Of a stretch of 64,000 bases of DNA, positions 1-64,000 are shown in pieces. This stretch comes from Leisingera daeponensis DSM 23529 (GTDB lineage: Bacteria > Pseudomonadota > Alphaproteobacteria > Rhodobacterales > Rhodobacteraceae): positions 124,225-188,224 of the forward strand of contig NZ_KI421500.1 in NCBI RefSeq assembly GCF_000473145.1, given 5' to 3'. Positions within the stretch are counted from its first letter, which is position 1, and every line of letters begins with the position of its first letter. Made by a program: the position numbers and the translations under genes. Below the pieces are notes generated by a model, which ran no database searches, was not told the DNA's origin, and saw only the letters and a program-made list of their open reading frames with translations.

Positions 1-35
1 TCTTCGTGCCGGATCAGCGCGCCTGGGCGCCGTGA
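1..35 (+). CDS. 3' end of an upstream gene (partial, unidentified)
   Basis: The frame opening at base 3 reads FVPDQRAWAP and then stops at TGA 33-35. It looks like the last codons of a rightward gene that begins outside the window. Ten residues are too few to name a family. The next gene begins 190 bases further on, and that space holds a weak 7-bp hairpin (about 59-76) and no convincing terminator. A leftward gene entering from outside is the alternative. Confidence 0.3.
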   Translation, partial: FVPDQRAWAP

Positions 36-224
36 CGCCCCTCTTTCAGAACGATCGGGTTTCCTTTAGGGAACCGGGAACGGAGCAGGGAGAGAGCTCA
101 CGCCGCTTCAAGGCGGGATAATGTCGGAAATCACGCGCGCGTTTTGCCGCATATTGGCTAAGTCTATCGCGAAACCGGCATCCTTGTGCCGGCGATCGTA
201 TGCAAACTCAGCAGGAACCTTGCC

Positions 225-1901
225 ATGAGCTACAAGAGTGACATTGAGATCGCGCGGGACGCGCAGAAGAAGCCGATCCAGGAGATTGGGGCGAAGATCG
301 GGATTTCCAATGACGATCTGCTGCCCTACGGCCATGACAAGGCGAAGGTGAGCCAGCGGTTCATCAACTCTGTGCAGGACCGCGAAGACGGCAAGCTGAT
401 CCTGGTGACCGCGATCAACCCGACGCCGGCGGGCGAAGGCAAGACCACCACCACCGTGGGCCTGGGCGACGGGCTGAACCGGATCGGCAAGAACGCGATG
501 ATCTGCATCCGCGAAGCGTCGCTGGGGCCGAACTTCGGCATGAAGGGCGGCGCTGCGGGCGGCGGCTATGCCCAGGTGGTGCCGATGGAGGAGATGAACC
601 TCCACTTCACCGGCGACTTCCACGCGATCACCTCGGCGCATTCGCTGCTGTCAGCGATGATCGACAACCACATCTACTGGGGCAACGAGTGCGAGATCGA
701 CGTGCGCCGCGTCGCCTGGCGCCGGGTGGTCGACATGAACGACCGGGCGCTGCGCCAGATCACCGCCTCGCTTGGCGGCGTCTCCAACGGCTTCCCGCGC
801 GAGACCGGCTTTGACATCACCGTGGCCTCGGAAGTGATGGCGATCCTGTGCCTGGCCAATGACCTCAAGGACCTGGAACAGCGCCTGGGCGATATCATCG
901 TGGCCTACCGCCGCGACAAGACCCCGGTCTACTGCCGCGACATCAAGGCCGAGGGCGCGATGACCGTGCTCCTGAAGGACGCGATGCAGCCGAACCTGGT
1001 GCAGACCCTGGAAAACAACCCGGCCTTCGTGCACGGCGGCCCGTTCGCCAACATCGCGCATGGCTGCAACTCGGTGATCGCCACCAAGACCGCGCTGAAA
1101 GTGGCCGATTACGTGGTCACCGAGGCGGGCTTCGGCGCCGACCTTGGCGCCGAGAAGTTCATGAACATCAAGTGCCGCAAGGCGGGCATCGCGCCCTCCG
1201 CAGTGGTGGTCGTGGCCACCGTGCGGGCGATGAAGATGAACGGCGGCATCGCCAAGGCCGACCTCGGCGCCGAGAATGTCGAGGCGGTCAAGAAGGGCTG
1301 CGCCAACCTCGGCCGCCACATCGAGAACGTCAAATCCTTCGGCGTGCCGGTGGTGGTTGCGATCAACCACTTCGTGACCGACACCGAGGCCGAGGTGCAG
1401 GCGGTGAAGGACTACTGCGGCAGCCATGGCGTCGAAGCGGTGCTGTCGCGCCACTGGGAGCTGGGCTCCGAAGGCTCTGCCGATCTGGCGCAGAAGGTGG
1501 TGGAGCTGGCCGATTCCGGCAAGGCGAACTTCTCGCCGATCTACCCGGACGACATGCCGCTGTTTGAGAAGATCGAGACCATCGCCAAGCGCATCTACCG
1601 CGCCGACGAGGTGCTGGCCGATCAGAAAATCCGCAACCAGCTGAAGGAATGGGAAGAGGCGGGCTATGGCAGCCTGCCGGTCTGCATGGCAAAAACCCAG
1701 TACTCCTTCACCACCGACCCGAACCGCCGCGGCGCGCCCGTGGGCCATTCGGTGCCGGTGCGCGAAGTGCGGCTCTCGGCCGGCGCGGGCTTCATCGTGG
1801 TGGTCTGCGGCGAGATCATGACGATGCCGGGCCTGCCGCGCACCCCGGCGGCGGAGACTATCCGCCTGAATGCGGACGGCCAGATCGAAGGCCTGTTCTG
1901 A
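225..1901 (+). CDS. fhs: formate--tetrahydrofolate ligase
   Basis: Cytoplasmic enzyme that joins formate to tetrahydrofolate using ATP to give 10-formyl-THF, the entry of free formate into C1 metabolism. The 558-aa product has the usual family length. It carries the ATP-binding loop [10 protein letters not shown] at residues 67-76 and the glycine-rich [13 protein letters not shown] segment that follows. An in-frame GTG exists at 186, but the ATG at 225 is preferred because an AGGAA Shine-Dalgarno lies about 8 bases upstream and the family begins near [11 protein letters not shown]. folD follows 106 bases downstream on the same strand, so formate to 10-formyl-, methenyl- and methylene-THF is encoded as a unit. 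An 11-bp GC hairpin lies just after the stop. Confidence 0.97.
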
Positions 1902-1920
1902 GCCGGCACAGACGGAATGC

Positions 1921-1946
1921 AGCGGCCCGGGGACACCCGGGCCGCT
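1921..1946 (+). terminator. GC-rich stem-loop between fhs and folD
   Basis: AGCGGCCCGGG and CCCGGGCCGCT form a perfect 11-bp stem around a 4-base loop, 19 bases after the fhs stop. There is no U-tract, so it may be an RNA processing or pausing element that tunes folD rather than a true terminator. Confidence 0.45.
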
Positions 1947-2007
1947 GAAGCTTTGAGATGACGGGACCGGATCCGGGGGCGGCCCCCCGGCGGAAAGGAA
2001 GAGAGCA

Positions 2008-2925
2008 ATGGCAGCAACAGTGATTGACGGCAAGGCCTTTGCGGCCAAGGTGCGCGGCCAGGTGGCGGAGCATGTGGCGCGGCTGAAAGAGGAGCATGGC
2101 ATCACCCCCGGCCTGGCGGTGGTGCTGGTGGGCGAGGACCCGGCCTCCCAGGTCTATGTCCGCTCCAAGGGCAAGAGCACCGTCGAGGTGGGCATGAACT
2201 CGTTCGAGCACAAGCTGGACGCGGGCACTTCCGAGGCCGACCTGCTGGCGCTGATCGATCAGCTGAACAGCGACGCGTCCGTGCATGGCATCCTGGTGCA
2301 GCTGCCGCTGCCGAAGCATCTGGACGAGGATCTGGTGATCAACGCGATCGCGCCGGAGAAGGACGTGGACGGCTTCCACATCTCCAACGTGGGCCTTCTG
2401 GGCACCGGCCAGAAGTCGATGGTGCCCTGCACGCCGCTGGGCTGCCTGATGATGCTGCGCGAGCACCACGGGAGCCTCTCGGGCCTGGACGCGGTGGTGA
2501 TCGGCCGCTCCAACATCGTCGGCAAGCCGATGGCGCAGCTACTCTTGGGCGACAGCTGCACCGTGACCATCGCGCATTCGCGCACCAAGGACCTGCCGGA
2601 GGTGGTGCGCCGCGCCGATATCGTGGTGGCGGCGGTGGGCCGTCCGGAGATGGTGCCGGGCGAGTGGATCAAGGAAGGCGCGACGGTGATCGACGTCGGC
2701 ATCAACCGCATCGATGCGCCGGAGAAGGGCACCAATGAGGACGGAAGCGTCAAGACCCGTCTGGTGGGGGATGTGGATTACGCCTCGGCCGCGGAGCGCG
2801 CGGGCGCCATCACCCCGGTGCCGGGCGGCGTCGGCCCGATGACCATCGCCTGCCTGCTGGCCAACACCGTGACCGCCGCCTGCCGCGCCAACAACCTGGC
2901 GGAGCCGGAAGGCCTGACCGCGTAA
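2008..2925 (+). CDS. folD: bifunctional methylenetetrahydrofolate dehydrogenase / methenyltetrahydrofolate cyclohydrolase
   Basis: FolD interconverts 5,10-methylene-, 5,10-methenyl- and 10-formyl-THF with NADP. The 305-aa protein shows the catalytic Y-x3-K pair (Y50, K54 in YVRSK), the Rossmann signature [11 protein letters not shown] and the C-terminal PGGVGPMT motif, all canonical. The start has a strong GGAAAGGAAGAG leader 5-15 bases upstream. It sits directly behind fhs, matching the common Rhodobacterales fhs-folD pairing. It faces a convergent thioesterase gene across a 145-base gap filled by a structured repeat. Confidence 0.97.
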
Positions 2926-2954
2926 GCGCAGCGCAAAACAGCAGCGGCTGAAAC

Positions 2955-3065
2955 CAGCGCTCCCGCCGGACGCCTCCGGCGGGGGTAGCGGGGTTCCTGG
3001 AAACGCTCCAGTGGAGCGTTTCCCCCGCGAACGGGCGGAGCCCCTTTGGGAAAGATGAAAGAGGC
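2955..3065. repeat. structured GC-rich intergenic repeat between convergent folD and thioesterase genes
   Basis: This gap contains nested inverted repeats. The inner hairpin is GGAAACGCTCC, loop AGT, GGAGCGTTTCC (2999-3023), enclosed by GCGGGG/CCCCGC and then by GCTCCCGCC (about 2958) and GGGCGGAGC (about 3033). It ends in GGGAAAGATGAAAG (3048-3061), a motif seen again near 44470 and, inverted, near 57450. It can act as a bidirectional terminator and resembles the gaps at 41.1 and 51.0 kb. Confidence 0.6.
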
Positions 3066-3070
3066 GGGGG

Positions 3071-3478
3071 TCAGGCCGTGACGGGCACCATTGTGCCCTG
3101 CAGGAGCGCGACCAGTTTTTCTTCCTTCGCTGTCACTGCGTGAACCTCCGCGGTGACGATGACAAGGCGGCGGCCCGGCTTGATGACCTTGCCGGTGGCG
3201 CGCAGGTGGTCTCCGGCGCCGGGCGCCAGCAGGTTGATCTTCATCTCTGCCGTCATCACTTCGCAGTCCGCGGGCATCATCGTGAGCGCCGCGTAGCCTG
3301 CCGCCGTGTCGCCGATGGCGAAGCTGAGGGCGGCATGGGCCACATCGTGCTGCTGGCGGCTGCCGGGCAGGATGGGCGCGGTGATCACCACTTCACCGGC
3401 CGCGACGCTTTCAATCTCGGCGCCCAGGGTTTGCATCATGCTTTGCTTGGCGAAGCTGCTGCGGATGCGGTCTTCCAT
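3071..3478 (-). CDS. PaaI-type hotdog-fold thioesterase
   Basis: A 135-aa single hotdog domain. The segment SRQQHDVAHAALSFAIGDTAAG resembles the helix and active site of PaaI/YdiI-type acyl-CoA thioesterases, where an Asp in the A-D-x-A context is catalytic. The TAEMKINLLAPGAGDHLRATGKVIK stretch is the typical central sheet. The ATG at 3478 was chosen over an upstream start because AAGGAC lies 8 bases before it. The substrate cannot be read from sequence, and the gene stands alone, convergent with folD and 80 bases from pdeM. Confidence 0.8.
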   Translation of the reverse strand: MEDRIRSSFAKQSMMQTLGAEIESVAAGEVVITAPILPGSRQQHDVAHAALSFAIGDTAAGYAALTMMPADCEVMTAEMKINLLAPGAGDHLRATGKVIKPGRRLVIVTAEVHAVTAKEEKLVALLQGTMVPVTA

Positions 3479-3559
3479 TGCGGTGTCCTTCTGCTGGTTT
3501 GCCCGCAGCATAAAGGAGCGCGGGTGCCTTGCGCAGGTGACGCTGCGCCATTTAACCGG

Positions 3560-4210
3560 TCAGCGCGGCATTGGCACCGGCAACGGGCGCGGCCCGGTCA
3601 GGATGGCGAGAGCGCCGGGTGCCATCAGCGGCGCGAAAGCCGGATCGCTGCTGCGCAGGCCGCCGGTGTAGGTGCCGAAGGCAGGCAGGATCACGCGGGC
3701 GGCGTCCACCAGAAAAGCGGGCCGGGAGGTGCTGCGCACCCGCGCCTTGGGGTGGTAGTGGCCGGAGATTTCGGCCTTGGCAGCAGGATCGGCGATGTGG
3801 CGGAAGGTGAGGGGGGCAAGCTGCAGTTCTGGCATTTGTTCCCCGCCGAGATCGGCAGGGGCCGGATCGTGGTTGCCGGTGATCCAGATCCAGCGGCGGT
3901 TCTGCATGAGGGTGGCCAGTTGCGATTGCTCCGCATCCGGCAACGCCCGCGAGGCGGTGTCGTCGTCGAAACTGTCGCCGAGGCAGACCACCGTGTCCGG
4001 CTGCAGGGCAGACACCAGGTCAGAAAGGCGGATGAGCGTATCCCGCGTCTCATAAGGCGGCAGGGCGCTGCCGCCGCGCCGCATACGGCGCTCGGATTTC
4101 CCCAAGTGCAGGTCGGAGACGCAGAGCAGCCGTTGCGCGTCCCACCAGAGCGCGCCGGAGCCAAGGGCGGTGAGGCGGGCGCCTGCGAGGGTAAAATCAA
4201 ATCCGGTCAT
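3560..4210 (-). CDS. pdeM: ligase-associated DNA damage response endonuclease PdeM
   Basis: A 216-aa calcineurin-like metallophosphoesterase. Metal-binding motifs occur in order: SDLHLGKSE (D33, H35), LGDSFDD, GNHD and GHYHP. This set and length match PdeM, the nuclease that co-occurs with an Lhr-like DEXH helicase and an ATP-dependent DNA ligase in bacterial repair islands. The helicase is present at 4572-6995 on the same strand, supporting the call. The ligase and exonuclease partners are not in this window. A small opposite-strand gene (4290-4547) splits the pair. Confidence 0.9.
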   Translation of the reverse strand: MTGFDFTLAGARLTALGSGALWWDAQRLLCVSDLHLGKSERRMRRGGSALPPYETRDTLIRLSDLVSALQPDTVVCLGDSFDDDTASRALPDAEQSQLATLMQNRRWIWITGNHDPAPADLGGEQMPELQLAPLTFRHIADPAAKAEISGHYHPKARVRSTSRPAFLVDAARVILPAFGTYTGGLRSSDPAFAPLMAPGALAILTGPRPLPVPMPR

Positions 4211-4289
4211 ACAGTTGCCTTTAACGGGGGGCGCAGTCTATGAAAGCGGGGCAGATTAAGATGTTGCTGAGGGAGACAACGGGGAAAAC

Positions 4290-4547
4290 ATGGCTGGTGT
4301 CGCTGTCATTCTGATTTTCGTTGTCTCGTTTCTGCTGTACCGCCGCCAATTGCAAAACCCGGTCTACGCACCTCTGCGCGAGGAAGGGCTGATTTGGAAG
4401 CGGACCGGATTTCACTTGCTACAGGCCGTCCTAAGAGACAAGTCAGATCCTCTGAAACCGATTCAGATGCGCTTGGGGCTTACGGGATTTGGTGTGGCGA
4501 CCGTCACCATGGCTGCCGCTGGTGCAATTGTCTACCTGAACGCCTAA
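4290..4547 (+). CDS. small two-helix membrane protein, unknown function
   Basis: An 85-aa protein with an N-terminal hydrophobic helix (about residues 2-17, AVILIFVVSFLLY) and a C-terminal one (about 63-84, GFGVATVTMAAAGAIVYL), joined by a basic, polar loop. A GGGGAAAAC leader sits just before the ATG. Local base composition is lower in GC than the flanking repair genes (53% over 4441-4500 by hand count), and it lies on the opposite strand inside the pdeM-helicase pair. I do not recognise a family. The reading frame, ribosome site and hydrophobic layout support a real gene. Confidence 0.65.
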   Translation: MAGVAVILIFVVSFLLYRRQLQNPVYAPLREEGLIWKRTGFHLLQAVLRDKSDPLKPIQMRLGLTGFGVATVTMAAAGAIVYLNA

Positions 4548-4571
4548 CGGGTAGCTGAACCCTGGACGGTA

Positions 4572-6995
4572 TCATTGCAGCCGGTCCAGCCCGGATTGCT
4601 GCATCAGTGCCGCGGCCTCCTGCTGCAGCAGTTTCTCCTCCGCCGCGCCTTTGACAGGAACTTTGCCGACCTCCAGCAGCAAGGGGGCGGCGAGGGGGGA
4701 GATCCGCTGCAGCCGCCGGTGGGTGATGCGGCCGTCTATGCGGGCGATCATCTCCTCGATGCGGCCGAAGTCCACCAGGCCGCGCAGGGCCTCCTCGCGG
4801 GTGATGTCCAGCAGCAGGTGATCCGGGTCGTACTTGCGCAGCGTGTCATAGAGGATGTCGGAGGAGAACGTCGCCTGCCGCCCGTTCTTGCGCTGGCCCG
4901 GGGTGTTGCGCTCGATCAGCCCGGCGATGGTGGCGGCACCGCGGAAGGCGCGTTTCATCACCGCGTTGCCGGCCAGCCAGCCCTCCAGCCCCTCGCGCAG
5001 GGCGCCGATGTCGAACAGCGGGGCGGGGTCGGCGAGGTCCTCCAGCCCCCAGATCATGGTTGCGTAATCGGTGGAGACAAAGCCCAGGGGGTCGAGGCCC
5101 AATTCCTCCATCCGCTTGGTCAGGAGAAGTCCCAGCGTCTGCTGGGCATTGCGGCCTGCGAAGCCATAGACGCAAGCGTGCGCGCGCCCGTCATGCGGGA
5201 AGCTTTCGATCAGCAGGGAGCCTGCGCGGGGAAGCTCTGAGACCTCGCGCTGGAGTTCCAGCCAATCTGCCGTGTGGCGCGGCAGGCTGGGCCAGCTGTC
5301 CTGCTTGAACATCTCCAGAATGCGGGCGCTAAGCTGGGTGGAGGTGGCGAATTTGGTGCCGGAGAACACGGCGATCTTGGGCTTTTTACCCGGGTTGCGG
5401 CTGACTTCCACGGTCATTTCCCGCAGGCCCTCGTAGCGCACGGTCTGGCCGCCGATCAAGAAGGTGTCGCCGGGGGTGAGGGTGGCGGCAAAGGCTTCCT
5501 CGATTTCGCCCAGCGGCTTGCCGCCGCGGTTGCGTTTCAGGCGGACCTTGACCAGGTCGGTGTCCTGGATGGTGCCCAGGTTCATGCGGATGCGGGCCGC
5601 GGCGCGCGGATCGCGCAGCTGCCACTTGCCGTCCGGGCGCTGCAGCAGGCGCTGCCATTGGTCGTAAGCTTTCAGTGCGTAGCCGCCGGTGGCGCAGAAA
5701 TCGAGGCAGGCATCGAATTCGGCGCGGGGCAGGGCGGCATAGGCCCCCGCCTGGGTCATTTCCGCATAAAGCTGGTCAGCGTCGAAGGGACCCGCGCAGG
5801 CAGCGATCAGGATGTGCTGGCACAGGACGTCGCGGGGGCCGGGGCCGCGCGGCGCGCCGTCCAGATCGTTTGCGCACACCGCCTCCAGCGCGGCGCGGCA
5901 TTCGACCACTTCAAACCGGTTGGCAGGCACAAGCAACGCCTTGGACGGGGCGTTGTAGCGGTGATTGGCGCGGCCGATGCGCTGGACCAGGCGTTTCACG
6001 TTCTTGGGGGCGCCGATCTGAATGACCAGGTCGACATCGCCCCAGTCGATGCCAAGATCCAGGGAGCCTGTGCAGACGATGGCGCGCAGCTCGCCGCGGA
6101 CCATCGCCGCCTCGACCCGCTCGCGCTGAACCCGGTCGAGCGAGCCGTGGTGGATGCCGATGGGCAAGGCGTCCTCGTTGGCGAGCCAGAGATTGTGAAA
6201 GAAGATTTCTGCCTGAGCGCGGGTGTTGTGGAAAATCAGCGTGGTGTTGTGCGCCTTGATCTGCGCCATCACTGCCGGGATCGCATAGGCCGCGCCGCCG
6301 CCGGCCCAGGGCGGGGGTTCAGCGGTTTCCAGCATCCGGATGTCAGGGGCGGGGCCGGGGTCGGCCAGCACGATATCGCAGGGGTCCGGATGGCGGGCGA
6401 GGTAGCTGGCGATCGCCTGCGGGTCGTCCACGGTGGCGGACAGCCCGATCCGGCGCAGATCCGGGCAGAGCGTCTGCAGCCGCGCCAGGGCCAGCATCAG
6501 CTGGTCGCCGCGCTTGCTTTCGGCCAGGGCGTGGATCTCGTCGACCACCACGCGCTTCAGGCCCTTGAAGGTGCGGGCGGCGTCCTCGTAGGAGGTGAGC
6601 AGGGCGAGGCTTTCGGGCGTGGTCAGCAGGATATGCGGCGGGTCGGCGCGCTGGCGTTTCTTGCGGCTGGAAGGGGTGTCGCCGGTGCGGTCGTCGATGC
6701 GGATGGGCAGGCCCATCTCCTCCACGGGCGTGCGCAGGTTGCGCTTGATGTCGGCCGCCAGCGCCTTGAGCGGGGAGATGTAGAGGGTGTGCAGCCCTTC
6801 GTGGCTGCCGTCCGCCAGCTCCGCGAGGGTGGGCAGGAAACCGGCCATGGTCTTGCCGCCGCCGGTGGGGGCGATCAGCAGGGTGCAGGGCTGAGAGGCC
6901 CGCTCCAGCATGGCGTGCTGGTGCGGGTGGATGGACCAGCCCTTGGAGGCGAACCAGTTCTCGATGACGGGCGGCAGAGTGCTCATCCGTCCCAT
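4572..6995 (-). CDS. lhr: ligase-associated DNA damage response DEXH box helicase (Lhr-like)
   Basis: An 807-aa superfamily 2 helicase. It has Walker A APTGGGKTMAGF near residue 42, the DEIH box in VVVDEIHALAE, motif III GLSATVDDP, and a C-terminal helicase domain with CTGSLDLGIDWGDVD and QRIGRANHR. The C-terminal third is the Lhr winged-helix and core region. Length and motifs fit the bacterial ligase-associated subfamily, about half the size of full Lhr. Its partner pdeM lies downstream on the same strand. The start could be the ATG nine bases inside (MSTLPP). Confidence 0.92.
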   Translation of the reverse strand: MGRMSTLPPVIENWFASKGWSIHPHQHAMLERASQPCTLLIAPTGGGKTMAGFLPTLAELADGSHEGLHTLYISPLKALAADIKRNLRTPVEEMGLPIRIDDRTGDTPSSRKKRQRADPPHILLTTPESLALLTSYEDAARTFKGLKRVVVDEIHALAESKRGDQLMLALARLQTLCPDLRRIGLSATVDDPQAIASYLARHPDPCDIVLADPGPAPDIRMLETAEPPPWAGGGAAYAIPAVMAQIKAHNTTLIFHNTRAQAEIFFHNLWLANEDALPIGIHHGSLDRVQRERVEAAMVRGELRAIVCTGSLDLGIDWGDVDLVIQIGAPKNVKRLVQRIGRANHRYNAPSKALLVPANRFEVVECRAALEAVCANDLDGAPRGPGPRDVLCQHILIAACAGPFDADQLYAEMTQAGAYAALPRAEFDACLDFCATGGYALKAYDQWQRLLQRPDGKWQLRDPRAAARIRMNLGTIQDTDLVKVRLKRNRGGKPLGEIEEAFAATLTPGDTFLIGGQTVRYEGLREMTVEVSRNPGKKPKIAVFSGTKFATSTQLSARILEMFKQDSWPSLPRHTADWLELQREVSELPRAGSLLIESFPHDGRAHACVYGFAGRNAQQTLGLLLTKRMEELGLDPLGFVSTDYATMIWGLEDLADPAPLFDIGALREGLEGWLAGNAVMKRAFRGAATIAGLIERNTPGQRKNGRQATFSSDILYDTLRKYDPDHLLLDITREEALRGLVDFGRIEEMIARIDGRITHRRLQRISPLAAPLLLEVGKVPVKGAAEEKLLQQEAAALMQQSGLDRLQ

Positions 6996-7029
6996 GTAGG
7001 TGCTGCCGCAGATCTTTTTAGAAATGTCT

Positions 7030-7058
7030 GGCCCGAAGTTATAAAAAACTTTGGGGCC
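7030..7058 (-). terminator. stem-loop after the AAA ATPase gene
   Basis: GGCCCGAAGTT and AACTTTGGGGCC pair with one bulge around an A/T-rich loop, right after the ATPase stop on the minus strand. Only a weak T-rich run follows on the RNA sense strand, so termination may be partial. Confidence 0.45.
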
Positions 7059-7061
7059 GGG

Positions 7062-8369
7062 TCATTTCACGATCTGCTCGTCCCTGACGAACATGTTGGC
7101 CCAGGCCCGGTCGATCAGTTCCGGCGACATCTGATAGGGGATGCCCTCGAACTCGCAGATCGCGATCATCTGGTCGATCAGGAACCCCGGCTGATAATTC
7201 GCGTAAACGTTGCTGATGGTGGGGTATTTGTTCTTGAGCAGGTGGACCAGCGTGCGTTCATCCAAGGGGACGCCCTTCTTGCGGGCCACCATGGCAAAGA
7301 TCTTGAGGAAGTTCTCCTGATCCGGGCCGTCGATCTTGATTTTGAAGAAAATCCGGCGCAGGGCGGCTTGGTCGAAGATCTCGTTCGGGTGGAAGTTGGT
7401 GGAGAAGATCACCAGCGTATCGAAGGGCACTTCGAATTTCTCGCCCGACTGCAGCGCCAGGATGTCCTTGCTTTCCTCCAGCGGCACGATCCAGCGGTTG
7501 ACCAGCGCCTGCGGCGGCTCTGCCTGGCGGCCAAGGTCGTCGACGATGAAAATGCCGCCGGTGGATTTCAGCTGCAAGGGGGCCTGATAGGTGCGCGCGG
7601 TGGGGTTGTAGACCAGATCCAGCATGTTCAGCGACAGCTCGCCGCCGGTGATCACGGTGGGGCGTTCGCACATCACGTAGCGCTCGTCAAAGCGTCGGCG
7701 GCGGCGCAGGGCGTTGGGGTCTTCCGGTTCCTGCTCGACCATGGTGTGCACGATCGGGTCGTAGACGGTGATGACCTGGCCCGCGTATTCGATGGCGCGC
7801 GGCACGTAGACATGATCGCCTAGGGCGTCGCGGATGCCGTTGGAGATCGAGGATTTCCCGTTGCCCGGCGGGCCGTACATCAGGATCGAGCGGCCGGCGC
7901 TGACCGCCGGGCCCAAATGGTCCAGCAGGCTGTTCGGCAGGATCAGGTGGCCCATGGCGCTGATCAGCTGGTCGCGGGTCACCTGGATGTTGCGGATCGA
8001 CTGGCGCTTGACCTGCTCGCGGTAGACCGCCAGCGGCACCGGCATGGCGCCGAAATATTCCGACTGGCTGAGCGCATCCAGCGCCCGCGCCTTGCCTGCA
8101 TCGGTGAGCTGATAGCCCATCTCGTTGCCGCTGTTGGCGTTCAGCGTGCCGGTGGCTTCGAGCAGTTTCTGCTCGCGGGCCATGTCCACCAGTTCCTGGG
8201 TGACGGCGCCGGGCAGGCAGAGTGCCTCGGCAATCTCCGTCACCGTTTCCGCGTTCTTGCGGAAGATGGTCTTGAGCAGGATGTCCCGCATCATCACCAG
8301 CGGCAGCTGCATCTGCTCCAGCCCCTTGGGCGGGGGCGGGGCCGTCACGGTGAGGTTATGCATGTTCAT
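7062..8369 (-). CDS. AAA family ATPase next to the Flp pilus cluster
   Basis: A 435-aa P-loop ATPase with Walker A GPPGNGKSS near residues 166-174, Walker B GIFIVDDLGRQ, sensor-1 VIFSTN and an arginine-rich ALRRIFFKI segment. The first 130 residues look like a helical or winged-helix domain (LLKTIFRKNAETVTEIAEAL). The ATG at 8369 is chosen because AGGAACAGGC precedes it. A longer frame extends upstream but is proline-rich and unlikely. It is the last gene on the leftward tad strand, 156 bases after the prepilin peptidase. A motor, remodelling or regulatory role in pilus biogenesis is an inference from position only. Confidence 0.8.
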   Translation of the reverse strand: MNMHNLTVTAPPPPKGLEQMQLPLVMMRDILLKTIFRKNAETVTEIAEALCLPGAVTQELVDMAREQKLLEATGTLNANSGNEMGYQLTDAGKARALDALSQSEYFGAMPVPLAVYREQVKRQSIRNIQVTRDQLISAMGHLILPNSLLDHLGPAVSAGRSILMYGPPGNGKSSISNGIRDALGDHVYVPRAIEYAGQVITVYDPIVHTMVEQEPEDPNALRRRRRFDERYVMCERPTVITGGELSLNMLDLVYNPTARTYQAPLQLKSTGGIFIVDDLGRQAEPPQALVNRWIVPLEESKDILALQSGEKFEVPFDTLVIFSTNFHPNEIFDQAALRRIFFKIKIDGPDQENFLKIFAMVARKKGVPLDERTLVHLLKNKYPTISNVYANYQPGFLIDQMIAICEFEGIPYQMSPELIDRAWANMFVRDEQIVK

Positions 8370-8525
8370 GGCGGTGCCTGTTCCTGAATTCCGGATTTGC
8401 GCCCCCGGTTCGGGAGGCGGCCTTGGAAACAGACTATTCAGGACTGTGGCAACAGCGGGGCAGAGCTGCAGCATTTCCGCGGAGGCGGCGGGAAAATCCG
8501 TGGCCGTTTCCCGCGGCGGCGCGGC

Positions 8526-9023
8526 CTAGCTGCCGAACAGGGCGGCCAGGATCAGATAGAGCGCGAGGGTGCCGCCGAGGCACAGGCCCATGGGAAAGCT
8601 TTTGCCGGTTTCCCAGCTTTGCCACTGCGGCGCCAGCTGGCGCAGCGGCGTGTATTTGGCGATCCGGTGGGCGGTGAAGCCCGCCAGCAGGGTCGCGGCA
8701 AAGATGATCATCAGGAGCCGCAAATCGCCGAGCGCAAAGAACGGCGCGGCGGCGCCGGCAAATTTGGCATCGCCGGCGCCGACGGCGCCAGCGGAGTAGA
8801 ACAGGAAGCCGAGCCCGATCCCTGCCGGCAGATGCAGCAGGTGCCAGCCGTAGTCCGCCCAGGAGGGCATCGCAATGGCGCCCACAGCCACATAGATCAC
8901 CGCCAGAACATCCACCGCCCAATTGGGAATGCGCATGCCGCGCAGGTCGGTCAGCGCCACGGTGTAGCACAGCGGCAGCACGAAGGGCAGAAACCACAGG
9001 GCGGCATGGGCCGGGAACTGCAT
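8526..9023 (-). CDS. cpaA: prepilin peptidase (A24 family, TadV/CpaA)
   Basis: A 165-aa integral membrane aspartic peptidase with about five hydrophobic segments. It should cleave Flp prepilins after the glycine of their short leader. The first catalytic Asp lies in DLRGMRIPNW (near residue 26) and the second in the GxGD motif GAGDAKFAG (near residue 83), the two conserved sites of A24 peptidases. It lacks the cytoplasmic methyltransferase domain of PilD, as expected for TadV/CpaA. It is separated by 3 bases from the upstream TPR gene, so it is co-transcribed with the tad cluster. Confidence 0.92.
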   Translation of the reverse strand: MQFPAHAALWFLPFVLPLCYTVALTDLRGMRIPNWAVDVLAVIYVAVGAIAMPSWADYGWHLLHLPAGIGLGFLFYSAGAVGAGDAKFAGAAAPFFALGDLRLLMIIFAATLLAGFTAHRIAKYTPLRQLAPQWQSWETGKSFPMGLCLGGTLALYLILAALFGS

Positions 9024-9026
9024 GGA

Positions 9027-9875
9027 TCAGCCGTTTTCCAGTGCCGCCAGCGAGCGCGAGGCTTCCTCGAAGTGCTGCGGATGGGTGTCGATGGCTTCGC
9101 GCAGCAGGTTCTCGCCCACTTTGACGTCGCCTTGCTTGACCGCCGACAGCGCCAGCGTGTGCAGCAGCAGCGCGCGTTCGGTCTGGTCCAGCGGGATCAC
9201 CGGCAGGGTGTAGTTGCGCTGCGCGCCGCGGGCCAGCACCAGGTTGTTCTTGGCGGTGAACAGGCCCGGGTTCTGGCGGATCGCTTCGCCGAACAGACGC
9301 TCAGCCCCGGCGAAATCGCCGCGGGTCAGCTTGGAGTAGCCCCAGTTGTTCATCACCTTGGCGGGTTTGGTGGTCAGCCCGGTGGCAATCTCGTAGAAGC
9401 TGTCCGCCCGCTTCCAGTCCTTGTTCGCGTCCGCCACCACGGCCTCAAGCCGGTAGCGCTCGTAGGTTTCATGGGTTGGCGGCACTTTGTCCAGAATGTC
9501 CTTGGCCGCATCCCATTCGCCGCTGCGCACCAGGGCACCGGCCAGTTGCACCTGGTCCTCGCTGGTGGCGCCTTTCATCGACACCACCTTCTTCCAGGCG
9601 GTGGTGCCTTCGGTGGTGCGCTTGGCGCGGATCAGGGAATAGGCGAGGCCGCGCTGCAGCTCGATCCGGTCCGGACCGGTCTTGAGGGTGCGCTGGAAAT
9701 GGGCCACCGCCTCGTTCGGGTCGGCCACGGTCATCATGACATCGTTGAGGTTGCTCTCGTCGATGACATTCACTTCCTGAAAGGCCCGTTCCACGGTTTC
9801 ATCGGCCTTCTCTGCGCAGGCCGACAGGACCAGCGCCCCTGCCAGAGAAGCGGATAGGAAAAACTGCTGGCGCAT
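9027..9875 (-). CDS. TPR-repeat lipoprotein of the tad cluster
   Basis: A 282-aa protein with a lipoprotein signal, LVLSAC, cysteine near residue 19. The rest is made of tetratricopeptide-like helical pairs, such as the AVAHFQRTLKTGPDRIELQR and AERLFGEAIRQNPGLFTAKNN segments. TadD-type TPR lipoproteins act as pilotins or assembly factors for the secretin and platform. A second, shorter TPR lipoprotein lies immediately upstream, so the pair probably represents a split or duplicated TadD function. Confidence 0.8.
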   Translation of the reverse strand: MRQQFFLSASLAGALVLSACAEKADETVERAFQEVNVIDESNLNDVMMTVADPNEAVAHFQRTLKTGPDRIELQRGLAYSLIRAKRTTEGTTAWKKVVSMKGATSEDQVQLAGALVRSGEWDAAKDILDKVPPTHETYERYRLEAVVADANKDWKRADSFYEIATGLTTKPAKVMNNWGYSKLTRGDFAGAERLFGEAIRQNPGLFTAKNNLVLARGAQRNYTLPVIPLDQTERALLLHTLALSAVKQGDVKVGENLLREAIDTHPQHFEEASRSLAALENG

Positions 9876-9904
9876 TTGTGCGTCCTTTTACTGCTCTGCC
9901 TCTG

Positions 9905-10495
9905 TCATGGTGCCGGGCGAATCAGGTAGCTGCCGCCGCCTTGCCGCACCAATTTGTAATCTTGGTTTTGCGGCTCAGTATGCGCAGGATCGTCCAGTTT
10001 TGCGAGGGCCAGGCGCAAATTATCGCGGATTGCGTCACTTTCGCCATTGTCGAGCGCATAGGCGCGCTGGAACACCTGCACGGCTTCGGCGGTCTTGCCC
10101 CGTTCCATCAGAACCACGCCCAGGTTGTTCATCGGCTCGGGCCAGGCCGGGTCAGCATCGACTGCTTGGCGCAGCAGATCCTCTGCCTGCCCCAGCCGCC
10201 GGAGGCCAAGCTTGGCCGATCCCATGCCGGACAGCACCTCGGCCGTCAGGCCCTGGTCGAGGGCGGCGCGGGTGAAGGCCTCCAGCGCCAGCTCGTGCTC
10301 GCCCGCCGCCATCAGCCTGTGGCCGACCTGCAAGCCGTCCTCCGCGGTTTTGCGGTGATCGGCGCCCGGCGCCCAGGGGCTGCCCGTGTCCTGTTTCAGA
10401 CCGCCCGGCGCGCAGGCCGCCGCCAGCGCAAGAACGCTGGCGGCGGCAAGAGCGCGGCTGAGGCGGACAGGCGCGGCCCGTCCTTGTGATGTCAT
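9905..10495 (-). CDS. tadD: TPR-repeat lipoprotein TadD
   Basis: A 196-aa protein with a signal peptide ending in the lipobox LAAAC (cysteine about residue 28). TPR units follow, including LSGMGSAKLGLRRLGQAEDL and the next unit, LRQAVDADPAWPEPMNNLGV. Length and position right after tadC fit TadD. The gene begins 2 bases after the tadC stop, so translation is likely coupled. It acts in the outer membrane or periplasm. Confidence 0.85.
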   Translation of the reverse strand: MTSQGRAAPVRLSRALAAASVLALAAACAPGGLKQDTGSPWAPGADHRKTAEDGLQVGHRLMAAGEHELALEAFTRAALDQGLTAEVLSGMGSAKLGLRRLGQAEDLLRQAVDADPAWPEPMNNLGVVLMERGKTAEAVQVFQRAYALDNGESDAIRDNLRLALAKLDDPAHTEPQNQDYKLVRQGGGSYLIRPAP

Positions 10496-10497
10496 GT

Positions 10498-11478
10498 TCA
10501 GTTGCCTGCGTTGCCCATATTCATGATGCCCTGTATCGACGGGCCAACCAGAATGATCAGCAGCGGCGGGACCGTCAGGCCCATTGTGGCAAGGGTCATC
10601 TTCACGGGCAACTTGTTTGCGGCTTCCTCGGCGCGCATCACGCGCTTGTCACGCATTTCTCCGGCATAGACCCGCAGCGCATCGGCGATCGAGGTGCCGA
10701 AACTGGCCGATTGGATCATCACCGTCACGAAGGAGGAGATATCCTGCACCCCGCAGCGGGTGCCCATGTCGCGCAGCACCCTGTCCTTTTCCTTGCCCGC
10801 CTTCATCTCATAGGCGACGACCTCGAATTCCTCAGCCAGGTCCGGGTAGGAGGCGTGCAGCTCCTTGGCGACGCGGACAATCGCCTGGTCCAGCGACTGG
10901 CCGGCTTCGACGCAGACCAGCATCATGTCCAGCGCATCCGGGAAGCCTTCGGTGATCTTCTGCTTGCGCTCTTCGATGCGGCGGGTGATCCAGTATTTCG
11001 GCAGCAAGTACCCAGCCGCGCCCGGCCCGACGATGCGGATGGCCATCTGCTGGCTGTCATAGTCGATGTCGGCCTTGAGCACGTAGACAAAGAACAGGCC
11101 ACCCATCAGCCCCAGCAGGCCGAGGGCAAACTGGGCAAAGTGGAAGAGGCGCACCGAGTCCTTGGAGTGATAGCCCGCCTGGCGCAGCTTAAGCTCCATC
11201 GCCGACAGCTCATCCGCGTTTTGCGGTTCCAGGAAGCCTGCGAATTTCTGCAGCTGCTCGTTGCGGTTGGCTTGGCGCAGGCGCTCCTTCTTGGGGACGT
11301 TGCGGGTTTCCGGCTTGATGTTCTTCTGCAGCTTTTTCAGCGGGTCTTCGGGCTGGTTCAGCAGCAGCGGAACCGCCAGCAGGATCATGAACAGCCCGGC
11401 AATGCCAAGCGCCAGAAGCGGGCCGAATTCGCCGAAGTGCGAGGTCAGGTAGTCGTTTATTCCGGTCAGAAAACCCAC
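10498..11478 (-). CDS. tadC: tad pilus platform protein TadC (type II secretion F family)
   Basis: A 326-aa inner membrane protein with a T2SSF domain in its C-terminal half (ITEGFPDALDMMLVCVEAGQ, then GTSIADALRVYAGEMRDKR). Hydrophobic segments lie near residues 20-38, 110-130 and 300-320. With TadB it forms the platform on which the TadA motor works. The gene is 11 bases from tadB on the same strand. Order and size match the conserved tadABC block. Confidence 0.92.
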   Translation of the reverse strand: MGFLTGINDYLTSHFGEFGPLLALGIAGLFMILLAVPLLLNQPEDPLKKLQKNIKPETRNVPKKERLRQANRNEQLQKFAGFLEPQNADELSAMELKLRQAGYHSKDSVRLFHFAQFALGLLGLMGGLFFVYVLKADIDYDSQQMAIRIVGPGAAGYLLPKYWITRRIEERKQKITEGFPDALDMMLVCVEAGQSLDQAIVRVAKELHASYPDLAEEFEVVAYEMKAGKEKDRVLRDMGTRCGVQDISSFVTVMIQSASFGTSIADALRVYAGEMRDKRVMRAEEAANKLPVKMTLATMGLTVPPLLIILVGPSIQGIMNMGNAGN

Positions 11479-11489
11479 GGTCCGCCTCC

Positions 11490-12457
11490 TTAGACTTTGA
11501 TATTGGTCAGCATGCGCATGACAAAGAGGTTGGCCGTCAGCATCACGCCAACCGTGAAACAGGCGGGAATGAACCAGGGGTGATCCAGCACCTTGTCATA
11601 ATAGTTGGGGTCCTTCACCAGGATGCCAGCCAGACAGAACAGCGGGAAGCCTGACAGAAACTTGCCCGACCATTGCGCCTCTGCGGTGATGGCCTTCACC
11701 CGGCGGAACAGGCGGAAGCGGGCGCGGATCACCTTGGCCAGGCCTGCCAGCACTTCGGCCAGGTTGCCGCCCGACTGCTGCTGGATCGTCACCGCGACCG
11801 CAAGGAAGCGCATGTCCTGCATGTCCAGCCGCTCCGCCATTTCCTTGAGCGCTTCGCCGATATCGCGGCCATAGGCGCATTCATCGGAGATGATGCCGAA
11901 TTCGGTGGCCAGCGGGTCCTCGACCTCGTTGGCGACGATCTGCACGGCAGAGGTGAACGGGTGGCCGACACGCAGGGAGCGCACCATCAGCTCTACCGCG
12001 TCGGGCAGCTGCTCCTCGATCATCGCCATACGTTTGGCGGCCTTCTTGTTGACCCAGAAGAACACCGCGCCGACACCGATGATGACGGACCCGAGAATGC
12101 GGACGGGCAGGGGGGCGGAGGTGCCGATGCTGAGGCCGACGAAGGCCAGCGCGGCCAGCCCGGCCATGATCAGGATCAGCTGTTTCGGTGAAAAGGCGAT
12201 GGCCGCCTTCTGCGCCCGTTCCGACAGCAGCGAGTACAGCGGGATCGACTGCGATTTTGCGTGCTGGCCCAGTTCCTTGCGCAGCTGCTCCAGCACCTGC
12301 TCGCGGTTGCTGCCCTTCTCCATCATCTCCAGCCGGCGGTTGACCCGGCTGTTGAGGCTGATGGATTTGCCGAAGGTGAACAGATACAGGCCCTCGACCA
12401 GGGCCAGCACCCCGAAGAAGATCAGGCCGTAGATAAGCGGTTCCGCACTCAGCTGCA

Positions 12458-12458
<1 letters not shown>
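11490..12458 (-). CDS. tadB: tad pilus platform protein TadB (type II secretion F family)
   Basis: A 322-aa inner membrane protein with an N-terminal helix (IYGLIFFGVLALVEGLYLF), two central helices around residues 95-135, and a T2SSF domain (EEQLPDAVELMVRSLRVGHP, then QQQSGGNLAEVLAGLAKVIR). It is the partner of TadC. Its start codon overlaps the tadA stop (ATGA-type overlap at 12458), indicating coupling to the motor gene. Confidence 0.93.
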
Positions 12459-13897
<1,439 letters not shown>

Positions 13898-13918
13898 CTC
13901 ACCCCCAATTCAGGCCGT

Positions 13919-15157
13919 TCAGGCGGCTTCTGCTTCACTGCGGCCCAGCGCATGCAGCGAGGCCGCAAGCTTGGCGATTTCCTTGCGCAAGGGATTCTTT
14001 GCTGCCGACACAGCCAGCGGCAGCCCGTGGTCGCAGCTTTGCAGCACCTGCTTGCCGCCGTCGGGCAATTGCAGGTCGATCGAGATGCTCAGGGATTCGG
14101 CCATCCGCTTGACCCGGCTTTTGCCGGCAAGATCGGTGAACTTGGGCGCCCGGTTCAGCGCAAAGCGCAGCTTTTCGAACGGCAGGTCCTCCGACTGCAG
14201 GGCGCGTTTCATGCGCAGCGCGTTCTGGGCCGAGCGCATGTCCAGCTCAATCAGGGCGAAATAGACATGCGCCGTGGTCAGCACGGTTTCGGACCACTGA
14301 ACCAGCGTGTGCGGCATGTCGATGACGACAAAATCAAAGTGGCTGCGCGCCATTTCGATCACCCGGGTGATGTCCTCGGGCGACAGGAGGTCCAGCGGCA
14401 CCATCTCCAGCGGGGCGGTCAGAACCTGCAGCTTCTCCTGGAACGGCAGCAGTGACTGGCCGAACAGTTCCTCGTCCATGCTTTCGGACTCGCTCAGCAT
14501 TTCCATCACCACCTCGCGGCGGGGCAGGTCCAGATAAGTGGAAACCGAACCATGCTGCAGGTCCAGATCCAGCAGGCAGACGCTGGGCTCCTCCTGCTCG
14601 CTGAGCGCGGCAAGCTCCCACGCCAGGTTCACCGCCATCGTGGTCGAGCCGGTGCCGCCGGCCAGCCCGTGGCAGACGATCACCGCGCCTTCACGCTGGC
14701 TGCCGGATTGCAGCTGATGCGGCTTTTGCGCCGCTGGCGGCGGCGGTGCCTGCAGCCGTTCAATGGCGGCCTGCAGCTCCTGCTCGGGCAGCGGGTAGGG
14801 GACAAACTCATCCGCGCCCTGCCGCAACAGCGTGTGCAGCGCGGCCGGGGTGACGTCTTCTGCAATCAGAATGACCTTGATGCCGCGCGCCTTGGCCTGG
14901 GTGATGATCTCCCCCATCAGCGGCAGATCCCCCTCGTCGGCGCTGTCGATGGCCAGAGCAACAAATTGCAGCGGCTCCGCCTCGGTCTGACCAAAGAACG
15001 CCAGCGCCTCGGTGAAGCCCAGATCGCCCCAGGCCTCTCCCAGCGAGGCTTCCATATCCTCGATCAGAAGGTCGAAGTTCTGCACATCGCGGCTGATTGT
15101 GCAGGCAACAATTGCTGGTGTTTCCGTTTGCGGCATACCGCTGCTCATCGCCATCAT
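13919..15157 (-). CDS. tadZ: pilus assembly protein TadZ/CpaE
   Basis: A 412-aa protein with an N-terminal response-regulator-like domain (about 25-140, ending in LRQGADEFVPYPLPEQEL) and a ParA/MinD-like ATPase domain. The P-loop reads LAGGTGSTTMAVNLA, in which the lysine positions of the classical KGGxGKT are missing. This fits the atypical TadZ/CpaE branch that localises the pilus machine to a pole. The later VVIDMPHT is the Walker B-type strand. It starts 146 bases after the OmpA gene and ends 21 bases before tadA. Confidence 0.9.
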   Translation of the reverse strand: MMAMSSGMPQTETPAIVACTISRDVQNFDLLIEDMEASLGEAWGDLGFTEALAFFGQTEAEPLQFVALAIDSADEGDLPLMGEIITQAKARGIKVILIAEDVTPAALHTLLRQGADEFVPYPLPEQELQAAIERLQAPPPPAAQKPHQLQSGSQREGAVIVCHGLAGGTGSTTMAVNLAWELAALSEQEEPSVCLLDLDLQHGSVSTYLDLPRREVVMEMLSESESMDEELFGQSLLPFQEKLQVLTAPLEMVPLDLLSPEDITRVIEMARSHFDFVVIDMPHTLVQWSETVLTTAHVYFALIELDMRSAQNALRMKRALQSEDLPFEKLRFALNRAPKFTDLAGKSRVKRMAESLSISIDLQLPDGGKQVLQSCDHGLPLAVSAAKNPLRKEIAKLAASLHALGRSEAEAA

Positions 15158-15303
15158 CCTTGTTCACATGGGCGGAACCGGGCCATGGGCACAGTCCGCC
15201 TCTTGGAAACAATGTCGGTGGCAATCTAGGCGATATTGGGGCCAAAAATCCCCAAATGTGGGGAATTGTTACTACTTCGTAACCGGCCGGCCGCGCGGCG
15301 GGT

Positions 15304-15942
15304 TTATTGCAGGGTGCGCTCCAGCGACTTCTGCTGGGTCAGGGTTGTGGCCGGAACCGCGCTCTCCAGATACTCGCGGTAGATGATCTGGGCGTACTTG
15401 CCGTCCAGCACCGACTGGTGGTTCTTGAGGAAGCCGCTCACCTCGGTGACGGTGCGGCGGTTGCGGCGCTCGCGTTCCGGCGTCGGGATCAGCGGCTGGG
15501 TTTCCCCGTGCGAGATCACCGCTTCCAGGCGGCTGCGGCTGATGCCGCGGGAAACCAGGTAATTCACAGCCGCCCGGGCCCGGCGCAGGCCAAGCGCGCG
15601 GTTGTAGGCGTCGCTGCCGACCGCATCGGTGTGGCCGAAGACGCGGAACCGCACCTCGGGGAACTGCCGGATCCAATGCGCCTGCTGGTCCAGCACCGCG
15701 CGGGCGGACTGATCCAGCTGCGCGCTGTCAAAGTCAAAGGTGATGGTGGTCGGCACTTCCTGGGCGAAGCGGCCGGCCAGCTGGATGGTAAAGCTGCGAT
15801 CGTTGCTCATCACCGCCGCGTTGTTGAGGGTGGCCTCGCCAAAGGTTCCCCCGCGGTTCAGCTCGCGCCCGGCTTCCCGCTCGCAGGCGGCAGCGGTGAG
15901 GAGAAGGCCGAGAATTGCGGCGGTTCTGATCATCTGTGCCAC
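15304..15942 (-). CDS. OmpA-family peptidoglycan-binding lipoprotein of the tad cluster
   Basis: A 212-aa lipoprotein: signal plus lipobox LTAAAC (Cys about residue 20), then a linker, then an OmpA-C domain with FDFDSAQLDQSARAVLDQQA, FGHTDAVGSDAYNRALGLRR and ARAAVNYLVSRGI. These include the peptidoglycan-contacting Asp and Arg. OmpA-like proteins are frequent between rcpA/cpaC and tadZ/cpaE in alphaproteobacterial tad loci and probably anchor the secretin to the wall. It is 6 bases from rcpA. Confidence 0.88.
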   Translation of the reverse strand: MAQMIRTAAILGLLLTAAACEREAGRELNRGGTFGEATLNNAAVMSNDRSFTIQLAGRFAQEVPTTITFDFDSAQLDQSARAVLDQQAHWIRQFPEVRFRVFGHTDAVGSDAYNRALGLRRARAAVNYLVSRGISRSRLEAVISHGETQPLIPTPERERRNRRTVTEVSGFLKNHQSVLDGKYAQIIYREYLESAVPATTLTQQKSLERTLQ

Positions 15943-15948
15943 TCCCTA

Positions 15949-17376
15949 TCAGTCCAGCACGTAGCCGTAAGATCCGTTGAAATCCTGCTTGGCGACCTCG
16001 GCGGCAGGCCCGGCGCGGTTGCGGGACGTGCGCCCGAACAGGAACAGATCCTTCTCGCTGGGCGGTGCCACCCGGTCGGTGGGCAGGGTCAGCGCCTCGC
16101 CGCGGGTCGGGGTGACCAGATGGGCGCTGACGATGATCACCAGCTCGGTCTGCTCGCGCTGGTAATCGGCGCTGCGGAACAGCGCGCCCAGCACCGGCAC
16201 GTCACCCAGCCACGGCAGCTGCGAGGAGTTGTCGAGGAATTCGTCGCGGATCAGCCCGGCAATGGCAAAGCTTTCGCCGTCGCGCATTTCCACCGTGGTG
16301 GAGGTCTCGCGGCGGGAGAAGGCGTCGATGGTCAGGCCGCTGAGTTCCAGCGAATTGGTCGGGTCGATGGCGGAAACCGCGGCGTTCAGTTCGAGATTGA
16401 TCAGGTCGCCGTCAATCACCCGCGGAATGAAGTTCAGCTCAATCCCGAAGGGTTTGAATTCGATGGTGATCACGCCGCCTTCCTGGGCCACCGGCACAGG
16501 GTATTCGCCGCCTGCCAGGAACTTCGCTTCCTGACCCGAGAGGGCGGAGAGGTTGGGTTCGGCCAGTGTGCGGACCACGCCCTTCTGCTCCAGCGCTTCC
16601 AGCAGCAGGCTGACCTGAACGGAGCCTGCGTTGAAGCCGAACAGGAAGGCGCCGGTGTTTTCGTTGGCGGCGGGGATGTTGCCGGCCAGAGAGTTGGCCA
16701 GCGCGCCGGAGGTGTTCAGGGTGTTGTAACCGCCGGTGCGGCCGTTGCCGGTGCCGCCGTTGAAGCCCAGCGAGGCGCTGAGCGATTTCGAGACAGAGCG
16801 CTGCATTTCGGCAAAGCGGACCTTGAGCATCACCTGCTGCACGCCGCCCACCGACATCAGGTTGCTGACCCGCTCAGGCGCATAGCGCTCTGCCAGATCC
16901 AGCGCCCGCTGCAGCCGGGCCGAGCTGGACACGGTGCCGGACAGCACGATGCCGTCATTGGCGGTGCGCACCTCGATTTTCTCATTGGGCAGGATCTGGC
17001 GCAGGCGCTGCTTGAACTCGGTCACGTCGGCGGCCACCCGCACGTCGACGTTGGTGATCAGCCGGCCGGAGCCGTCGAGCAGTGTCAGTGTCGTCAGGCC
17101 CGGCGATTTGCCCAGAACATAGATGGTGCGGTCGGACAGCGAGGAGATATCGGCAATGCTGGGGTTGGCGATGCTGAGTTCGGCAAAGGGAATTTCGCTT
17201 TCCACCACTACCGCGCGGTTCATCGGAACGTCCAGCGTTGCCGCCGTGCCCTTTTTCACCACCCGCAAAGACTGTGCCCAGGCCCCATCTGCCTGCGGCA
17301 CGCCAATCAGCGATAGACCCATCAGGGCCGCCGCCACGAACCGTCGAATTGCCATGTGACCTGCCTTTCCGATCAC
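15949..17376 (-). CDS. rcpA: Flp pilus secretin RcpA/CpaC
   Basis: A 475-aa outer membrane secretin with an N-terminal signal peptide (FVAAALMGLSLIGVPQADGAWAQ, cleavage about residue 36 from the first start). A pilus-specific N domain (AELSIANPSIADISSLSDRT) and a BON-like region precede the secretin domain (VRTLAEPNLSALSGQEAKFLAGGEYPVP, then the LNFIPRVI and ELVIIVSAHLVTP core). An alternative ATG lies 21 bases inside at 17355 (MAIRRFV) and gives a more typical signal peptide. It follows cpaB across 193 bases that contain a hairpin. Confidence 0.93.
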   Translation of the reverse strand: MIGKAGHMAIRRFVAAALMGLSLIGVPQADGAWAQSLRVVKKGTAATLDVPMNRAVVVESEIPFAELSIANPSIADISSLSDRTIYVLGKSPGLTTLTLLDGSGRLITNVDVRVAADVTEFKQRLRQILPNEKIEVRTANDGIVLSGTVSSSARLQRALDLAERYAPERVSNLMSVGGVQQVMLKVRFAEMQRSVSKSLSASLGFNGGTGNGRTGGYNTLNTSGALANSLAGNIPAANENTGAFLFGFNAGSVQVSLLLEALEQKGVVRTLAEPNLSALSGQEAKFLAGGEYPVPVAQEGGVITIEFKPFGIELNFIPRVIDGDLINLELNAAVSAIDPTNSLELSGLTIDAFSRRETSTTVEMRDGESFAIAGLIRDEFLDNSSQLPWLGDVPVLGALFRSADYQREQTELVIIVSAHLVTPTRGEALTLPTDRVAPPSEKDLFLFGRTSRNRAGPAAEVAKQDFNGSYGYVLD

Positions 17377-17507
17377 GCCTCAAATCCGGGTCTTTTTGCC
17401 CGCTCTTTCGGGCACTGTGGTGCAGATCCCGAAATATTGCAAGAATCAAAGGCTTCGAGGCCTTTCCTGGCAGGGCGCCCATGTGGGGCCTGCGCAACAG
17501 GCCAAAC

Positions 17508-17536
17508 AGCCGCTCTTCGCGGGGAAGAAGCGGCTG
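17508..17536 (-). other. stem-loop between cpaB and rcpA
   Basis: CAGCCGCTCTTC and GAAGAAGCGGCTG pair with a one-base bulge in the 193-base gap between cpaB and rcpA. There is no U-tract. It may set the relative amounts of cpaB and rcpA mRNA. Confidence 0.4.
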
Positions 17537-17569
17537 AATGCGTCAACGGCCTGTGCGGGCACGTATTTT

Positions 17570-18427
17570 CTAGTTGGCGCACGGGATCGGGATTTCCACA
17601 ACTTCGGCGCCGCGGCGGGTGCGGATGGTGCAGATCTTTTCCTTTTCCACCTCCTGCGGCGCCTCCAGGGCGCCCAGTCCCAGCAGCGTGCGCTGGTCCA
17701 CTTCGACCACCGAGGCAATGGTGTCGTCGCCTGCGCCCACCAGGGCCAGCGACAGCCGCCCGGTGGTCTGCGCCTGAGCCAGCGCCGCCACCTGTGCGGG
17801 CTTGGCCGCGACAGTAACTGTGCGGGCGATGATGGCCTCGTTGATGTCGCCGCCGGCGCTCTGATCCACGGCGACCAGTTCCACATTGGTTTCGATCAGC
17901 CGGGTGACTTCCCCGCGGGAGCCGCCGGCGCCGGGCATCATGCCGGTCCAGTAGACATCGACCTTGTCGCCGGGGCGCAGGAAGCCCGAGACGCCGGAGG
18001 ACACATCGACCTTGATCGCAAAGGCGCGCATGCCGCGCTGCAGCCGGGAGGTGATGCCGGCATCCTCGCCCGGTGCGGTGACCTTGACGGCCATGACCGC
18101 CTCATCCTTCTCCATGGCGCGCAGCACCACCCGCAGCTTGTCGCCGCTTTGCGGGGGGAAGAGTGCGTCCAGGGTGGTATAGGCGCCTTCGGGAATGGCG
18201 TTTTCCGGCCAGCGCACGGCGCGCACCGCGTCCTGGGACAGACGCTCGCCGTATTTCAGCGGCTTGGTGGCGACAAACACGTCCACGGTCGGCACCGTCT
18301 CGGCGCGGGCGGCGCGCTCGCGTGCCAGTTCATTCTGATAGGCCGAGATATAGTTCTTGGCCATCATCACGGCGCCGCCGGCGAGGGCGACACCGACAAT
18401 CAGCACTAGTCCGAAAACTGCACGCAT
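17570..18427 (-). CDS. cpaB: Flp pilus assembly protein CpaB/RcpC
   Basis: A 285-aa periplasmic or inner-membrane-anchored protein: an N-terminal hydrophobic segment (MRAVFGLVLIVGVALAGGAV), then a SAF-like domain (VDVFVATKPLKYGERLSQDA) and the CpaB/RcpC region with FLRPGDKVDVYWTG. The ATG at 18427 is chosen because GAGAGG sits 7 bases upstream; longer frames reach 18445. It is the first assembly gene after the pilin genes. Confidence 0.9.
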   Translation of the reverse strand: MRAVFGLVLIVGVALAGGAVMMAKNYISAYQNELARERAARAETVPTVDVFVATKPLKYGERLSQDAVRAVRWPENAIPEGAYTTLDALFPPQSGDKLRVVLRAMEKDEAVMAVKVTAPGEDAGITSRLQRGMRAFAIKVDVSSGVSGFLRPGDKVDVYWTGMMPGAGGSRGEVTRLIETNVELVAVDQSAGGDINEAIIARTVTVAAKPAQVAALAQAQTTGRLSLALVGAGDDTIASVVEVDQRTLLGLGALEAPQEVEKEKICTIRTRRGAEVVEIPIPCAN

Positions 18428-18575
18428 TGTGTTACCTCTCATCAACTTAAGCCGGCGTTCCGCAATCGGAACCGGCTGCTGGGTGTCTCATACTGCAACG
18501 GGAACCCCGGGCGATGGCCGGGCCAGCGCAGGCGTCTTGAAGGCAGCGGCCGCGAGCCGGTCATTTCTGCCGGTA

Positions 18576-18752
18576 TCAGCCGAACGACCAATTAGACATG
18601 AAGGCGGCAATCGCTTGTGCCGCGCCCAGGGCGCCATCTTCCATTGCTGCCGCAATCATTACGGCCATCCCGACGATTGCAGCGCACAGAACAACCCAGT
18701 CGACGGAAACCGCACCGTCGTCGCTTGCGATATATAACCGTAACTTCTTCAT
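18576..18752 (-). CDS. Flp-like minor pilin
   Basis: A 58-aa protein with a short charged leader ending DDG, followed by AVSVDWVVLCAAIVGMAVMIAAA. This matches the two Flp pilins (DESG then AVTVDWVVLTA) around the expected TadV cleavage site, but the C-terminal half differs (GALGAAQAIAAFMSNWSFG). The position +5 acidic residue is Asp and +6 is Trp, as in the main pilins. The ATG at 18752 has GAGG 10 bases upstream. It lies between the flp genes and cpaB, so a minor pilin or tip role is plausible. Confidence 0.8.
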   Translation of the reverse strand: MKKLRLYIASDDGAVSVDWVVLCAAIVGMAVMIAAAMEDGALGAAQAIAAFMSNWSFG

Positions 18753-18787
18753 AATCTGAACCTCGCTGCCTGAACGGTTCCGGAGCG

Positions 18788-18818
18788 GAGGCGGCACCGG
18801 ACTGCCCGGTGCCGCCTC
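18788..18818 (-). other. 13-bp perfect stem-loop just after flp1
   Basis: GAGGCGGCACCGG and CCGGTGCCGCCTC pair perfectly around a 5-base loop, 17 bases after the flp1 stop on the minus strand. No U-tract follows. Such a 3' stem could protect abundant flp mRNA and reduce read-through to the minor pilin and assembly genes. Confidence 0.6.
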
Positions 18819-18834
18819 AGAAATCAGGCAGTGA

Positions 18835-19014
18835 TCAGGTCGGAGCCTGGGTGCCCAGATAGGAGCCGGTTTTGCTGGTCAGGTCCGACGCGCCGTCTTC
18901 GATGGCGGTATAGACAACGCCGCCCAGAGCGGCCACGGCTGCGGTCAGCACAACCCAGTCAACAGTCACGGCACCGGATTCGTCTTTGCGGAAGTTTTTG
19001 AAGAATTTGATCAT
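18835..19014 (-). CDS. flp: Flp major pilin, copy 1
   Basis: A 59-aa prepilin beginning MIKFFKNFRKDESG, with TadV-type cleavage expected after G14, then AVTVDWVVLTAAVAALGGVV as the assembly helix and a short polar tail ending GTQAPT. The ribosome site GGAGGGACC lies 6-7 bases before the ATG. It encodes exactly the same protein as copy 2 at 19302-19481; the two genes differ only at three silent codon positions and in the stop codon (TGA here, TAA there). The repeat also covers about 20 bases of leader. It is the main pilus subunit. Confidence 0.95.
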   Translation of the reverse strand: MIKFFKNFRKDESGAVTVDWVVLTAAVAALGGVVYTAIEDGASDLTSKTGSYLGTQAPT

Positions 19015-19034
19015 GGCTTGGTCCCTCCAAAGGA
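18836..19034. repeat. tandem flp duplication, unit 1
   Basis: 199 bases that match 19303-19501 with only three differences, spanning nearly the whole flp gene and its ribosome binding leader. The match ends abruptly upstream of the leader (AACTGA here, TCTCAG in the other unit), so each copy keeps its own upstream region. Confidence 0.95.
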
Positions 19035-19134
19035 AACTGAAATGCTGTATCTGGCCCGCCGGGCGATCTGGCCAGCTCTCTCCTTCTGGCCTGCCCGCCG
19101 GTTGATGAGTCTATTAAGCTTCATGAATGGGGCG

Positions 19135-19149
19135 TTAATTGGGCGTAAT
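19135..19149. promoter_or_regulatory. candidate CtrA-like site upstream of flp1
   Basis: TTAA-N7-TAAT, about 120 bases upstream of the flp1 start, resembles the CtrA consensus TTAA-N7-TTAA with mismatches in the second half. On the minus strand, TTAATAGACTCATC a little closer to flp1 is similar to TATATAAGCTCATC upstream of flp2, so both copies may share a -10 and start region. Confidence 0.3.
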
Positions 19150-19231
19150 ACTGAGTTTTCCGCCCTATTGCCGGAAAACCCGGCGGTTCATTTCATACGG
19201 AAAAAGCTGAGAAGGCGGCGGGATTTGGGAA

Positions 19232-19272
19232 GCCCGCAAACGAAACAGGCCGCCCGGAAACGGGCGGCCTGT
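19232..19272 (-). terminator. terminator after flp2
   Basis: ACAGGCCGCCCG and CGGGCGGCCTGT make a 12-bp perfect stem with a 4-base loop (19245-19272), 30 bases after the flp2 stop. On the minus strand it runs into TTCGTTTG. It probably separates flp2 transcripts from the flp1 unit. Confidence 0.65.
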
Positions 19273-19301
19273 GACGTGATCGGTTAGACCACTATATGCG
19301 A

Positions 19302-19481
19302 TTAGGTCGGAGCCTGGGTGCCCAGATAGGAGCCGGTTTTGCTGGTCAGGTCCGATGCGCCGTCTTCGATGGCGGTGTAGACAACGCCGCCCAGAGCGGC
19401 CACGGCTGCGGTCAGCACAACCCAGTCAACAGTCACGGCGCCGGATTCGTCTTTGCGGAAGTTTTTGAAGAATTTGATCAT
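19302..19481 (-). CDS. flp: Flp major pilin, copy 2
   Basis: Identical 59-aa product to copy 1, with the same GGAGGGACC leader. The reading frame can be extended upstream to 19550, but the ATG at 19481 is the one with the ribosome site and the one shared by both copies. Stop codon TAA. It has its own upstream region with TATATAAGCTCATC on the minus strand. As the most upstream gene on the leftward strand it heads the tad cluster. Confidence 0.95.
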   Translation of the reverse strand: MIKFFKNFRKDESGAVTVDWVVLTAAVAALGGVVYTAIEDGASDLTSKTGSYLGTQAPT

Positions 19482-19501
19482 GGCTTGGTCCCTCCAAAGG
19501 A
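19303..19501. repeat. tandem flp duplication, unit 2
   Basis: Second copy of the 199-base repeat described at 18836-19034; the units are 467 bases apart, centre to centre. Confidence 0.95.
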
Positions 19502-19837
19502 TCTCAGAATTTGAACTATCCCGCCTTCGCGCCAAGGTCCGCTCTCTCACCTGCTTGACCTCTGTCCGGCTTGGATGAGCTTATATAGCCAGCGCAGCGT
19601 GGCAGGATTTGGGCTGAAAGCCGGAAATCGCCGCCCTAATTTTACTTTTTGGCAATGATTGGCGTAACTGAATGATTTTGCTCCGTTAAATTTTCGTTAC
19701 CAGTCTGCTGCCCGTGGCATTTCCGCGCCAGACGCGGGAAAATATGGCGATTGCGCCAGATTCTGGGGGGCCGAGACTGGTTTTCAACGGCCAATTTCCC
19801 GAGTGTCGCCTGGCAGAATCCACTGGCAGGCAAGGAA
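19482..19837. other. divergent regulatory gap between flp2 and the lytic transglycosylase
   Basis: This 356-base gap is more AT-rich than its surroundings (especially 19615-19710) and has no convincing gene. It holds the flp2 leader (19482-19501), a possible minus-strand -10 (TATATA around 19580) and TTAA-N7-TTAC at 19686-19700, a CtrA-like motif with one mismatch. It must carry promoters for both directions. Confidence 0.55.
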
Positions 19838-20644
19838 ATGGCAGTCCGTAACGCGATTTTGGCACTGGCGGCCTGTGCCGTGCCCCTGACAGCAGCGGGG
19901 CAGGAGGCGCCGCCGCAACCGTTTCCCGAGTTCGAGGCGAAACGGGTGAAACCGCCTGCGCCAGGCACCGGCAAGCGCATCACCGTGCAGATCGAACCGC
20001 AGCCGGAGGCCAGGGCGGCTGCGCCGGTTCCGGTGCTGGCAGAGAGTGCAGAGCTGCCCGCCGGGCGGTACGGATGGTTCTGGGACAAGATCTCGCCCGG
20101 GCTGGAGGAGAGCGGGCCGGGACGCCTGGACGATGCCCTGCAGGCGCTGGCCGGGGCCAAGGGGCTGGCGGCGCCGCGGTTGCAGCTGATGCAGGAAATC
20201 GCCCAGGCCCGCGGTGTGCAGATCCTGACCGAAAGCGCCAGCACCCAGGTTTCGCCTGCCCTGGTGCTGGCCGTGATTGCTGTTGAATCCGCGGGCAAGG
20301 CGGATGCAATCAGTTCCGCCGGTGCCCAGGGGCTGATGCAGCTGATGCCGGACACTGCGGCGCGCTTCGGCGTGACGGACTCGCTTGAGGCGCATCAGAA
20401 CATCTCGGGGGGTATCCGCTATCTCGACTGGCTGATGAAGGAGTTCGGCGGCGACCCGATCCTGGTGCTGGCCGGCTACAACGCGGGCGAGGGTGCCGTG
20501 CGCAGCCACAAGGGGGTGCCGCCCTTTGCCGAAACACGGGATTACGTGCCCAAGGTCCTTGCCGCCTATCAGGTGGCCCGGGGCCTGTGCCTGACGCCGC
20601 CGCAGCTGATCTCCGACGGCTGCGTGTTCCGGGTGATGAACTAG
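19838..20644 (+). CDS. lytic transglycosylase, SLT family
   Basis: A 268-aa periplasmic murein lyase. From the ATG at 19838 there is a clean signal peptide (AILALAACAVPLTAAGQ), a linker rich in Pro/Ala, and an SLT domain with the catalytic Glu in AVIAVESAGKADAISSAGA, the QGLMQLMPDTAARFGV motif and YNAGEGAV. A start 29 codons upstream (19751) is open but would bury the signal peptide. AAGGA precedes the ATG but is very close to it. It is divergent from flp2 and may open the wall for the pilus, as is typical of envelope-spanning machines; this link is inferred from position. Confidence 0.9.
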   Translation: MAVRNAILALAACAVPLTAAGQEAPPQPFPEFEAKRVKPPAPGTGKRITVQIEPQPEARAAAPVPVLAESAELPAGRYGWFWDKISPGLEESGPGRLDDALQALAGAKGLAAPRLQLMQEIAQARGVQILTESASTQVSPALVLAVIAVESAGKADAISSAGAQGLMQLMPDTAARFGVTDSLEAHQNISGGIRYLDWLMKEFGGDPILVLAGYNAGEGAVRSHKGVPPFAETRDYVPKVLAAYQVARGLCLTPPQLISDGCVFRVMN

Positions 20645-20655
20645 CCCGTTCCGGC

Positions 20656-21225
20656 TCAGCCCTCCGCCAGATAGGGCTCAAGCAGCATCCGGGCAGTGTG
20701 CCGCGCGTCCCCTGCCGGATCCGGGGTCACCGACATGGCCGACAGAACGATTGCGCCTTCCTTCAACGTCAGAAGCTGCCGCGCGAGACCTGCGGGGTCA
20801 GACGCGCCGGCTGATTTGGCCAGGCCGGTAAAATGCTCCAGCAGCATCTGCTTGTGCTCCGTCGACTGCTGGTACACCGGATGCGCCCGGTTCTGGAACT
20901 CGGCGCTGGCCTTTATGAACATGCAGCCTGCGAATTCAGCTCTGCCGAACCATTCGCCCAGAGCCGTGAACATCGCAAGCAGCTGCCCGGCGGGTGTGTC
21001 CGACAAAGCAGCCATCCGGCTGAACAGCCAAGAGCGGAAGTTCTCGTCCCGCAGGTGCAGCACGGCAACAATCAGGTCGTCCTTGGTGCGGAAATGCTTG
21101 TAGATGGAGGTCTTGGAGATGCCGGTCTCCTTGACCAGCATGTCCATTCCCGTTGCGTGGAACCCGCTTCGGTAGAAAACGTCCAGGGCTTTGCTGACCA
21201 GTTCGTCTCGCTTGTTGGGGCGCAT
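20656..21225 (-). CDS. TetR/AcrR family transcriptional regulator
   Basis: A 189-aa repressor. The N-terminal helix-turn-helix is typical (ALDVFYRSGFHATGMDMLV, KETGISKTSIYKHFRTKDDL), followed by a ligand-binding domain that resembles the AcuR/YcdC-like C-terminal region (GCMFIKASAEF and the later LKEGAIV). The ATG at 21225 has GAGGAC 6 bases upstream. A palindrome at 21240-21255 overlaps its own upstream region, indicating autoregulation, and related sites occur 115 and 150 bases further on. It is convergent with the lytic transglycosylase with an 11-base gap. Confidence 0.9.
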   Translation of the reverse strand: MRPNKRDELVSKALDVFYRSGFHATGMDMLVKETGISKTSIYKHFRTKDDLIVAVLHLRDENFRSWLFSRMAALSDTPAGQLLAMFTALGEWFGRAEFAGCMFIKASAEFQNRAHPVYQQSTEHKQMLLEHFTGLAKSAGASDPAGLARQLLTLKEGAIVLSAMSVTPDPAGDARHTARMLLEPYLAEG

Positions 21226-21239
21226 GATTCGTCCTCGAG

Positions 21240-21255
21240 TGTACCGTTCGGTACA
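21240..21255. promoter_or_regulatory. TetR operator 1
   Basis: TGTACCG-TT-CGGTACA is a perfect 16-bp palindrome, 15 bases upstream of the TetR gene start, so binding would block its own promoter. The half-site CGGTACA recurs at 21369-21382 and 21407-21414. Confidence 0.8.
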
Positions 21256-21368
21256 TATTGGCGCCCGGGCGGCCCGGCAAATCAAAACATTTTTTGCTGC
21301 AACACAAAGGCGTTAGCGCCAGGCGCCGCCGCGCAGCCGTGGCCGGGCAATAAATCTCTTGATTTAAA

Positions 21369-21421
21369 GTACCGATCGGTACACCTTGTTTTCGTGAGTT
21401 GACAGATCGGTACACTTTGTT
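21369..21421. promoter_or_regulatory. TetR operators 2 and 3, with a 17-base direct repeat
   Basis: GTACCGATCGGTAC (21369-21382) is a perfect 14-bp palindrome with the same half-sites as operator 1. The 17-base segment GATCGGTACACCTTGTT (21375-21391) is repeated with one change at 21405-21421, exactly 30 bases later (close to three helical turns). The repeats end 11 bases before the small ORF at 21433, so these are probably its operators or promoter duplicates. Confidence 0.75.
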
Positions 21422-21432
21422 AGGGGGCTGGG

Positions 21433-21642
21433 ATGAGACGTCTTTACAAACCGATGGCTTCACCGTTCGGGCCGGTAATTCTGGCGGCATGCATCGCCGC
21501 TGCGCTGACGGCACCGGACGCGGACACACGCCCGGACGCGGCGTCCGGAACAGGCGGGCAATTCAGTGCGGGAGGGAGGCAAGTCCTGACTGGGCAGCTG
21601 CCCATGCACTGCCCCCGCGGCTGCGCGGGGTCTCACGCATGA
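21433..21642 (+). CDS. small membrane-associated ORF under TetR operators, unknown
   Basis: A 69-codon frame with a hydrophobic segment (PFGPVILAACIAAALTAP, about residues 11-28) that could be a signal or anchor, followed by a polar Gly/Ser/Arg tail. An AGGGGGCTGGG run precedes the ATG. It overlaps the next frame by ATGA. It could be a genuine small protein or the 5' remnant of an efflux adaptor gene, since operators of this type usually control a transporter and none is left here. I cannot decide between these. Confidence 0.4.
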   Translation: MRRLYKPMASPFGPVILAACIAAALTAPDADTRPDAASGTGGQFSAGGRQVLTGQLPMHCPRGCAGSHA

Positions 21643-21761
21643 AACGGGATATTCTCATGGCGGCGCTGGCCGCTGTTCTTGCCGGCGGCGTTCTGCTGCC
21701 GGTGACACTGCCGCGGGCCCCTGCAGGGGCGGTTCCTGTGCAAGCCCCGGACGGCGGCTGA
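21639..21761 (+). CDS. second small ORF coupled by ATGA overlap, unknown
   Basis: Forty codons, MKRDILMAALAAVLAGGVLL then a Pro/Ala tail. Basic residues followed by a hydrophobic stretch make a signal-peptide or single-helix layout. Its ATG overlaps the stop of the preceding frame (ATGA at 21639-21642), suggesting translational coupling. There is no independent ribosome site. Like its neighbour it could be a degraded gene start. Confidence 0.35.
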   Translation: MKRDILMAALAAVLAGGVLLPVTLPRAPAGAVPVQAPDGG

Positions 21762-22050
21762 AGCGGATAGGCTGCTTGCGTTGATTCAGACTGCGGCAGT
21801 GCAAACCGCTGCAGCGGGCTTGGAGCCACTTGCGGGCACCCGTGCGCCGCATTATCCGGCGGCCGCTGGCGGGCGGCGCATCAGCAGGGACAGCGGGGCC
21901 CGAAAGGCCATAGCGGAACATTGCCCGGAAGACGTTCCGCAGCGACCCGATTTGCGAAGATTTTGCGCAAAGGGCCTGCCATCTGCCCCAAGCCGCCGGT
22001 ATGGTGGCCATAAAGAAAATTTTTTAGCTTAAATTTTTTGGAGAACGGAT

Positions 22051-22527
22051 TTGGATTTGGGATTTAACCCATCGGAAATTGCCGTGGGCGCGCAAAATGT
22101 TAGTGGAAAACTCCTGCTGTTTGCCTTGCTGGCGTTCATCGGGTTTTTCGGGCGGCTGGTCTTTTCCGCCTTCGGGCCGCAACTCGCGGAGTTTAACCCG
22201 TTCCGGAATTTCTCGGGGTTGGGATTTGTCCTGCTGGCGGCGGCGCTGTTTGCAGGGGCGCTCTACATCTCGGGCAAGCAGACCAAGGCGATGGTTCTGT
22301 TCAAAAGCCATCTGGTCGATCCGGTCATCGTCACCGTGCTGGGCCGCGACAGCTGCGATCCGGCGCAGGGCAGCTATTGCGTGGTGGTGTTCGAGGACGG
22401 GCGGGAAAAGATCGTCAACTGGCATGACAAGCGCGTTTACATGTGGGAGATCGTCAACCCGCCTGCAGGCGCGGTCTGGCACACGCTGCGGCCCCGGCCG
22501 CGGCCGGGGACGGCTGCCGGGGTGTGA
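22051..22527 (+). CDS. two-helix membrane protein, unknown function
   Basis: A 158-aa protein from a TTG start; a GGAG site lies 8 bases upstream in an A/T-rich leader, which supports this start. Two helices lie at about 20-40 (LLLFALLAFIGFFGRLVF) and 56-76 (GLGFVLLAAALFAGALYI). A cytoplasmic or periplasmic domain with DSCDPAQGSYCVVVFEDGRE follows, in which two Cys could pair. No family recognised. It converges on scoB across a strong terminator. The preceding 290 bases hold no convincing gene. Confidence 0.7.
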   Translation: MDLGFNPSEIAVGAQNVSGKLLLFALLAFIGFFGRLVFSAFGPQLAEFNPFRNFSGLGFVLLAAALFAGALYISGKQTKAMVLFKSHLVDPVIVTVLGRDSCDPAQGSYCVVVFEDGREKIVNWHDKRVYMWEIVNPPAGAVWHTLRPRPRPGTAAGV

Positions 22528-22546
22528 TCCGCTGTATGACCTGAAC

Positions 22547-22580
22547 GAAAAAGGCCCGCCGGAAGCCGGAGGGCCTTTTC
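22547..22580. terminator. bidirectional terminator between the membrane protein and scoB
   Basis: AAAAAGGCCC-GCCGG and CCGG-AGGGCCTTTT form a stem with A-run on the left and T-run on the right, so it serves both converging transcripts. Confidence 0.85.
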
Positions 22581-22598
22581 CTCGGATTCGAACCGGGA

Positions 22599-23225
22599 TC
22601 AGCCGACGATGGTGGCTTCGGTGGAGCTGCGCAGCTCCTCTTCGCTGACACCCTCGGCCAGCTCGACGATCTTCAGTCCGCCATCGACGACATCCAGAAC
22701 ACCCAGATTGGTGATGATGCGGTCGACCACGCCCTTGCCGGTCAGCGGGAGGGTGCATTCCTTCAGAACTTTGCTCTCGCCGTGCTTGTTGGTGTGGTCC
22801 ATCACCACGATCACGCGGCCGACGCCGGCAACCAGATCCATGGCGCCGCCCATGCCCTTGACCAGCTTGCCCGGAATCATCCAGTTGGCCAGGTCGCCGT
22901 TTTCGGCCACTTCCATCGCGCCTAGGATCGCCGCCGCGATCTTGCCGCCGCGGATCATGCCGAAAGAGGTGGCACTGTCGAAGTAGGAGGTGCGCGCCAG
23001 CTCGGTGATGGTCTGCTTGCCCGCGTTGATCAGGTCCGGATCCTCATCGCCCTCATAGGGGAAGGGGCCCATGCCCAGCATGCCGTTCTCCGACTGCAGG
23101 GTGATGTCCTTGTCGCCCACGTAGTTCGCCACCAGCGTCGGAATTCCGATGCCGAGGTTCACATACATGCCGTCTTCCAGCTCCTGCGCAGCGCGCTCGG
23201 CCATTTGATTGCGGTCCCAAGCCAT
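22599..23225 (-). CDS. scoB: 3-oxoacid CoA-transferase subunit B
   Basis: A 208-aa beta subunit of succinyl-CoA:3-ketoacid (or acetoacetate) CoA-transferase. The catalytic Glu is in SENGMLG and the GIGIPTLVANYV glycine-rich start is typical. It moves CoA between succinyl-CoA and a ketoacid in the cytoplasm, allowing use of ketone bodies or turnover of polyhydroxybutyrate. Three bases separate it from the A subunit gene upstream, so the two are co-translated. Confidence 0.92.
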   Translation of the reverse strand: MAWDRNQMAERAAQELEDGMYVNLGIGIPTLVANYVGDKDITLQSENGMLGMGPFPYEGDEDPDLINAGKQTITELARTSYFDSATSFGMIRGGKIAAAILGAMEVAENGDLANWMIPGKLVKGMGGAMDLVAGVGRVIVVMDHTNKHGESKVLKECTLPLTGKGVVDRIITNLGVLDVVDGGLKIVELAEGVSEEELRSSTEATIVG

Positions 23226-23228
23226 GGT

Positions 23229-23933
23229 TCAAGCCTCCTCACGCTTGCGGGTGGTGCGCTGCTCGATGCGCTTCTCGTGCTCGCCCTGGATGATGCGGTG
23301 CACGTAGATGCCCGGCAGGTGGATCTGGTCGGGGTCAAGCGCGCCGCGGGGCACGATTTCCTCCACTTCCGCCACGCAGATCTTGCCGCACATTGCGGCG
23401 GGCGGGTTGAAGTTGCGGGCGGTCTTGCGGAAGATCAGGTTGCCGGTGTCATCCGCCTTCCAGGCCTTCACGATGGAGAGATCGGCAAAGATGCCCTCCT
23501 CCAGGATATAGGTCTCGCCGTTGAAGTCCTTGTGCTCCTTGCCCTCGGCGATCACGGTGCCGACGCCGGTCTTGGTGTAAAAGCCCGGAATGCCGCAGCC
23601 GCCGGCGCGCATGCGCTCGGCCAGGGTGCCCTGCGGGTTGAATTCCAGCTCCAGCTCGCCCGACAGGTACTGGCGCATGAATTCCGCGTTCTCGCCCACG
23701 TAGGAGGAGATCATCTTCTTCACCTGCTTGGTCTGCAGCAGGATGCCGATGCCGAAATCGTCGACGCCTGCATTGTTGGAGGCAAAGGTCAGGTCCTTGG
23801 TGCCCGCGTCCTTGATTGCCTGCAAAAGCAGTTCGGGGATGCCGCAGAGGCCAAAGCCCCCCGCGGCGATCAGCATGCCGTCGTGAAGCAGCCCGTCGAG
23901 CGCTTCGGCGGCGTTGGCGTAAACCTTTTTCAT
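23229..23933 (-). CDS. scoA: 3-oxoacid CoA-transferase subunit A
   Basis: A 234-aa alpha subunit. [20 protein letters not shown] near the N-terminus is the conserved CoA-transferase glycine loop, and [14 protein letters not shown] follows. The ATG at 23933 is chosen because GGGAGAG lies just upstream and the family begins with MKKVYANA. The operon is scoA-scoB. The exact ketoacid cannot be read from the sequence. Confidence 0.92.
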
Positions 23934-24072
23934 GGAGCTCTCCCAACAACTACCGTTTGACAGTGGTTCTGACGCCGGGGCGGGCACAAGTCAACGATAC
24001 GGAGAAGTTTGCGTATTTCTACGGAGCGGCCGTGGCGGCCTGCGCGGGCCGGCGGTCCGCCACGGCCGAAGG

Positions 24073-24498
24073 TCACACTGGCAGGGCGTCTTCGGCGTAT
24101 TGGTCTGCAAACTCCGCGCTGGGCGGGATCGGGGTGATGACATCGATCAGCACGCCGTTCGGGTCCGCGGTGATGAAGTGGCGCTGACCGAAGTTTTCGT
24201 CGGTGAGCGGCTTCAGGACCGGCAGGCCCGCGCCGGTCAGCCGGGTGTATTCGGCCGCGGCGTCCTCGACCTCGAAGTTCAGGATGACGCCGGCACTGTT
24301 GCCGCGCCCGGCTTCGGGGATCGTCGGGTGGGTGCCCTCCAGGATTGCCAGGTTCACGGCGGGGTCAGAGCAGGACTGAAGATGGACGTACCAATCCGAT
24401 TCAAAGGCCGGCCTGAAGCCGAAGTGGGTTTGGTAGAATGCGGCGGTGCCCGCGACGTCGTTTGTTTGCAGCACCGGATAGTATTGGGTCACTTTCAT
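24073..24498 (-). CDS. VOC (glyoxalase/bleomycin resistance) family protein
   Basis: A 141-aa protein with two beta-alpha-beta-beta-beta units ([20 protein letters not shown], then [17 protein letters not shown], ending [15 protein letters not shown]). VOC proteins are metal-dependent lyases, dioxygenases or drug-binding proteins; the substrate is unknown. The ATG at 24498 has GAGAGGTGC upstream. It is divergent from a TetR gene, with two copies of a 15-bp operator between them, so it is the probable target. Confidence 0.85.
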
Positions 24499-24518
24499 CT
24501 TGCACCTCTCATGGAAAA

Positions 24519-24562
24519 CATACAGTCTGTATGCATGTGAAGATAAACATACAGGCTGCATG
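24519..24562. promoter_or_regulatory. double TetR operator between the VOC and TetR genes
   Basis: CATACAG-T-CTGTATG (24519-24533) is a perfect 15-bp palindrome, and CATACAG-G-CTGCATG (24548-24562) is the same site with one arm mismatch, 29 bases later. The second ends two bases before the TetR start codon at 24564, so one site probably serves each direction. Confidence 0.8.
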
Positions 24563-24563
24563 T

Positions 24564-25151
24564 ATGCAAGAGAATAAACCCCCTGTTCCGAACGCAGCCC
24601 GCCGGGCTGCCATGCGCGAGCGGCTGATCACTGCCGCACGCGTGCTCTTTGCGGAAAAAGGCTATGCCGAGACGTCGACGCCCGAAATCGTCAAGGCGGC
24701 AGAGGTCACCCGCGGGGCGCTGTACCATCATTTTGACGGGAAAGAGGCGCTGTTCGGCGCCGTCGCCGAGGCGGAGGCCCAAGCGGTCACCCAAGCGATT
24801 GAGGCCGCGGCCAGGGTGCCGGGCGCGGAGGGGCTGGAAGCCGGGAGCAGGGCGTATTTTGCCGCGATGGCCGTTCCCGGGCGCGCCCGCATTCTGCTGG
24901 TCGACGGACCCGCGGTGCTCGGCGCTGCTGCAATGGATGAGATCGACGCCGGAGGAGGGCGCAGGGCCCTGCGGACGGGGCTTGCGTCTGCGGGCACAGG
25001 GCTGGATGAGGCCGGGCTTGATGCGCTGGCGGTGGTGCTGTCGGCGGCCTTCGACAGGGCGGCGCTTGCCATTGCCGAAGGCGCTGAGTCTGCGCCCTAC
25101 GAGGCGGCTATGGCGGCACTGATGGGTGCCGCCGTGCGCCTCCGGTCTTAG
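24564..25151 (+). CDS. TetR/AcrR family transcriptional regulator
   Basis: A 195-aa regulator with a helix-turn-helix in [20 protein letters not shown], then [17 protein letters not shown], and an all-alpha sensor domain. The ATG at 24564 directly abuts operator 2 and has no good ribosome site, so the mRNA may be leaderless or start at the ATG at 24531, inside the operator zone. It is divergent from the VOC gene and convergent with topA, whose stop it overlaps (25148-25151). Confidence 0.88.
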
Positions 25152-27790
25152 GACGCGGCTTTCTTCGGCGCGGCCTTCTTCTTGGCAGCGGGCTTTTTCG
25201 CTGCGGCTTTCTTTTTGCCGCCCTTGGACGATTTCTCGGCGATCAGCTCCACCGCCATTTCCATGGTCACGTCCTTCGGCTCCACGTCCTTGGGCAGGGT
25301 GGCATTCACCTTCTCCCATTTGACGTAAGGCCCGTACCGCCCGTCCATGATGTTGACCGCGCCGCCGCCATCGGGGTGCTCGCCCAGTTCCTTCAGCGGC
25401 TTGGCAGCCGCGCGGCTGCCGCGGCGGCCCGGGTTTGCACGCTTTTCGGCCAGCATTTCCACCGCGCGGTTCATGCCGATCTCAAAGACATCCAATGTCT
25501 CTTTGAGGTTCACATATACCGGCTTTTCCTCATCGGGCAGCTGATGCGCGATATAGGGCCCGAACCGGCCAAGGTTGGACTGGATGACGCCGCCGTCCGG
25601 GTGCTCGCCGATGTCGCGCGGCAATGTGAGCAGGGTCAAAGCCTGCTCCAGCGTGATCTCGTTCGGCCCCCAGCCGGGCAGGAAGTCCTTGCCCTGCTTC
25701 GGCAGCGAGGAACGCGGCGGCTTCTTGTTCTCGGGCGTCGCTTCGCCGCGCTGCACATAAGGCCCGAAACGGCCGGATTTCAGGTGGATTTCGTCGCCGT
25801 CATCCTCGCCCAGAACGCGTTCATAGCCTTCGGCGCCTTCGCCGGAAATCGGGCGGGTGTAGTTGCATTCGGGATAGTTGCCGCAGCCGACAAAGCCGCC
25901 GGTGCGCGAGGTCTTCAGGTGCAGCTGGCCCTGGCCGCATTTCGGGCAGGTCCGCGGATCGGTGCCATCCTCGCGCGGCGGGTAGAGCTGCGGCGCCAGG
26001 GCGTCGTCCAGCACGTCCAGCACCTCGGTGATGCGCAGTTCGGAGGTTTCGGCGATCGCCGCCGAGAAATCGCGCCAGAACCGGCCCAGGAGGTCCTTGT
26101 AATCGCGTTCGCCCGCGCTCACGTCGTCGAGTTCTTCCTCCAGATTGGCGGTGAACTCGTAGCCCACGTATTTGCGGAAGAAGTTCAAAAGGAAGATGGT
26201 GACGATCCGGCCCTTGTCCTCGGGGAACAGGCGGTTCTTGTCCTTGCGGACATATTCGCGGTCCTGGATCGTGGTGATCACGCTGGCATAGGTCGAGGGG
26301 CGCCCGATGCCCAGTTCCTCCATCCGCTTGACCAGCGTTGCCTCGGTATAGCGCGGCGGCGGCTGGGTGTGGTGCTGCAGCGCCAGCACGGCGCCATTGT
26401 CCGACAGGACCGACGCCTCCTTGCCGGCCTTTTCGGCCTGTGCCGCCAGCGAGGAGACGAATTTCAGCGCTTCGCCTTCCATGATCTGCGGCAGGCGCTT
26501 GTCGTCTTCATCCGCGACATCGTCGCGGCCTTCCTCGTAGACCCGCATGAAGCCGTCAAACAGCACCACCTGGCCGGTGGCGCGCAGCACGACCTGCTGA
26601 TCGTCCGAGCCGATGTCGACGGTGGTGCGCTCCAGCCGCGCACCTTCCATCTGGCACGACAGCGTCCGCTTCCAGATCAGGTCATAGAGCTTGCGCTGGT
26701 CGTCGTCGGTCACCTTCAGCGCCTTGGCATCGCGGCCCATATCGGTCGGGCGGATACACTCGTGCGCCTCCTGGGCGTTCTTTGCCTTGTTCTTGTAGAT
26801 CCGCGGCGAGGAGGGAACATACTCTGCACCATAGCGCTTTTCGATCTCGGCGCGGGCGGCCTGCACGGCTTCCGGCGCCATGTCGATGCCGTCAGTCCGC
26901 ATATAGGTGATGTAGCCCGCCTCATATAGCCGCTGCGCCGCGTTCATGGTCTGACGCGCGCCCATACCGAACTTGCGGCTGGCCTCCTGCTGCAGAGTGG
27001 AGGTCATGAAGGGGGCGGAGGGGTTGCGGGCGGCAGGCTTGGCCTCGACCGACAGCACCTTGAGCTTGCGCGAGGCCACTGCCTGCACCGCCAGCTCTGC
27101 TGCGGTGGAGTTCTTCAGGCTGTACTTGTCGAGCTTTTCGCCGCCCATGACGGTCAGGCGCGCTTCGAAGTCCTGGCCGCGCGGGGTCGCCAGCTGGGCG
27201 CGCACCGACCAGTATTCCTGCGGGTTGAAGGCCTCGATTTCCATCTCGCGCTCTACGATCAGGCGCAGGCAGACCGACTGAACCCGGCCGGCAGAGCGCG
27301 CGCCCGGCAGCTTGCGCCACAGGACCGGCGACAGGTTGAAGCCCACCAGGTAGTCCAGCGCCCGGCGGGCCAGATAGGCCTCGACCAGCGGCATGTCGAC
27401 CTGGCGCGGGTTTTTCATCGCCTCGGTCACCGCTTCCTTGGTGATCGCGTTGAAGGTGACGCGGCTGACCGCGGTATCCTTCTTGATCGAGCGCCGCTTG
27501 GTCAGCGCCTCCTGCAGGTGCCAGCTGATCGCCTCGCCCTCGCGGTCGGGGTCGGTGGCGAGAATCAGCGCGTTGTCGTCCTTCAGCGCGTCGGCGATGG
27601 CCTTCACGTGTTTGCGGGAATCGTTGGCGACCTCCCAGGTCATGCCGAAATCCGCATCCGGGTCGACGGATCCGTCTTTGGCCGGCAGGTCGCGCACGTG
27701 GCCGTAAGACGCCAGAACCGTATAGTCGGGGCCAAGATACTTATTGATTGTTTTTGCTTTGGCCGGGGATTCGACAACAACGACTGGCAT
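25148..27790 (-). CDS. topA: DNA topoisomerase I
   Basis: An 880-aa type IA topoisomerase that relaxes negative supercoils. It has the Toprim domain (VVVESPAKAKTINKYLG at the start, then LATDPDREGEAISWHL), the active-site Tyr in YITYMRTDG, one CPKCG/GCGNYPEC zinc finger and several topo C-terminal repeats (SGRFGPYVQ, LGRFGPYI, DGRYGPYVKW). The tail is a long Lys/Ala-rich stretch common in this order. GAGG precedes the ATG. It is adjacent to dprA on the same strand. Confidence 0.97.
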   Translation of the reverse strand: MPVVVVESPAKAKTINKYLGPDYTVLASYGHVRDLPAKDGSVDPDADFGMTWEVANDSRKHVKAIADALKDDNALILATDPDREGEAISWHLQEALTKRRSIKKDTAVSRVTFNAITKEAVTEAMKNPRQVDMPLVEAYLARRALDYLVGFNLSPVLWRKLPGARSAGRVQSVCLRLIVEREMEIEAFNPQEYWSVRAQLATPRGQDFEARLTVMGGEKLDKYSLKNSTAAELAVQAVASRKLKVLSVEAKPAARNPSAPFMTSTLQQEASRKFGMGARQTMNAAQRLYEAGYITYMRTDGIDMAPEAVQAARAEIEKRYGAEYVPSSPRIYKNKAKNAQEAHECIRPTDMGRDAKALKVTDDDQRKLYDLIWKRTLSCQMEGARLERTTVDIGSDDQQVVLRATGQVVLFDGFMRVYEEGRDDVADEDDKRLPQIMEGEALKFVSSLAAQAEKAGKEASVLSDNGAVLALQHHTQPPPRYTEATLVKRMEELGIGRPSTYASVITTIQDREYVRKDKNRLFPEDKGRIVTIFLLNFFRKYVGYEFTANLEEELDDVSAGERDYKDLLGRFWRDFSAAIAETSELRITEVLDVLDDALAPQLYPPREDGTDPRTCPKCGQGQLHLKTSRTGGFVGCGNYPECNYTRPISGEGAEGYERVLGEDDGDEIHLKSGRFGPYVQRGEATPENKKPPRSSLPKQGKDFLPGWGPNEITLEQALTLLTLPRDIGEHPDGGVIQSNLGRFGPYIAHQLPDEEKPVYVNLKETLDVFEIGMNRAVEMLAEKRANPGRRGSRAAAKPLKELGEHPDGGGAVNIMDGRYGPYVKWEKVNATLPKDVEPKDVTMEMAVELIAEKSSKGGKKKAAAKKPAAKKKAAPKKAAS

Positions 27791-27920
27791 AAATTCTGAT
27801 ACCTCTTCGGACCACTTCTGCGGGTTCTATGGCGGGGCAACATGTGGGGCGCAAGAGGTGATTGTCAATCCGGGTGCATTGGCCGCGGCGCCGGGGAGGC
27901 CGTTTCAGCGGCGCCTGCGG

Positions 27921-29099
27921 TCAATCGCTGTCATCCGGAAACGCCTTGCACAGCAGCCCGCCCGGCTGGCGGAGGATCGCCCCTTCAAGCTCCAGATCCG
28001 TGAGTGCGGGCGCCAGTTCATGCGGCGGCAGGGCGAGGCCGCGCATCAGTTCGGTCTCGGAGGTGGGGGAGGGGCCCAGTCTGCGCAGGATCTGCTGATG
28101 CAGGGCGTGGGTCTGCGCCAGGCTGCGCCGCTGGGGCGGCGGCGGGGGCAGCTCCGCCAGGGCTTCTTGCAGGCTGGTTTCAGGGACCGGGCGCGGGGGC
28201 AGGTCCAGCGGCGGAAGGGCCTCCAGCACATCGGCGGCATCGCGCACCAGCTGGGCGCCGTCGCGGATCAGCCGGTTGCAGCCGGAACTGCGGGCATCGA
28301 ATGGATGGCCCGGCACCGCCAGGACCTCGCGCCCGTAATCCAGCGCATCGCGGGCGGTGATCAGGGTGCCGGACTTCGCCGCAGCCTCGACCACGACAAC
28401 GGCGCGGGCAAGGCCCGCAATGATCCGGTTGCGCTTGGGAAAGTCGCGGGCCCGCGGCGTCAGGCCCATCGGCTGTTCCGAAAGCCGCAGCCCGGTTTTG
28501 CAGATTTCTTCGGCCAGCCGGCTGTTTTCTGCGGGGTAGATCACGTCGGCGCCGCCGGCCAGCACCGCGATGGTGCCGGTCTTCAAGGCTGCCTGGTGGG
28601 CGGCGGTGTCGATACCGCGCGCCATGCCGGACACCACGGTATAGCCTGCCTCGCCCAGGTTCTGCGCCAGCGACCGCGCCATCCGCAGCCCCAGCGAGGA
28701 CGCGTTGCGCGCCCCGACCATGGCAATCACCGGCCGCTCCAGCACAGAGAGGTCGCCAATGGCCCACAGCAGGGGCGGGGCATCCTTCAGCCCGGCAAGC
28801 AGTTTGGGATAGTCAGGGTCCGGAAAGCACAAAAGCCGCGCTTTGGCGGCTTTTGCGGCCTTAATTTCGGCGTCCACCGCTTTGGCAGGGCATGTTTCAT
28901 ACCCTTTGATGCCTGCGGAGCGTGCCACTTCGGGCAGCGCATCCAGCGCGTTCTGCGCTGAACCGTATTCAGCGAGCAGCCGGTGAAATGTCACCGGGCC
29001 GACCCGCTTGGAGCGCAACAGGCGAAGCCATGAAAACTGGTTATCTTCCGTGGTGGGTGGGAGTGGGGGGTGAGTGGAAGAATGTGCTTCTTCAGTCAT
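27921..29099 (-). CDS. dprA: DNA-processing protein DprA
   Basis: A 392-aa DprA: N-terminal helical segment (WLRLLRSKRVGPVTFHRLL), then the Rossmann core with MVGARNASSLGLRMA, SGMARGIDTAAHQAAL, LAGGADVIYPAENSRLA and RNRIIAGLARAVVVVEAA. A C-terminal winged-helix-like region (SPTSETELMRGLALPPHEL) follows. It loads RecA on incoming single-stranded DNA in transformation. The ATG has GGCGGAG upstream. It precedes topA, a common order in alphaproteobacteria. Confidence 0.94.
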   Translation of the reverse strand: MTEEAHSSTHPPLPPTTEDNQFSWLRLLRSKRVGPVTFHRLLAEYGSAQNALDALPEVARSAGIKGYETCPAKAVDAEIKAAKAAKARLLCFPDPDYPKLLAGLKDAPPLLWAIGDLSVLERPVIAMVGARNASSLGLRMARSLAQNLGEAGYTVVSGMARGIDTAAHQAALKTGTIAVLAGGADVIYPAENSRLAEEICKTGLRLSEQPMGLTPRARDFPKRNRIIAGLARAVVVVEAAAKSGTLITARDALDYGREVLAVPGHPFDARSSGCNRLIRDGAQLVRDAADVLEALPPLDLPPRPVPETSLQEALAELPPPPPQRRSLAQTHALHQQILRRLGPSPTSETELMRGLALPPHELAPALTDLELEGAILRQPGGLLCKAFPDDSD

Positions 29100-29265
29100 C
29101 CGCAGCTCCGCCTGTTTGCAGGACTAGAATTAACCCTTAGGCGGTTAACAGTTGGTGAACAGCCGGCAGTTTTTAACCAATACCCTGAAAATTTTCCTAA
29201 GTGTCGAAAACAAATGAAGAAATATAAATCCGGCAGAGAGCGCGCGCCGTCCGAAGCAGAAAAAG

Positions 29266-29291
29266 GGGCCGGAAGCGCTGGCTTCCGGCCC
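29266..29291 (-). terminator. terminator of tldD
   Basis: GGGCCGGAAGC, loop GCTG, GCTTCCGGCCC is an 11-bp perfect stem. On the minus strand it is followed by CTTTTT (29260-29265), placing it 48 bases after the tldD stop. Between it and dprA lies an AT-rich stretch (about 29120-29235) that probably holds the dprA promoter. Confidence 0.9.
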
Positions 29292-29339
29292 GGAATTTTA
29301 CGGCAGTGTCATGGTTTTACCGGTTTTTGACGAAGTGAT

Positions 29340-30761
29340 TCAGGCCGCCGAGCCGCCAACGGTCAGCCCGCCCATCAGCACCGTCGGCTGGCCGACGCCG
29401 ACCGGAACCCACTGGCCCGCCTTGCCGCAATTGCCCATGCCGGGGTCCAGCGCCATGTCGTTGCCAAGGCCTCGAATCTGTTTCAGCGCGGTGGCGCCGT
29501 CGCCGATCAGCGTGGCGCCCTTAACCGGTGCGCCGACCTTGCCGTCCTTCACGCGGTAAGCCTCGGTGCAGGAGAACACGAACTTGCCATTGGTGATATC
29601 GACCTGGCCGCCGCCAAAGCCGACCGCCCAGATGCCGTCCTTGATGCCAGCCACCAGATCGCCGGGATCGGCGTCGCCGCCCAGCATGTAGGTGTTGGTC
29701 ATCCGCGGCATCGGCGCATGGGCATAGCTTTGACGCCGCCCGTTGCCGGTGGGGGAGACCCCCATCAGCCGCGCATTCTGGCGGTCCTGCATGAAGCCGA
29801 CCAGAATACCGTCCTCGATCAGCGTGGTTTTCTGGCTGGGCGTGCCCTCGTCATCCACAGTGATCGAGCCGCGCCGGTCCGGGATGGTGCCGTCATCCAG
29901 CACCGTCACCCCCCGGGCGGCGATCTGCTGGCCCATGAGACCGGCAAAGGCAGAGGACCCCTTGCGGTTGAAATCGCCCTCCAGCCCGTGGCCGATCGCC
30001 TCGTGCAGCAGGATGCCGGGCCAGCCGGGGCCAAGCACCACGTCCATCTCGCCCGCCGGCGCAGGGACAGCGTCCAGATTGACCAGCGCAATGCGAAGCG
30101 CTTCCTGCACCTGGGCCTGCCAGTGTTTGGGGTCGACCAGACCATCCAGGCCCAGCCGCCCGCCGCCGCCGGCAGAGCCGCTTTCGCGGCGGCCGTCTTT
30201 TTCGACGATCACCGAGACGTTCAGCCGTGCCATCGGGCGGGTGTCGCGCACCCGCACACCATCGGCACGCAGGATCTCCACCTCTTGCAGCGAGGCGGCC
30301 AGTGACGCGGAGACCTGGACCACGCGTTGATCCAGATCACGTGCATAGGAATCAATTTCGCGCAGCGTCTCCACCTTCACCGGAAACGGCATGGCGCTGA
30401 TCGGGTCGGCATCGGTGTAGAGTTTCTTGTTGGTGGCCTGCGGCGGGTCCGAGTAGGTGCCGCCGCCCGCTCCGACAGCCAGCCTGGCCGTTTCCGCCGC
30501 CCGTTTCAGCGATGCGATGGAGACATCGGTGGAATGCGCGTAACCGGCCACATCGCCGTTCACGGCCCGCAAACCAAAGCCCTCGGAGGCATCGTAGCCG
30601 GCGCTGCGCAGCCGCCCGTCGTCAAACGAGAGCGCTTCCGACTTGCGGCGCTCGGCAAAGATCTCTCCATCCTCCGCACCATTCAGCGCATCGCGCAGGG
30701 TCGCCAGCGCCTCATCCTGCGGAAGCGCGGTTTCAAACGGGCGGAAGGCTGGGTTTTCCAT
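29340..30761 (-). CDS. tldD: metalloprotease TldD
   Basis: A 473-aa cytoplasmic TldD of the TldD/TldE zinc protease. The signature LLHEAIGHGLEGDFNRKG contains the HExxxH zinc site, and VLDDGTIPDRRGSITVDDEG is conserved. The TldE partner is not in this window. It is divergent from coxB, and an FNR box lies 20 bases upstream of its start, so it may be under oxygen control or share the site with coxB. Confidence 0.94.
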   Translation of the reverse strand: MENPAFRPFETALPQDEALATLRDALNGAEDGEIFAERRKSEALSFDDGRLRSAGYDASEGFGLRAVNGDVAGYAHSTDVSIASLKRAAETARLAVGAGGGTYSDPPQATNKKLYTDADPISAMPFPVKVETLREIDSYARDLDQRVVQVSASLAASLQEVEILRADGVRVRDTRPMARLNVSVIVEKDGRRESGSAGGGGRLGLDGLVDPKHWQAQVQEALRIALVNLDAVPAPAGEMDVVLGPGWPGILLHEAIGHGLEGDFNRKGSSAFAGLMGQQIAARGVTVLDDGTIPDRRGSITVDDEGTPSQKTTLIEDGILVGFMQDRQNARLMGVSPTGNGRRQSYAHAPMPRMTNTYMLGGDADPGDLVAGIKDGIWAVGFGGGQVDITNGKFVFSCTEAYRVKDGKVGAPVKGATLIGDGATALKQIRGLGNDMALDPGMGNCGKAGQWVPVGVGQPTVLMGGLTVGGSAA

Positions 30762-30781
30762 GGCACGGTCCTCAGATTTTT

Positions 30782-30795
30782 TTGATCTAAATCAA
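30782..30795. promoter_or_regulatory. FNR/FnrL-type binding site
   Basis: TTGAT-CTAA-ATCAA is a perfect match to the FNR consensus TTGAT-N4-ATCAA. It lies 20 bases upstream of tldD and 160 bases upstream of coxB. FnrL is the oxygen-responsive iron-sulphur regulator of Rhodobacterales. Which of the divergent genes responds cannot be told from the sequence. Confidence 0.75.
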
Positions 30796-30954
30796 GAAAG
30801 CGACGGTTTGACGCTTGGCTGCCTCTTTATCTGTACGCCCGAATATGATTTTAAGCGGCGTCAAAGACAACGGGGCTGGTACGTTTTGTGGAATCAATGA
30901 TTCCCCCCATTCGTGCTGCCGCAGAAAAATGCGATCAACCGATCAGGACAGAAC

Positions 30955-31800
30955 ATGAAAAACGCTTTGATGCTTTCGGGCCTTTTTGCCGGCCTTTCAA
31001 GCCTTCCAGCAATGGCGCAAGAAGGTCTGGAAACCATTGGTAAGCCGGTTGACGGCGGGCTGAACTTCCAGCCGGCGGCGACCTCGCTGGCCGAAGGCCT
31101 GCAGCGCCTGGACTACATGATCCTGGTGATCATCACCGTTATCTGCGTGTTCGTCGCGGGCCTGCTGCTGTGGGCGATCCTGCGGTTCAACAAGCGCGCC
31201 AACCCGACCCCGGCCAAGTTCAGCCACTACACCCCGATCGAGATCGCCTGGACCGTGATCCCGATCCTGATCCTGGTGTTCATCGGCTCCTTCTCGCTGC
31301 CGCAGCTGTTTGCGCAGCAAGAGATCCCCGAGGGCGACATCAACATCAAGGTGACCGGCTACCAGTGGTACTGGGGCTATGAATACACCGACCACGAGTT
31401 CGGATTCGAAAGCTTCCTGCTGCCCAAGGACCAGCTGGCTGCAAACGGCTATGCCGAGGATGAGTACCTGCTGGCCACCGATACCGCCGTGGTGGTACCG
31501 TCGGGCAAGACCATCGTGATGAACGTGACCGCCGCCGACGTGATCCATTCCTGGACCATCCCGGCCTTCGGCGTGAAGCAGGACGGCGTTCCGGGCCGTC
31601 TGGCACAGCTGTGGTTCAAGGTCGACGAGGGCAAGGAAGGCGTCTACTTCGGCCAGTGTTCCGAACTGTGCGGCAAGGACCACGCCTATATGCCGATCAC
31701 CGTCAAGGTCGTGACCCAGGAAGAATATGACGCCTGGCTGGAAGGTGCCAAGGAAGAATACGCGGGGCTGCCGCAGGCCTACCAGGTCGCCTCCAACTGA
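30955..31800 (+). CDS. coxB: cytochrome c oxidase subunit II
   Basis: A 281-aa subunit of the aa3-type oxidase with a signal peptide ending near AMAQ (residue 22), two membrane helices (about 50-75 and 92-115), then the periplasmic CuA domain. Cu ligands are visible in [14 protein letters not shown] (C235, C239, H243, M246) and an earlier His in VIHSW. The ATG at 30955 has AGGACA upstream. It heads the oxidase assembly run. Subunit I is not in the window. Confidence 0.96.
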
Positions 31801-31853
31801 TAGCTGGCTGCGGGGTGCCTGAGCGGGCGTCCTGCAGGTCAGACACAAGATGA

Positions 31854-31875
31854 GGGTGCGCAGCGATGCGCACCC
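31854..31875 (+). other. stem-loop between coxB and ctaB
   Basis: GGGTGCGCA, loop GCGA, TGCGCACCC is a perfect 9-bp stem, 53 bases after coxB and 22 bases before ctaB. There is no U-tract. It may slow or process the mRNA so that abundant coxB exceeds the assembly factors. Confidence 0.5.
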
Positions 31876-31897
31876 GTTGCCGCCAAAAGGACCCAAG

Positions 31898-32839
31898 ATG
31901 AGCGACGCAAGCATCAACGCAAGCCGGGCATACGAGGACGAGGCCAGCTTTGGCGACTATTTCGCCCTGCTGAAACCCCGTGTCATGTCGCTGGTGGTCT
32001 TCACTGCTCTGGTGGGTCTGCTGGCCGCGCCCGTCTCCGTGCATCCGGTCGTCGGTTTCTGCGCCATCCTGTTCATTGCCATCGGCGGCGGTGCCTCCGG
32101 GGCGCTGAACATGTGGTGGGACGCCGATATCGACAAGGTGATGAAACGCACCAAATCCCGCCCGATCCCCGCTGGCAAGGTTGAGCCGGGCGAGGCGCTG
32201 GCGCTGGGCCTGGCGCTGTCGGGCCTGTCGGTGATCATGCTGGCGCTGGCCGCAAACGTCTTTGCCGGCGCGTTCCTGGCCTTCACCATCTTTTTCTACG
32301 TGGTGGTTTACACCATGTGGCTGAAGCGTGCGACGCCGCAGAATATCGTCATCGGCGGTGCCGCCGGGGCCTTCCCGCCGGTCATTGGCTGGATTGCCGC
32401 CACCGGCACCATGTCGGTTGAACCCTGGCTGATGTTCCTGCTGACCTTCATGTGGACGCCGCCGCATTTCTGGGCGCTGGCGCTGTTCATGCGCTCCGAT
32501 TATGACGACGCAGGCGTGCCGATGCTGACCGTGACCCACGGCCGCCGCGCCACCCGCGTGCATATCCTGGTTTACACCGTGCTGCTGGCGCTGCTGGCCG
32601 TCGGCACCGCATTCTCCGGCATTGGCGGCCCGATCTATCTGGCCGCGGCGCTGGTGATGAACGCGTTGTTCCTGCATGGCGCCTGGAAGATCACCCGCCG
32701 CGACGAGGACGATTCCGAGGCCGACAATTTCACGGTGGAGCGCAGCTTCTTCAAACTGTCGCTGCTCTATCTGTTCCTGCACTTCGGCGCGATCCTGGCC
32801 GAGGCGCTGCTGAAGCCCTACGGGCTGGGAGGCTGGTAA
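31898..32839 (+). CDS. ctaB: protoheme IX farnesyltransferase
   Basis: A 313-aa polytopic membrane prenyltransferase that adds the farnesyl group to heme B to make heme O, needed for heme A. The prenyl-diphosphate site NMWWDADIDKVMKRTKSRP is at residues 71-89, with D75 and D79, and a second Asp-rich region is in RSDYDDAGVPML. About eight or nine helices. ATG at 31898 with AAAAGGACC upstream. The gene name cyoE is also used. Confidence 0.95.
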   Translation: MSDASINASRAYEDEASFGDYFALLKPRVMSLVVFTALVGLLAAPVSVHPVVGFCAILFIAIGGGASGALNMWWDADIDKVMKRTKSRPIPAGKVEPGEALALGLALSGLSVIMLALAANVFAGAFLAFTIFFYVVVYTMWLKRATPQNIVIGGAAGAFPPVIGWIAATGTMSVEPWLMFLLTFMWTPPHFWALALFMRSDYDDAGVPMLTVTHGRRATRVHILVYTVLLALLAVGTAFSGIGGPIYLAAALVMNALFLHGAWKITRRDEDDSEADNFTVERSFFKLSLLYLFLHFGAILAEALLKPYGLGGW

Positions 32840-32840
32840 T

Positions 32841-33005
32841 ATGGCTCTGAGCAAGCAACATGAGATCCACAAGCGCCGGTCGGGCCGCAACATGGGCGTG
32901 GGCATTCTGCTGGCGGCCTTCGTGGTGCTGATCCTGGCCCTGACCATGGTCAAGGTCACCTCCAACGGCTTCTCTTTCCCTGACACTCAGGCGGAGCAGA
33001 ACTGA
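32841..33005 (+). CDS. small membrane protein of the cytochrome oxidase assembly operon
   Basis: A 54-aa protein, too short for most gene finders. A basic N-terminus (KQHEIHKRRSGRN) is followed by one helix (MGVGILLAAFVVLILALTMV) and a polar tail. It begins 1 base after ctaB and its TGA overlaps the ATG of ctaG (TGATG), so it is fully coupled. Small proteins of this type (often called CoxF) occur between ctaB and ctaG in alphaproteobacteria. A role in oxidase assembly is inferred from position. Confidence 0.85.
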   Translation: MALSKQHEIHKRRSGRNMGVGILLAAFVVLILALTMVKVTSNGFSFPDTQAEQN

Positions 33006-33592
33006 TGGCGCTGAAGGGCCCCCGGAAAACCGTGCTCCAGCTGGTCGGCGTCGTCGTCCTGATGGGCGGCCTGTCCTGGGCCTCGGTGCCGTTTTATGAC
33101 TGGTTCTGCCGGGTCACCGGCTTTGGCGGCGTCACCGGCGTGGCCAGCAGCGGTTCCGACACCATTCTGGACCAGACCATCAAGGTGCGCTTCGACGGCT
33201 CCAAAGAGCGCGGCATGCCGTGGGAGTTCAAGCCGCTTCAGCGCGAGATGGAAATCCGCCTGGGCGAAACCGGCCTGGCGTTCTATGAGGCGTACAACCC
33301 GACTGACCGCCCGGTGGCGGGTCAGGCGTCCTACAACGTCGCGCCGTATCAGGCCGGCGGGTTCTTTTCGAAAATCGACTGCTTCTGCTTTACCGAGCAG
33401 GTGCTTCAGCCGGGGGAACGGGTGCAGATGCCCGTGACCTTCTATGTGGATCCCGAAATCATTGACGACCGGGATGCAAAATACGTGCATACGATCACGC
33501 TTTCGTACACGTTCCATCAAATCGATCTGCCCGAGGGCTATGCCGCTCTCGACACCGGGGGTAACACCGGGGCAGGCGCAACCACGAACTAG
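33005..33592 (+). CDS. ctaG: cytochrome c oxidase assembly protein CtaG/Cox11
   Basis: A 195-aa Cox11-type copper chaperone for the CuB site of subunit I. One N-terminal helix (VLQLVGVVVLMGGLSWASV) anchors a periplasmic domain with the copper motif IDCFCFTEQ (Cys-Phe-Cys-Phe). Further conserved text: PFYDWFCRVTGFGG and FYVDPEI. Start overlaps the previous stop. The same strand carries coxC next. Confidence 0.95.
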   Translation: MALKGPRKTVLQLVGVVVLMGGLSWASVPFYDWFCRVTGFGGVTGVASSGSDTILDQTIKVRFDGSKERGMPWEFKPLQREMEIRLGETGLAFYEAYNPTDRPVAGQASYNVAPYQAGGFFSKIDCFCFTEQVLQPGERVQMPVTFYVDPEIIDDRDAKYVHTITLSYTFHQIDLPEGYAALDTGGNTGAGATTN

Positions 33593-33615
33593 GCCGCTAG
33601 GTGAGGGACACTTAA

Positions 33616-34425
33616 ATGGCGCACGCTAAAAATCACGATTATCATATTCTGCCGCCGTCGATCTGGCCGCTGGCCGCCTCTGTGGGCACATTCGTCATGC
33701 TGGTTGGCGCAGTGTTCTGGATGAAGGGCATCACGGCCTGGGCCTTCTGGATCGGCTTTGTTGCGGTCCTGTACTCCGCCTTTGCCTGGTGGTCCGAAGT
33801 TGTGGCCGAAAGCCGCCAGGGCGATCACACCCCGGTCGTGCGCATCGGTCTGCGCTACGGTTTCATCCTGTTCGTGATGTCCGAGGTGATGTTCTTCTTC
33901 GCTTGGTTCTGGTCGTTCTTCAAACACGCCATGTACCCGATGGAGACCTATATCGGCACCGAATACGTGGCGCCGGAGATCTACCCGGTTGATCCGTTCC
34001 ACCTGCCGCTGATCAACACCCTGATCCTGCTGCTGTCCGGCTGTGCCGTGACCTGGGCGCACCATGCGCTGGTGCACAACAACGACCGCAAGGCGCTGAT
34101 CCAGGGCCTGGCCATCGGTATCGCCTTCGGCGTCGCCTTCACCTTCCTGCAGGGCTATGAATACGCCCACCTGTTGCACGAAGGCTGGAAGTTCGGCGAA
34201 GACGAGTTCTACTCGAACTTCTTCATGGCTACCGGCTTCCACGGCTTCCACGTGGTCATCGGCACTATCTTCCTGACCGTCTGCCTGATCCGCGCGATCA
34301 AGGGCGACTTCACCCCGGAACAGCACGTCGGCTTCGAGGCCGCGGCCTGGTACTGGCACTTCGTGGACGTTGTCTGGCTGTTCCTGTTCTTCGCCGTCTA
34401 CATCTGGGGCACATCCGGCCTGTAA
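33616..34425 (+). CDS. coxC: cytochrome c oxidase subunit III
   Basis: A 269-aa subunit III with seven hydrophobic helices. Typical text includes [23 protein letters not shown] (conserved Glu) and the C-terminal [27 protein letters not shown] lies 6-13 bases before the ATG. Just after its stop a 14-base unit is duplicated and a strong hairpin follows before the SURF1 gene. Confidence 0.96.
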
Positions 34426-34444
34426 CGGGCGGCCTGTAACGGGC
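34417..34444. repeat. 14-base tandem duplication at the coxC stop
   Basis: GGCCTGTAACGGGC occurs twice in a row (34417-34430 and 34431-34444). The first copy contains the coxC stop codon TAA, so the duplication is silent. It looks like a recent slippage event. Confidence 0.9.
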
Positions 34445-34500
34445 GGTTTGTACCGGTTACATGTTTGCGGTTGATTATCCGCACTCATGAAGTCACACAC

Positions 34501-34537
34501 AGGGCGCGCAGGGGAGACCTTGCGCGCCCTTGTTTTT
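34501..34537 (+). terminator. intrinsic terminator/attenuator between coxC and surf1
   Basis: AGGGCGCGCA (34501-34510) and TGCGCGCCCT (34521-34530) form a perfect 10-bp stem with a 10-base loop, followed by TGTTTTT. It ends only about 18 bases before the SURF1 start, so read-through or a promoter within this segment must supply surf1 and thrC. Confidence 0.85.
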
Positions 34538-34554
34538 GGAGCGGAGCGGCACAG

Positions 34555-35223
34555 ATGCGGCGTGTCATCTTCCTGTTGATCATCAGCGGCGCGGGCTTGG
34601 CCGTGCTGATCGGGCTGGGCACCTGGCAGCTGCAGCGCAAGGCTTGGAAGGATGGCATTCTGGCCACCATCGAGGCGCGGATCGCTGGTGCGCCTGCCGC
34701 CGGTCTGCCCGCGCAGCTGGACCCCGAAACCGACAAGTACCGCCCCGTGCGCCTGCAAGGCGAGATCGGCGCGCAGGAACTGCACGTCCTCACTTCGATC
34801 AAGGATGCCGGCCCCGGCTACCGGGTGATTTCACCGTTCACTCTGGAGGACGGCCGCCGGGTGCTGATCGACCGCGGCTTTATCCCGGTTAAGGAGAAGC
34901 AGGCCGCGCGTCTGGCCGGCCCCGCCGCCATTGAGGGCAACATCCATTGGCCTCAGGAGGTTGATAGCTACACGCCTGAACCGGATCTTTTCGGCAACAT
35001 CTGGTATGCCCGCGACGCGGAACAGATGGCGGCGCAGCTTGGCGCTGAGCCTGTAATGATTGTCCTGCGCGCAAAACCCGAAGGGGAGACGGGGCTGCGC
35101 CCCATGCCGGTCACCACCTCCGGCATCCCCAATGACCACTTGCAATATGCGATCACCTGGTTTTCGCTGGCCTTTATCTGGGCGGCGATGACCCTCTACT
35201 TCCTGCGGCGCAGCCGCCCTTGA
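34555..35223 (+). CDS. SURF1 family cytochrome oxidase biogenesis protein
   Basis: A 222-aa inner membrane protein with two helices at its ends (VIFLLIISGAGLAVLIGLGTWQLQ and NDHLQYAITWFSLAFIWAAMTLYF) around a periplasmic domain with RRVLIDRGFIP. This is the SURF1/Shy1 layout, an aid in heme a insertion or oxidase maturation. The ATG at 34555 is chosen because GGAG and GGAGCGG precede it and the homologous proteins start here; a longer frame starts at 34465 inside the terminator region. Confidence 0.92.
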   Translation: MRRVIFLLIISGAGLAVLIGLGTWQLQRKAWKDGILATIEARIAGAPAAGLPAQLDPETDKYRPVRLQGEIGAQELHVLTSIKDAGPGYRVISPFTLEDGRRVLIDRGFIPVKEKQAARLAGPAAIEGNIHWPQEVDSYTPEPDLFGNIWYARDAEQMAAQLGAEPVMIVLRAKPEGETGLRPMPVTTSGIPNDHLQYAITWFSLAFIWAAMTLYFLRRSRP

Positions 35224-35242
35224 ACCTGAAGAGCTGAAGGCG

Positions 35243-36631
35243 ATGAAATATATCTCGACCCGGGGCCAAGCGCCCGAGCTGACCTTTGAAGACGCGATGC
35301 TGACCGGCCTGGCCCGCGACGGAGGCCTCTATGTGCCCGCGGACATCCCGCAGATGTCCCACGACGACATCGCGGCGCTAGCGGGTCTGTCTTACGAGGA
35401 AACCGCCTTTCGCGTCATGCGCCCCTTCCTTGGCGATTGCTTCACGGATGAGGAATTCCGAGCCATCATCGCCCGCGCCTACGAGGGCTTTGGCCACGCC
35501 GCCCGCGCGCCGCTGAAGCAGCTGGCCCCGAACCATTTCCTGCTGGAGCTGTTCCACGGGCCCACGCTGGCGTTCAAGGATTTCGCGATGCAGCTGATCG
35601 GCCAGCTGTTCCAGACTGCCCTGGAACGCCGCGGCGACCGGGTGACCATTGCGGGCGCGACTTCCGGGGACACCGGCTCAGCGGCGATGGAAGCGTTCCG
35701 GGGCCTCAGCAATGTGGACGTCTTCATCCTTTACCCGCATGGCCGTGTGTCCGAGGTGCAGCGCCGCCAGATGACCACTCCGCAGGACAAGAACGTGCAC
35801 GCGCTGGCCGTCGATGGCGACTTCGACGACTGCCAGGCGCGCGTCAAGGACATGTTCAACGACTTCGATTTCCGCGACGGGGTGAAACTGGCCGGCGTGA
35901 ATTCGATCAACATCGCCCGGGTGCTGGCGCAGGTGGTTTATTACTTCTCCTCCGCCGTCTCCCTGGGCGCGCCGCAGCGCAAGGTGAGCTTCACCGTGCC
36001 GACCGGCAACTTCGGCGATATCTTCGCGGGCTTCATCGCCAAGCAGATGGGGCTGCCGATCGACCAGCTCGTCGTTGCCACCAACCAGAACGACATTCTG
36101 CACCGTTGCCTGTCGGGGCAGGGGTACTACAAGGGCGACACCCAGCCCTCGATCAGCCCTTCAATGGACATTCAGGTCTCGTCGAACTTTGAGCGCGCCC
36201 TGTTCTACGCCTATGGCCAGGACAGCAAGGCCGTGGCCCTCTTGATGGAAGAACTGAAGAACGGCGGCTTTGATGTCTCGCAAGGCGCGATGCAGGCGCT
36301 GGCCGAAAACTACACCTCTGGCCGCACCTCGGAGGAGGAGACGCTGGCGACCATCAAATCGGAACTGGCGTCCTCCGGCGAGCTGATCTGCCCGCACGGC
36401 GCGGTTGCGGTGAAAGTCGCCAATGAGCACCGCAAGGCAGATGTGCCGATGATCACCTTGGCCACTGCGCATCCGGCGAAATTCCCGGCGGCTGTGGAAG
36501 AGGCCAGCGGCATTCATCCGCCTCTTCCCCCGCGCATGGCAGACCTGTATGACAGGCCGGAACGGGTCACCCGGATTGCCAACGATCTGGCTGCCCTCGA
36601 GGATCATATCAGAAAGAACATCGCGCATTGA
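35243..36631 (+). CDS. thrC: threonine synthase
   Basis: A 462-aa PLP enzyme that makes threonine from O-phosphohomoserine. The PLP lysine is K112 in TLAFKDFAMQL, and TSGDTGSAA and the glycine-rich VPTGNFGDIFAG phosphate loop follow. The long fungal/enterobacterial type with an N-terminal YISTRGQAPELTFEDA segment. The gene is 19 bases after SURF1 and overlaps the next gene by TTGA, so it is co-transcribed. Confidence 0.95.
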   Translation: MKYISTRGQAPELTFEDAMLTGLARDGGLYVPADIPQMSHDDIAALAGLSYEETAFRVMRPFLGDCFTDEEFRAIIARAYEGFGHAARAPLKQLAPNHFLLELFHGPTLAFKDFAMQLIGQLFQTALERRGDRVTIAGATSGDTGSAAMEAFRGLSNVDVFILYPHGRVSEVQRRQMTTPQDKNVHALAVDGDFDDCQARVKDMFNDFDFRDGVKLAGVNSINIARVLAQVVYYFSSAVSLGAPQRKVSFTVPTGNFGDIFAGFIAKQMGLPIDQLVVATNQNDILHRCLSGQGYYKGDTQPSISPSMDIQVSSNFERALFYAYGQDSKAVALLMEELKNGGFDVSQGAMQALAENYTSGRTSEEETLATIKSELASSGELICPHGAVAVKVANEHRKADVPMITLATAHPAKFPAAVEEASGIHPPLPPRMADLYDRPERVTRIANDLAALEDHIRKNIAH

Positions 36632-37890
36632 CAGTTCAGCAGCACACACTCGCCAACGGGTTCCGCATCGTCTCCGAGCATATGCCGGGTCTGGAATCCG
36701 CGGCGGTCGGGATCTGGGTGACAGCCGGAGGCCGCCACGAGCGGCTTGAACAGAACGGCATCGCCCATTTCCTGGAGCACATGGCCTTCAAGGGCACCAA
36801 AAGGCGCTCGGCCTTGCAGATCGCCGAGGAGATCGAGGATGTCGGCGGCTATATCAACGCCTACACCTCGCGCGAGGTCACGGCGTATTACGCCCGTGTG
36901 CTGAAGGATGACGTGCCGCTGGCGGTGGATGTGATCGGGGACATCCTGCTCAATCCGGTGTTCGACCAGCGCGAGATCGAGGTCGAACGCGGGGTGATCC
37001 TGCAGGAAATCGGCCAGTCGCTGGATACACCGGACGATGTGATCTTTGACTGGCTGCAGGAAGAAAGCTACCGCGGCCAGCCGCTGGGCCGCACCATCTT
37101 GGGCCCCGCAGAACGCGTGCGCAGCTTCTCGCGCGAGGATCTGGAAGGCTTTGTCTCCGAGCATTACGGCCCCGGCCAGATGATCCTGGCGGCGGCGGGC
37201 GGTGTGGACCACGACGCGCTGGTCAGACTGGCGGAGCAGCTGTTCGGCCATATGGCGGCCAAGCCGGACTTCACCGCCGAAGGCGCCACCTTCACCGGCG
37301 GTGAGGCGCGGCAGGTCAAGGATCTGGAGCAGGCGCATTTTGCGCTGGCCTTCGAAGGTCCCGGCTACCGCGACCAGTCGATGTACACCGCGCAGATCTA
37401 TGCCAGCGCCCTCGGCGGCGGCATGTCCTCGCGGCTGTTTCAGGAGGTGCGCGAAAAGCGCGGCCTTTGCTACACCATCTTCTCGCAGGCGGGGTCATAT
37501 GCCGACACCGGTTCAATGACCGTTTACGCAGGCACCTCCGGCGAGCAGCTGGCGGAACTGGCGGGCATCACCATCGACGAGATGAAGCGCGCCGCGGACG
37601 ACATGAGCGATGCCGAGGTCGAACGCGCCCGCGCCCAGATGAAGGCGGGGATGCTGATGGGGCTGGAAAGCCCCTCGAACCGGGCGGAGCGGCTGGCCCG
37701 GCTGGTGCAGATCTGGGGCAAGGTGCCGTCGCTGGAGCGGACCATCGAACGGATCGACGCAGTGACCACCAAGGACGTGCGCACGCTTGCCGAAACCATG
37801 GCGGTAACTGCGCCGGCGGCCTTGGCGCTGTATGGCCCGGTGGCGGATGCCCCGGCGCTTGAGAGGCTGCAGGAGAGGCGCGCTGCCTGA
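36628..37890 (+). CDS. M16 family zinc peptidase
   Basis: A 420-aa single-chain M16 peptidase of the processing-peptidase type. The inverted zinc motif HxxEH is at H47-F-L-E50-H51, and the third ligand Glu is in EVERGVILQEIGQS. A glycine-rich region GGGMSSRLFQEVREKRGLCY is typical. It starts with TTG at 36628, overlapping the thrC stop (TTGA). Bacterial homologues in alphaproteobacteria often follow thrC. Cytoplasmic or periplasmic oligopeptide degradation is likely; no signal peptide is seen. Confidence 0.9.
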   Translation: MTVQQHTLANGFRIVSEHMPGLESAAVGIWVTAGGRHERLEQNGIAHFLEHMAFKGTKRRSALQIAEEIEDVGGYINAYTSREVTAYYARVLKDDVPLAVDVIGDILLNPVFDQREIEVERGVILQEIGQSLDTPDDVIFDWLQEESYRGQPLGRTILGPAERVRSFSREDLEGFVSEHYGPGQMILAAAGGVDHDALVRLAEQLFGHMAAKPDFTAEGATFTGGEARQVKDLEQAHFALAFEGPGYRDQSMYTAQIYASALGGGMSSRLFQEVREKRGLCYTIFSQAGSYADTGSMTVYAGTSGEQLAELAGITIDEMKRAADDMSDAEVERARAQMKAGMLMGLESPSNRAERLARLVQIWGKVPSLERTIERIDAVTTKDVRTLAETMAVTAPAALALYGPVADAPALERLQERRAA

Positions 37891-38480
37891 TGCTGCTCAG
37901 CCGCCGCAAGGTCCGCATTGAAACCGAGCGCCTGACCCTTAGGCCGCCGGTGCATGCGGATTTTCACGGCTGGGCGGCGCTGAGGCTGCAAAGCCAGCCT
38001 TATCTGACGCCGTGGGAGCCCAGCTGGGCGGCGGATCACCTCAGCCGCAAGAGCTTCACCAACCGGGTCTACTGGGCGCGCCGCTCGGTGGCCTCGGGTT
38101 CAGCCATGCCGCTGTTCCTGATCCGGCGGTCGGATCAGGTTCTGGTCGGGGCGATCACGCTCGACAACATCCGCCGCGGCCCCGCCCAGGCCGGCACGCT
38201 GGGCTATTGGACGGGCCAGCCCTTCGCCCGCAAGGGTTTCATGCGCGAGGCGATCGGCGCGGTGGTGCATCATGCGTTCACGAAGCTGGACCTCAGCCGG
38301 ATCGAGGCCGCCTGCCTGCCGGAAAACCAGGCCTCCCGCGGGCTGCTGGAAAAATCCGGCTTCAAGTATGAGGGCGTTGCCCAGTCCTATCTGCAAATCA
38401 ACGGCCGCTGGCGCACCCATGTGCTCTATGCCGCGCTGCGCCATGACCGCCGCGGCAAGACCCTGGCCGGCCAGGCCTAG
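37890..38480 (+). CDS. GNAT family N-acetyltransferase (RimJ/RimL type)
   Basis: A 196-aa acetyltransferase with the RimJ/RimL pattern: ETERLTLRPP start, GAITLDNIRRGPAQAGTLGYW, then GFMREAIGAVVHHAF (acetyl-CoA loop) and ENQASRGLLEKSGFKYEG. It probably acetylates a protein N-terminus or a metabolite amine. The ATG overlaps the M16 stop by one base (TGATG), making it the last gene of the run that begins at coxB or thrC. Confidence 0.9.
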   Translation: MLLSRRKVRIETERLTLRPPVHADFHGWAALRLQSQPYLTPWEPSWAADHLSRKSFTNRVYWARRSVASGSAMPLFLIRRSDQVLVGAITLDNIRRGPAQAGTLGYWTGQPFARKGFMREAIGAVVHHAFTKLDLSRIEAACLPENQASRGLLEKSGFKYEGVAQSYLQINGRWRTHVLYAALRHDRRGKTLAGQA

Positions 38481-38740
38481 GCGCTGCGGCCCCGCAAAAG
38501 GCAATGCCTCCCGCCCGCCGCTGGTGCACTGACATGCACCGCGCCCGTCGGGCATGGCGCCGCACCTGCGGTGCGGCGTTTCCCGGCCTAGCGGCCGGGA
38601 GAGACGGCGGCGGTCTGCCGGGTCCGCGCCGGGCCGCAGGCCCGGCGCCCAGCCCAACCGCAAGGCGGAATTTGCAATTCTGCCGGAGCGGGCGGGAGCG
38701 CCCCAGAAGATTTTTTCGCGCCCGGGGCTGACAGCGGTGG
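38481..38740. repeat. GC-rich structured intergenic repeat (member A)
   Basis: A 260-base gap with no gene. It has a hairpin (GCGCCGCACC/GGTGCGGCG around 38557-38579) and ends in CCCAACCGCAAGGCGG ... GGGCGGGAGC (38663-38699). The same CCCAACCG...GGGCGGGAGCG end is found at about 41184-41235. It belongs to the family described at 41.1 and 51.0 kb. Confidence 0.55.
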
Positions 38741-38762
38741 TTTGCGCCCTAGAACCTGCCCC

Positions 38763-39587
38763 ATGCGCGCGTTTTGCTGTCTCCTGTGGCTTATCCTCTG
38801 TGCCAGTGCCCTCCCCGCACAGGAGCGGCGGCCGAGCCATTGCATCGCCCTGGCGCAAGGCACGCCCGGCCTGGCTTACCTGCACAAAGCCAGCTGGCAG
38901 GATCCGGTTGCCAAGGACAGCGTGCTGATCCGCTATATCGCCCATGCCTCCTTTCTGCTGCGCACCGAGGGCGGGCTGAATGTGGTCACCGATTTCACCG
39001 GATTCACCGGCGCTGCGCCCTTGATCCCTGATGTGGTCACCATGAACCACGCCCATGAAACCCATTGGACGGCCCACCCCGATCCGGCGATCCCGCATGT
39101 GCTGGAAGGCTGGGGCCCCTTCGGGGCAGGCATCGACCATCACCTCGACCTGGGGGAGATGCTGATCCGCAATGTCTCCACCGATATCCGCAACATGTTC
39201 GGCGGGGTGGAGCAGCAGGGCAATTCGATTTTCGTGTTCGAGGCTGCGGGGCTCTGCATTGGCCACCTGGGCCACCTGCACCATGTGCCGACGCCGGAGC
39301 AATACGCGGCGCTGGGGCGGCTGGATGTGGTGATGGCAGCGGTGGACGGCGGCATCACCCTGCCGCTCGATCAGATGCTGGAGGTGCTGGGGCGGCTGCG
39401 GTCCTCTGTCATCATCCCGATGCACTGGTTCAGCGACTACTCCCTGGACCGCTTTCTGTCTCAGGTCGGCCCGGAGTTCGATGTGGTCGATGACGGCAGC
39501 AGCACACTCACCGTTTCGCTGCGCAGCCTGCCCAGCCGCCCGACCATCCATGTGCTGCGGCCGAAGCACCTGCTGGAAGAGGAGTGA
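38763..39587 (+). CDS. MBL-fold metallo-hydrolase, secreted
   Basis: A 274-aa protein with a signal peptide (FCCLLWLILCASALPAQ) and a metallo-beta-lactamase-type core of the UlaG/RomA kind: IRYIAHASFLLRTEGG, then the metal site MNHAHETHWT, IGHLGHLHHVP and IPMHWF. The usual HxHxDH here reads H-A-H-E-T-H, so the Asp is replaced by Thr. The ATG at 38763 is the one that gives a signal peptide. Substrate unknown; it sits alone before the FAD dehydrogenase. Confidence 0.82.
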   Translation: MRAFCCLLWLILCASALPAQERRPSHCIALAQGTPGLAYLHKASWQDPVAKDSVLIRYIAHASFLLRTEGGLNVVTDFTGFTGAAPLIPDVVTMNHAHETHWTAHPDPAIPHVLEGWGPFGAGIDHHLDLGEMLIRNVSTDIRNMFGGVEQQGNSIFVFEAAGLCIGHLGHLHHVPTPEQYAALGRLDVVMAAVDGGITLPLDQMLEVLGRLRSSVIIPMHWFSDYSLDRFLSQVGPEFDVVDDGSSTLTVSLRSLPSRPTIHVLRPKHLLEEE

Positions 39588-39628
39588 GCCCGCTTGCCAG
39601 CCGCCGGGCCTTGCGGCATGGATAGGGC

Positions 39629-41047
39629 ATGAGCCTCAACCCCGCCGATCCCGCCTTTGCCGCCCGCCTTTCTGCCCTGCTGCCCGAAGGCGTGCTGCGC
39701 CAGCCTGAGCCGCGCCACCTGGAGGAGCCGCGCGGGCGCTATCGCGGGCAGGCGGGCGTGCTGGCGCTGCCGCACACCGTGGAGCAGGCCGCAACCCTGG
39801 TGCGCGAGGCCAATGCCGCCCGGGTGCCGGTTGTGCCCTACGGCGGCGGCACCGGTCTGGTCGGCGGCCAGGTGATGCCGGACGGCCCGGCACCGCTTCT
39901 GCTGTCACTGGAGCGGATGACGGCGATCCGCGCGGTTTACCCGCAGGAAAACGTGATTATCGCCGAGGCTGGTGCCATTCTGGCGGATGTGCAGGCCGCT
40001 GCGCAGGCGGCAGACCGGCTGTTTCCCCTCTCGCTGGCGGCGGAAGGCTCGGCCCGGATCGGCGGCAACCTTGCGACCAATGCAGGCGGGGTCAACGTGC
40101 TGCGCTACGGCAACGCCCGCGACTTGTGCCTGGGGCTGGAAGCGGTGCTGCCTTCCGGCGAGGTCTGGCACGGGCTCTCGCGCCTGCGCAAAGACAACAC
40201 CGGCTATGACCTCAAGAACCTGCTGATCGGCGCCGAGGGCACATTGGGAGTGATCACCGCTGCGGCTCTGAAACTGTCGCCTATCCCGGCGGGACAGGGC
40301 ACGGCCCTTTTCACAGTGAAGGACCCGGAAGCGGCCATCGCGCTGCTGGCGCTGGCCCGGGATCAGGCCGGTGAGGCCGTCAGCGCCTTTGAGCTGATCC
40401 ACCGGCAGGGGCTGGAGTTCCTGGCCGAGACCCAGCCGCAAGTGCGCCAGCCTTTCGCCCCGGCGCCGGAGTGGTCGGTGCTGATCGAAGTTGGCCTGCC
40501 GCGCGGGCTGGATCCTGAAACCGCCCTGGCGGAGCTGTTCGAGGCGGCGGAACGGGCCGGGCTTGCGCAGGATGGCGTCATTGCTCAATCCGAGGCGCAG
40601 CGGCAGGCGCTGTGGTCGCTGCGTGAGCATATCCCGGTTGCCAACAAGGCGATCGGTGCAATTTCAAGTCATGACATCTCGGTCCCGGTCTCAGAGATCC
40701 CGGCGTTCATCAAACGCGGCCATGAGGTGCTGGAGACACTGGGCGTATTCCGGATCAACTGCTTTGGTCACCTTGGGGACGGCAACCTGCACTACAACGT
40801 CTTCCCGCCCAAAGGCCGCAGGCGGGAGGACTTTGACCACCTGCGGAGTGCCGTGAAGGAGGCCGTGCATGACTTGGTCCACACCTTCGGCGGCTCTTTC
40901 AGCGCGGAGCATGGCGTAGGACGGATGAAAACCAGTGACCTGGAGCGGTATGGCGATCCGGTCAAACTGGCGGCCATGCGCGCGATCAAGCAGGCGCTGG
41001 ACCCGAACGGGATCATGAACCCGGGCGCGGTGCTGAGGGCCGTCTGA
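39629..41047 (+). CDS. FAD-binding oxidoreductase (GlcD/D-lactate or D-2-hydroxyglutarate dehydrogenase type)
   Basis: A 472-aa flavoenzyme of the VAO/PCMH fold. The FAD site is PVVPYGGGTGLVGGQ, then GNLATNAGGVNVLRYGNARD and LLIGAEGTLGVIT. The C-terminal FAD-linked oxidase domain has NCFGHLGDGNLHYNVFPP and FSAEHGVGRMK. Such enzymes oxidise D-2-hydroxyacids and pass electrons to quinone or an ETF. The exact substrate cannot be read. It is 41 bases after the MBL gene and converges on apt. Confidence 0.9.
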   Translation: MSLNPADPAFAARLSALLPEGVLRQPEPRHLEEPRGRYRGQAGVLALPHTVEQAATLVREANAARVPVVPYGGGTGLVGGQVMPDGPAPLLLSLERMTAIRAVYPQENVIIAEAGAILADVQAAAQAADRLFPLSLAAEGSARIGGNLATNAGGVNVLRYGNARDLCLGLEAVLPSGEVWHGLSRLRKDNTGYDLKNLLIGAEGTLGVITAAALKLSPIPAGQGTALFTVKDPEAAIALLALARDQAGEAVSAFELIHRQGLEFLAETQPQVRQPFAPAPEWSVLIEVGLPRGLDPETALAELFEAAERAGLAQDGVIAQSEAQRQALWSLREHIPVANKAIGAISSHDISVPVSEIPAFIKRGHEVLETLGVFRINCFGHLGDGNLHYNVFPPKGRRREDFDHLRSAVKEAVHDLVHTFGGSFSAEHGVGRMKTSDLERYGDPVKLAAMRAIKQALDPNGIMNPGAVLRAV

Positions 41048-41061
41048 ATTCTCTGAAAAAG

Positions 41062-41240
41062 GAAGGGCTCCCGCACCCGCGGCTGCCCGGCTGCGCCGGA
41101 CCGCCTGGCGGCTTTGGGCCCGGCGCCGCGCATCCGCGCGGCGCGCCTTTCAGGTGCCCTGGCAGGGCACCTGAAAGGCCATGCCCAACCGGCAAAGCCG
41201 TTTTCACGGAAAATGGCGCAGGACGGGCGGGAGCGCGCCG
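41062..41240. repeat. GC-rich structured repeat between convergent genes (member B)
   Basis: The gap between the FAD dehydrogenase and apt starts with GGGCTCCCGC (41067) and ends with GGGCGGGAGC (41225-41234), which are inverse of one another. It holds the 25-base core GGCGGC-T-TTGGGCCCGG... at 41107-41131 that is matched with one change at 50980-51004. A hairpin CAGGTGCCC/GGGCACCTG lies near 41151-41173. Confidence 0.7.
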
Positions 41241-41251
41241 CGGGCCGGGCG

Positions 41252-41791
41252 TCAGAGCCCTTCGAACTCGCACAGAACATGGACGTCCATGCCCATGCTT
41301 TCCAGCAGTTTGCGGCCGCCCAGCTCCGGCAGGTCGACGATGAACGAGCACGACACGATCTCGCCGCCCAGCCGCTCGATCAGCTTGATGCCTGCACCCG
41401 CGGTGCCGCCGGTGGCCAGCAGGTCATCCACCACCAGGATCTTCTCGCCCGGCTTGATCGCGTCATCGTGGATCTCGACAATCGCCTCACCGTATTCCAG
41501 CTTGTACTCTTGGCTGATGGTGGTGCCCGGCAGCTTGCCCTTCTTGCGGATCGGCACGAAACCGACGCTCAGCTGATGCGCAATTGCGCCGCCCAGGATG
41601 AAGCCGCGCGCCTCAAGCCCCACAACCTTGTCGATCTGCTCGCCCGCGTAGGGATGCAGCATCTGGTCGATCGCCATGCGGAAGCCGCGCGGATCGGCAA
41701 ACAGGGTGGTCACATCGCGGAACATGATCCCTTCGTGCGGGAAGTCGACGATGGTGCGGATATAATCCTTAACAGCGGTCTTCTTGGGCAT
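41252..41791 (-). CDS. apt: adenine phosphoribosyltransferase
   Basis: A 179-aa purine salvage enzyme: adenine plus PRPP gives AMP. The PRPP loop [13 protein letters not shown] is at residues 119-131, and [14 protein letters not shown] and [11 protein letters not shown] are typical. It also clears the adenine released by mtnP, which lies 1.5 kb upstream on the same strand, so the two form a polyamine/methionine salvage pair. Confidence 0.97.
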
Positions 41792-42202
41792 CGGCTTGGC
41801 TCCCCTTGGCGCATCGGTTCCGGCGGCCCGGCACTGCCGCCGGGCACAGGGGGTTTGGCCGAAGCCGCGCTGTCATGCAAGGGGGAACCGGCAGCCGCGC
41901 CAGTGACGTCAGTTGCCGTGCCGGGTTTTCCGCCGCGACAGGTCGCTGCGGTAAAGGCTTCCCGGAAGCCGGGCCAGATGCGCATGGCGCCGGTCGCGGC
42001 GGCGCAGGGCAGGACAGGCCAGACGGTTGATCCTGCGCTTGGGCAAGGGGGCGGAACGCTCTTGCCGGGCCGTCCGAGATCAGGACACGACGGCGGGCCG
42101 CGAAACCCACCGCTTTGTGCAAAGAATCCTGACGCAAGACGGCTAGAGTTGCCGGTGTGCGGGACGTCACCTTTTGCGCAGCGGCTGGCCCGCTGGCAGG
42201 CT
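41792..42202. other. gene-free gap upstream of apt
   Basis: A 411-base GC-rich gap between apt and the DUF418 gene. I see an apt ribosome leader (AAGGGGAGCC) and several short inverted repeats such as GGCTTCCCGGAAGCC near 41957, but no gene with a ribosome site, no recognisable RNA and no clear promoter. Open frames on the minus strand here overlap the apt start and look like codon shadows. Confidence 0.5.
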
Positions 42203-43213
42203 TTACCTGGGAAAGCTGGTGCTCCAGCGCAGCAAGGCCTCCAGCGGCCCGCGTTTGGCAAAGAGGCTCCAGATCCAGGCCGCCACCATGGACAGGGCAC
42301 AGAAGCCCAGCGAATAGCCGAAGATTTGCTCGGCAGACAGCGAGCCATCAAGCTGTCCCATAGCCTCCAGGGTGCCCATGCCAAGCAGGATATGCGCCGC
42401 ATAGAGGCTCAGGGCCTGCCGGCCCGGGGCGGCCAGCCATTCGGCAAGGCCCGCCTTGTCCAAAGCCGGGGTGATGGCCAGCGTCAGTCCAATCACTGCC
42501 ATCGCGCTGCCAGAGGCTGCGAGGATGTAGAAAGGCCCGGGGGGGATGGCGCTCGTGCCCGAAAGCTCTGTCAGGTCCGGGTTCTGTACCAATAGCCCGG
42601 GCAAGGCCGCCAGCGCTGCGGCCGCTGCGCCCCATAGCACCAGGCGCGCCTGCACGGACCGGCTGGCCAGGTTCAGGCGGCCGATCCACATGCCCAGAAA
42701 CAGGAAGGCCGCCCAGGGAAATACCGGATGCCAGCCGTTGAAGAAGGAATGGCGCAGGAAGCCTTCCAGCGTCCAGAAGTCCGCGTAAGCCAGTGTCTCC
42801 CAGTTCCAATGCGCCTCGTAGTCCAGTGCCAGCAGGCTTATCAGGCCGATCAGTAACGTGCCCGCGGCAGCCAGCAGCAGTACCCGGCCGGTCGCCGTCA
42901 GGAACGGCAGCGCCACCAGGAAGTAGAGCGCGTAGAAATGCAGGATGTCGGCTTCGAAGATAGTCAGGTTCAAGAGCCCGATCAGGAACAGGAACAGCGC
43001 GCGGCGCAACAGGGTTGCCCGGTCCGGTTTGCCGACAGACAGGCCAACCCCGGCAAGGATGACAAACAGCGCCGCGGCCCGGCCTTCCAGGGCGTTGGTG
43101 AACAGCGAGATGGCATCTGGCCCCGGGCTCACTTGCGCCGCGATCCGGAAGTTGACCAGCACCATGCCGCAGAAAGCGAGGAAACGGGCGATGTCCAATC
43201 CATGAAGGCGCAT
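42203..43213 (-). CDS. DUF418 domain-containing membrane protein
   Basis: A 336-aa polytopic membrane protein starting MRLHGLDIARFLAFCGMVLVNF, the usual opening of the DUF418/heparan-alpha-glucosaminide acetyltransferase-like group. About nine helices. The region TPALDKAGLAEWLAAPGRQALSLYAAHILLGMG is the DUF418 signature. Function unknown; a membrane acyl-transfer or sensing role is proposed for the fold. The ATG at 43213 is chosen over 43291 on homologue-like start. Confidence 0.82.
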   Translation of the reverse strand: MRLHGLDIARFLAFCGMVLVNFRIAAQVSPGPDAISLFTNALEGRAAALFVILAGVGLSVGKPDRATLLRRALFLFLIGLLNLTIFEADILHFYALYFLVALPFLTATGRVLLLAAAGTLLIGLISLLALDYEAHWNWETLAYADFWTLEGFLRHSFFNGWHPVFPWAAFLFLGMWIGRLNLASRSVQARLVLWGAAAAALAALPGLLVQNPDLTELSGTSAIPPGPFYILAASGSAMAVIGLTLAITPALDKAGLAEWLAAPGRQALSLYAAHILLGMGTLEAMGQLDGSLSAEQIFGYSLGFCALSMVAAWIWSLFAKRGPLEALLRWSTSFPR

Positions 43214-43273
43214 GAAAAAAATCCTGAAATCCTGAGGTAAATCCTGTTGTCCGATAAAGGCATCCTGTTGGGC

Positions 43274-43306
43274 AAAGAAAAGGGGCGGCACCCTCTGGCC
43301 CGCCCC
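43274..43306 (-). terminator. terminator of mtnP
   Basis: GGGGCGG (43282-43288) and CCGCCCC (43300-43306) pair around an 11-base loop. On the minus strand the stem runs into TTTTCTTT. It lies 29 bases after the mtnP stop. Confidence 0.75.
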
Positions 43307-43334
43307 GAAACCTGAAATCTGTTGCTGCCGGGGA

Positions 43335-44225
43335 TCAGCCCAGCACCCGGCCTGCGACCGCGTCGAGTTTGGCCAGCAGCGCCGGATCCCGCCGCTCCGG
43401 CGCGGTCATGATGGCGTATTCCAGCGCCTTGTCGCAGCCGTGCGGGCAGTCCGCGCGCTGTTGTCCCAGCAGGTCGGGCAGACGCCGCACCAATTCGCGG
43501 GCGTTGGCGGAGTTGCCCTGCAAAGTCGCAATGATTTCAGTGATTTCTACCGCGCCGTGCTCCGGGTGCCAGCTGTCGTAATCGGTGACCATTGCGATGG
43601 AGGCGTAGCACAGCTCGGCCTCGCGGGCGAGTTTGGCCTCGGGCATGTTGGTCATGCCGATCACGTCGCAGCCCCATTGCTCGCGGTACATCTTGCTTTC
43701 CGCCATGGACGAGAACTGCGGGCCTTCCATGCAGAGATACGTGCCGCCGCGGTGGATCTTTATGCCGGCGTCCCGGCCCGCAGCCTCCGCCGCGTCCGAC
43801 AGCCGCTCGCAGGTCGGGTGCGCGACGCTCACATGGGCGACGCAGCCGGTGCCGAAGAAGCTTTTCTCACGCGCGAAGGTGCGGTCAATGAATTGATCCA
43901 CAACGACGAAATCGCCCGGTGCCATCTCCTCGCGAAACGATCCGCAGGCGGAAACGGAGAACACGTCAGTCACGCCCAGCCGCTTCAGCGCGTCGATATT
44001 GGCGCGGTAGGGGACCTCGGTCGGGGAATGCACATGGCCGCGGCCGTGGCGGGGCAGGAAGGCCATCTTCACACCGCCCAGGGAACCGGTGAAAATGTGA
44101 TCGGACGGGGCACCCCAAGGGGTTTCCACCGAGACCCACTCAGCGTTTTCGAGCCCGTCGATTTCGTAGATGCCCGAGCCGCCGATCACGGCGATCATGG
44201 TTTCGCGGGGTTCTGATGCGGTCAC
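43335..44225 (-). CDS. mtnP: S-methyl-5'-thioadenosine phosphorylase
   Basis: A 296-aa phosphorylase that splits methylthioadenosine to adenine and methylthioribose-1-phosphate. It has GGSGIY, RHGRGHVHSPTEVPYRAN, CMEGPQFSS, and the SAMP-type MTNMPEAKLAREAELCYA. An ATG at 44198 is possible, but a GTG at 44225 has a perfect AGGAGG 7 bases upstream, so I use the GTG; the extra nine residues are not part of the fold. apt, which uses the adenine, lies downstream. Confidence 0.92.
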   Translation of the reverse strand: MTASEPRETMIAVIGGSGIYEIDGLENAEWVSVETPWGAPSDHIFTGSLGGVKMAFLPRHGRGHVHSPTEVPYRANIDALKRLGVTDVFSVSACGSFREEMAPGDFVVVDQFIDRTFAREKSFFGTGCVAHVSVAHPTCERLSDAAEAAGRDAGIKIHRGGTYLCMEGPQFSSMAESKMYREQWGCDVIGMTNMPEAKLAREAELCYASIAMVTDYDSWHPEHGAVEITEIIATLQGNSANARELVRRLPDLLGQQRADCPHGCDKALEYAIMTAPERRDPALLAKLDAVAGRVLG

Positions 44226-44573
44226 GTGCTGCCCTCCTGATGCTGTTGAAGGGGATATGCGCAAGCGGGCCGGGGTTTGGCAAGCCCAAGGTGCGAAATG
44301 AGGGGGCGGCATGCGTGCACCCGCTGTGCACCCCCTGTGCAGCGGGCGGCTGCCGGGAGGCCGGGATGTTTGAAGCGGGGTGAGGCCCGTCCCCGTGATC
44401 GCCCGGGGCAAAGTTTCAGGACCGCACGGGCGGAGGCCCTATGAAGTTTCGCCTTCGGCGAGAGTATTTGAGGAAAGATGAAGCCGGCCAGCGGGACATT
44501 GCGCACAAGGCTCCTGAGCGCCGGGGTGGCGGGTTAAATCTTGCAGAGGGGAATTGCTGATGTTCCACGCAGG
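44226..44573. other. gap upstream of mtnP with a dispersed motif
   Basis: A 348-base gap between two minus-strand genes. A hairpin CCCGCTG/CAGCGGG lies near 44319-44345. At 44440-44483 lies a segment with CGGAGGCCC, a GCCTTCGGC hairpin and GAGTATTTGAGGAAAGATGAAG, related to the sites near 3050 and 57450. No gene with a ribosome site was found. Confidence 0.5.
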
Positions 44574-45131
44574 CTATTCCAAAAGGCTGCGGGCTTTGGC
44601 GGCGGCCCGGAAATCGGCAAAGGCCGCATCAAACCCTTCCAGCGGCCAGGTGAGATCCTGCGCCTGCCCGTGCCGGTCGCGGAAAGTGAAGCGGAAGGCG
44701 CCGCCTTCACGCATCTGTGCGATCAGCTTGTCCGCGCCGGCACCGGTGAAGCTGCAACTGAGGCCGGTGAGGCAGCCGGGATGCAGGCTGCGCCACGTGA
44801 CCTCTCCCTGCCGTTCGATGCGGAAGCCTCGGGGGCTGAACAGAGTTCCCGGCTCAATGCCGAAGCTGACCTTCCAGCCCTCCGCATGAGGGGTGAGGAA
44901 GAGGAACTGGCCGGCAAACCTGGGGCGCGGCGAGAACACATCCACCCAGCGGATGTAGCAGCGCTGCACCAGGGCATTGGCCTCCTCGCGTTCGTCGCAG
45001 GCGGAGGTCCAGATGCCAAAGCTTTCATAGTGTTTCACCCGCCAGTCGCTGGCGGTGTCATGTCCGGCCCGGTCCTGTGCAAGGGCAGGGGCGGCGGCGA
45101 GGGCAAGGCAGGCAAGCAGGATCCGCATCAT
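44574..45131 (-). CDS. secreted protein of unknown function
   Basis: A 185-aa protein with a signal peptide (ILLACLALAAAPALAQ). The mature part has four Cys (in SACDEREE, VQRCYI, LHPGC and GLSC), likely two disulphides, and a beta-rich core. The overall look recalls IalB-type periplasmic proteins, but I cannot confirm this. Two adjacent ATGs (45131, 45128) follow a GGGGAAAAG site. It is divergent from the SulP gene. Confidence 0.72.
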   Translation of the reverse strand: MMRILLACLALAAAPALAQDRAGHDTASDWRVKHYESFGIWTSACDEREEANALVQRCYIRWVDVFSPRPRFAGQFLFLTPHAEGWKVSFGIEPGTLFSPRGFRIERQGEVTWRSLHPGCLTGLSCSFTGAGADKLIAQMREGGAFRFTFRDRHGQAQDLTWPLEGFDAAFADFRAAAKARSLLE

Positions 45132-45299
45132 CTTTTCCCCAGGAAAGCTCACTGCGACTGTACCTGTGTATGGCGGGATGCTGGTGCAATTCACGTTCGC
45201 GCGATGGATGGGCGCTCGGCCCCGCGCCCTTGCCCCATTGGCGTATTTCCGCTAGGGGCGGGCGGCGAACACTCCTCCTCCCGAGCACAGGTACACCCA

Positions 45300-46910
45300 A
45301 TGAGACGCGCAGCCATGGCTTTGCTGGCCAAGCAGATATCCCCGCCCAACCTTTCCATCATGCAGGACGAGGGCTTTACCGTGGCCCGCGTGCGCACCGA
45401 ATTGCTGTCCGGCCTCACCGTCGCGCTGGCGCTGGTGCCGGAGGCGGTGGCCTTTGCATTCGTCGCAGGGGTGCATCCGCTGGTCGGGCTGTACGCGGCC
45501 TTCATGGTGGGGCTGATCACCGCGGTGTTCGGCGGCCGCCCCGGGATGATTTCGGGTGCGACCGGCGCGCTGGCGGTGGTGATGGTGGCGCTGGTGGCGG
45601 AGCACGGGGTGGAATACCTGTTTGCCACCGTGGTGCTGATGGGGATCCTGCAGATCTTTGCGGGCGTCATGCATTGGGGCAAGTTTATCCGCCTGGTGCC
45701 GCATCCGGTGATGCTGGGCTTTGTGAACGGCCTTGCCATCGTGATCTTCCTAGCGCAGCTCACCCAGTTCAAGGTGCCGGGCAGTGATGGCGCGGAGTGG
45801 CTGAGCGGCGCCTCGCTTTACATGATGCTGGGGCTGGTGGCGCTGACCATGGTGATCATCTGGGGGATGCCCAAGATCACCAACGCTATCCCGGCGCCGC
45901 TGGCGGGGATCGGAATCGTGGCGGTTCTGGTGATCGCGCTGGGGCTGGATGTGCCGCGGGTCGGTGACATGGCCTCGATCGAGGGCGGCCTGCCCGCCTT
46001 CCATATCCCGATGGTGCCGCTGAACTGGGAGACCTTCGAGATCATCCTGCCCTATGCGGTGATCCTGGCGGCGATCGGCCTGATCGAGAGTCTGCTGACC
46101 CTGAACCTGGTGGGCGAAATCACCGGCAAGCGCGGCGGCGCCAGCCAGGAATGCATTGCGCAGGGGGCCTCGAATGTGGTGACCGGCTTTTTCGGCGGTA
46201 TGGGCGGCTGCGCGATGATCGGCCAGTCGATGATCAACGTGAAATCGGGCGGGCGGACCCGGATCGCGGGCATTGCCGCGGCGCTGTTCCTCTTGCTGTT
46301 CATCGTGGCGGCCTCGCCGCTGATCGAGCAGATCCCGCTGGCCGCACTCGTGGGCGTGATGTTCATGGTGGTGATCGGCACCTTCGCCTGGAATTCGATC
46401 AAGATCATGACCAAGGTTCCGCCGATGGACGCCTTCGTGATTGTGCTGGTGACCGTGGTGACGGTGATGACCGACCTGGCGATTGCGGTTGTGGTGGGCG
46501 TCATCGTCTCGGCGCTGGCCTATGCCTGGAACAACGCGCGCCGCATCCACGCCTATACCCGCGAGTCCGCAAGCGACAAGGGCGCCAAGGTTTATGAGAT
46601 CGAAGGCCCGCTGTTCTTCGGCTCCACCGACGGGTTCATCGAGCTGTTTGACGTGGCGGGCGATCCGGACCATGTGATCGTGGACTTCGCGCGCAGCCGG
46701 GTGGTGGACCAGTCGGCGCTGCAGGCAATCGAGGCGCTGGCTGGAAAGTATGAAGCCGAGGGCAAGAAACTGGTGCTGCGCCACCTGAGCCGCGACTGCC
46801 ACCAGCTGCTGACCAAGGCGGGCCACCTGATGGTCGATAGCGACGACGACCCGGACTATGAGCTGGCGGTGGACTACTCGGTCAGGACCGGGATCCTGGG
46901 CGGCCACTAA
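45300..46910 (+). CDS. SulP family inorganic anion transporter
   Basis: A 536-aa permease with a SulP membrane domain of about twelve helices (LTVALALVPEAVAFAFVAGVHP, then GAVSPMISGA-like VFGGRPGMISGATGALAVVM) and a C-terminal STAS domain (VYEIEGPLFFGSTDGFIELF, HVIVDFARSRVVDQSALQAIEAL). It may carry sulfate, bicarbonate or a dicarboxylate; the substrate cannot be assigned. The frame is open far upstream (to 44541), but sequence character changes and 45300 or 45315 (MALLAKQ) are the sensible starts. Confidence 0.9.
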   Translation: MRRAAMALLAKQISPPNLSIMQDEGFTVARVRTELLSGLTVALALVPEAVAFAFVAGVHPLVGLYAAFMVGLITAVFGGRPGMISGATGALAVVMVALVAEHGVEYLFATVVLMGILQIFAGVMHWGKFIRLVPHPVMLGFVNGLAIVIFLAQLTQFKVPGSDGAEWLSGASLYMMLGLVALTMVIIWGMPKITNAIPAPLAGIGIVAVLVIALGLDVPRVGDMASIEGGLPAFHIPMVPLNWETFEIILPYAVILAAIGLIESLLTLNLVGEITGKRGGASQECIAQGASNVVTGFFGGMGGCAMIGQSMINVKSGGRTRIAGIAAALFLLLFIVAASPLIEQIPLAALVGVMFMVVIGTFAWNSIKIMTKVPPMDAFVIVLVTVVTVMTDLAIAVVVGVIVSALAYAWNNARRIHAYTRESASDKGAKVYEIEGPLFFGSTDGFIELFDVAGDPDHVIVDFARSRVVDQSALQAIEALAGKYEAEGKKLVLRHLSRDCHQLLTKAGHLMVDSDDDPDYELAVDYSVRTGILGGH

Positions 46911-46925
46911 TCGCTGACGGTTTGA

Positions 46926-46966
46926 CAAAAAAGCCCGCGGTTCGAATGAACTGCGGGCTTTATTAG
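46926..46966. terminator. bidirectional terminator between sulP and the acyltransferase
   Basis: AAGCCCGCGGTTC, loop GAAT, GAACTGCGGGCTT (46931-46960) with a run of A on one side and TTATTAG on the other. One G-U pair in 13. It serves both convergent genes. Confidence 0.92.
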
Positions 46967-47005
46967 TTTCCAGGGTGGCTTCTGGCTCACCATATCAGAA
47001 AACGC

Positions 47006-47647
47006 TCAGTCAGGCGCGATGCTCTCCAGCATGTCGAGGTCGCCAGACAAGAGTGCCGGTTCGGCGCGGGTAATGAGGTCCGCGGGCCAGTCCCACCATT
47101 TCAAGGCCAGCAGCCGGGCGATCTGCGGTTTGGGGAAGCGGTAGCCCTGCACGGTGCCGGGGTTGCCAGTGACGATGGCGTAGGGCGGTATCGTGCCGCG
47201 CACCACGGCGCCTGCGCCGATGATGGCGCCGTCACTGACGCGGGCACCGGGCAGGATCAGGGCGCCGTAGCCGATCCAGACGTCGTTGCCGATCACCGTG
47301 TCGCGGGTGTCGGGCTGGAAACCGGCCATCTGGCTGGGATCGAACACCGGGAAGGGGTAGCAGCTGAGGCCTTCCTGCGCGTGGTTGGCCGACGCGGTGA
47401 TGAAGCGCGCGCCGTGGGCGATCTGGCAGAACCGGCCGATCACCAGGCGTTCCCGCGCGCCGGGGAACAGGTAGGGGGCGAGGTGCAGCGCCCAGTTGTC
47501 CGGCGGGTCGAAATCGGAGGCATAGCTGTAGTCGCCGGCCTGAATGTTCGGATGGTCCAGCACCCGTGACAGCATCACGGTGCCCGGGTGCGGCGTGCCG
47601 TCCGGCAGGATGATCGGGTTGCGTTTACGGGGATCAGGCAGCGGCAT
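47006..47647 (-). CDS. CatB-like hexapeptide acyltransferase
   Basis: A 213-aa left-handed beta-helix protein, with hexapeptide repeats (VIGNDVWIGYGALILPGARVSDGAIIGAGAVV) and the conserved GRFCQIAHGARFITASANHA motif including the His of the xenobiotic acyltransferase (CatB/Vat) group. It could acetylate an antibiotic or a sugar. It lies on the same strand directly after the flavin reductase. A TTG at 47659, overlapping the flavin reductase stop, is an alternative start; the ATG at 47647 is preferred. Confidence 0.85.
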   Translation of the reverse strand: MPLPDPRKRNPIILPDGTPHPGTVMLSRVLDHPNIQAGDYSYASDFDPPDNWALHLAPYLFPGARERLVIGRFCQIAHGARFITASANHAQEGLSCYPFPVFDPSQMAGFQPDTRDTVIGNDVWIGYGALILPGARVSDGAIIGAGAVVRGTIPPYAIVTGNPGTVQGYRFPKPQIARLLALKWWDWPADLITRAEPALLSGDLDMLESIAPD

Positions 47648-47655
47648 CGCGGGTC

Positions 47656-48261
47656 TCAATCATCGGGGCGGGTGAGCGGGAACAGGTCGCGCACCACCGA
47701 ATAGTCGCGGTAGCCGAGGCGGGCGAGCGGCTGGAAGGTGGTGACGTCGAAGGTGCCGTCCTTCAGGCACTCGTCGCGCATGTGGACACCGGTCACCTCG
47801 CCGAACACGACCTTGTTGGCCTCGCCCGGCAGGGTCACGATTCGGGTAAGCCGGCATTCCAGCGCCGCGGGGGCTTCGGCGACACGGGCGCAGGCGATGG
47901 TTTCGCACTCCACGGCGGTCAGGCCGGCATGGGCGAACTCGTCCACATCCTTGGGCAGCGCGCCGGAGCTGGCGTTCATCGCATCGCGCAGCGCATAGGA
48001 TACCACATTGACGCAAAAGACGCCGGTGGCCTCGATGTTGGCGACGCTGTCCTTGGTGCCGTCCTGGTCGGGCTTGGCGCTGGTGGAGGCAAACATCACC
48101 TGCGGCGGCGTATAGGCCACTGCGTTGAAAAAGGAATAGGGCGCCAGGTTGTTCACCCCGTCGGCGGAGCGGGAGGAGATCCAGCCGATGGGGCGGGGTG
48201 TGACAATGGCGTTGAACGGATTGTGGGGCAGGCCGTGGCCGTCCTCGGGGCGGTAGAACAT
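47656..48261 (-). CDS. flavin reductase family protein
   Basis: A 201-aa split-barrel FMN-binding protein with the usual RPIGWISSRSADGVNNLAPYSFFN and DSVANIEATGVFCVNVV segments. It reduces FMN with NAD(P)H or serves a partner monooxygenase; no monooxygenase lies nearby. It is coupled to the acyltransferase gene at its 3' end. Confidence 0.88.
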   Translation of the reverse strand: MFYRPEDGHGLPHNPFNAIVTPRPIGWISSRSADGVNNLAPYSFFNAVAYTPPQVMFASTSAKPDQDGTKDSVANIEATGVFCVNVVSYALRDAMNASSGALPKDVDEFAHAGLTAVECETIACARVAEAPAALECRLTRIVTLPGEANKVVFGEVTGVHMRDECLKDGTFDVTTFQPLARLGYRDYSVVRDLFPLTRPDD

Positions 48262-48360
48262 TCTGGCTTCCTGTTCTGTGGCTTAGGTGTTTGCCCAAGC
48301 CTTACGCCCGTGTTAGGCCAAATGCCAGCCTGCAGAGGATATCGGCGGAGACAGGGCAGC

Positions 48361-48849
48361 GTGATCGAATTGCAAGCGGAACGGCCGGACGACCGGTGGG
48401 AGGTCGAGGCGCTTTACGACCTGTGCTTTGCGCCGGGCAGGGAGGCCCTGTCTTCCTACCGGCTGCGCGAAGGGGTGCCGCCGGTGGCGGGCCTCAGCCA
48501 GGTGGCGCGCGACAGCGACGGAATCCTGGCTGCGGCGATCCGGTTCTGGCCGGTGCTGATCGGGGACGCGCCGGCGCTCTTGCTGGGGCCGGTGGCGGTG
48601 CATCCGACGCGGCAGGGCGAGGGGCTGGGCGGGTCGCTGATTCGCGACAGCCTGGCCAAGGCGCAGGAGAGTGGCTGGGCGCGGGTGATGCTGGTGGGCG
48701 ATGCGCCCTATTACCGGCGCTTTGGCTTTACCCGCCTGGAGGGGGTGGAAATGCCGCCGCCCACCAACCCGGACCGGGTTCTGGGGCTTGCCTTGCAGGA
48801 TGGCGCCTGGGACGGCGTCCGCGGCCAGGTCACCCGCTGGCAGGGTTGA
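48361..48849 (+). CDS. GNAT family N-acetyltransferase
   Basis: A 162-aa acetyltransferase starting at GTG 48361, with GGAGACAGGG 6-15 bases upstream. The acetyl-CoA motif VAVHPTRQGEGLGGSLI and the PYYRRFGFTRL segment are typical of YhbS-type proteins. The reading frame is open further upstream but crosses the flavin reductase start on the other strand. Substrate unknown. Confidence 0.87.
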   Translation: MIELQAERPDDRWEVEALYDLCFAPGREALSSYRLREGVPPVAGLSQVARDSDGILAAAIRFWPVLIGDAPALLLGPVAVHPTRQGEGLGGSLIRDSLAKAQESGWARVMLVGDAPYYRRFGFTRLEGVEMPPPTNPDRVLGLALQDGAWDGVRGQVTRWQG

Positions 48850-48897
48850 AATCGGCCTCGGTTCCGCCGATCTGTTAGGCAGATACAGGAGGCGTAT

Positions 48898-49671
48898 GTG
48901 GCAGACATTCTGAGCAATGCGCGGGAGCTGACCCCGCAGCAGGTCGAGGCGGAGCTGGACGCGCTGGCCAAACGCTATCACGCGGCGGGCGGGTTCGGCG
49001 TGGAGCTGATGACCCGGCTGGGCGGCAGCGGCGAGAGCCTGCTGGAACGCTTGCCGGCGCCGGTGCGGGCCGGGCTGACCGGTGCCGCGGAAACGGCGCT
49101 GCGGCTGGCCATGAAAGGCGCAACCACGTCGCGCCGCCTGGTGCCCGACCAGAAGCCCGGCGTCGACCGGGTGGTCAGCGCCGCGATGGGCGCGGCGGGC
49201 GGCGCAGCCGGTCTTCCCGGCGCGCTGGTGGAGCTGCCTGCCACCACCGCCTTTTTGCTGCGCACCATTCAAAGCGCCGCAGCCGCCGAAGGCTTTGACC
49301 CGGAGGCCGAGAGCGTCACCTTCGATTGCATCCAGGTGTTCGCTGCGGCGGGCCCGCTGGCCAGCGATGACGGGGCCGATCTTGGCTTCGTCTCGCTGCG
49401 GCTGGGGCTGCCCGGCGGGGTGCATAAGCTGATTGCCCAGGTGGCGCCCAAGCTGGGGGCGGTGCTGGGGCAGAAGCTGGCGGCGCAGGCGGTGCCGCTT
49501 GCCGGCGCGGTTGCAGGGGCTGCGGTGAACTACGTCTTTTCCGGCTATTACCGGGAGATGGCGCATGTGCATTTCGGCCTGCGGCGGCTGGCGGTGGAGG
49601 CCGGAACGCCGCAGGAGGAGCTGGCGGCACGGCTGCGGCAGCGGCTGCAGCGCCCCGGTGCGGCGGTTTAG
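48898..49671 (+). CDS. EcsC family protein
   Basis: A 257-aa protein with the EcsC-like core: GVDRVVSAAMGAAGGAAGLPGALVELPATTAFLLRTIQ-type hydrophobic segments with regular Gly/Ala, and VAGAAVNYVFSGYYREMAHVHFGLRRL at the end. EcsC proteins are poorly understood and tied to ABC exporters or secretion. Start GTG at 48898 with AGGAGG upstream. No ABC partner lies adjacent. Confidence 0.82.
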   Translation: MADILSNARELTPQQVEAELDALAKRYHAAGGFGVELMTRLGGSGESLLERLPAPVRAGLTGAAETALRLAMKGATTSRRLVPDQKPGVDRVVSAAMGAAGGAAGLPGALVELPATTAFLLRTIQSAAAAEGFDPEAESVTFDCIQVFAAAGPLASDDGADLGFVSLRLGLPGGVHKLIAQVAPKLGAVLGQKLAAQAVPLAGAVAGAAVNYVFSGYYREMAHVHFGLRRLAVEAGTPQEELAARLRQRLQRPGAAV

Positions 49672-49738
49672 GCGCACTGCGCTCTTGCACTTGCCGGAAA
49701 GGGAGATTTAATCGCCTCTTCCTGCTATGAGGGAAAAC

Positions 49739-50242
49739 ATGATTCAATACAGCCTCAAATGCGCAGAGGGCCACAGCTTCGACAGCTGGTTCCAGTCTGC
49801 AGCGGCGTTTGACAAACTGGCGGCGGCCGGTCTGGTGTCCTGTGCGGTTTGCGGCGGCACCGGGGTGAAGAAGGCGGTCATGGCCCCGCGGGTGCGTCCG
49901 GGGCGCAAGGCAGTGTCCGGTGTCGGCGAGCCCGAACCGCAGGCCGTCGCTGCGCCTTCAGCTTCGGTGCCGGCACCTGTGCCGGCGCAGGCGGGGCCGG
50001 GCCTGCTGAGCCGTCCTTCAGGCGAGGTGGAGAAGGCCATTGCCGAGCTGCGCCGGAAGGTTGAAGAGAACTCCGATTATGTGGGCGACCGCTTTGTGCA
50101 GGAGGCGCGGGCGATGCATCTGGGCGAGGCGCCGGAGCGGGCCATTCATGGCGAGGCCAAACTTGAAGACGCGCGGGAACTGATCGAGGAAGGCGTGCCG
50201 GTGCTGCCGCTGCCGTTCCGTCCCGGGCGCAAAGCGAATTGA
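49739..50242 (+). CDS. DUF1178 family protein
   Basis: A 167-aa protein typical of alphaproteobacteria. It begins MIQYSLKCAEGHSFDSWF, with two Cys pairs (C-x3-GH and SCAVCGG) that probably bind zinc, then KKAVMAPRV. An Ala/Pro-rich linker and a conserved C-terminal half (IAELRRKVEENSDYVGDRF, ARAMHLGEAPERAIHGEA) follow. GAGGGAAAAC precedes the ATG. Function unknown. Confidence 0.88.
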   Translation: MIQYSLKCAEGHSFDSWFQSAAAFDKLAAAGLVSCAVCGGTGVKKAVMAPRVRPGRKAVSGVGEPEPQAVAAPSASVPAPVPAQAGPGLLSRPSGEVEKAIAELRRKVEENSDYVGDRFVQEARAMHLGEAPERAIHGEAKLEDARELIEEGVPVLPLPFRPGRKAN

Positions 50243-50255
50243 GAGGCAGGGCAGT

Positions 50256-50897
50256 ATGCACGCAGTCGTAACGGGGACCAGCCGCGGCATCGGCAAGGAG
50301 CTGGTGAAGCAGCTGCGAGAGGCGGGCCACGAGGTGACCGGCACCTCGCGGGATCATTCCTCGGGGGTGAAGCTGGATGTCTCCGACCCCGGCCAGCAGG
50401 CGCGTTTTGCTGCCCAGATCCGGAACCGGCCGGTGGACCTCTTGGTCTGCAATGCCGGGGTTTATATCGACAAGGCGATGGGGCTTGCGGATTACTCGGC
50501 CGAGGTCTGGGCCAAGACGCTGGCGGCCAATGTGACGGGCGTGTTCCTGACCGTGCAGGCGATGCTGCCCAACCTGCGGCTGTCGGATGCGCCCAAGATT
50601 GCCATCCTGTCGTCGCAGATGGCCAGCCAGTCACGGGCGCCGGGCGGCAGCTATGCTTATCGCGCGTCGAAGGCCGCGGCGCTGAACCTCGGCCGCAACC
50701 TGGCCACCGATCTGAAGGCCGAAGGGATTGCCGTCGGCATCTACCACCCGGGCTGGGTACGCACCGACATGGGCGGCGATGAGGGCGATATCACGGTGGC
50801 AGAGTCGGTCGCCGGGCTGATCAACGAGTTCGACGTGCTGTCGCTGGAGACCACCGGCTGCTTCCACACCTGGGACGGCCGCATCCAACCGTACTGA
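50256..50897 (+). CDS. SDR family NAD(P)-dependent oxidoreductase
   Basis: A 213-aa short-chain dehydrogenase. The cofactor loop TGTSRGIG is at residues 6-13, then VCNAGVY, the catalytic Ser region ILSSQMAS and Y-x3-K in YRASKAAAL. Close to the C-factor/csgA-like subgroup. It begins 13 bases after the DUF1178 gene and is likely in one unit with it. Substrate unknown. Confidence 0.9.
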   Translation: MHAVVTGTSRGIGKELVKQLREAGHEVTGTSRDHSSGVKLDVSDPGQQARFAAQIRNRPVDLLVCNAGVYIDKAMGLADYSAEVWAKTLAANVTGVFLTVQAMLPNLRLSDAPKIAILSSQMASQSRAPGGSYAYRASKAAALNLGRNLATDLKAEGIAVGIYHPGWVRTDMGGDEGDITVAESVAGLINEFDVLSLETTGCFHTWDGRIQPY

Positions 50898-50929
50898 TAC
50901 ACCTCCCCGCCCTGCGCCCTAAACGCAGT

Positions 50930-51112
50930 GGCGGGGCTCCCGCGCCCGCAGGCGTCCTCAGCGGGGCTGAGGACGCCTTGGCGGCCTTGGGCCCGGCGCC
51001 GCGCCTGCGCGCGCCGCTGCACCGCACGGTAGTGCGGTGCCGTTCCCAACGGGCTGAGGGCCTGGCAAGGCCCGGCGCCGGGCGGGAGCAGCCCCGTGCG
51101 CTGCAAGCGGAT
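50930..51112. repeat. GC-rich structured repeat between convergent genes (member C)
   Basis: GGGGCTCCCGC (50934) and GGGCGGGAGC (51080-51089) are inverse ends. The 25-base core at 50980-51004 (GGCGGCCTTGGGCCCGGC, then GCCGCGC) matches member B with one change. Internal hairpins: GGCGTCCTCAGC/GCTGAGGACGCC (50951-50976) and GCACCGCAC/GTGCGGTGC (51019-51040). Confidence 0.75.
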
Positions 51113-51140
51113 AGACCTCTTTCCGGCGCGGCACTGGCCG

Positions 51141-51173
51141 CAAAAAAAAGCCGGCGCGACGGGCGCGCCGGCT
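51141..51173 (-). terminator. terminator of the trypsin-like gene
   Basis: AGCCGGCGCG and CGCGCCGGCT make a perfect 10-bp stem with a 5-base loop, followed on the minus strand by TTTTTTTT. It lies 42 bases after the stop of the leftward gene. It is distinct from the repeat next to it. Confidence 0.95.
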
Positions 51174-51214
51174 GATGGTGGTTGGCCCTTGGCGCCCGTA
51201 TCCGGGCCGGGCGC

Positions 51215-53002
51215 TTACTCCCAGCAGCTGACCAGGACGGTCATGCCGGAGGCGAGCCGGGAGATTGCCGCGCTGGGCAGGCTGCCTGCGGCGGGGGACT
51301 TGCTGGCTGCGGTTACGCCGGCCGCGCTCAGCGCGCTGCGGAGGGCTTCGGCGTTGACCGCAAAGCTCACGCCCTCGGGCAGCTGCTTGCCATCGGGCTG
51401 CCGCGGCAGCAGCATGCCATGCACCGCGCCGGTGCTGTCAATCACCGGGCCGCCGGCATCGCCCGGCTGGGCCGCCAGGTCGAGGCGCGCCACTGCGGTG
51501 TTGCCATCGAGGCTTTTGACATCAGCGATCTTGCCCCAGGTGAGGCTCGGCGCGCCCAGCACGCCCTCGTAGGAGAACCCGGAGACCGCAATCTCGGACT
51601 GAAGGCGGGGGGAGGAGGTGCTGAGCTCGGCCACGGCGGCGGGGGCCAGCGGCTCTGCCGGGCGCAGGATGGCGATGCCGCCGGCCGTGTCATTGGCGGC
51701 CACCTCGGCCTGATAGCCGTGATCCAGGGTGATCCGGGTGCAGCCTGCCACCACGTCAGATGTGGTCAGCACGCTGCCGTTGCCGTCCACAAAGAAGCCC
51801 GAGCGCGAGAGCTTCGGCTTGCGGATCTCCAGGCCGGAAACCAGGTCGATGTCCTGCACCGCGTCGCTGCCCGCGGCCGGGTCCAGCACGCCTTCAAGCC
51901 GGGTGAAGCTGGCCTGCATCGCGGCCAGAACACGGGTGCGGCGGTCCTCATCACCGGCGGGCCAGATCAGGGTGAACCCCTTCACTTCGCCGTTTTCAAG
52001 GCTTGCCTGGGTGAAGGAGACGATCCGGTCGTTGCGGCCTTCGATGGTGAAGCTGTCGCTGCCGCGCTGGCGCGGGCCCTCAAGCGGCACGATTTCCAGC
52101 GTCTGCAGAATGTCGTAGAGGCCGAACAGGGTGCGCTTGTCGCCGGGCTGGCTGATCAGCAGCACCTGGGCGCCCGCATCCCCCTTGCTGGTGTAATGGG
52201 CAAAGGGTGATTCATAGCGGTCGAAACTCACCTCAGCTGCGGGCATCTGCACGGCGATGCCGGCCTTGGTGTCCTCCACCCGTGCCATGCCGGCAGAGAT
52301 CAGCGGCGCGTTGTATTCATCCATCAGCACCTGGCGCTGGGCGGTGGTCAGCACTCCGGTCGGCTCAAAGCCGCGGGCCGCCTGCCAGTCGCTCATCGAG
52401 GCGCGGGTGCCGCGGCCGAAAGCGCCGTCGATGCCGGAATCGTAGAAGCCAGCGGCTTTCAGCGCGACTTGCAGATCCATCCGCTGTTCGCGGCTGAGCG
52501 CGCTTTCGCTGCGGCGCGCCTGGGCCGGAGTCTCGTCGGGCAGGGCCGATTGCGGGGCCGTCTGCTGCTGCGGTTCAGGCTCCTGCGCGGCAGGCTCCTG
52601 CGCTGCAGGCTCTGCCGGGGCAGGGGCCGGGGCTGGTTCTGCCGGCGGGGCGGCATCTGCTGCCACCGGGTAGAACTGGCTGCCCAGGTTGCGGCGGAAG
52701 GCGATGAAGCTGTCGCGCGGAATCTGACCCTCGGCGCGGTACACCTGCAGCACCCGTTCTGCGTCCTCGCGGGCATAGGGGCCCAGCACCACGCCGTACC
52801 AGCCGCCGCCAAGCGCGTAGCCCGACACGTCCGGCAGGCGCGCGGCATAGGTGCGGGCCTCGTTTTCGGCCTCGCGCAGGGAGGGGCGGGCAGCAATCTG
52901 GATCCAGACCGCATCCCGGCTGCTTTGCGCCGACACAGGCGCAGAGAACGCAATGGCCAGCGCGATCAGGGGCAGCGCCAGAGCGGCAAACAGTTTATTC
53001 AT
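51215..53002 (-). CDS. trypsin-like domain protein lacking catalytic residues, with SPOR-like and peptidoglycan-binding regions
   Basis: A 595-aa secreted protein: signal peptide to about A25, a SPOR-like repeat (about 28-105, VWIQIAARPSLREAENEART and WYGVVLGPYAREDAERVL), a Pro/Ala/Glu/Gln linker, a peptidoglycan-binding type 1 domain (about 175-230, LQVALKAAGFYDSGIDGAFGRGT), a middle region, and a trypsin-fold domain from about 400. In the trypsin domain the usual TNxHVV reads TTSDVV (D416 in place of His; codon 51755-51757), and GDSGGP reads GDAGGP (A516 in place of Ser; codon 51455-51457). It is therefore likely a wall-bound scaffold or peptide-binding pseudoprotease. It stands alone between two terminator-like elements. 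Confidence 0.85.
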   Translation of the reverse strand: MNKLFAALALPLIALAIAFSAPVSAQSSRDAVWIQIAARPSLREAENEARTYAARLPDVSGYALGGGWYGVVLGPYAREDAERVLQVYRAEGQIPRDSFIAFRRNLGSQFYPVAADAAPPAEPAPAPAPAEPAAQEPAAQEPEPQQQTAPQSALPDETPAQARRSESALSREQRMDLQVALKAAGFYDSGIDGAFGRGTRASMSDWQAARGFEPTGVLTTAQRQVLMDEYNAPLISAGMARVEDTKAGIAVQMPAAEVSFDRYESPFAHYTSKGDAGAQVLLISQPGDKRTLFGLYDILQTLEIVPLEGPRQRGSDSFTIEGRNDRIVSFTQASLENGEVKGFTLIWPAGDEDRRTRVLAAMQASFTRLEGVLDPAAGSDAVQDIDLVSGLEIRKPKLSRSGFFVDGNGSVLTTSDVVAGCTRITLDHGYQAEVAANDTAGGIAILRPAEPLAPAAVAELSTSSPRLQSEIAVSGFSYEGVLGAPSLTWGKIADVKSLDGNTAVARLDLAAQPGDAGGPVIDSTGAVHGMLLPRQPDGKQLPEGVSFAVNAEALRSALSAAGVTAASKSPAAGSLPSAAISRLASGMTVLVSCWE

Positions 53003-53185
53003 TGTCAGGGCCTCGTATCCCGGAAGTACTCTTATTCTTTGCCGCGGAGGTTAAGCATTTTGCAGGAGCAAAGGGAACTCCTCATCGCAGGGGGAATTCC
53101 CGGCGCGTTGCCGCATTCCCGCACTTTTGTTGCCGATGTGCTGCGGGCTGCGGGCCGCAGCGCCGCTGCAAGCGCCCGCAGGGCG

Positions 53186-53214
53186 TTGACCCTGCCAAAA
53201 GCCTTGCATAGGAA
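53186..53214 (+). promoter_or_regulatory. candidate promoter of the gly operon
   Basis: TTGACC, 17 bases, then TAGGAA lies about 45 bases upstream of the glyQ start. The -35 is good and the -10 is weak. The rest of the 256-base divergent gap is GC-rich and shows no other signal. Confidence 0.35.
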
Positions 53215-53258
53215 GATCCCCGCAATTGCTGCCTTAGCTGCCCCCAAAGGGATAAGAC

Positions 53259-54188
53259 ATGACCCAGACCAACGGCGCGCCGCGCTCCTTCCAAGAGATT
53301 ATCCTGAGGCTTCAGAACTACTGGGCCGCCAAGGGCTGCGCGGTGATGCAGCCCTATGACATGGAAGTCGGCGCCGGCACCTTCCACCCGGCGACCACGC
53401 TGCGCTCGCTGGGATCCAAGGCCTGGGCGGCGGCTTATGTGCAGCCCTCGCGCCGTCCGACCGACGGGCGCTATGGCGAGAACCCGAACCGGCTGCAGCA
53501 CTATTACCAGTACCAGGTGCTGATCAAGCCGAGCCCGCCGGATCTGCAGGAGCTGTACCTGGGCTCGCTGGAGGCGATCGGTATCGACATGGCGCTGCAT
53601 GACATCCGCTTTGTCGAGGATGACTGGGAAAGCCCGACGCTGGGCGCCTGGGGTCTGGGCTGGGAGGTCTGGTGCGACGGCATGGAAGTCAGCCAGTTCA
53701 CCTATTTCCAGCAGGTTGGCGGCCATGACTGCCATCCGGTCTCCGGCGAGCTGACCTATGGCCTGGAGCGTCTGGCGATGTATGTGCTGGGCGTCGATCA
53801 CGTGATGGACATGCCGTTCAACGATCCGGACGCGATGATCCCGCTGACCTACGGCGATGTGTTCAAGCAGACCGAGGAAGAATACGCCCGCTGGAACTTT
53901 GACGTGGCCAGCACCGATGTGCTGCTGCGCCATTTCGAGGAGGCCGAGGCCGAATGCGCGGCCATCCTCGCGCAGGAGCATATGGACCCCAAGACCGGCA
54001 AGCGCATCATCATGGCGCACCCGGCCTATGACCAGTGCATCAAGGCCAGCCACATCTTCAACCTGCTGGACGCGCGCGGGGTGATTTCGGTCACTGAACG
54101 CCAGGCCTACATCGGCCGCGTCCGGGCGCTGGCCAAGCAATGCGCCGATGCATTCGTGCTGACCGAGGCTGGAGGGCATGCGGCTTGA
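53259..54188 (+). CDS. glyQ: glycine--tRNA ligase alpha subunit
   Basis: A 309-aa class II synthetase subunit that forms an alpha2beta2 enzyme with GlyS. Conserved text: [57 protein letters not shown] and [18 protein letters not shown]. It is separated from glyS by two genes and a mini-ORF, an unusual but coupled layout. Its stop overlaps a TTG start of the next frame. Confidence 0.97.
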
Positions 54189-54724
54189 CCAAGCTGTTTA
54201 TGCAGTTTCACAGCTTCGAGAAACGTCTCGAAAGCAGTGTGAACTGGTCGACAGGAAATTGGAGACCGCTTGTGACCAGACTCAATGGGTTTGGCAGCTT
54301 TGTCTATGACAAGGGGCAGGACATTTGGGACTATCATCAGGACCCCATGAAGGCGGATGGGGTTGTTTCCTTGGAAGTTTTTTTCTGTGATGAGGAAAAC
54401 CTGAAGCAGAACTCACCGCGCTCTCACCCGAAAGGTAAGCACTTCTGGCTGACGCCGCTTGGCGAAGATGGGTTCGAGTTTACCGTCAATTTGTGCACCT
54501 CTCGTGTGCCATGGTTCTTGGAAATGCTTAAAGACTGCGAAGCGGAGGGCAAGTTGCTGACGTCCGCCGCAGTCACGGAAGACGAGACAGCCGAGTTGCA
54601 AAGATCCGGGCGCTCCGTGTCTGAGGGGCGACTTTTGTTGCGTCCGTATCAGAAACGAATTCTGACCGGCGTGGAAACCGGCGCGCTGAATGAAGGTTCA
54701 ATTGGAGGAGGTGCCGATGGGTAA
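54185..54724 (+). CDS. orphan gene inserted between glyQ and glyS, unknown function
   Basis: A 179-aa protein from TTG at 54185, overlapping the glyQ stop (TTGA), with GGAGGG 8 bases upstream; an ATG at 54200 ([11 protein letters not shown]) is the alternative. The sequence is polar and aromatic, without signal peptide or helices. Local GC is low (45% over 54361-54420 by hand count, against about two thirds in glyQ), and it uses codons rare in its neighbours (TTT, TTG, GAA). Its end overlaps the next start (ATGGGTAA). No family recognised. Both overlaps show it is translated with the operon. Confidence 0.72.
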
Positions 54725-55250
54725 GTTTCTGGCCCTGATCCTGATCATCTCCGGCCTCGCGGCCGGGGGGGCGATGTATTACCTGCAGGTCTATGGCTTC
54801 TATGATGAGGTGGCGCTTCAGCCGGGCCGCGATGTGGTGCTGGTGCCGCTGGATGGCGGCGAGGCGCAGCCGATTGCCTATTCGGATTTCGAGGCGATTG
54901 ACGCAGGCAGCTCCCCGATCCGCTACCGCGCCTGTTTCACCACAAAGGTGTCGCCGGATGAGCTGGCGCAGGTCTTCACCCTGTCCGACAAGGTCGAGCC
55001 GCGCAATGCGCCGGACTGGTTCGAGTGTTTCGACGCCGCTGCCATTGGCGCCAAGCTGGCGGATGGCTCGGCCAAGTCCTTCCTGTCGGTCAAGAACATC
55101 TCCTATGGTGTCGACCGCATTGTTGCCGTCACCGATGAGGGCCGCGGCTATGTTTGGCATGAACTGAACGACTGCGGCCAGAAAGCCTATGACGGCACCG
55201 TGGTGGGCGAAGAATGCCCGCCCCGGCCTGAGGCGGGCGGAAGCGAATGA
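54717..55250 (+). CDS. DUF6446 family membrane-anchored protein
   Basis: A 177-aa protein with one N-terminal helix (FLALILIISGLAAGGAMYYL) and a soluble domain with four Cys (RACFTT, WFECFD, NDCGQK, EECPP). This architecture is common beside glyS in Rhodobacterales, where it is annotated as DUF6446. The ATG at 54717 has a perfect GGAGGAGG 6-7 bases upstream, so it is preferred over 54690. It overlaps the previous stop and its own stop overlaps the next mini-ORF. Confidence 0.82.
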   Translation: MGKFLALILIISGLAAGGAMYYLQVYGFYDEVALQPGRDVVLVPLDGGEAQPIAYSDFEAIDAGSSPIRYRACFTTKVSPDELAQVFTLSDKVEPRNAPDWFECFDAAAIGAKLADGSAKSFLSVKNISYGVDRIVAVTDEGRGYVWHELNDCGQKAYDGTVVGEECPPRPEAGGSE

Positions 55251-55327
55251 TGAGCGCTCGCCGCAAGCCCGCCCTATTCAATTATACTGCTGCGCCCGCC
55301 CGCGCGGCCACGCCCGAGGATATCTGA
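55250..55327 (+). CDS. 25-codon ORF bridging to glyS
   Basis: ATG at 55250 overlaps the stop of the DUF6446 gene (TGATG) and its own TGA overlaps the glyS ATG (TGATG at 55325-55329). The peptide begins MSARRKPALFNYTAAPA, is basic and has no Gly codon, so a glycine-attenuation leader is unlikely. No separate ribosome site is visible. It may be a coupling device that carries ribosomes to glyS, or a small protein. Confidence 0.5.
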   Translation: MSARRKPALFNYTAAPARAATPEDI

Positions 55328-57426
55328 TGCCCGATCTGCTGATTGAACTGTTTTCCGAGGAAATCCCGGCCCGCATGCAGGCGCGTGCCGCCGAGGACCT
55401 AAAGAAGCGCGTGACCGATGGTCTGGTCGAGGCGGGTCTCACTTATGCCGGGGCCGCCGCGCTGTCGACGCCGCGCCGCCTGACCTTGGCCGTCGATGGC
55501 CTGCTGGCCGAAAGCCCCACCATCCGCGAAGAGCGTAAAGGGCCGAAAGTGGGCGCGCCTGACAAGGCGATCGAGGGTTTCCTGCGCGGCGCAGGCCTGA
55601 GCCGCGAGCAGCTGGAAGAGCGCGAGACCCCCAAGGGCGCGGTCTATTTCGCGATGATCGAAAAGCCGGGCCGCCCGGCGGCAGAGATCATTGCCGAAGT
55701 GCTGGAAGACACGATCCGCAACTTCCCCTGGCCCAAATCCATGCGCTGGGGCGCAGGCTCTTTGCGCTGGGTTCGTCCGCTGCATTCGATTCTGTGCATC
55801 CTGTCGGATGAAAACGGCACCTCGGTGGTGGACCTGGATATCGACGGCATCAAATCGGGCAACACCACCCGCGGCCACCGCTTCATGGCGCCGGATGCCT
55901 TCGCCGTCACCGGCTTTGACGACTACGCGGCCAAGCTGAAGCGCGCCTTTGTGGTGCTGGACGCCCGCGAGCGGGCCGAGGCGATCTGGCAGGAGGCTAC
56001 CAATCAGGCCTTTGCCAGCGGGCTGGATGTGGTTGAGGACAAGGGCCTGCTGGCCGAGGTCTCCGGTCTGGTCGAATGGCCGGTTGTGCTGATGGGCGCG
56101 ATTGACGCCGAATTCCTGGAACTGCCGCCGGAGGTGCTGCAGACCTCGATGAAGGAGCACCAGAAGTTCTTCTCGGTGAAGAACCCCAAGACGGGCCGGA
56201 TCGAGAAATTCATCACCGTCGCCAACCGCGAGACCGCGGACAATGGCGCCACCATCCTGGCGGGCAACCAGAAGGTGCTGTCGGCGCGTCTGGCGGATGC
56301 CAAGTTCTTCTGGGAGAACGACCTGCGCACGGCGAAGTCCGAAGCGGGCATGAGCGCCTGGGTGGAGAACCTCTCCAACGTGACCTTCCACAACAGGCTG
56401 GGCACCCAGGCCGCGCGCATCGACCGGATCGCCGCGCTGGCGCGCGAGATCGCTCCGGTGGTCGGCGCTGATGCGGATCTGGCCGAACAGGCGGCACGTG
56501 TGGCCAAGGCCGATCTCAGCTCCGAGATGGTCTATGAGTTCCCGGAGCTTCAGGGCCTGATGGGCCGCTACTACGCCGAGGCCGCGGGCCTGCCGCAGGC
56601 AGTGGCAAACGCCTGCGAGCAGCATTACTCGCCGCTGGGGCCGGGCGATGATGTGCCGTCGGAGCCGGTGTCGGTCGCCGTGGCGCTGGCCGACAAGCTG
56701 GACACGCTGACCGGCTTCTGGGCGATTGATGAAAAGCCCACCGGGTCGAAAGACCCCTACGCCCTGCGCCGCGCTGCGCTGGGGGTGATCCGGTTGGTGC
56801 TGGAAAACGATGTGCGGATGCCTCTCAATATGGTCTTCGGCAAAGCCGCTGAGATTACTGGCAAGCGTGAAGGTGCGTCAGGTGAAGCATTTGCTGACGT
56901 GAATGATTTGCGTGGCTTCTTCCACGACCGCCTCAAGGTCTTCCTGCGCGATCAGGGCATCCGCCATGATGTGATCGACGCCTGCATCGCCATGGACGGC
57001 AGCGACGACCTCACTCTGCTGGTGAAACGCGCCCGCGCCCTGGAGGATTTCCTGAAGACCGAGGATGGCGAGAACCTGCTGCAGGGCTTCAAGCGCGCCA
57101 ACAACATCCTCACCCAGGCCGAGGAAAAAGACGGCGTGGAATACTCCTTTGGCGCCGACCGCAAGTTTGCCGAGGACCCGGCGGAAAAAGCGCTGTTCGA
57201 CGCGCTGGAGGCAGGCGGGGCGGCGATCTCTCCGGCCATCGAGGCCGAAGATTTCGCGGCTGCCATGCGGGGCATGGCCGCCCTGCGCGCGCCGGTCGAT
57301 GCGTTCTTTGAGGCGGTGCAGGTGAACGCGGAGAACGAGGTGCTGCGCCGCAACCGCCTCAACCTCCTCAGCCAGATCCGCCAGGTCTGCGGCCAGGTGG
57401 CCGACCTCACCAAGGTGGAAGGCTGA
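55327..57426 (+). CDS. glyS: glycine--tRNA ligase beta subunit
   Basis: A 699-aa beta subunit, typical in length. Conserved text: LLIELFSEEIPARMQ at the start, KSMRWGAGSLRWVRPLHSI, LQTSMKEHQKFFSV and the anticodon-binding-like C-terminal domain. It binds the tRNA and completes the alpha2beta2 enzyme with GlyQ. An open frame reaches back to 55189, but the family start is at 55327. A strong terminator follows. Confidence 0.97.
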   Translation: MPDLLIELFSEEIPARMQARAAEDLKKRVTDGLVEAGLTYAGAAALSTPRRLTLAVDGLLAESPTIREERKGPKVGAPDKAIEGFLRGAGLSREQLEERETPKGAVYFAMIEKPGRPAAEIIAEVLEDTIRNFPWPKSMRWGAGSLRWVRPLHSILCILSDENGTSVVDLDIDGIKSGNTTRGHRFMAPDAFAVTGFDDYAAKLKRAFVVLDARERAEAIWQEATNQAFASGLDVVEDKGLLAEVSGLVEWPVVLMGAIDAEFLELPPEVLQTSMKEHQKFFSVKNPKTGRIEKFITVANRETADNGATILAGNQKVLSARLADAKFFWENDLRTAKSEAGMSAWVENLSNVTFHNRLGTQAARIDRIAALAREIAPVVGADADLAEQAARVAKADLSSEMVYEFPELQGLMGRYYAEAAGLPQAVANACEQHYSPLGPGDDVPSEPVSVAVALADKLDTLTGFWAIDEKPTGSKDPYALRRAALGVIRLVLENDVRMPLNMVFGKAAEITGKREGASGEAFADVNDLRGFFHDRLKVFLRDQGIRHDVIDACIAMDGSDDLTLLVKRARALEDFLKTEDGENLLQGFKRANNILTQAEEKDGVEYSFGADRKFAEDPAEKALFDALEAGGAAISPAIEAEDFAAAMRGMAALRAPVDAFFEAVQVNAENEVLRRNRLNLLSQIRQVCGQVADLTKVEG

Positions 57427-57440
57427 GAGAGCCGCCGGCT

Positions 57441-57464
57441 CTTTCATCTTTCCAAGAAATACTC
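57441..57464. repeat. dispersed motif downstream of glyS (inverted copy)
   Basis: CTTTCATCTTTCCAAGAAAT then ACTC, reading in reverse as GAGTATTTCTTGGAAAGATGAAAG. The same motif occurs at 44462-44483 and, in shorter form, at 3045-3061. It lies 14 bases after the glyS stop and just before the terminator. Confidence 0.75.
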
Positions 57465-57475
57465 GCCCCGCAGGG

Positions 57476-57507
57476 ACCGGCCTTTCCGCAAGGGAAGGCC
57501 GGTTTTT
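57476..57507 (+). terminator. terminator of the glyQ-glyS operon
   Basis: ACCGGCCTTTCC, loop GCAA, GGGAAGGCCGGT with one G-U pair and a T5 run at 57503-57507. It lies 49 bases after glyS. Confidence 0.93.
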
Positions 57508-57603
57508 CGTTTCCAGAGCGCTTTCGGCCTCCGCAGGCCGCTACAAGGCTCTTGCGCCATCGCCGCATCCCCTTATGGTGACTGGCAAAGGAGACGTGCT
57601 GCA

Positions 57604-60180
57604 GTGCAGAAAGATTTCGTACAGACCCCGCCGGCCTGCCTCATCAGCGCCACCGCGCCGATTGCCACCGCCACCCATGGCGGGCGGGCAAAATGCCTGC
57701 AGCGGCTGGTGCGGCTGGACCTGCCGGTGCCGCGCACGGTGGCGCTGTCCTTTGATGCGGTGCATGCCATCGCCGAAGGGCAGATGCCCGATCTGTCGGC
57801 AGTGCTGGGAGAGTTCGACCCGGAAGCGCTGCTGTGCGTGCGCCCCTCGTCCGAGGACCCGGACTGGGGCGGGCCCGGAGCAATCCTGAACATCGGCATG
57901 AACGATGCGCGCTATGTCGACCTGTGCGACACCTTGGGCCGGGAAGCGGCGGCGGCGCTGTATCTGCGGTTTGTGCAGTCCTACGCAGTGCATGTGGCGC
58001 GGCTGGACCCGGATGTGTTCGACGATGTCGAGGACGGCGGCCCGGATGCGCTGAGCGAGATCCTGCACGCCTATGAGGCGGAAACCGACGAGCCGTTCCC
58101 GCAGGACCCGGGCGAGCAACTGGCGGAAGTTCTGCGCTCGATGGCGCGGGCATGGGAGGGCACCTCGGCGCGGCTGTTGCGTCAGGCCAAGGGCGCGCCG
58201 GCCGATGCGGGCCTCGGGCTGGTGGTGCAGGAGATGATCCCCGGCGTGGGGCAGGGCGAGTGCGGCTCCGGTGTGCTGCAGCTGGTGAATTCCACCACCG
58301 GCCAGCCGCAACTGACCGGGCGCTACCTGAGCCAGAGCCAGGGCCGCGATGCGCTGGGGGCCGGGGCCGGGGCGCTGTATCTGGCCAAGGACGCCCGCGG
58401 GCTGTCGCTGGAGGAACTGGCGCCGGAAGCCTTTGCGGATCTCAAGGCCCACGCCGCGCTGATGCGCTGCAAGCTGCGCGAGGAGATGCAGCTGGAATTC
58501 GTCGTCGACAACGGCCGGGTGCATATCCTGGACGGGGTGCGGGTTGTGCGTTCAGCGCGGGCGGCGGTGCAGATTGCGGTGGCACTGGCGGAGGACGGCA
58601 TCATCCCGCAGCAAGAGGCGCTGATGCGGGTCGATGCGCATATCCTGAACGAGCTATTGCACCGCCAGGTGGCGCCCTATGCCAAGCGCGACGTGATCGG
58701 GCGCGGCATCGCCGCCAGCCCGGGCGCGGCCACCGGCAAGCTGGTGTTCACGGCCGCCGGGGCGCAGGCCAGTGCGGCACGCGGCGAGCCTTGCATCCTG
58801 GTGCGGCGGGAAACCTCGCCGGAGGATGTGCGCGGCATGCACGCCGCTGCCGGAGTGCTGACGGAGAAGGGCGGCATGACCAGCCATGCCGCGGTGATCG
58901 GCCGCGGGCTGGGGCTGCCCTGTATCGTCGGCGCGTCCAACATCAAGTTCCACACCAAGCTCAAGATGCTGCAGGCGGCGGATGGCCGGATGTTCAAGGC
59001 CGGCGACGTCATCACCATCGACGGCAGCAGCGGCCAGGTTCTGGCGGGCCAGCCGGAGATGCTGGAGGCGGCCGAGGACGGTGCGCTGCTGACCCTGCTG
59101 GCTTGGGCGGACGATGCCCGCGACATCGGAATCCGCGCCAACGCGGATACGCCGGAAGATGCTGAAACTGCGCGGAAATTCAACGCTCAAGGCATCGGTC
59201 TCTGCCGTACAGAGCACATGTTTTTCGATCCCGGCCGCCTGACGGTGATGCGGGAAATGATCTTTGCCGAAACCCCCTCTGGCCGGGCTGCGGTGCTGGA
59301 GCGCTTGCTGCCGATGCAGCGAAATGATTTCCGCGAGCTGTTCCGGATCATGGAGGGGATGCCGGTCTGCATCCGTCTTTTCGACCCGCCGCTGCATGAA
59401 TTCCTGCCCGCCACCAAATCCGGCCAGCGCGAGCTGTCGGAGGCTCTGGGCATTCCGGTCAGCGATGTGACGCGCCGGGTTGAGGAGATGGGCGAGTACA
59501 ACCCGATGCTGGGCCTGCGCGGCGTGCGGCTGGGCGTCACCGTGCCGGAAATCTACGACATGCAGGCGCGGGCGATCTTTGAGGCCACTTTGGAGGCCTC
59601 CAAATGGGGCGAGCCGGTGGTGCCGGAGATCATGATTCCGCTGGTCTCGGCCAAGCGCGAGGTGGAGCTGGTCAAAACCCGTATCGACGCGGTGGCCGCC
59701 GCGGTGAAGGCGGAGCGCGGCGAGGATTTCACCTACCGCCTGGGGGTGATGGTGGAAACGCCGCGGGCGGCGCTGCGCGCGGGGGAGATTTCACCGCACA
59801 CGGCGTTCCTGAGCTTTGGCACCAACGACCTGACCCAGATGACCTATGGCCTGTCGCGCGACGATGCGGGGCGGTTCATGTCGGTTTACGTGAACCAGGG
59901 CGTTTTCCCCGAAGATCCCTTCCACGTGCTGGACACCGACGGCGTGGGAGAGCTGCTGAAACTCGGCGTGCAGCGCGGCCGGGCGGAGAATCCGGACATC
60001 ACTCTGTCGATCTGCGGGGAGCATGGCGGCAACCCCGAATCGATTGCGTTTTGCCGGGATGCGGGCTTTGATTACGTTTCGTGCTCGCCGTATCGCGTGC
60101 CGGTTGCGCGTTTGGCCGCAGCCCAATTGGCAATTTCCAGCCAAACCGGCCAAGTCGCGCCAACCTACACAAAATATTAA
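57604..60180 (+). CDS. ppdK: PEP-utilising enzyme of the pyruvate phosphate dikinase family
   Basis: An 858-aa multidomain enzyme from a GTG start with GGAG upstream. Domains in order: an N-terminal ATP-grasp-like domain, the phosphohistidine swivel domain with the catalytic His in EKGGMTSHAAVIGRG (about residues 430-445), and the PEP/pyruvate TIM barrel with the active Cys in SICGEHGGN near the end. The barrel also has RTEHMFF and MLGLRGVRLG. The N-terminal nucleotide half is divergent: GGRAK replaces the usual GGKG(A/C), and the LQTR motif reads LDGVR. It is therefore a PPDK relative whose phosphoryl donor should be tested. Confidence 0.8.
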   Translation: MQKDFVQTPPACLISATAPIATATHGGRAKCLQRLVRLDLPVPRTVALSFDAVHAIAEGQMPDLSAVLGEFDPEALLCVRPSSEDPDWGGPGAILNIGMNDARYVDLCDTLGREAAAALYLRFVQSYAVHVARLDPDVFDDVEDGGPDALSEILHAYEAETDEPFPQDPGEQLAEVLRSMARAWEGTSARLLRQAKGAPADAGLGLVVQEMIPGVGQGECGSGVLQLVNSTTGQPQLTGRYLSQSQGRDALGAGAGALYLAKDARGLSLEELAPEAFADLKAHAALMRCKLREEMQLEFVVDNGRVHILDGVRVVRSARAAVQIAVALAEDGIIPQQEALMRVDAHILNELLHRQVAPYAKRDVIGRGIAASPGAATGKLVFTAAGAQASAARGEPCILVRRETSPEDVRGMHAAAGVLTEKGGMTSHAAVIGRGLGLPCIVGASNIKFHTKLKMLQAADGRMFKAGDVITIDGSSGQVLAGQPEMLEAAEDGALLTLLAWADDARDIGIRANADTPEDAETARKFNAQGIGLCRTEHMFFDPGRLTVMREMIFAETPSGRAAVLERLLPMQRNDFRELFRIMEGMPVCIRLFDPPLHEFLPATKSGQRELSEALGIPVSDVTRRVEEMGEYNPMLGLRGVRLGVTVPEIYDMQARAIFEATLEASKWGEPVVPEIMIPLVSAKREVELVKTRIDAVAAAVKAERGEDFTYRLGVMVETPRAALRAGEISPHTAFLSFGTNDLTQMTYGLSRDDAGRFMSVYVNQGVFPEDPFHVLDTDGVGELLKLGVQRGRAENPDITLSICGEHGGNPESIAFCRDAGFDYVSCSPYRVPVARLAAAQLAISSQTGQVAPTYTKY

Positions 60181-60201
60181 GAAAAATTGGGGCATTCAGC
60201 G

Positions 60202-60284
60202 GCCGCCGGCGTCAGGCCGGCGGCTCGTGTGTTTCCCGTACCGTGCGGCAGCCCCCCCAAAGCTGGACGTTTGGGGCCTTTTCC
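60202..60284 (+). terminator. tandem stem-loops after the PPDK-family gene
   Basis: GCCGCCGGC-GTCAG-GCCGGCGGC (60202-60224) is a 9-bp stem, and CCCCAAA...TTTGGGG (60255-60276) followed by CCTTTTCC is a second. Together they are a plausible double terminator; the following 65 bases lead to the next gene. Confidence 0.7.
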
Positions 60285-60350
60285 ATTAATGGATGCGACC
60301 GCATGTGCTGGGGAGACCGGGCACAAGCTGCTAGGACGGGGGAACCCTGA

Positions 60351-61004
60351 ATGAAATTGTTGACTATGTTTGCCGTGATGGCTGCCACCATCACGATGGG
60401 TAAGAGTGTTGCCGCCGAAACCGGCCTGGATGCGCTGATCGAGCGTGAACAGGCCAGTCTCAACGCGGTACCTGCGCGAAAGTTCAGCGGATTGTTTGGA
60501 TTCCGCGCAGATCCGCTCAATAGCCGAAAACCTCAGGCAAAAGTCGAATACAGCAAAGCGTGGCTGGATTCGCGGCCAAAAGCGACAGGCGGCGAGCAAT
60601 TTGCCTGCCTGGCGGAGGCGCTGTATTTCGAGGCCCGGGGCGAAACCGTGAAAGGCCAGTTTGCCGTTGCCGAGGTGATCCTGAACCGGGTCAAAAGCGC
60701 CCAGTTTCCCAACACGCTGTGCGGGGTGATCAAGCAGGGCACCGGGCGCAAGTACCAGTGCCAGTTCACTTACACCTGCGACGGCTACAAGGAAGTGATC
60801 AACGAAAAGAAGGCCTATCAGCGGGTGGCCAAGGTGGCGCGGGCGGCGCTGGACGGGCTGAAGACTGAGCTGACGGATGGCGCGACCTACTATCACACCA
60901 CCGCGGTGCGGCCGCGCTGGAGCCGGGTCTTCACAAGTACCGCGCGCATCGGTGTGCACGTGTTCTACCGCGATGACCGCTACCGGACCGCGCTGAGCAA
61001 CTGA
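60351..61004 (+). CDS. cell wall hydrolase, SleB-like
   Basis: A 217-aa secreted protein with a signal peptide (LLTMFAVMAATITMGKSVAA) and a hydrolase-2 (SleB) domain: CLAEALYFEARGETVKGQ with the catalytic Glu, AVAEVILNRV, and CQFTYTCDG, ending FYRDDRYR. Non-sporulating alphaproteobacteria use such enzymes in wall remodelling. It stands apart from the folate genes that follow. Confidence 0.88.
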   Translation: MKLLTMFAVMAATITMGKSVAAETGLDALIEREQASLNAVPARKFSGLFGFRADPLNSRKPQAKVEYSKAWLDSRPKATGGEQFACLAEALYFEARGETVKGQFAVAEVILNRVKSAQFPNTLCGVIKQGTGRKYQCQFTYTCDGYKEVINEKKAYQRVAKVARAALDGLKTELTDGATYYHTTAVRPRWSRVFTSTARIGVHVFYRDDRYRTALSN

Positions 61005-61132
61005 ACGCCTGAAGGCGGCATATCCGTGCCGCTTTCGGCTACTGGCATGGCGTTTGCGGGACTGTTATGAAGGCGCCGAAAGACTATTGTTGGGACCCAC
61101 ACCCGACACAGCCAGCCAAAGGCCCGTTTCCC

Positions 61133-62053
61133 ATGCCCTCTGAAATCCGCCTCGCCTTTGCGCACCCCTCCGAGCGTTCCGTGGCGACCGCCGCACCGGG
61201 TCCGCTGGACCGCATCTCCCTGCGGGACCACACCGTTGAGGTGGAGATCGGTGCCTTTCAGGCGGAGCGCGGCACCACCCAGCGGATCTGTTTCAACGTG
61301 GTGGTCGAAGTGGCGCCCTTGCCCAAGGACCTGGATGACGATGTCGACCGCATCCTGTCCTACGACAAGGTGACGGAGGCGATTGCGCATGAGCTGGCGG
61401 CCGAGCGTCTGAACCTGCTGGAAACCCTAGCCGAACGCGTGGCCGAGCGGATCCTCTTGGAGCATCAGGCGGTGCGCGCCTTTGTGCGGATCGAGAAGCT
61501 GGACCGCGGCCCCGGCGCGCTGGGTGTCGAGGTGGTGCGCTCCAAGGATCAGATCAGCCATCTGGTGAATGAGGAAGAGCGTCCGCATCCGCGTCTGATG
61601 TATCTCTCCAACGACGCTATCGACAGCGAGAACCTGACCGGCTGGATCGACCAGATGCAATGCCGGAAGCGGCCGCTGATCCTGTGCGTCGGCACCCATC
61701 CGCTGCCGGTGCCCTCGACAGGGCACAAATGGACCCAGAGGCGGATCGACCTTCTGGCGATTGAACAGAACGCCTGGCGGCTGGCAGCCAGGGACGAGCG
61801 CTGCGTTGTGGTGTCGACCCGCACCGAGCTGGACTGGGCGATGAAGAACGGCCAGATCTGCGTCTGGGCGCCCTCCAAGATCGTGCTGGACTCGGTGGAC
61901 GGGCCCTCGGCGCCGCCGTCGAATTCGGTGGCGCTGGCGGCCTGGTTTGCCGCCACGTTCAGGGCGGGTGAAATGATTGTGCTTGGCGGGAATTTACCTG
62001 ATAATCCCGGCGTCCCGTTGCGGGGCGTCAGCGTGGAGCAAGCACAACTGTGA
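61133..62053 (+). CDS. folB: dihydroneopterin aldolase with an extra C-terminal domain
   Basis: The first 125 residues are FolB (ISLRDHTVEVEIGAFQAERG, YDKVTEAIAHELA, FVRIEKLDRG with the catalytic Lys), which makes 6-hydroxymethyl-dihydropterin. A further 180 residues follow. Near their end VWAPSKIVLDS and PSNSVALAAWFAATFRAGEM recall the W...SDS-hAAWhA pattern of amino-acid-kinase-fold proteins; this is my reading and not certain. The total of 306 aa is over twice the usual FolB length (about 120). ATG at 61133. folP overlaps its stop (GTGA), so it is in a folate operon. Confidence 0.88.
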   Translation: MPSEIRLAFAHPSERSVATAAPGPLDRISLRDHTVEVEIGAFQAERGTTQRICFNVVVEVAPLPKDLDDDVDRILSYDKVTEAIAHELAAERLNLLETLAERVAERILLEHQAVRAFVRIEKLDRGPGALGVEVVRSKDQISHLVNEEERPHPRLMYLSNDAIDSENLTGWIDQMQCRKRPLILCVGTHPLPVPSTGHKWTQRRIDLLAIEQNAWRLAARDERCVVVSTRTELDWAMKNGQICVWAPSKIVLDSVDGPSAPPSNSVALAAWFAATFRAGEMIVLGGNLPDNPGVPLRGVSVEQAQL

Positions 62054-63045
62054 TATATTACCGGCCGTTGGTTCGACATGGCGAGGCGCGCCCCGAGGGC
62101 GCGGTCCCGCTGGCGGGCAGTGCCCTGTGGTTCACCGAGGTTGAGATCCTGAGCCGCGAGGCGCCGCCGCGGATTGCACCGGCCGGGCTGGTGCCCGAGA
62201 AGGAGCGCCGCCGCCTGAGCGCGCGGCGCGCTTCTATCGCCGGGCTGGACATGACCCAGCCGCAGATCATGGGCATTCTGAATGTGACCCCTGACAGCTT
62301 CTCCGACGGCGGCAAACATGCAGGCGTCGAGGCAGGCAAGGCCGCGGCGCTGCAGATGGTTGCCGACGGCGCGACGATCATTGACGTGGGCGGCGAGTCC
62401 ACCCGCCCAGGTTCCGCGGAAGTGGCTGAGGCCGAAGAAATCGCTCGCACCGCGCCGGTGATTGCGGCAATCCGTGCCGAAAGCCCGGTGCCTGTGTCCA
62501 TCGACACCCGCAAGGCCACAGTCGGGCTGGAAGCGCTGGAGGCGGGCGCCGATCTGCTGAACGATGTCTCGGGTTTCACCTTCGACCCCGCGCTGGCGCC
62601 GTTGGCGGCGCAGGCCAGCGTGCCGGTCTGCATCATGCATGCGCAGGGCGATCCCGCCACCATGCAGCAGGACCCGCAATACGACAACGTGCTGCTGGAC
62701 GTCTATGACTTCCTGGAGCAGCAGATCGACCGGTTGGAAGCCATCGGCGTAATCCGCGAGCAGATCGTGATCGACCCCGGCATCGGCTTTGGCAAGACGC
62801 AAGAGCATAATCTGACGCTCCTGCGCAATCTCAGCCTGTTTCACGGGCTTGGCTGCCCGATCCTGCTGGGCGTGTCCCGCAAGGGCTTTATCGGCAGGAT
62901 CGGCGAAGAGCCGCGCGCAGAGGCCCGTGCGCCGGGGTCCATTGCCGCTGGGCTTGCGGCGCTGGCGCAAGGCGTGCAATTTCTGCGGGTGCATGACGTG
63001 GCCGAGACGGTTCAGGCGCTGCGCCTCTGGCAGGCCGTCCGCTAA
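62050..63045 (+). CDS. folP: dihydropteroate synthase
   Basis: A 331-aa enzyme that joins the pterin product to p-aminobenzoate, the sulfonamide target. The DHPS domain begins near residue 75 with [16 protein letters not shown], then [31 protein letters not shown] and C-terminal [14 protein letters not shown]. An N-terminal extension of about 70 residues is unusual for the bacterial enzyme but occurs in this order. GTG start overlaps the folB stop. Confidence 0.95.
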
Positions 63046-63070
63046 GGCCTTATTGGGCAGGAAAACAATA

Positions 63071-64000
63071 ATGCGAAAGCTTTTTGGCACTGATGGCGTG
63101 CGCGGCACAGCCAATATCCACCCCATGACCGCCGAGATGGCACTGCGCATTGGTGCCGCAGTCGGGCGCTATTTCCGGCGCGATGGCACCGGGGCGCACC
63201 GGGTGGTCATCGGCAAGGACACCCGGCTGTCCGGTTACATGTTCGAAAACGCGCTGACCGCGGGGCTGACCTCGACGGGCATGAACGTGCTGCTGCTGGG
63301 GCCGGTGCCGACGCCTGCGGTGGGGCTGATGACACGGTCGATGCGCGCCGATCTCGGCGTGATGATCTCCGCCAGCCACAACCCGTCGGAGGACAATGGC
63401 ATCAAGTTCTTCGGCCCGGACGGTTTCAAGCTGTCCGACAGTGCCGAGCTGGAAATCGAGGCGCTGATCGACAGCGGCGTCGAGCCGGCGCAGGCCGCCA
63501 ATATCGGCCGCGCCAAGCGGATCGACGACGCCCGCTTCCGCTACGGCGAGCGTGTCAAAAGCTCGCTGCCGCGCAACCTGAGCCTCAGCGGGCTGAAAGT
63601 GGTGATCGACTGCGCCAATGGCGCAGCGCACCGGACGGCGCCGGAAGTCCTGTGGGAGCTGGGCGCCGATGTGATCCCGGTTGGCGTGTCGCCGGACGGT
63701 CTGAACATCAACCGCGGCTGCGGCTCGACCCAGCCGCAGACCGCGGCAGAGGCGGTTGTGGCCCATGGCGCCCATGCAGGCATCTGTCTGGATGGCGATG
63801 CGGACCGGGTGATCGTGATCGACGAGACCGGCACGGTGGCCGACGGCGACCAGCTGATGGCGCTGCTGGCGACCCGCTGGGCCGAGCAGGACCAGCTGGC
63901 GGGCGGCGCGCTGGTGGCGACGGTGATGTCGAACCTGGGCCTGGAGCGGCATCTGGAGGCCAAGGGACTGGGGCTGGAGCGCACCGCCGTCGGCGACCGC
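63071..64000 (+). CDS. glmM: phosphoglucosamine mutase (5' part, continues beyond the window)
   Basis: The first 310 codons are present, starting with [19 protein letters not shown]. The active serine is S102 in [12 protein letters not shown], and the metal loop DGDADR is at residues 241-246. It turns glucosamine-6-phosphate into glucosamine-1-phosphate for peptidoglycan and lipid A. The start has AGGA about 10 bases upstream. It follows folP, the common folP-glmM order. The end lies outside the window. Confidence 0.97.

Follow-up and report, generated by a model that had tools for sequence, protein, structure and literature searches.

The window analyzed here, a 64,000-nt stretch of DNA, carries on its minus strand a gene for a 595-aa protein, as seen in the ORF list and its translation (Table 1). 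The first-pass annotation had reported an ORF of this length at this position, which we find there, and had given no strand. The protein begins with a putative signal sequence, assigned by eye (a helix at residues 2–18, then ...APVSAQ/SS). It continues with a SPOR domain that is marginal by sequence (23.4 bits at residues 31–87, for a Pfam cut-off of 21) and weak in homologues, 38 of 65 having a match at E 0.01, and whose modelled order of strands and helices is E32–39, H42–53, E59–65, E68–76, H78–90, E99–102. Where a SPOR-like repeat had been described, there is a SPOR domain in a single copy. The peptidoglycan-binding type 1 domain that had also been recognized gives a PG_binding_1 match of 41.3 bits at residues 171–226 (cut-off 23) and is matched at E 0.01 in all 65 homologues. 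A PsbP/Mog1-like domain had been overlooked; it shows a fold match when modelled alone, although a common fold by itself indicates no function. The C-terminal domain has the trypsin fold (Trypsin_2 at residues 401–530, 55.5 bits for a cut-off of 27.6), and none of the five Pfam hits (E 1 or lower) is a PDZ domain, which HtrA proper has.

Table 1. Features of the gene and its immediate surroundings, in coordinates of the window
Feature	Coordinates	Strand	Basis
SPOR / PG_binding_1 / PsbP-Mog1-like / pseudo-trypsin protein, whole gene, 595 aa	51215..53002	-	ORF, Pfam, structure model
Putative signal sequence, residues 1-26	52925..53002	-	By eye; helix 2-18, pLDDT <50 at 20-28
SPOR domain, residues 29-105 (approximate limits)	52688..52918	-	PF05036 at 31-87; modelled strand/helix order
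Linker, residues 106-166	52505..52687	-	pLDDT <50 at 115-146
PG_binding_1 domain, residues 167-229 (approximate limits)	52316..52504	-	PF01471 at 171-226
PsbP/Mog1-like domain, residues 239-372	51887..52288	-	No Pfam match
Pseudo-trypsin domain, residues 395-595; D416/G442/A516, Cys421, Cys593	51218..51820	-	
D416 codon (catalytic His position)	51755..51757	-	Translation and homologue alignment
G442 codon (catalytic Asp position)	51677..51679	-	Translation and homologue alignment
A516 codon (catalytic Ser position)	51455..51457	-	Translation and homologue alignment
Candidate intrinsic terminator just 3' of gene; 10-pair stem, 9 GC, then T7	51149..51173	-	
glyQ, conserved divergent neighbour, outside the protein	53259..54188	+	

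Downstream of the gene lies a candidate terminator, the one hairpin returned by a scan for which shuffled sequences gave a mean of 1.2, its position being the sole point in its support. Nothing in Rfam matched across 48000–58000, no tRNA was found in the window and no sigma-70-like promoter in 50850–53400. The divergent neighbour is glyQ, encoding the glycyl-tRNA synthetase alpha chain. Between it and the next conserved gene, an ORF at 54140–54724 has a tblastn match (E 1e-10) in 1 of 80 loci (L041) and may be an insertion into the glyQ–glyS region.

The arrangement with glyQ is widely kept. At 77 of 80 named loci, glyQ is found upstream on the opposite strand (about 0.9 and 1.5 kb away at L068 and L081), while the other three hold merely 271–399 upstream bases. 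It is also divergent at 48 of 51 further loci, the three without it being two loci of an active sister type (L130 and L139) and one family member with no glyQ in its flank (L209), so that the count for the family in this second set is 48 of 49. Because this divergent placement recurs across loci, the gene is, judged by its surroundings, one that has long stood beside glyQ and has been inherited vertically. In 21 loci that lack the gene, the longest frames beside glyQ, several of them plainly shadow frames, looked unrelated by eye, a weak negative for a hidden replacement. At three of these gene-less loci, all from genus g9 (L221–L223), the longest frame divergent from glyQ encodes, by eye, a glycine/aspartate-rich repeat protein of RTX appearance. 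Two records stand apart: one titled Nocardioides marinus (DP1N28-1) contains a Leisingera-like locus (L043), with 77% identity and the same synteny, and is probably a mislabelled assembly, and the homologue in G359 (L120, L137) is spread over two reading frames, its N-terminal and C-terminal matches overlapping, as from a fission or a frameshift.

A match at E 1e-10 is present in 370 of 390 genomes of the order, own genome included. These comprise 1) 344 genomes with E 3.2e-54 or better, one of which is G063, 2) 25 genomes, all from genus g7, with values between E 1.5e-15 and 6e-24, and 3) G369, whose match (E 2.7e-13) is of the active type. The other 20 genomes gave no match at this threshold; when 13 of them were searched again at E 1e-5, seven gave nothing and six gave short stretches of the PG-binding region only. 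Across the class, with up to four candidates scored per genome, 39 of 289 genomes match the family profile at E 1e-12 and four of these hold the same family. None of the other 35 has a listed match along the whole profile: the trypsin domain by itself accounts for nearly all of these matches and the PG-binding stretch for a few, and the match in G666 covers residues 170–330.

The first-pass annotation had seen a trypsin-like domain that lost its catalytic His and Ser. Both motifs are where it placed them, TTSDVV starting at residue 413 (D416) and PGDAGGP at 513 (A516), and the two losses stand. The count of two was incomplete: in GGIAIL, which starts at 441, G442 replaces the Asp of active relatives, so the protein has D416, G442 and A516 in place of the His-Asp-Ser triad. 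In the query and its best 120 of 4492 homologues, position 416 is Asp in 119 with one Glu and one Ala, position 442 is always Gly, and position 516 is Ala in 108 and Val in 13; no His, Asp or Ser occupies the respective sites. We extended this to 153 order-wide rows, made up of 120 rows (128 minus six without the trypsin domain, L124–L129, and the two of the active sister type, L130 and L139) and 33 further rows with the domain, near-duplicates included, for an effective number of about 104. The full triad occurs in 0 of 153 of these rows, as against 145 of 145 related rows of the active type. As many as 147 have no catalytic residue at all and six have one: L099, L206, L194, L218, and, depending on the alignment, L122 and L123, which show Leu in one alignment and Ser in another. 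Close relatives with an intact triad, which could have pointed to a recent change, were looked for and none was found in this set.

The active-type rows comprise the best 120 of 4113 sister proteins and 25 loci from other Alphaproteobacteria. The triad is kept in 120 of the 120 listed sister proteins and in 25 of 25 complete loci, while the one remaining locus of 26 (L177), a broken frame, was left out. In a tree of 86 trypsin domains that we chose from a larger set, the 33 dead rows form one side of a 100/100 branch, and HtrA-type rows from the query's own genome sit on the opposite side. Because the dead rows fill one side of this single branch, the most simple history is that the triad was lost once, in the ancestor of the sampled Rhodobacterales rows. 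Both Cys421 and Cys593 are found in every dead row and in all active rows except one that is incomplete at 593; being common to the two groups, they suggest an ancestral disulfide. Computation supports the assignment of the trypsin domain to a two-cysteine subfamily whose other members are alphaproteobacterial serine proteases of the active type.

The active sisters (P0122–P0241, e.g., Paracoccus S1 family peptidases, and L139) are sporadic in the order and rare: a search with one of them found matches at E 1e-40 in 8 of 121 genomes. They share with the dead family the trypsin subfamily and both cysteines, and their N-terminal domain is a homologue of its PG-binding domain (hhalign probability 97.5, E 6.7e-12); they differ in keeping the triad, and no SPOR or PsbP-like part was detected in them (hhalign 0.1% for the latter). 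The kinship supported here covers the trypsin and PG-binding domains rather than the whole chain. We saw no active sister gene in the query's own genome: the best match of L139 is P0001 itself, and the other three sister-protein matches are loci that also have strong Trypsin_2 matches.

For the dead domain, simple Nei-Gojobori counts over 12 Leisingera-group genes give a median pairwise dN/dS of 0.139, close to that of the other domains, which supports purifying selection on the dead domain. With the triad absent from 153 rows and a dN/dS of about 0.14, the view that this is a pseudoprotease rather than a decaying gene is well supported at the sequence level, and the first-pass annotation was correct on this point: the homologue comparison it had proposed shows that the losses are common and that the fold is under constraint. 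The catalytic residues are gone, the fold is retained and the loss is common by descent. Sequencing error, recent mutation or decay, for which we found no supporting point, is ruled out by the homologues, the tree and the dN/dS, and we give it practically no credence. As homologues are recorded as "serine protease", "trypsin-like peptidase domain-containing protein" and the like, most genomes sampled from this marine-rich order carry a gene with a misleading protease name. The family is a clear example of a protease that became a non-catalytic protein, and its active-type relatives allow comparison.

Catalysis through other residues would be compatible with the retained fold and with most of the G-D-x-G-G-P loop being in place, but the replacements leave little for it to use. 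Over the 153 rows, position 516 is A in 129, V in 14, S in four and T in two, with R, L, F and I once each, hence no conserved Ser, Thr or Cys; no Lys is conserved above 80% in the dead domain, and both cysteines are also present in the Ser-type active rows. We therefore consider a surviving enzyme very improbable, and absence of catalysis is what the residues predict. What the dead family has gained is an explicit replacement signature. Comparison of the 153 dead with the 145 active rows reveals shifts at four positions, G400 to R, H416 to D or E, Q506 to R, and N515 to D; the R-acid-R-D state is found in 117 of 153 dead rows and the active state in 143 of 145 active rows. Weighted frequencies in the dead family are 0.99 for R506, 0.93 for D515 and 0.84 for R400, and position 416 is acidic in 130 of 153 dead rows. 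The computation supports R400, D/E416, R506 and D515 as a conserved charged set gained around the former active site, which may have a structural role.

The trypsin domain is absent from all five sampled genomes (of 25) of genus g7, which we infer to be Paracoccus because its sister protein matches Paracoccus sanguinis at 97%. In these genes (L125–L129) the remainder of the protein is kept, with PG-binding and PsbP-like parts, beside glyQ, which by position makes them orthologues. Four of the five have a second N-terminal SPOR-like stretch at E 7.5e-6 or better, the value for L127 being 0.73. Similarly, the homologue in G063 (L124) is a 388-aa frame that stops short of the domain. In a glyQ tree of 85 rows that we chose from more, with eight outgroup rows, g7 nests with the full-length carriers L116 and L200 (95/85), G063 groups with L122 and L123, whose trypsin region is degenerate (100/99), and whole-gene absences are scattered. 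Since both are nested among carriers of the trypsin region, the domain was lost in these two cases, g7 and G063, at a minimum; an original absence of it from the g7 genes is ruled out by their position with full-length carriers. Matches drawn through in-frame stops in L125 (to residue 429) and L126 (to residue 449) give hints of remnant trypsin code in g7, and tblastn of L125–L129 with the dead domain and four divergent tails gave a best E of 3.9. These losses, together with the 20 genomes of 390 that have no match, show that the protein is not indispensable in every lineage.

Because the g7 (Paracoccus) lineage dropped the dead domain yet kept the core, the domain looks like an accessory module to a wall-binding and PsbP-like core. 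This dispensability would also suit a ligand-free folded spacer or a stability cap for the SPOR, PG-binding and PsbP-like core, as would the fact that much of the conservation, the glycine framework and the cysteines, is common with active relatives, and that the dN/dS of the SPOR and PG-binding parts is slightly below that of the dead domain. We nevertheless find a mere spacer unlikely, if deserving of some weight, since the charged residues specific to the dead family at the former active site are more than a spacer would be expected to need. The signature, and a lineage that later shed the domain, open the purpose of a dead protease to genetics in laboratory strains that are harmless.

Taken together, sequence and models support an exported-type, wall-domain-bearing, old, selected and triad-free protein. 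Our best reading, with a probability of roughly 0.6, is that it is a secreted (periplasmic), peptidoglycan-anchored, non-catalytic S1 pseudoprotease adaptor. SPOR and PG_binding_1 would anchor the protein in the wall, with denuded glycan at the division site as the most likely target of SPOR. The PsbP/Mog1-like and dead protease domains would provide docking surfaces, keeping a periplasmic partner at the wall with no cutting; partner, ligand and septal location are all putative. The first-pass interpretation of a wall-bound pseudoprotease was right in kind; its suggested reading of denuded glycans or binding of peptides is a candidate function, and "wall-bound" is suggested by domain content (SPOR, PG_binding_1 and signal sequence). 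A bolder version, which we hold to be a long shot, is a sensor of wall state reading both products of an amidase, with SPOR on the denuded glycan and the dead site on a peptide or an enzyme tail. R400, D/E416, R506 and D515 would then bind either the stem peptide that the amidase releases or a tail exposed on a wall enzyme, and at the division site the two signals together would recruit or restrain a hydrolase via the PsbP-like domain. If true, a protease would have turned into a receptor that binds peptides and does not cut them, in the wall biology of most of an order.

As for known systems, the nearest precedent for the adaptor reading is MamO, likewise an alphaproteobacterial trypsin-fold pseudoprotease retained for non-catalytic work, reported to promote MamE-dependent proteolysis (PMC4794232). 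By analogy, the protein might modulate another periplasmic protease of the HtrA/DegP type, for which seven other Trypsin_2 loci in the genome could provide candidates. This is rather improbable in our view: the conserved neighbour is glyQ and not a protease gene, and no histidine is conserved above 80% over the 153 rows of the dead domain, which speaks against a metal site of the MamO type. In MamO the triad positions hold H116, D149 and T225, a di-histidine binds metal and there is a TauE domain (PMC4794232), whereas here all three catalytic residues are gone and SPOR, PG_binding_1 and PsbP-like parts stand instead of TauE. MarP (Rv3671c) sets a precedent for a trypsin-fold protein of the periplasm that acts on a hydrolase of peptidoglycan (PMC6628586). 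MarP is proteolytically active and has membrane helices at its N-terminus; the protein here is without the triad and scores 36.4 bits against the NCBIfam model of the MarP family (NF033740; cut-off 250). By the tests made, it belongs to neither the MamO type nor the MarP family.

The cell-division proteins FtsN, DamX, DedD and RlpA are not known to have a trypsin or PsbP-like part. What these have in common with our protein is a SPOR domain in an exported protein, and SPOR domains are reported to recognize denuded glycan (PMC6895207). CspC and CspA of Clostridioides are bacterial pseudoproteases too, linked to the regulation of spore germination, a process that removes cortex peptidoglycan; they differ in being subtilisin-like, which is another fold, and in working in spores. 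Among the titles and abstract openings listed from open-licence papers, none was about this protein. The SPOR protein Dshi_0924 of Dinoroseobacter shibae, a possible orthologue, is reported to be abundant in outer-membrane vesicles (PMC7901474), and Ruegeria pomeroyi proteins with a similar name are listed elsewhere (PMC5839243). S1 pseudoproteases, such as MamO, and SPOR proteins were already known, and it is the widespread fusion of both that is new.
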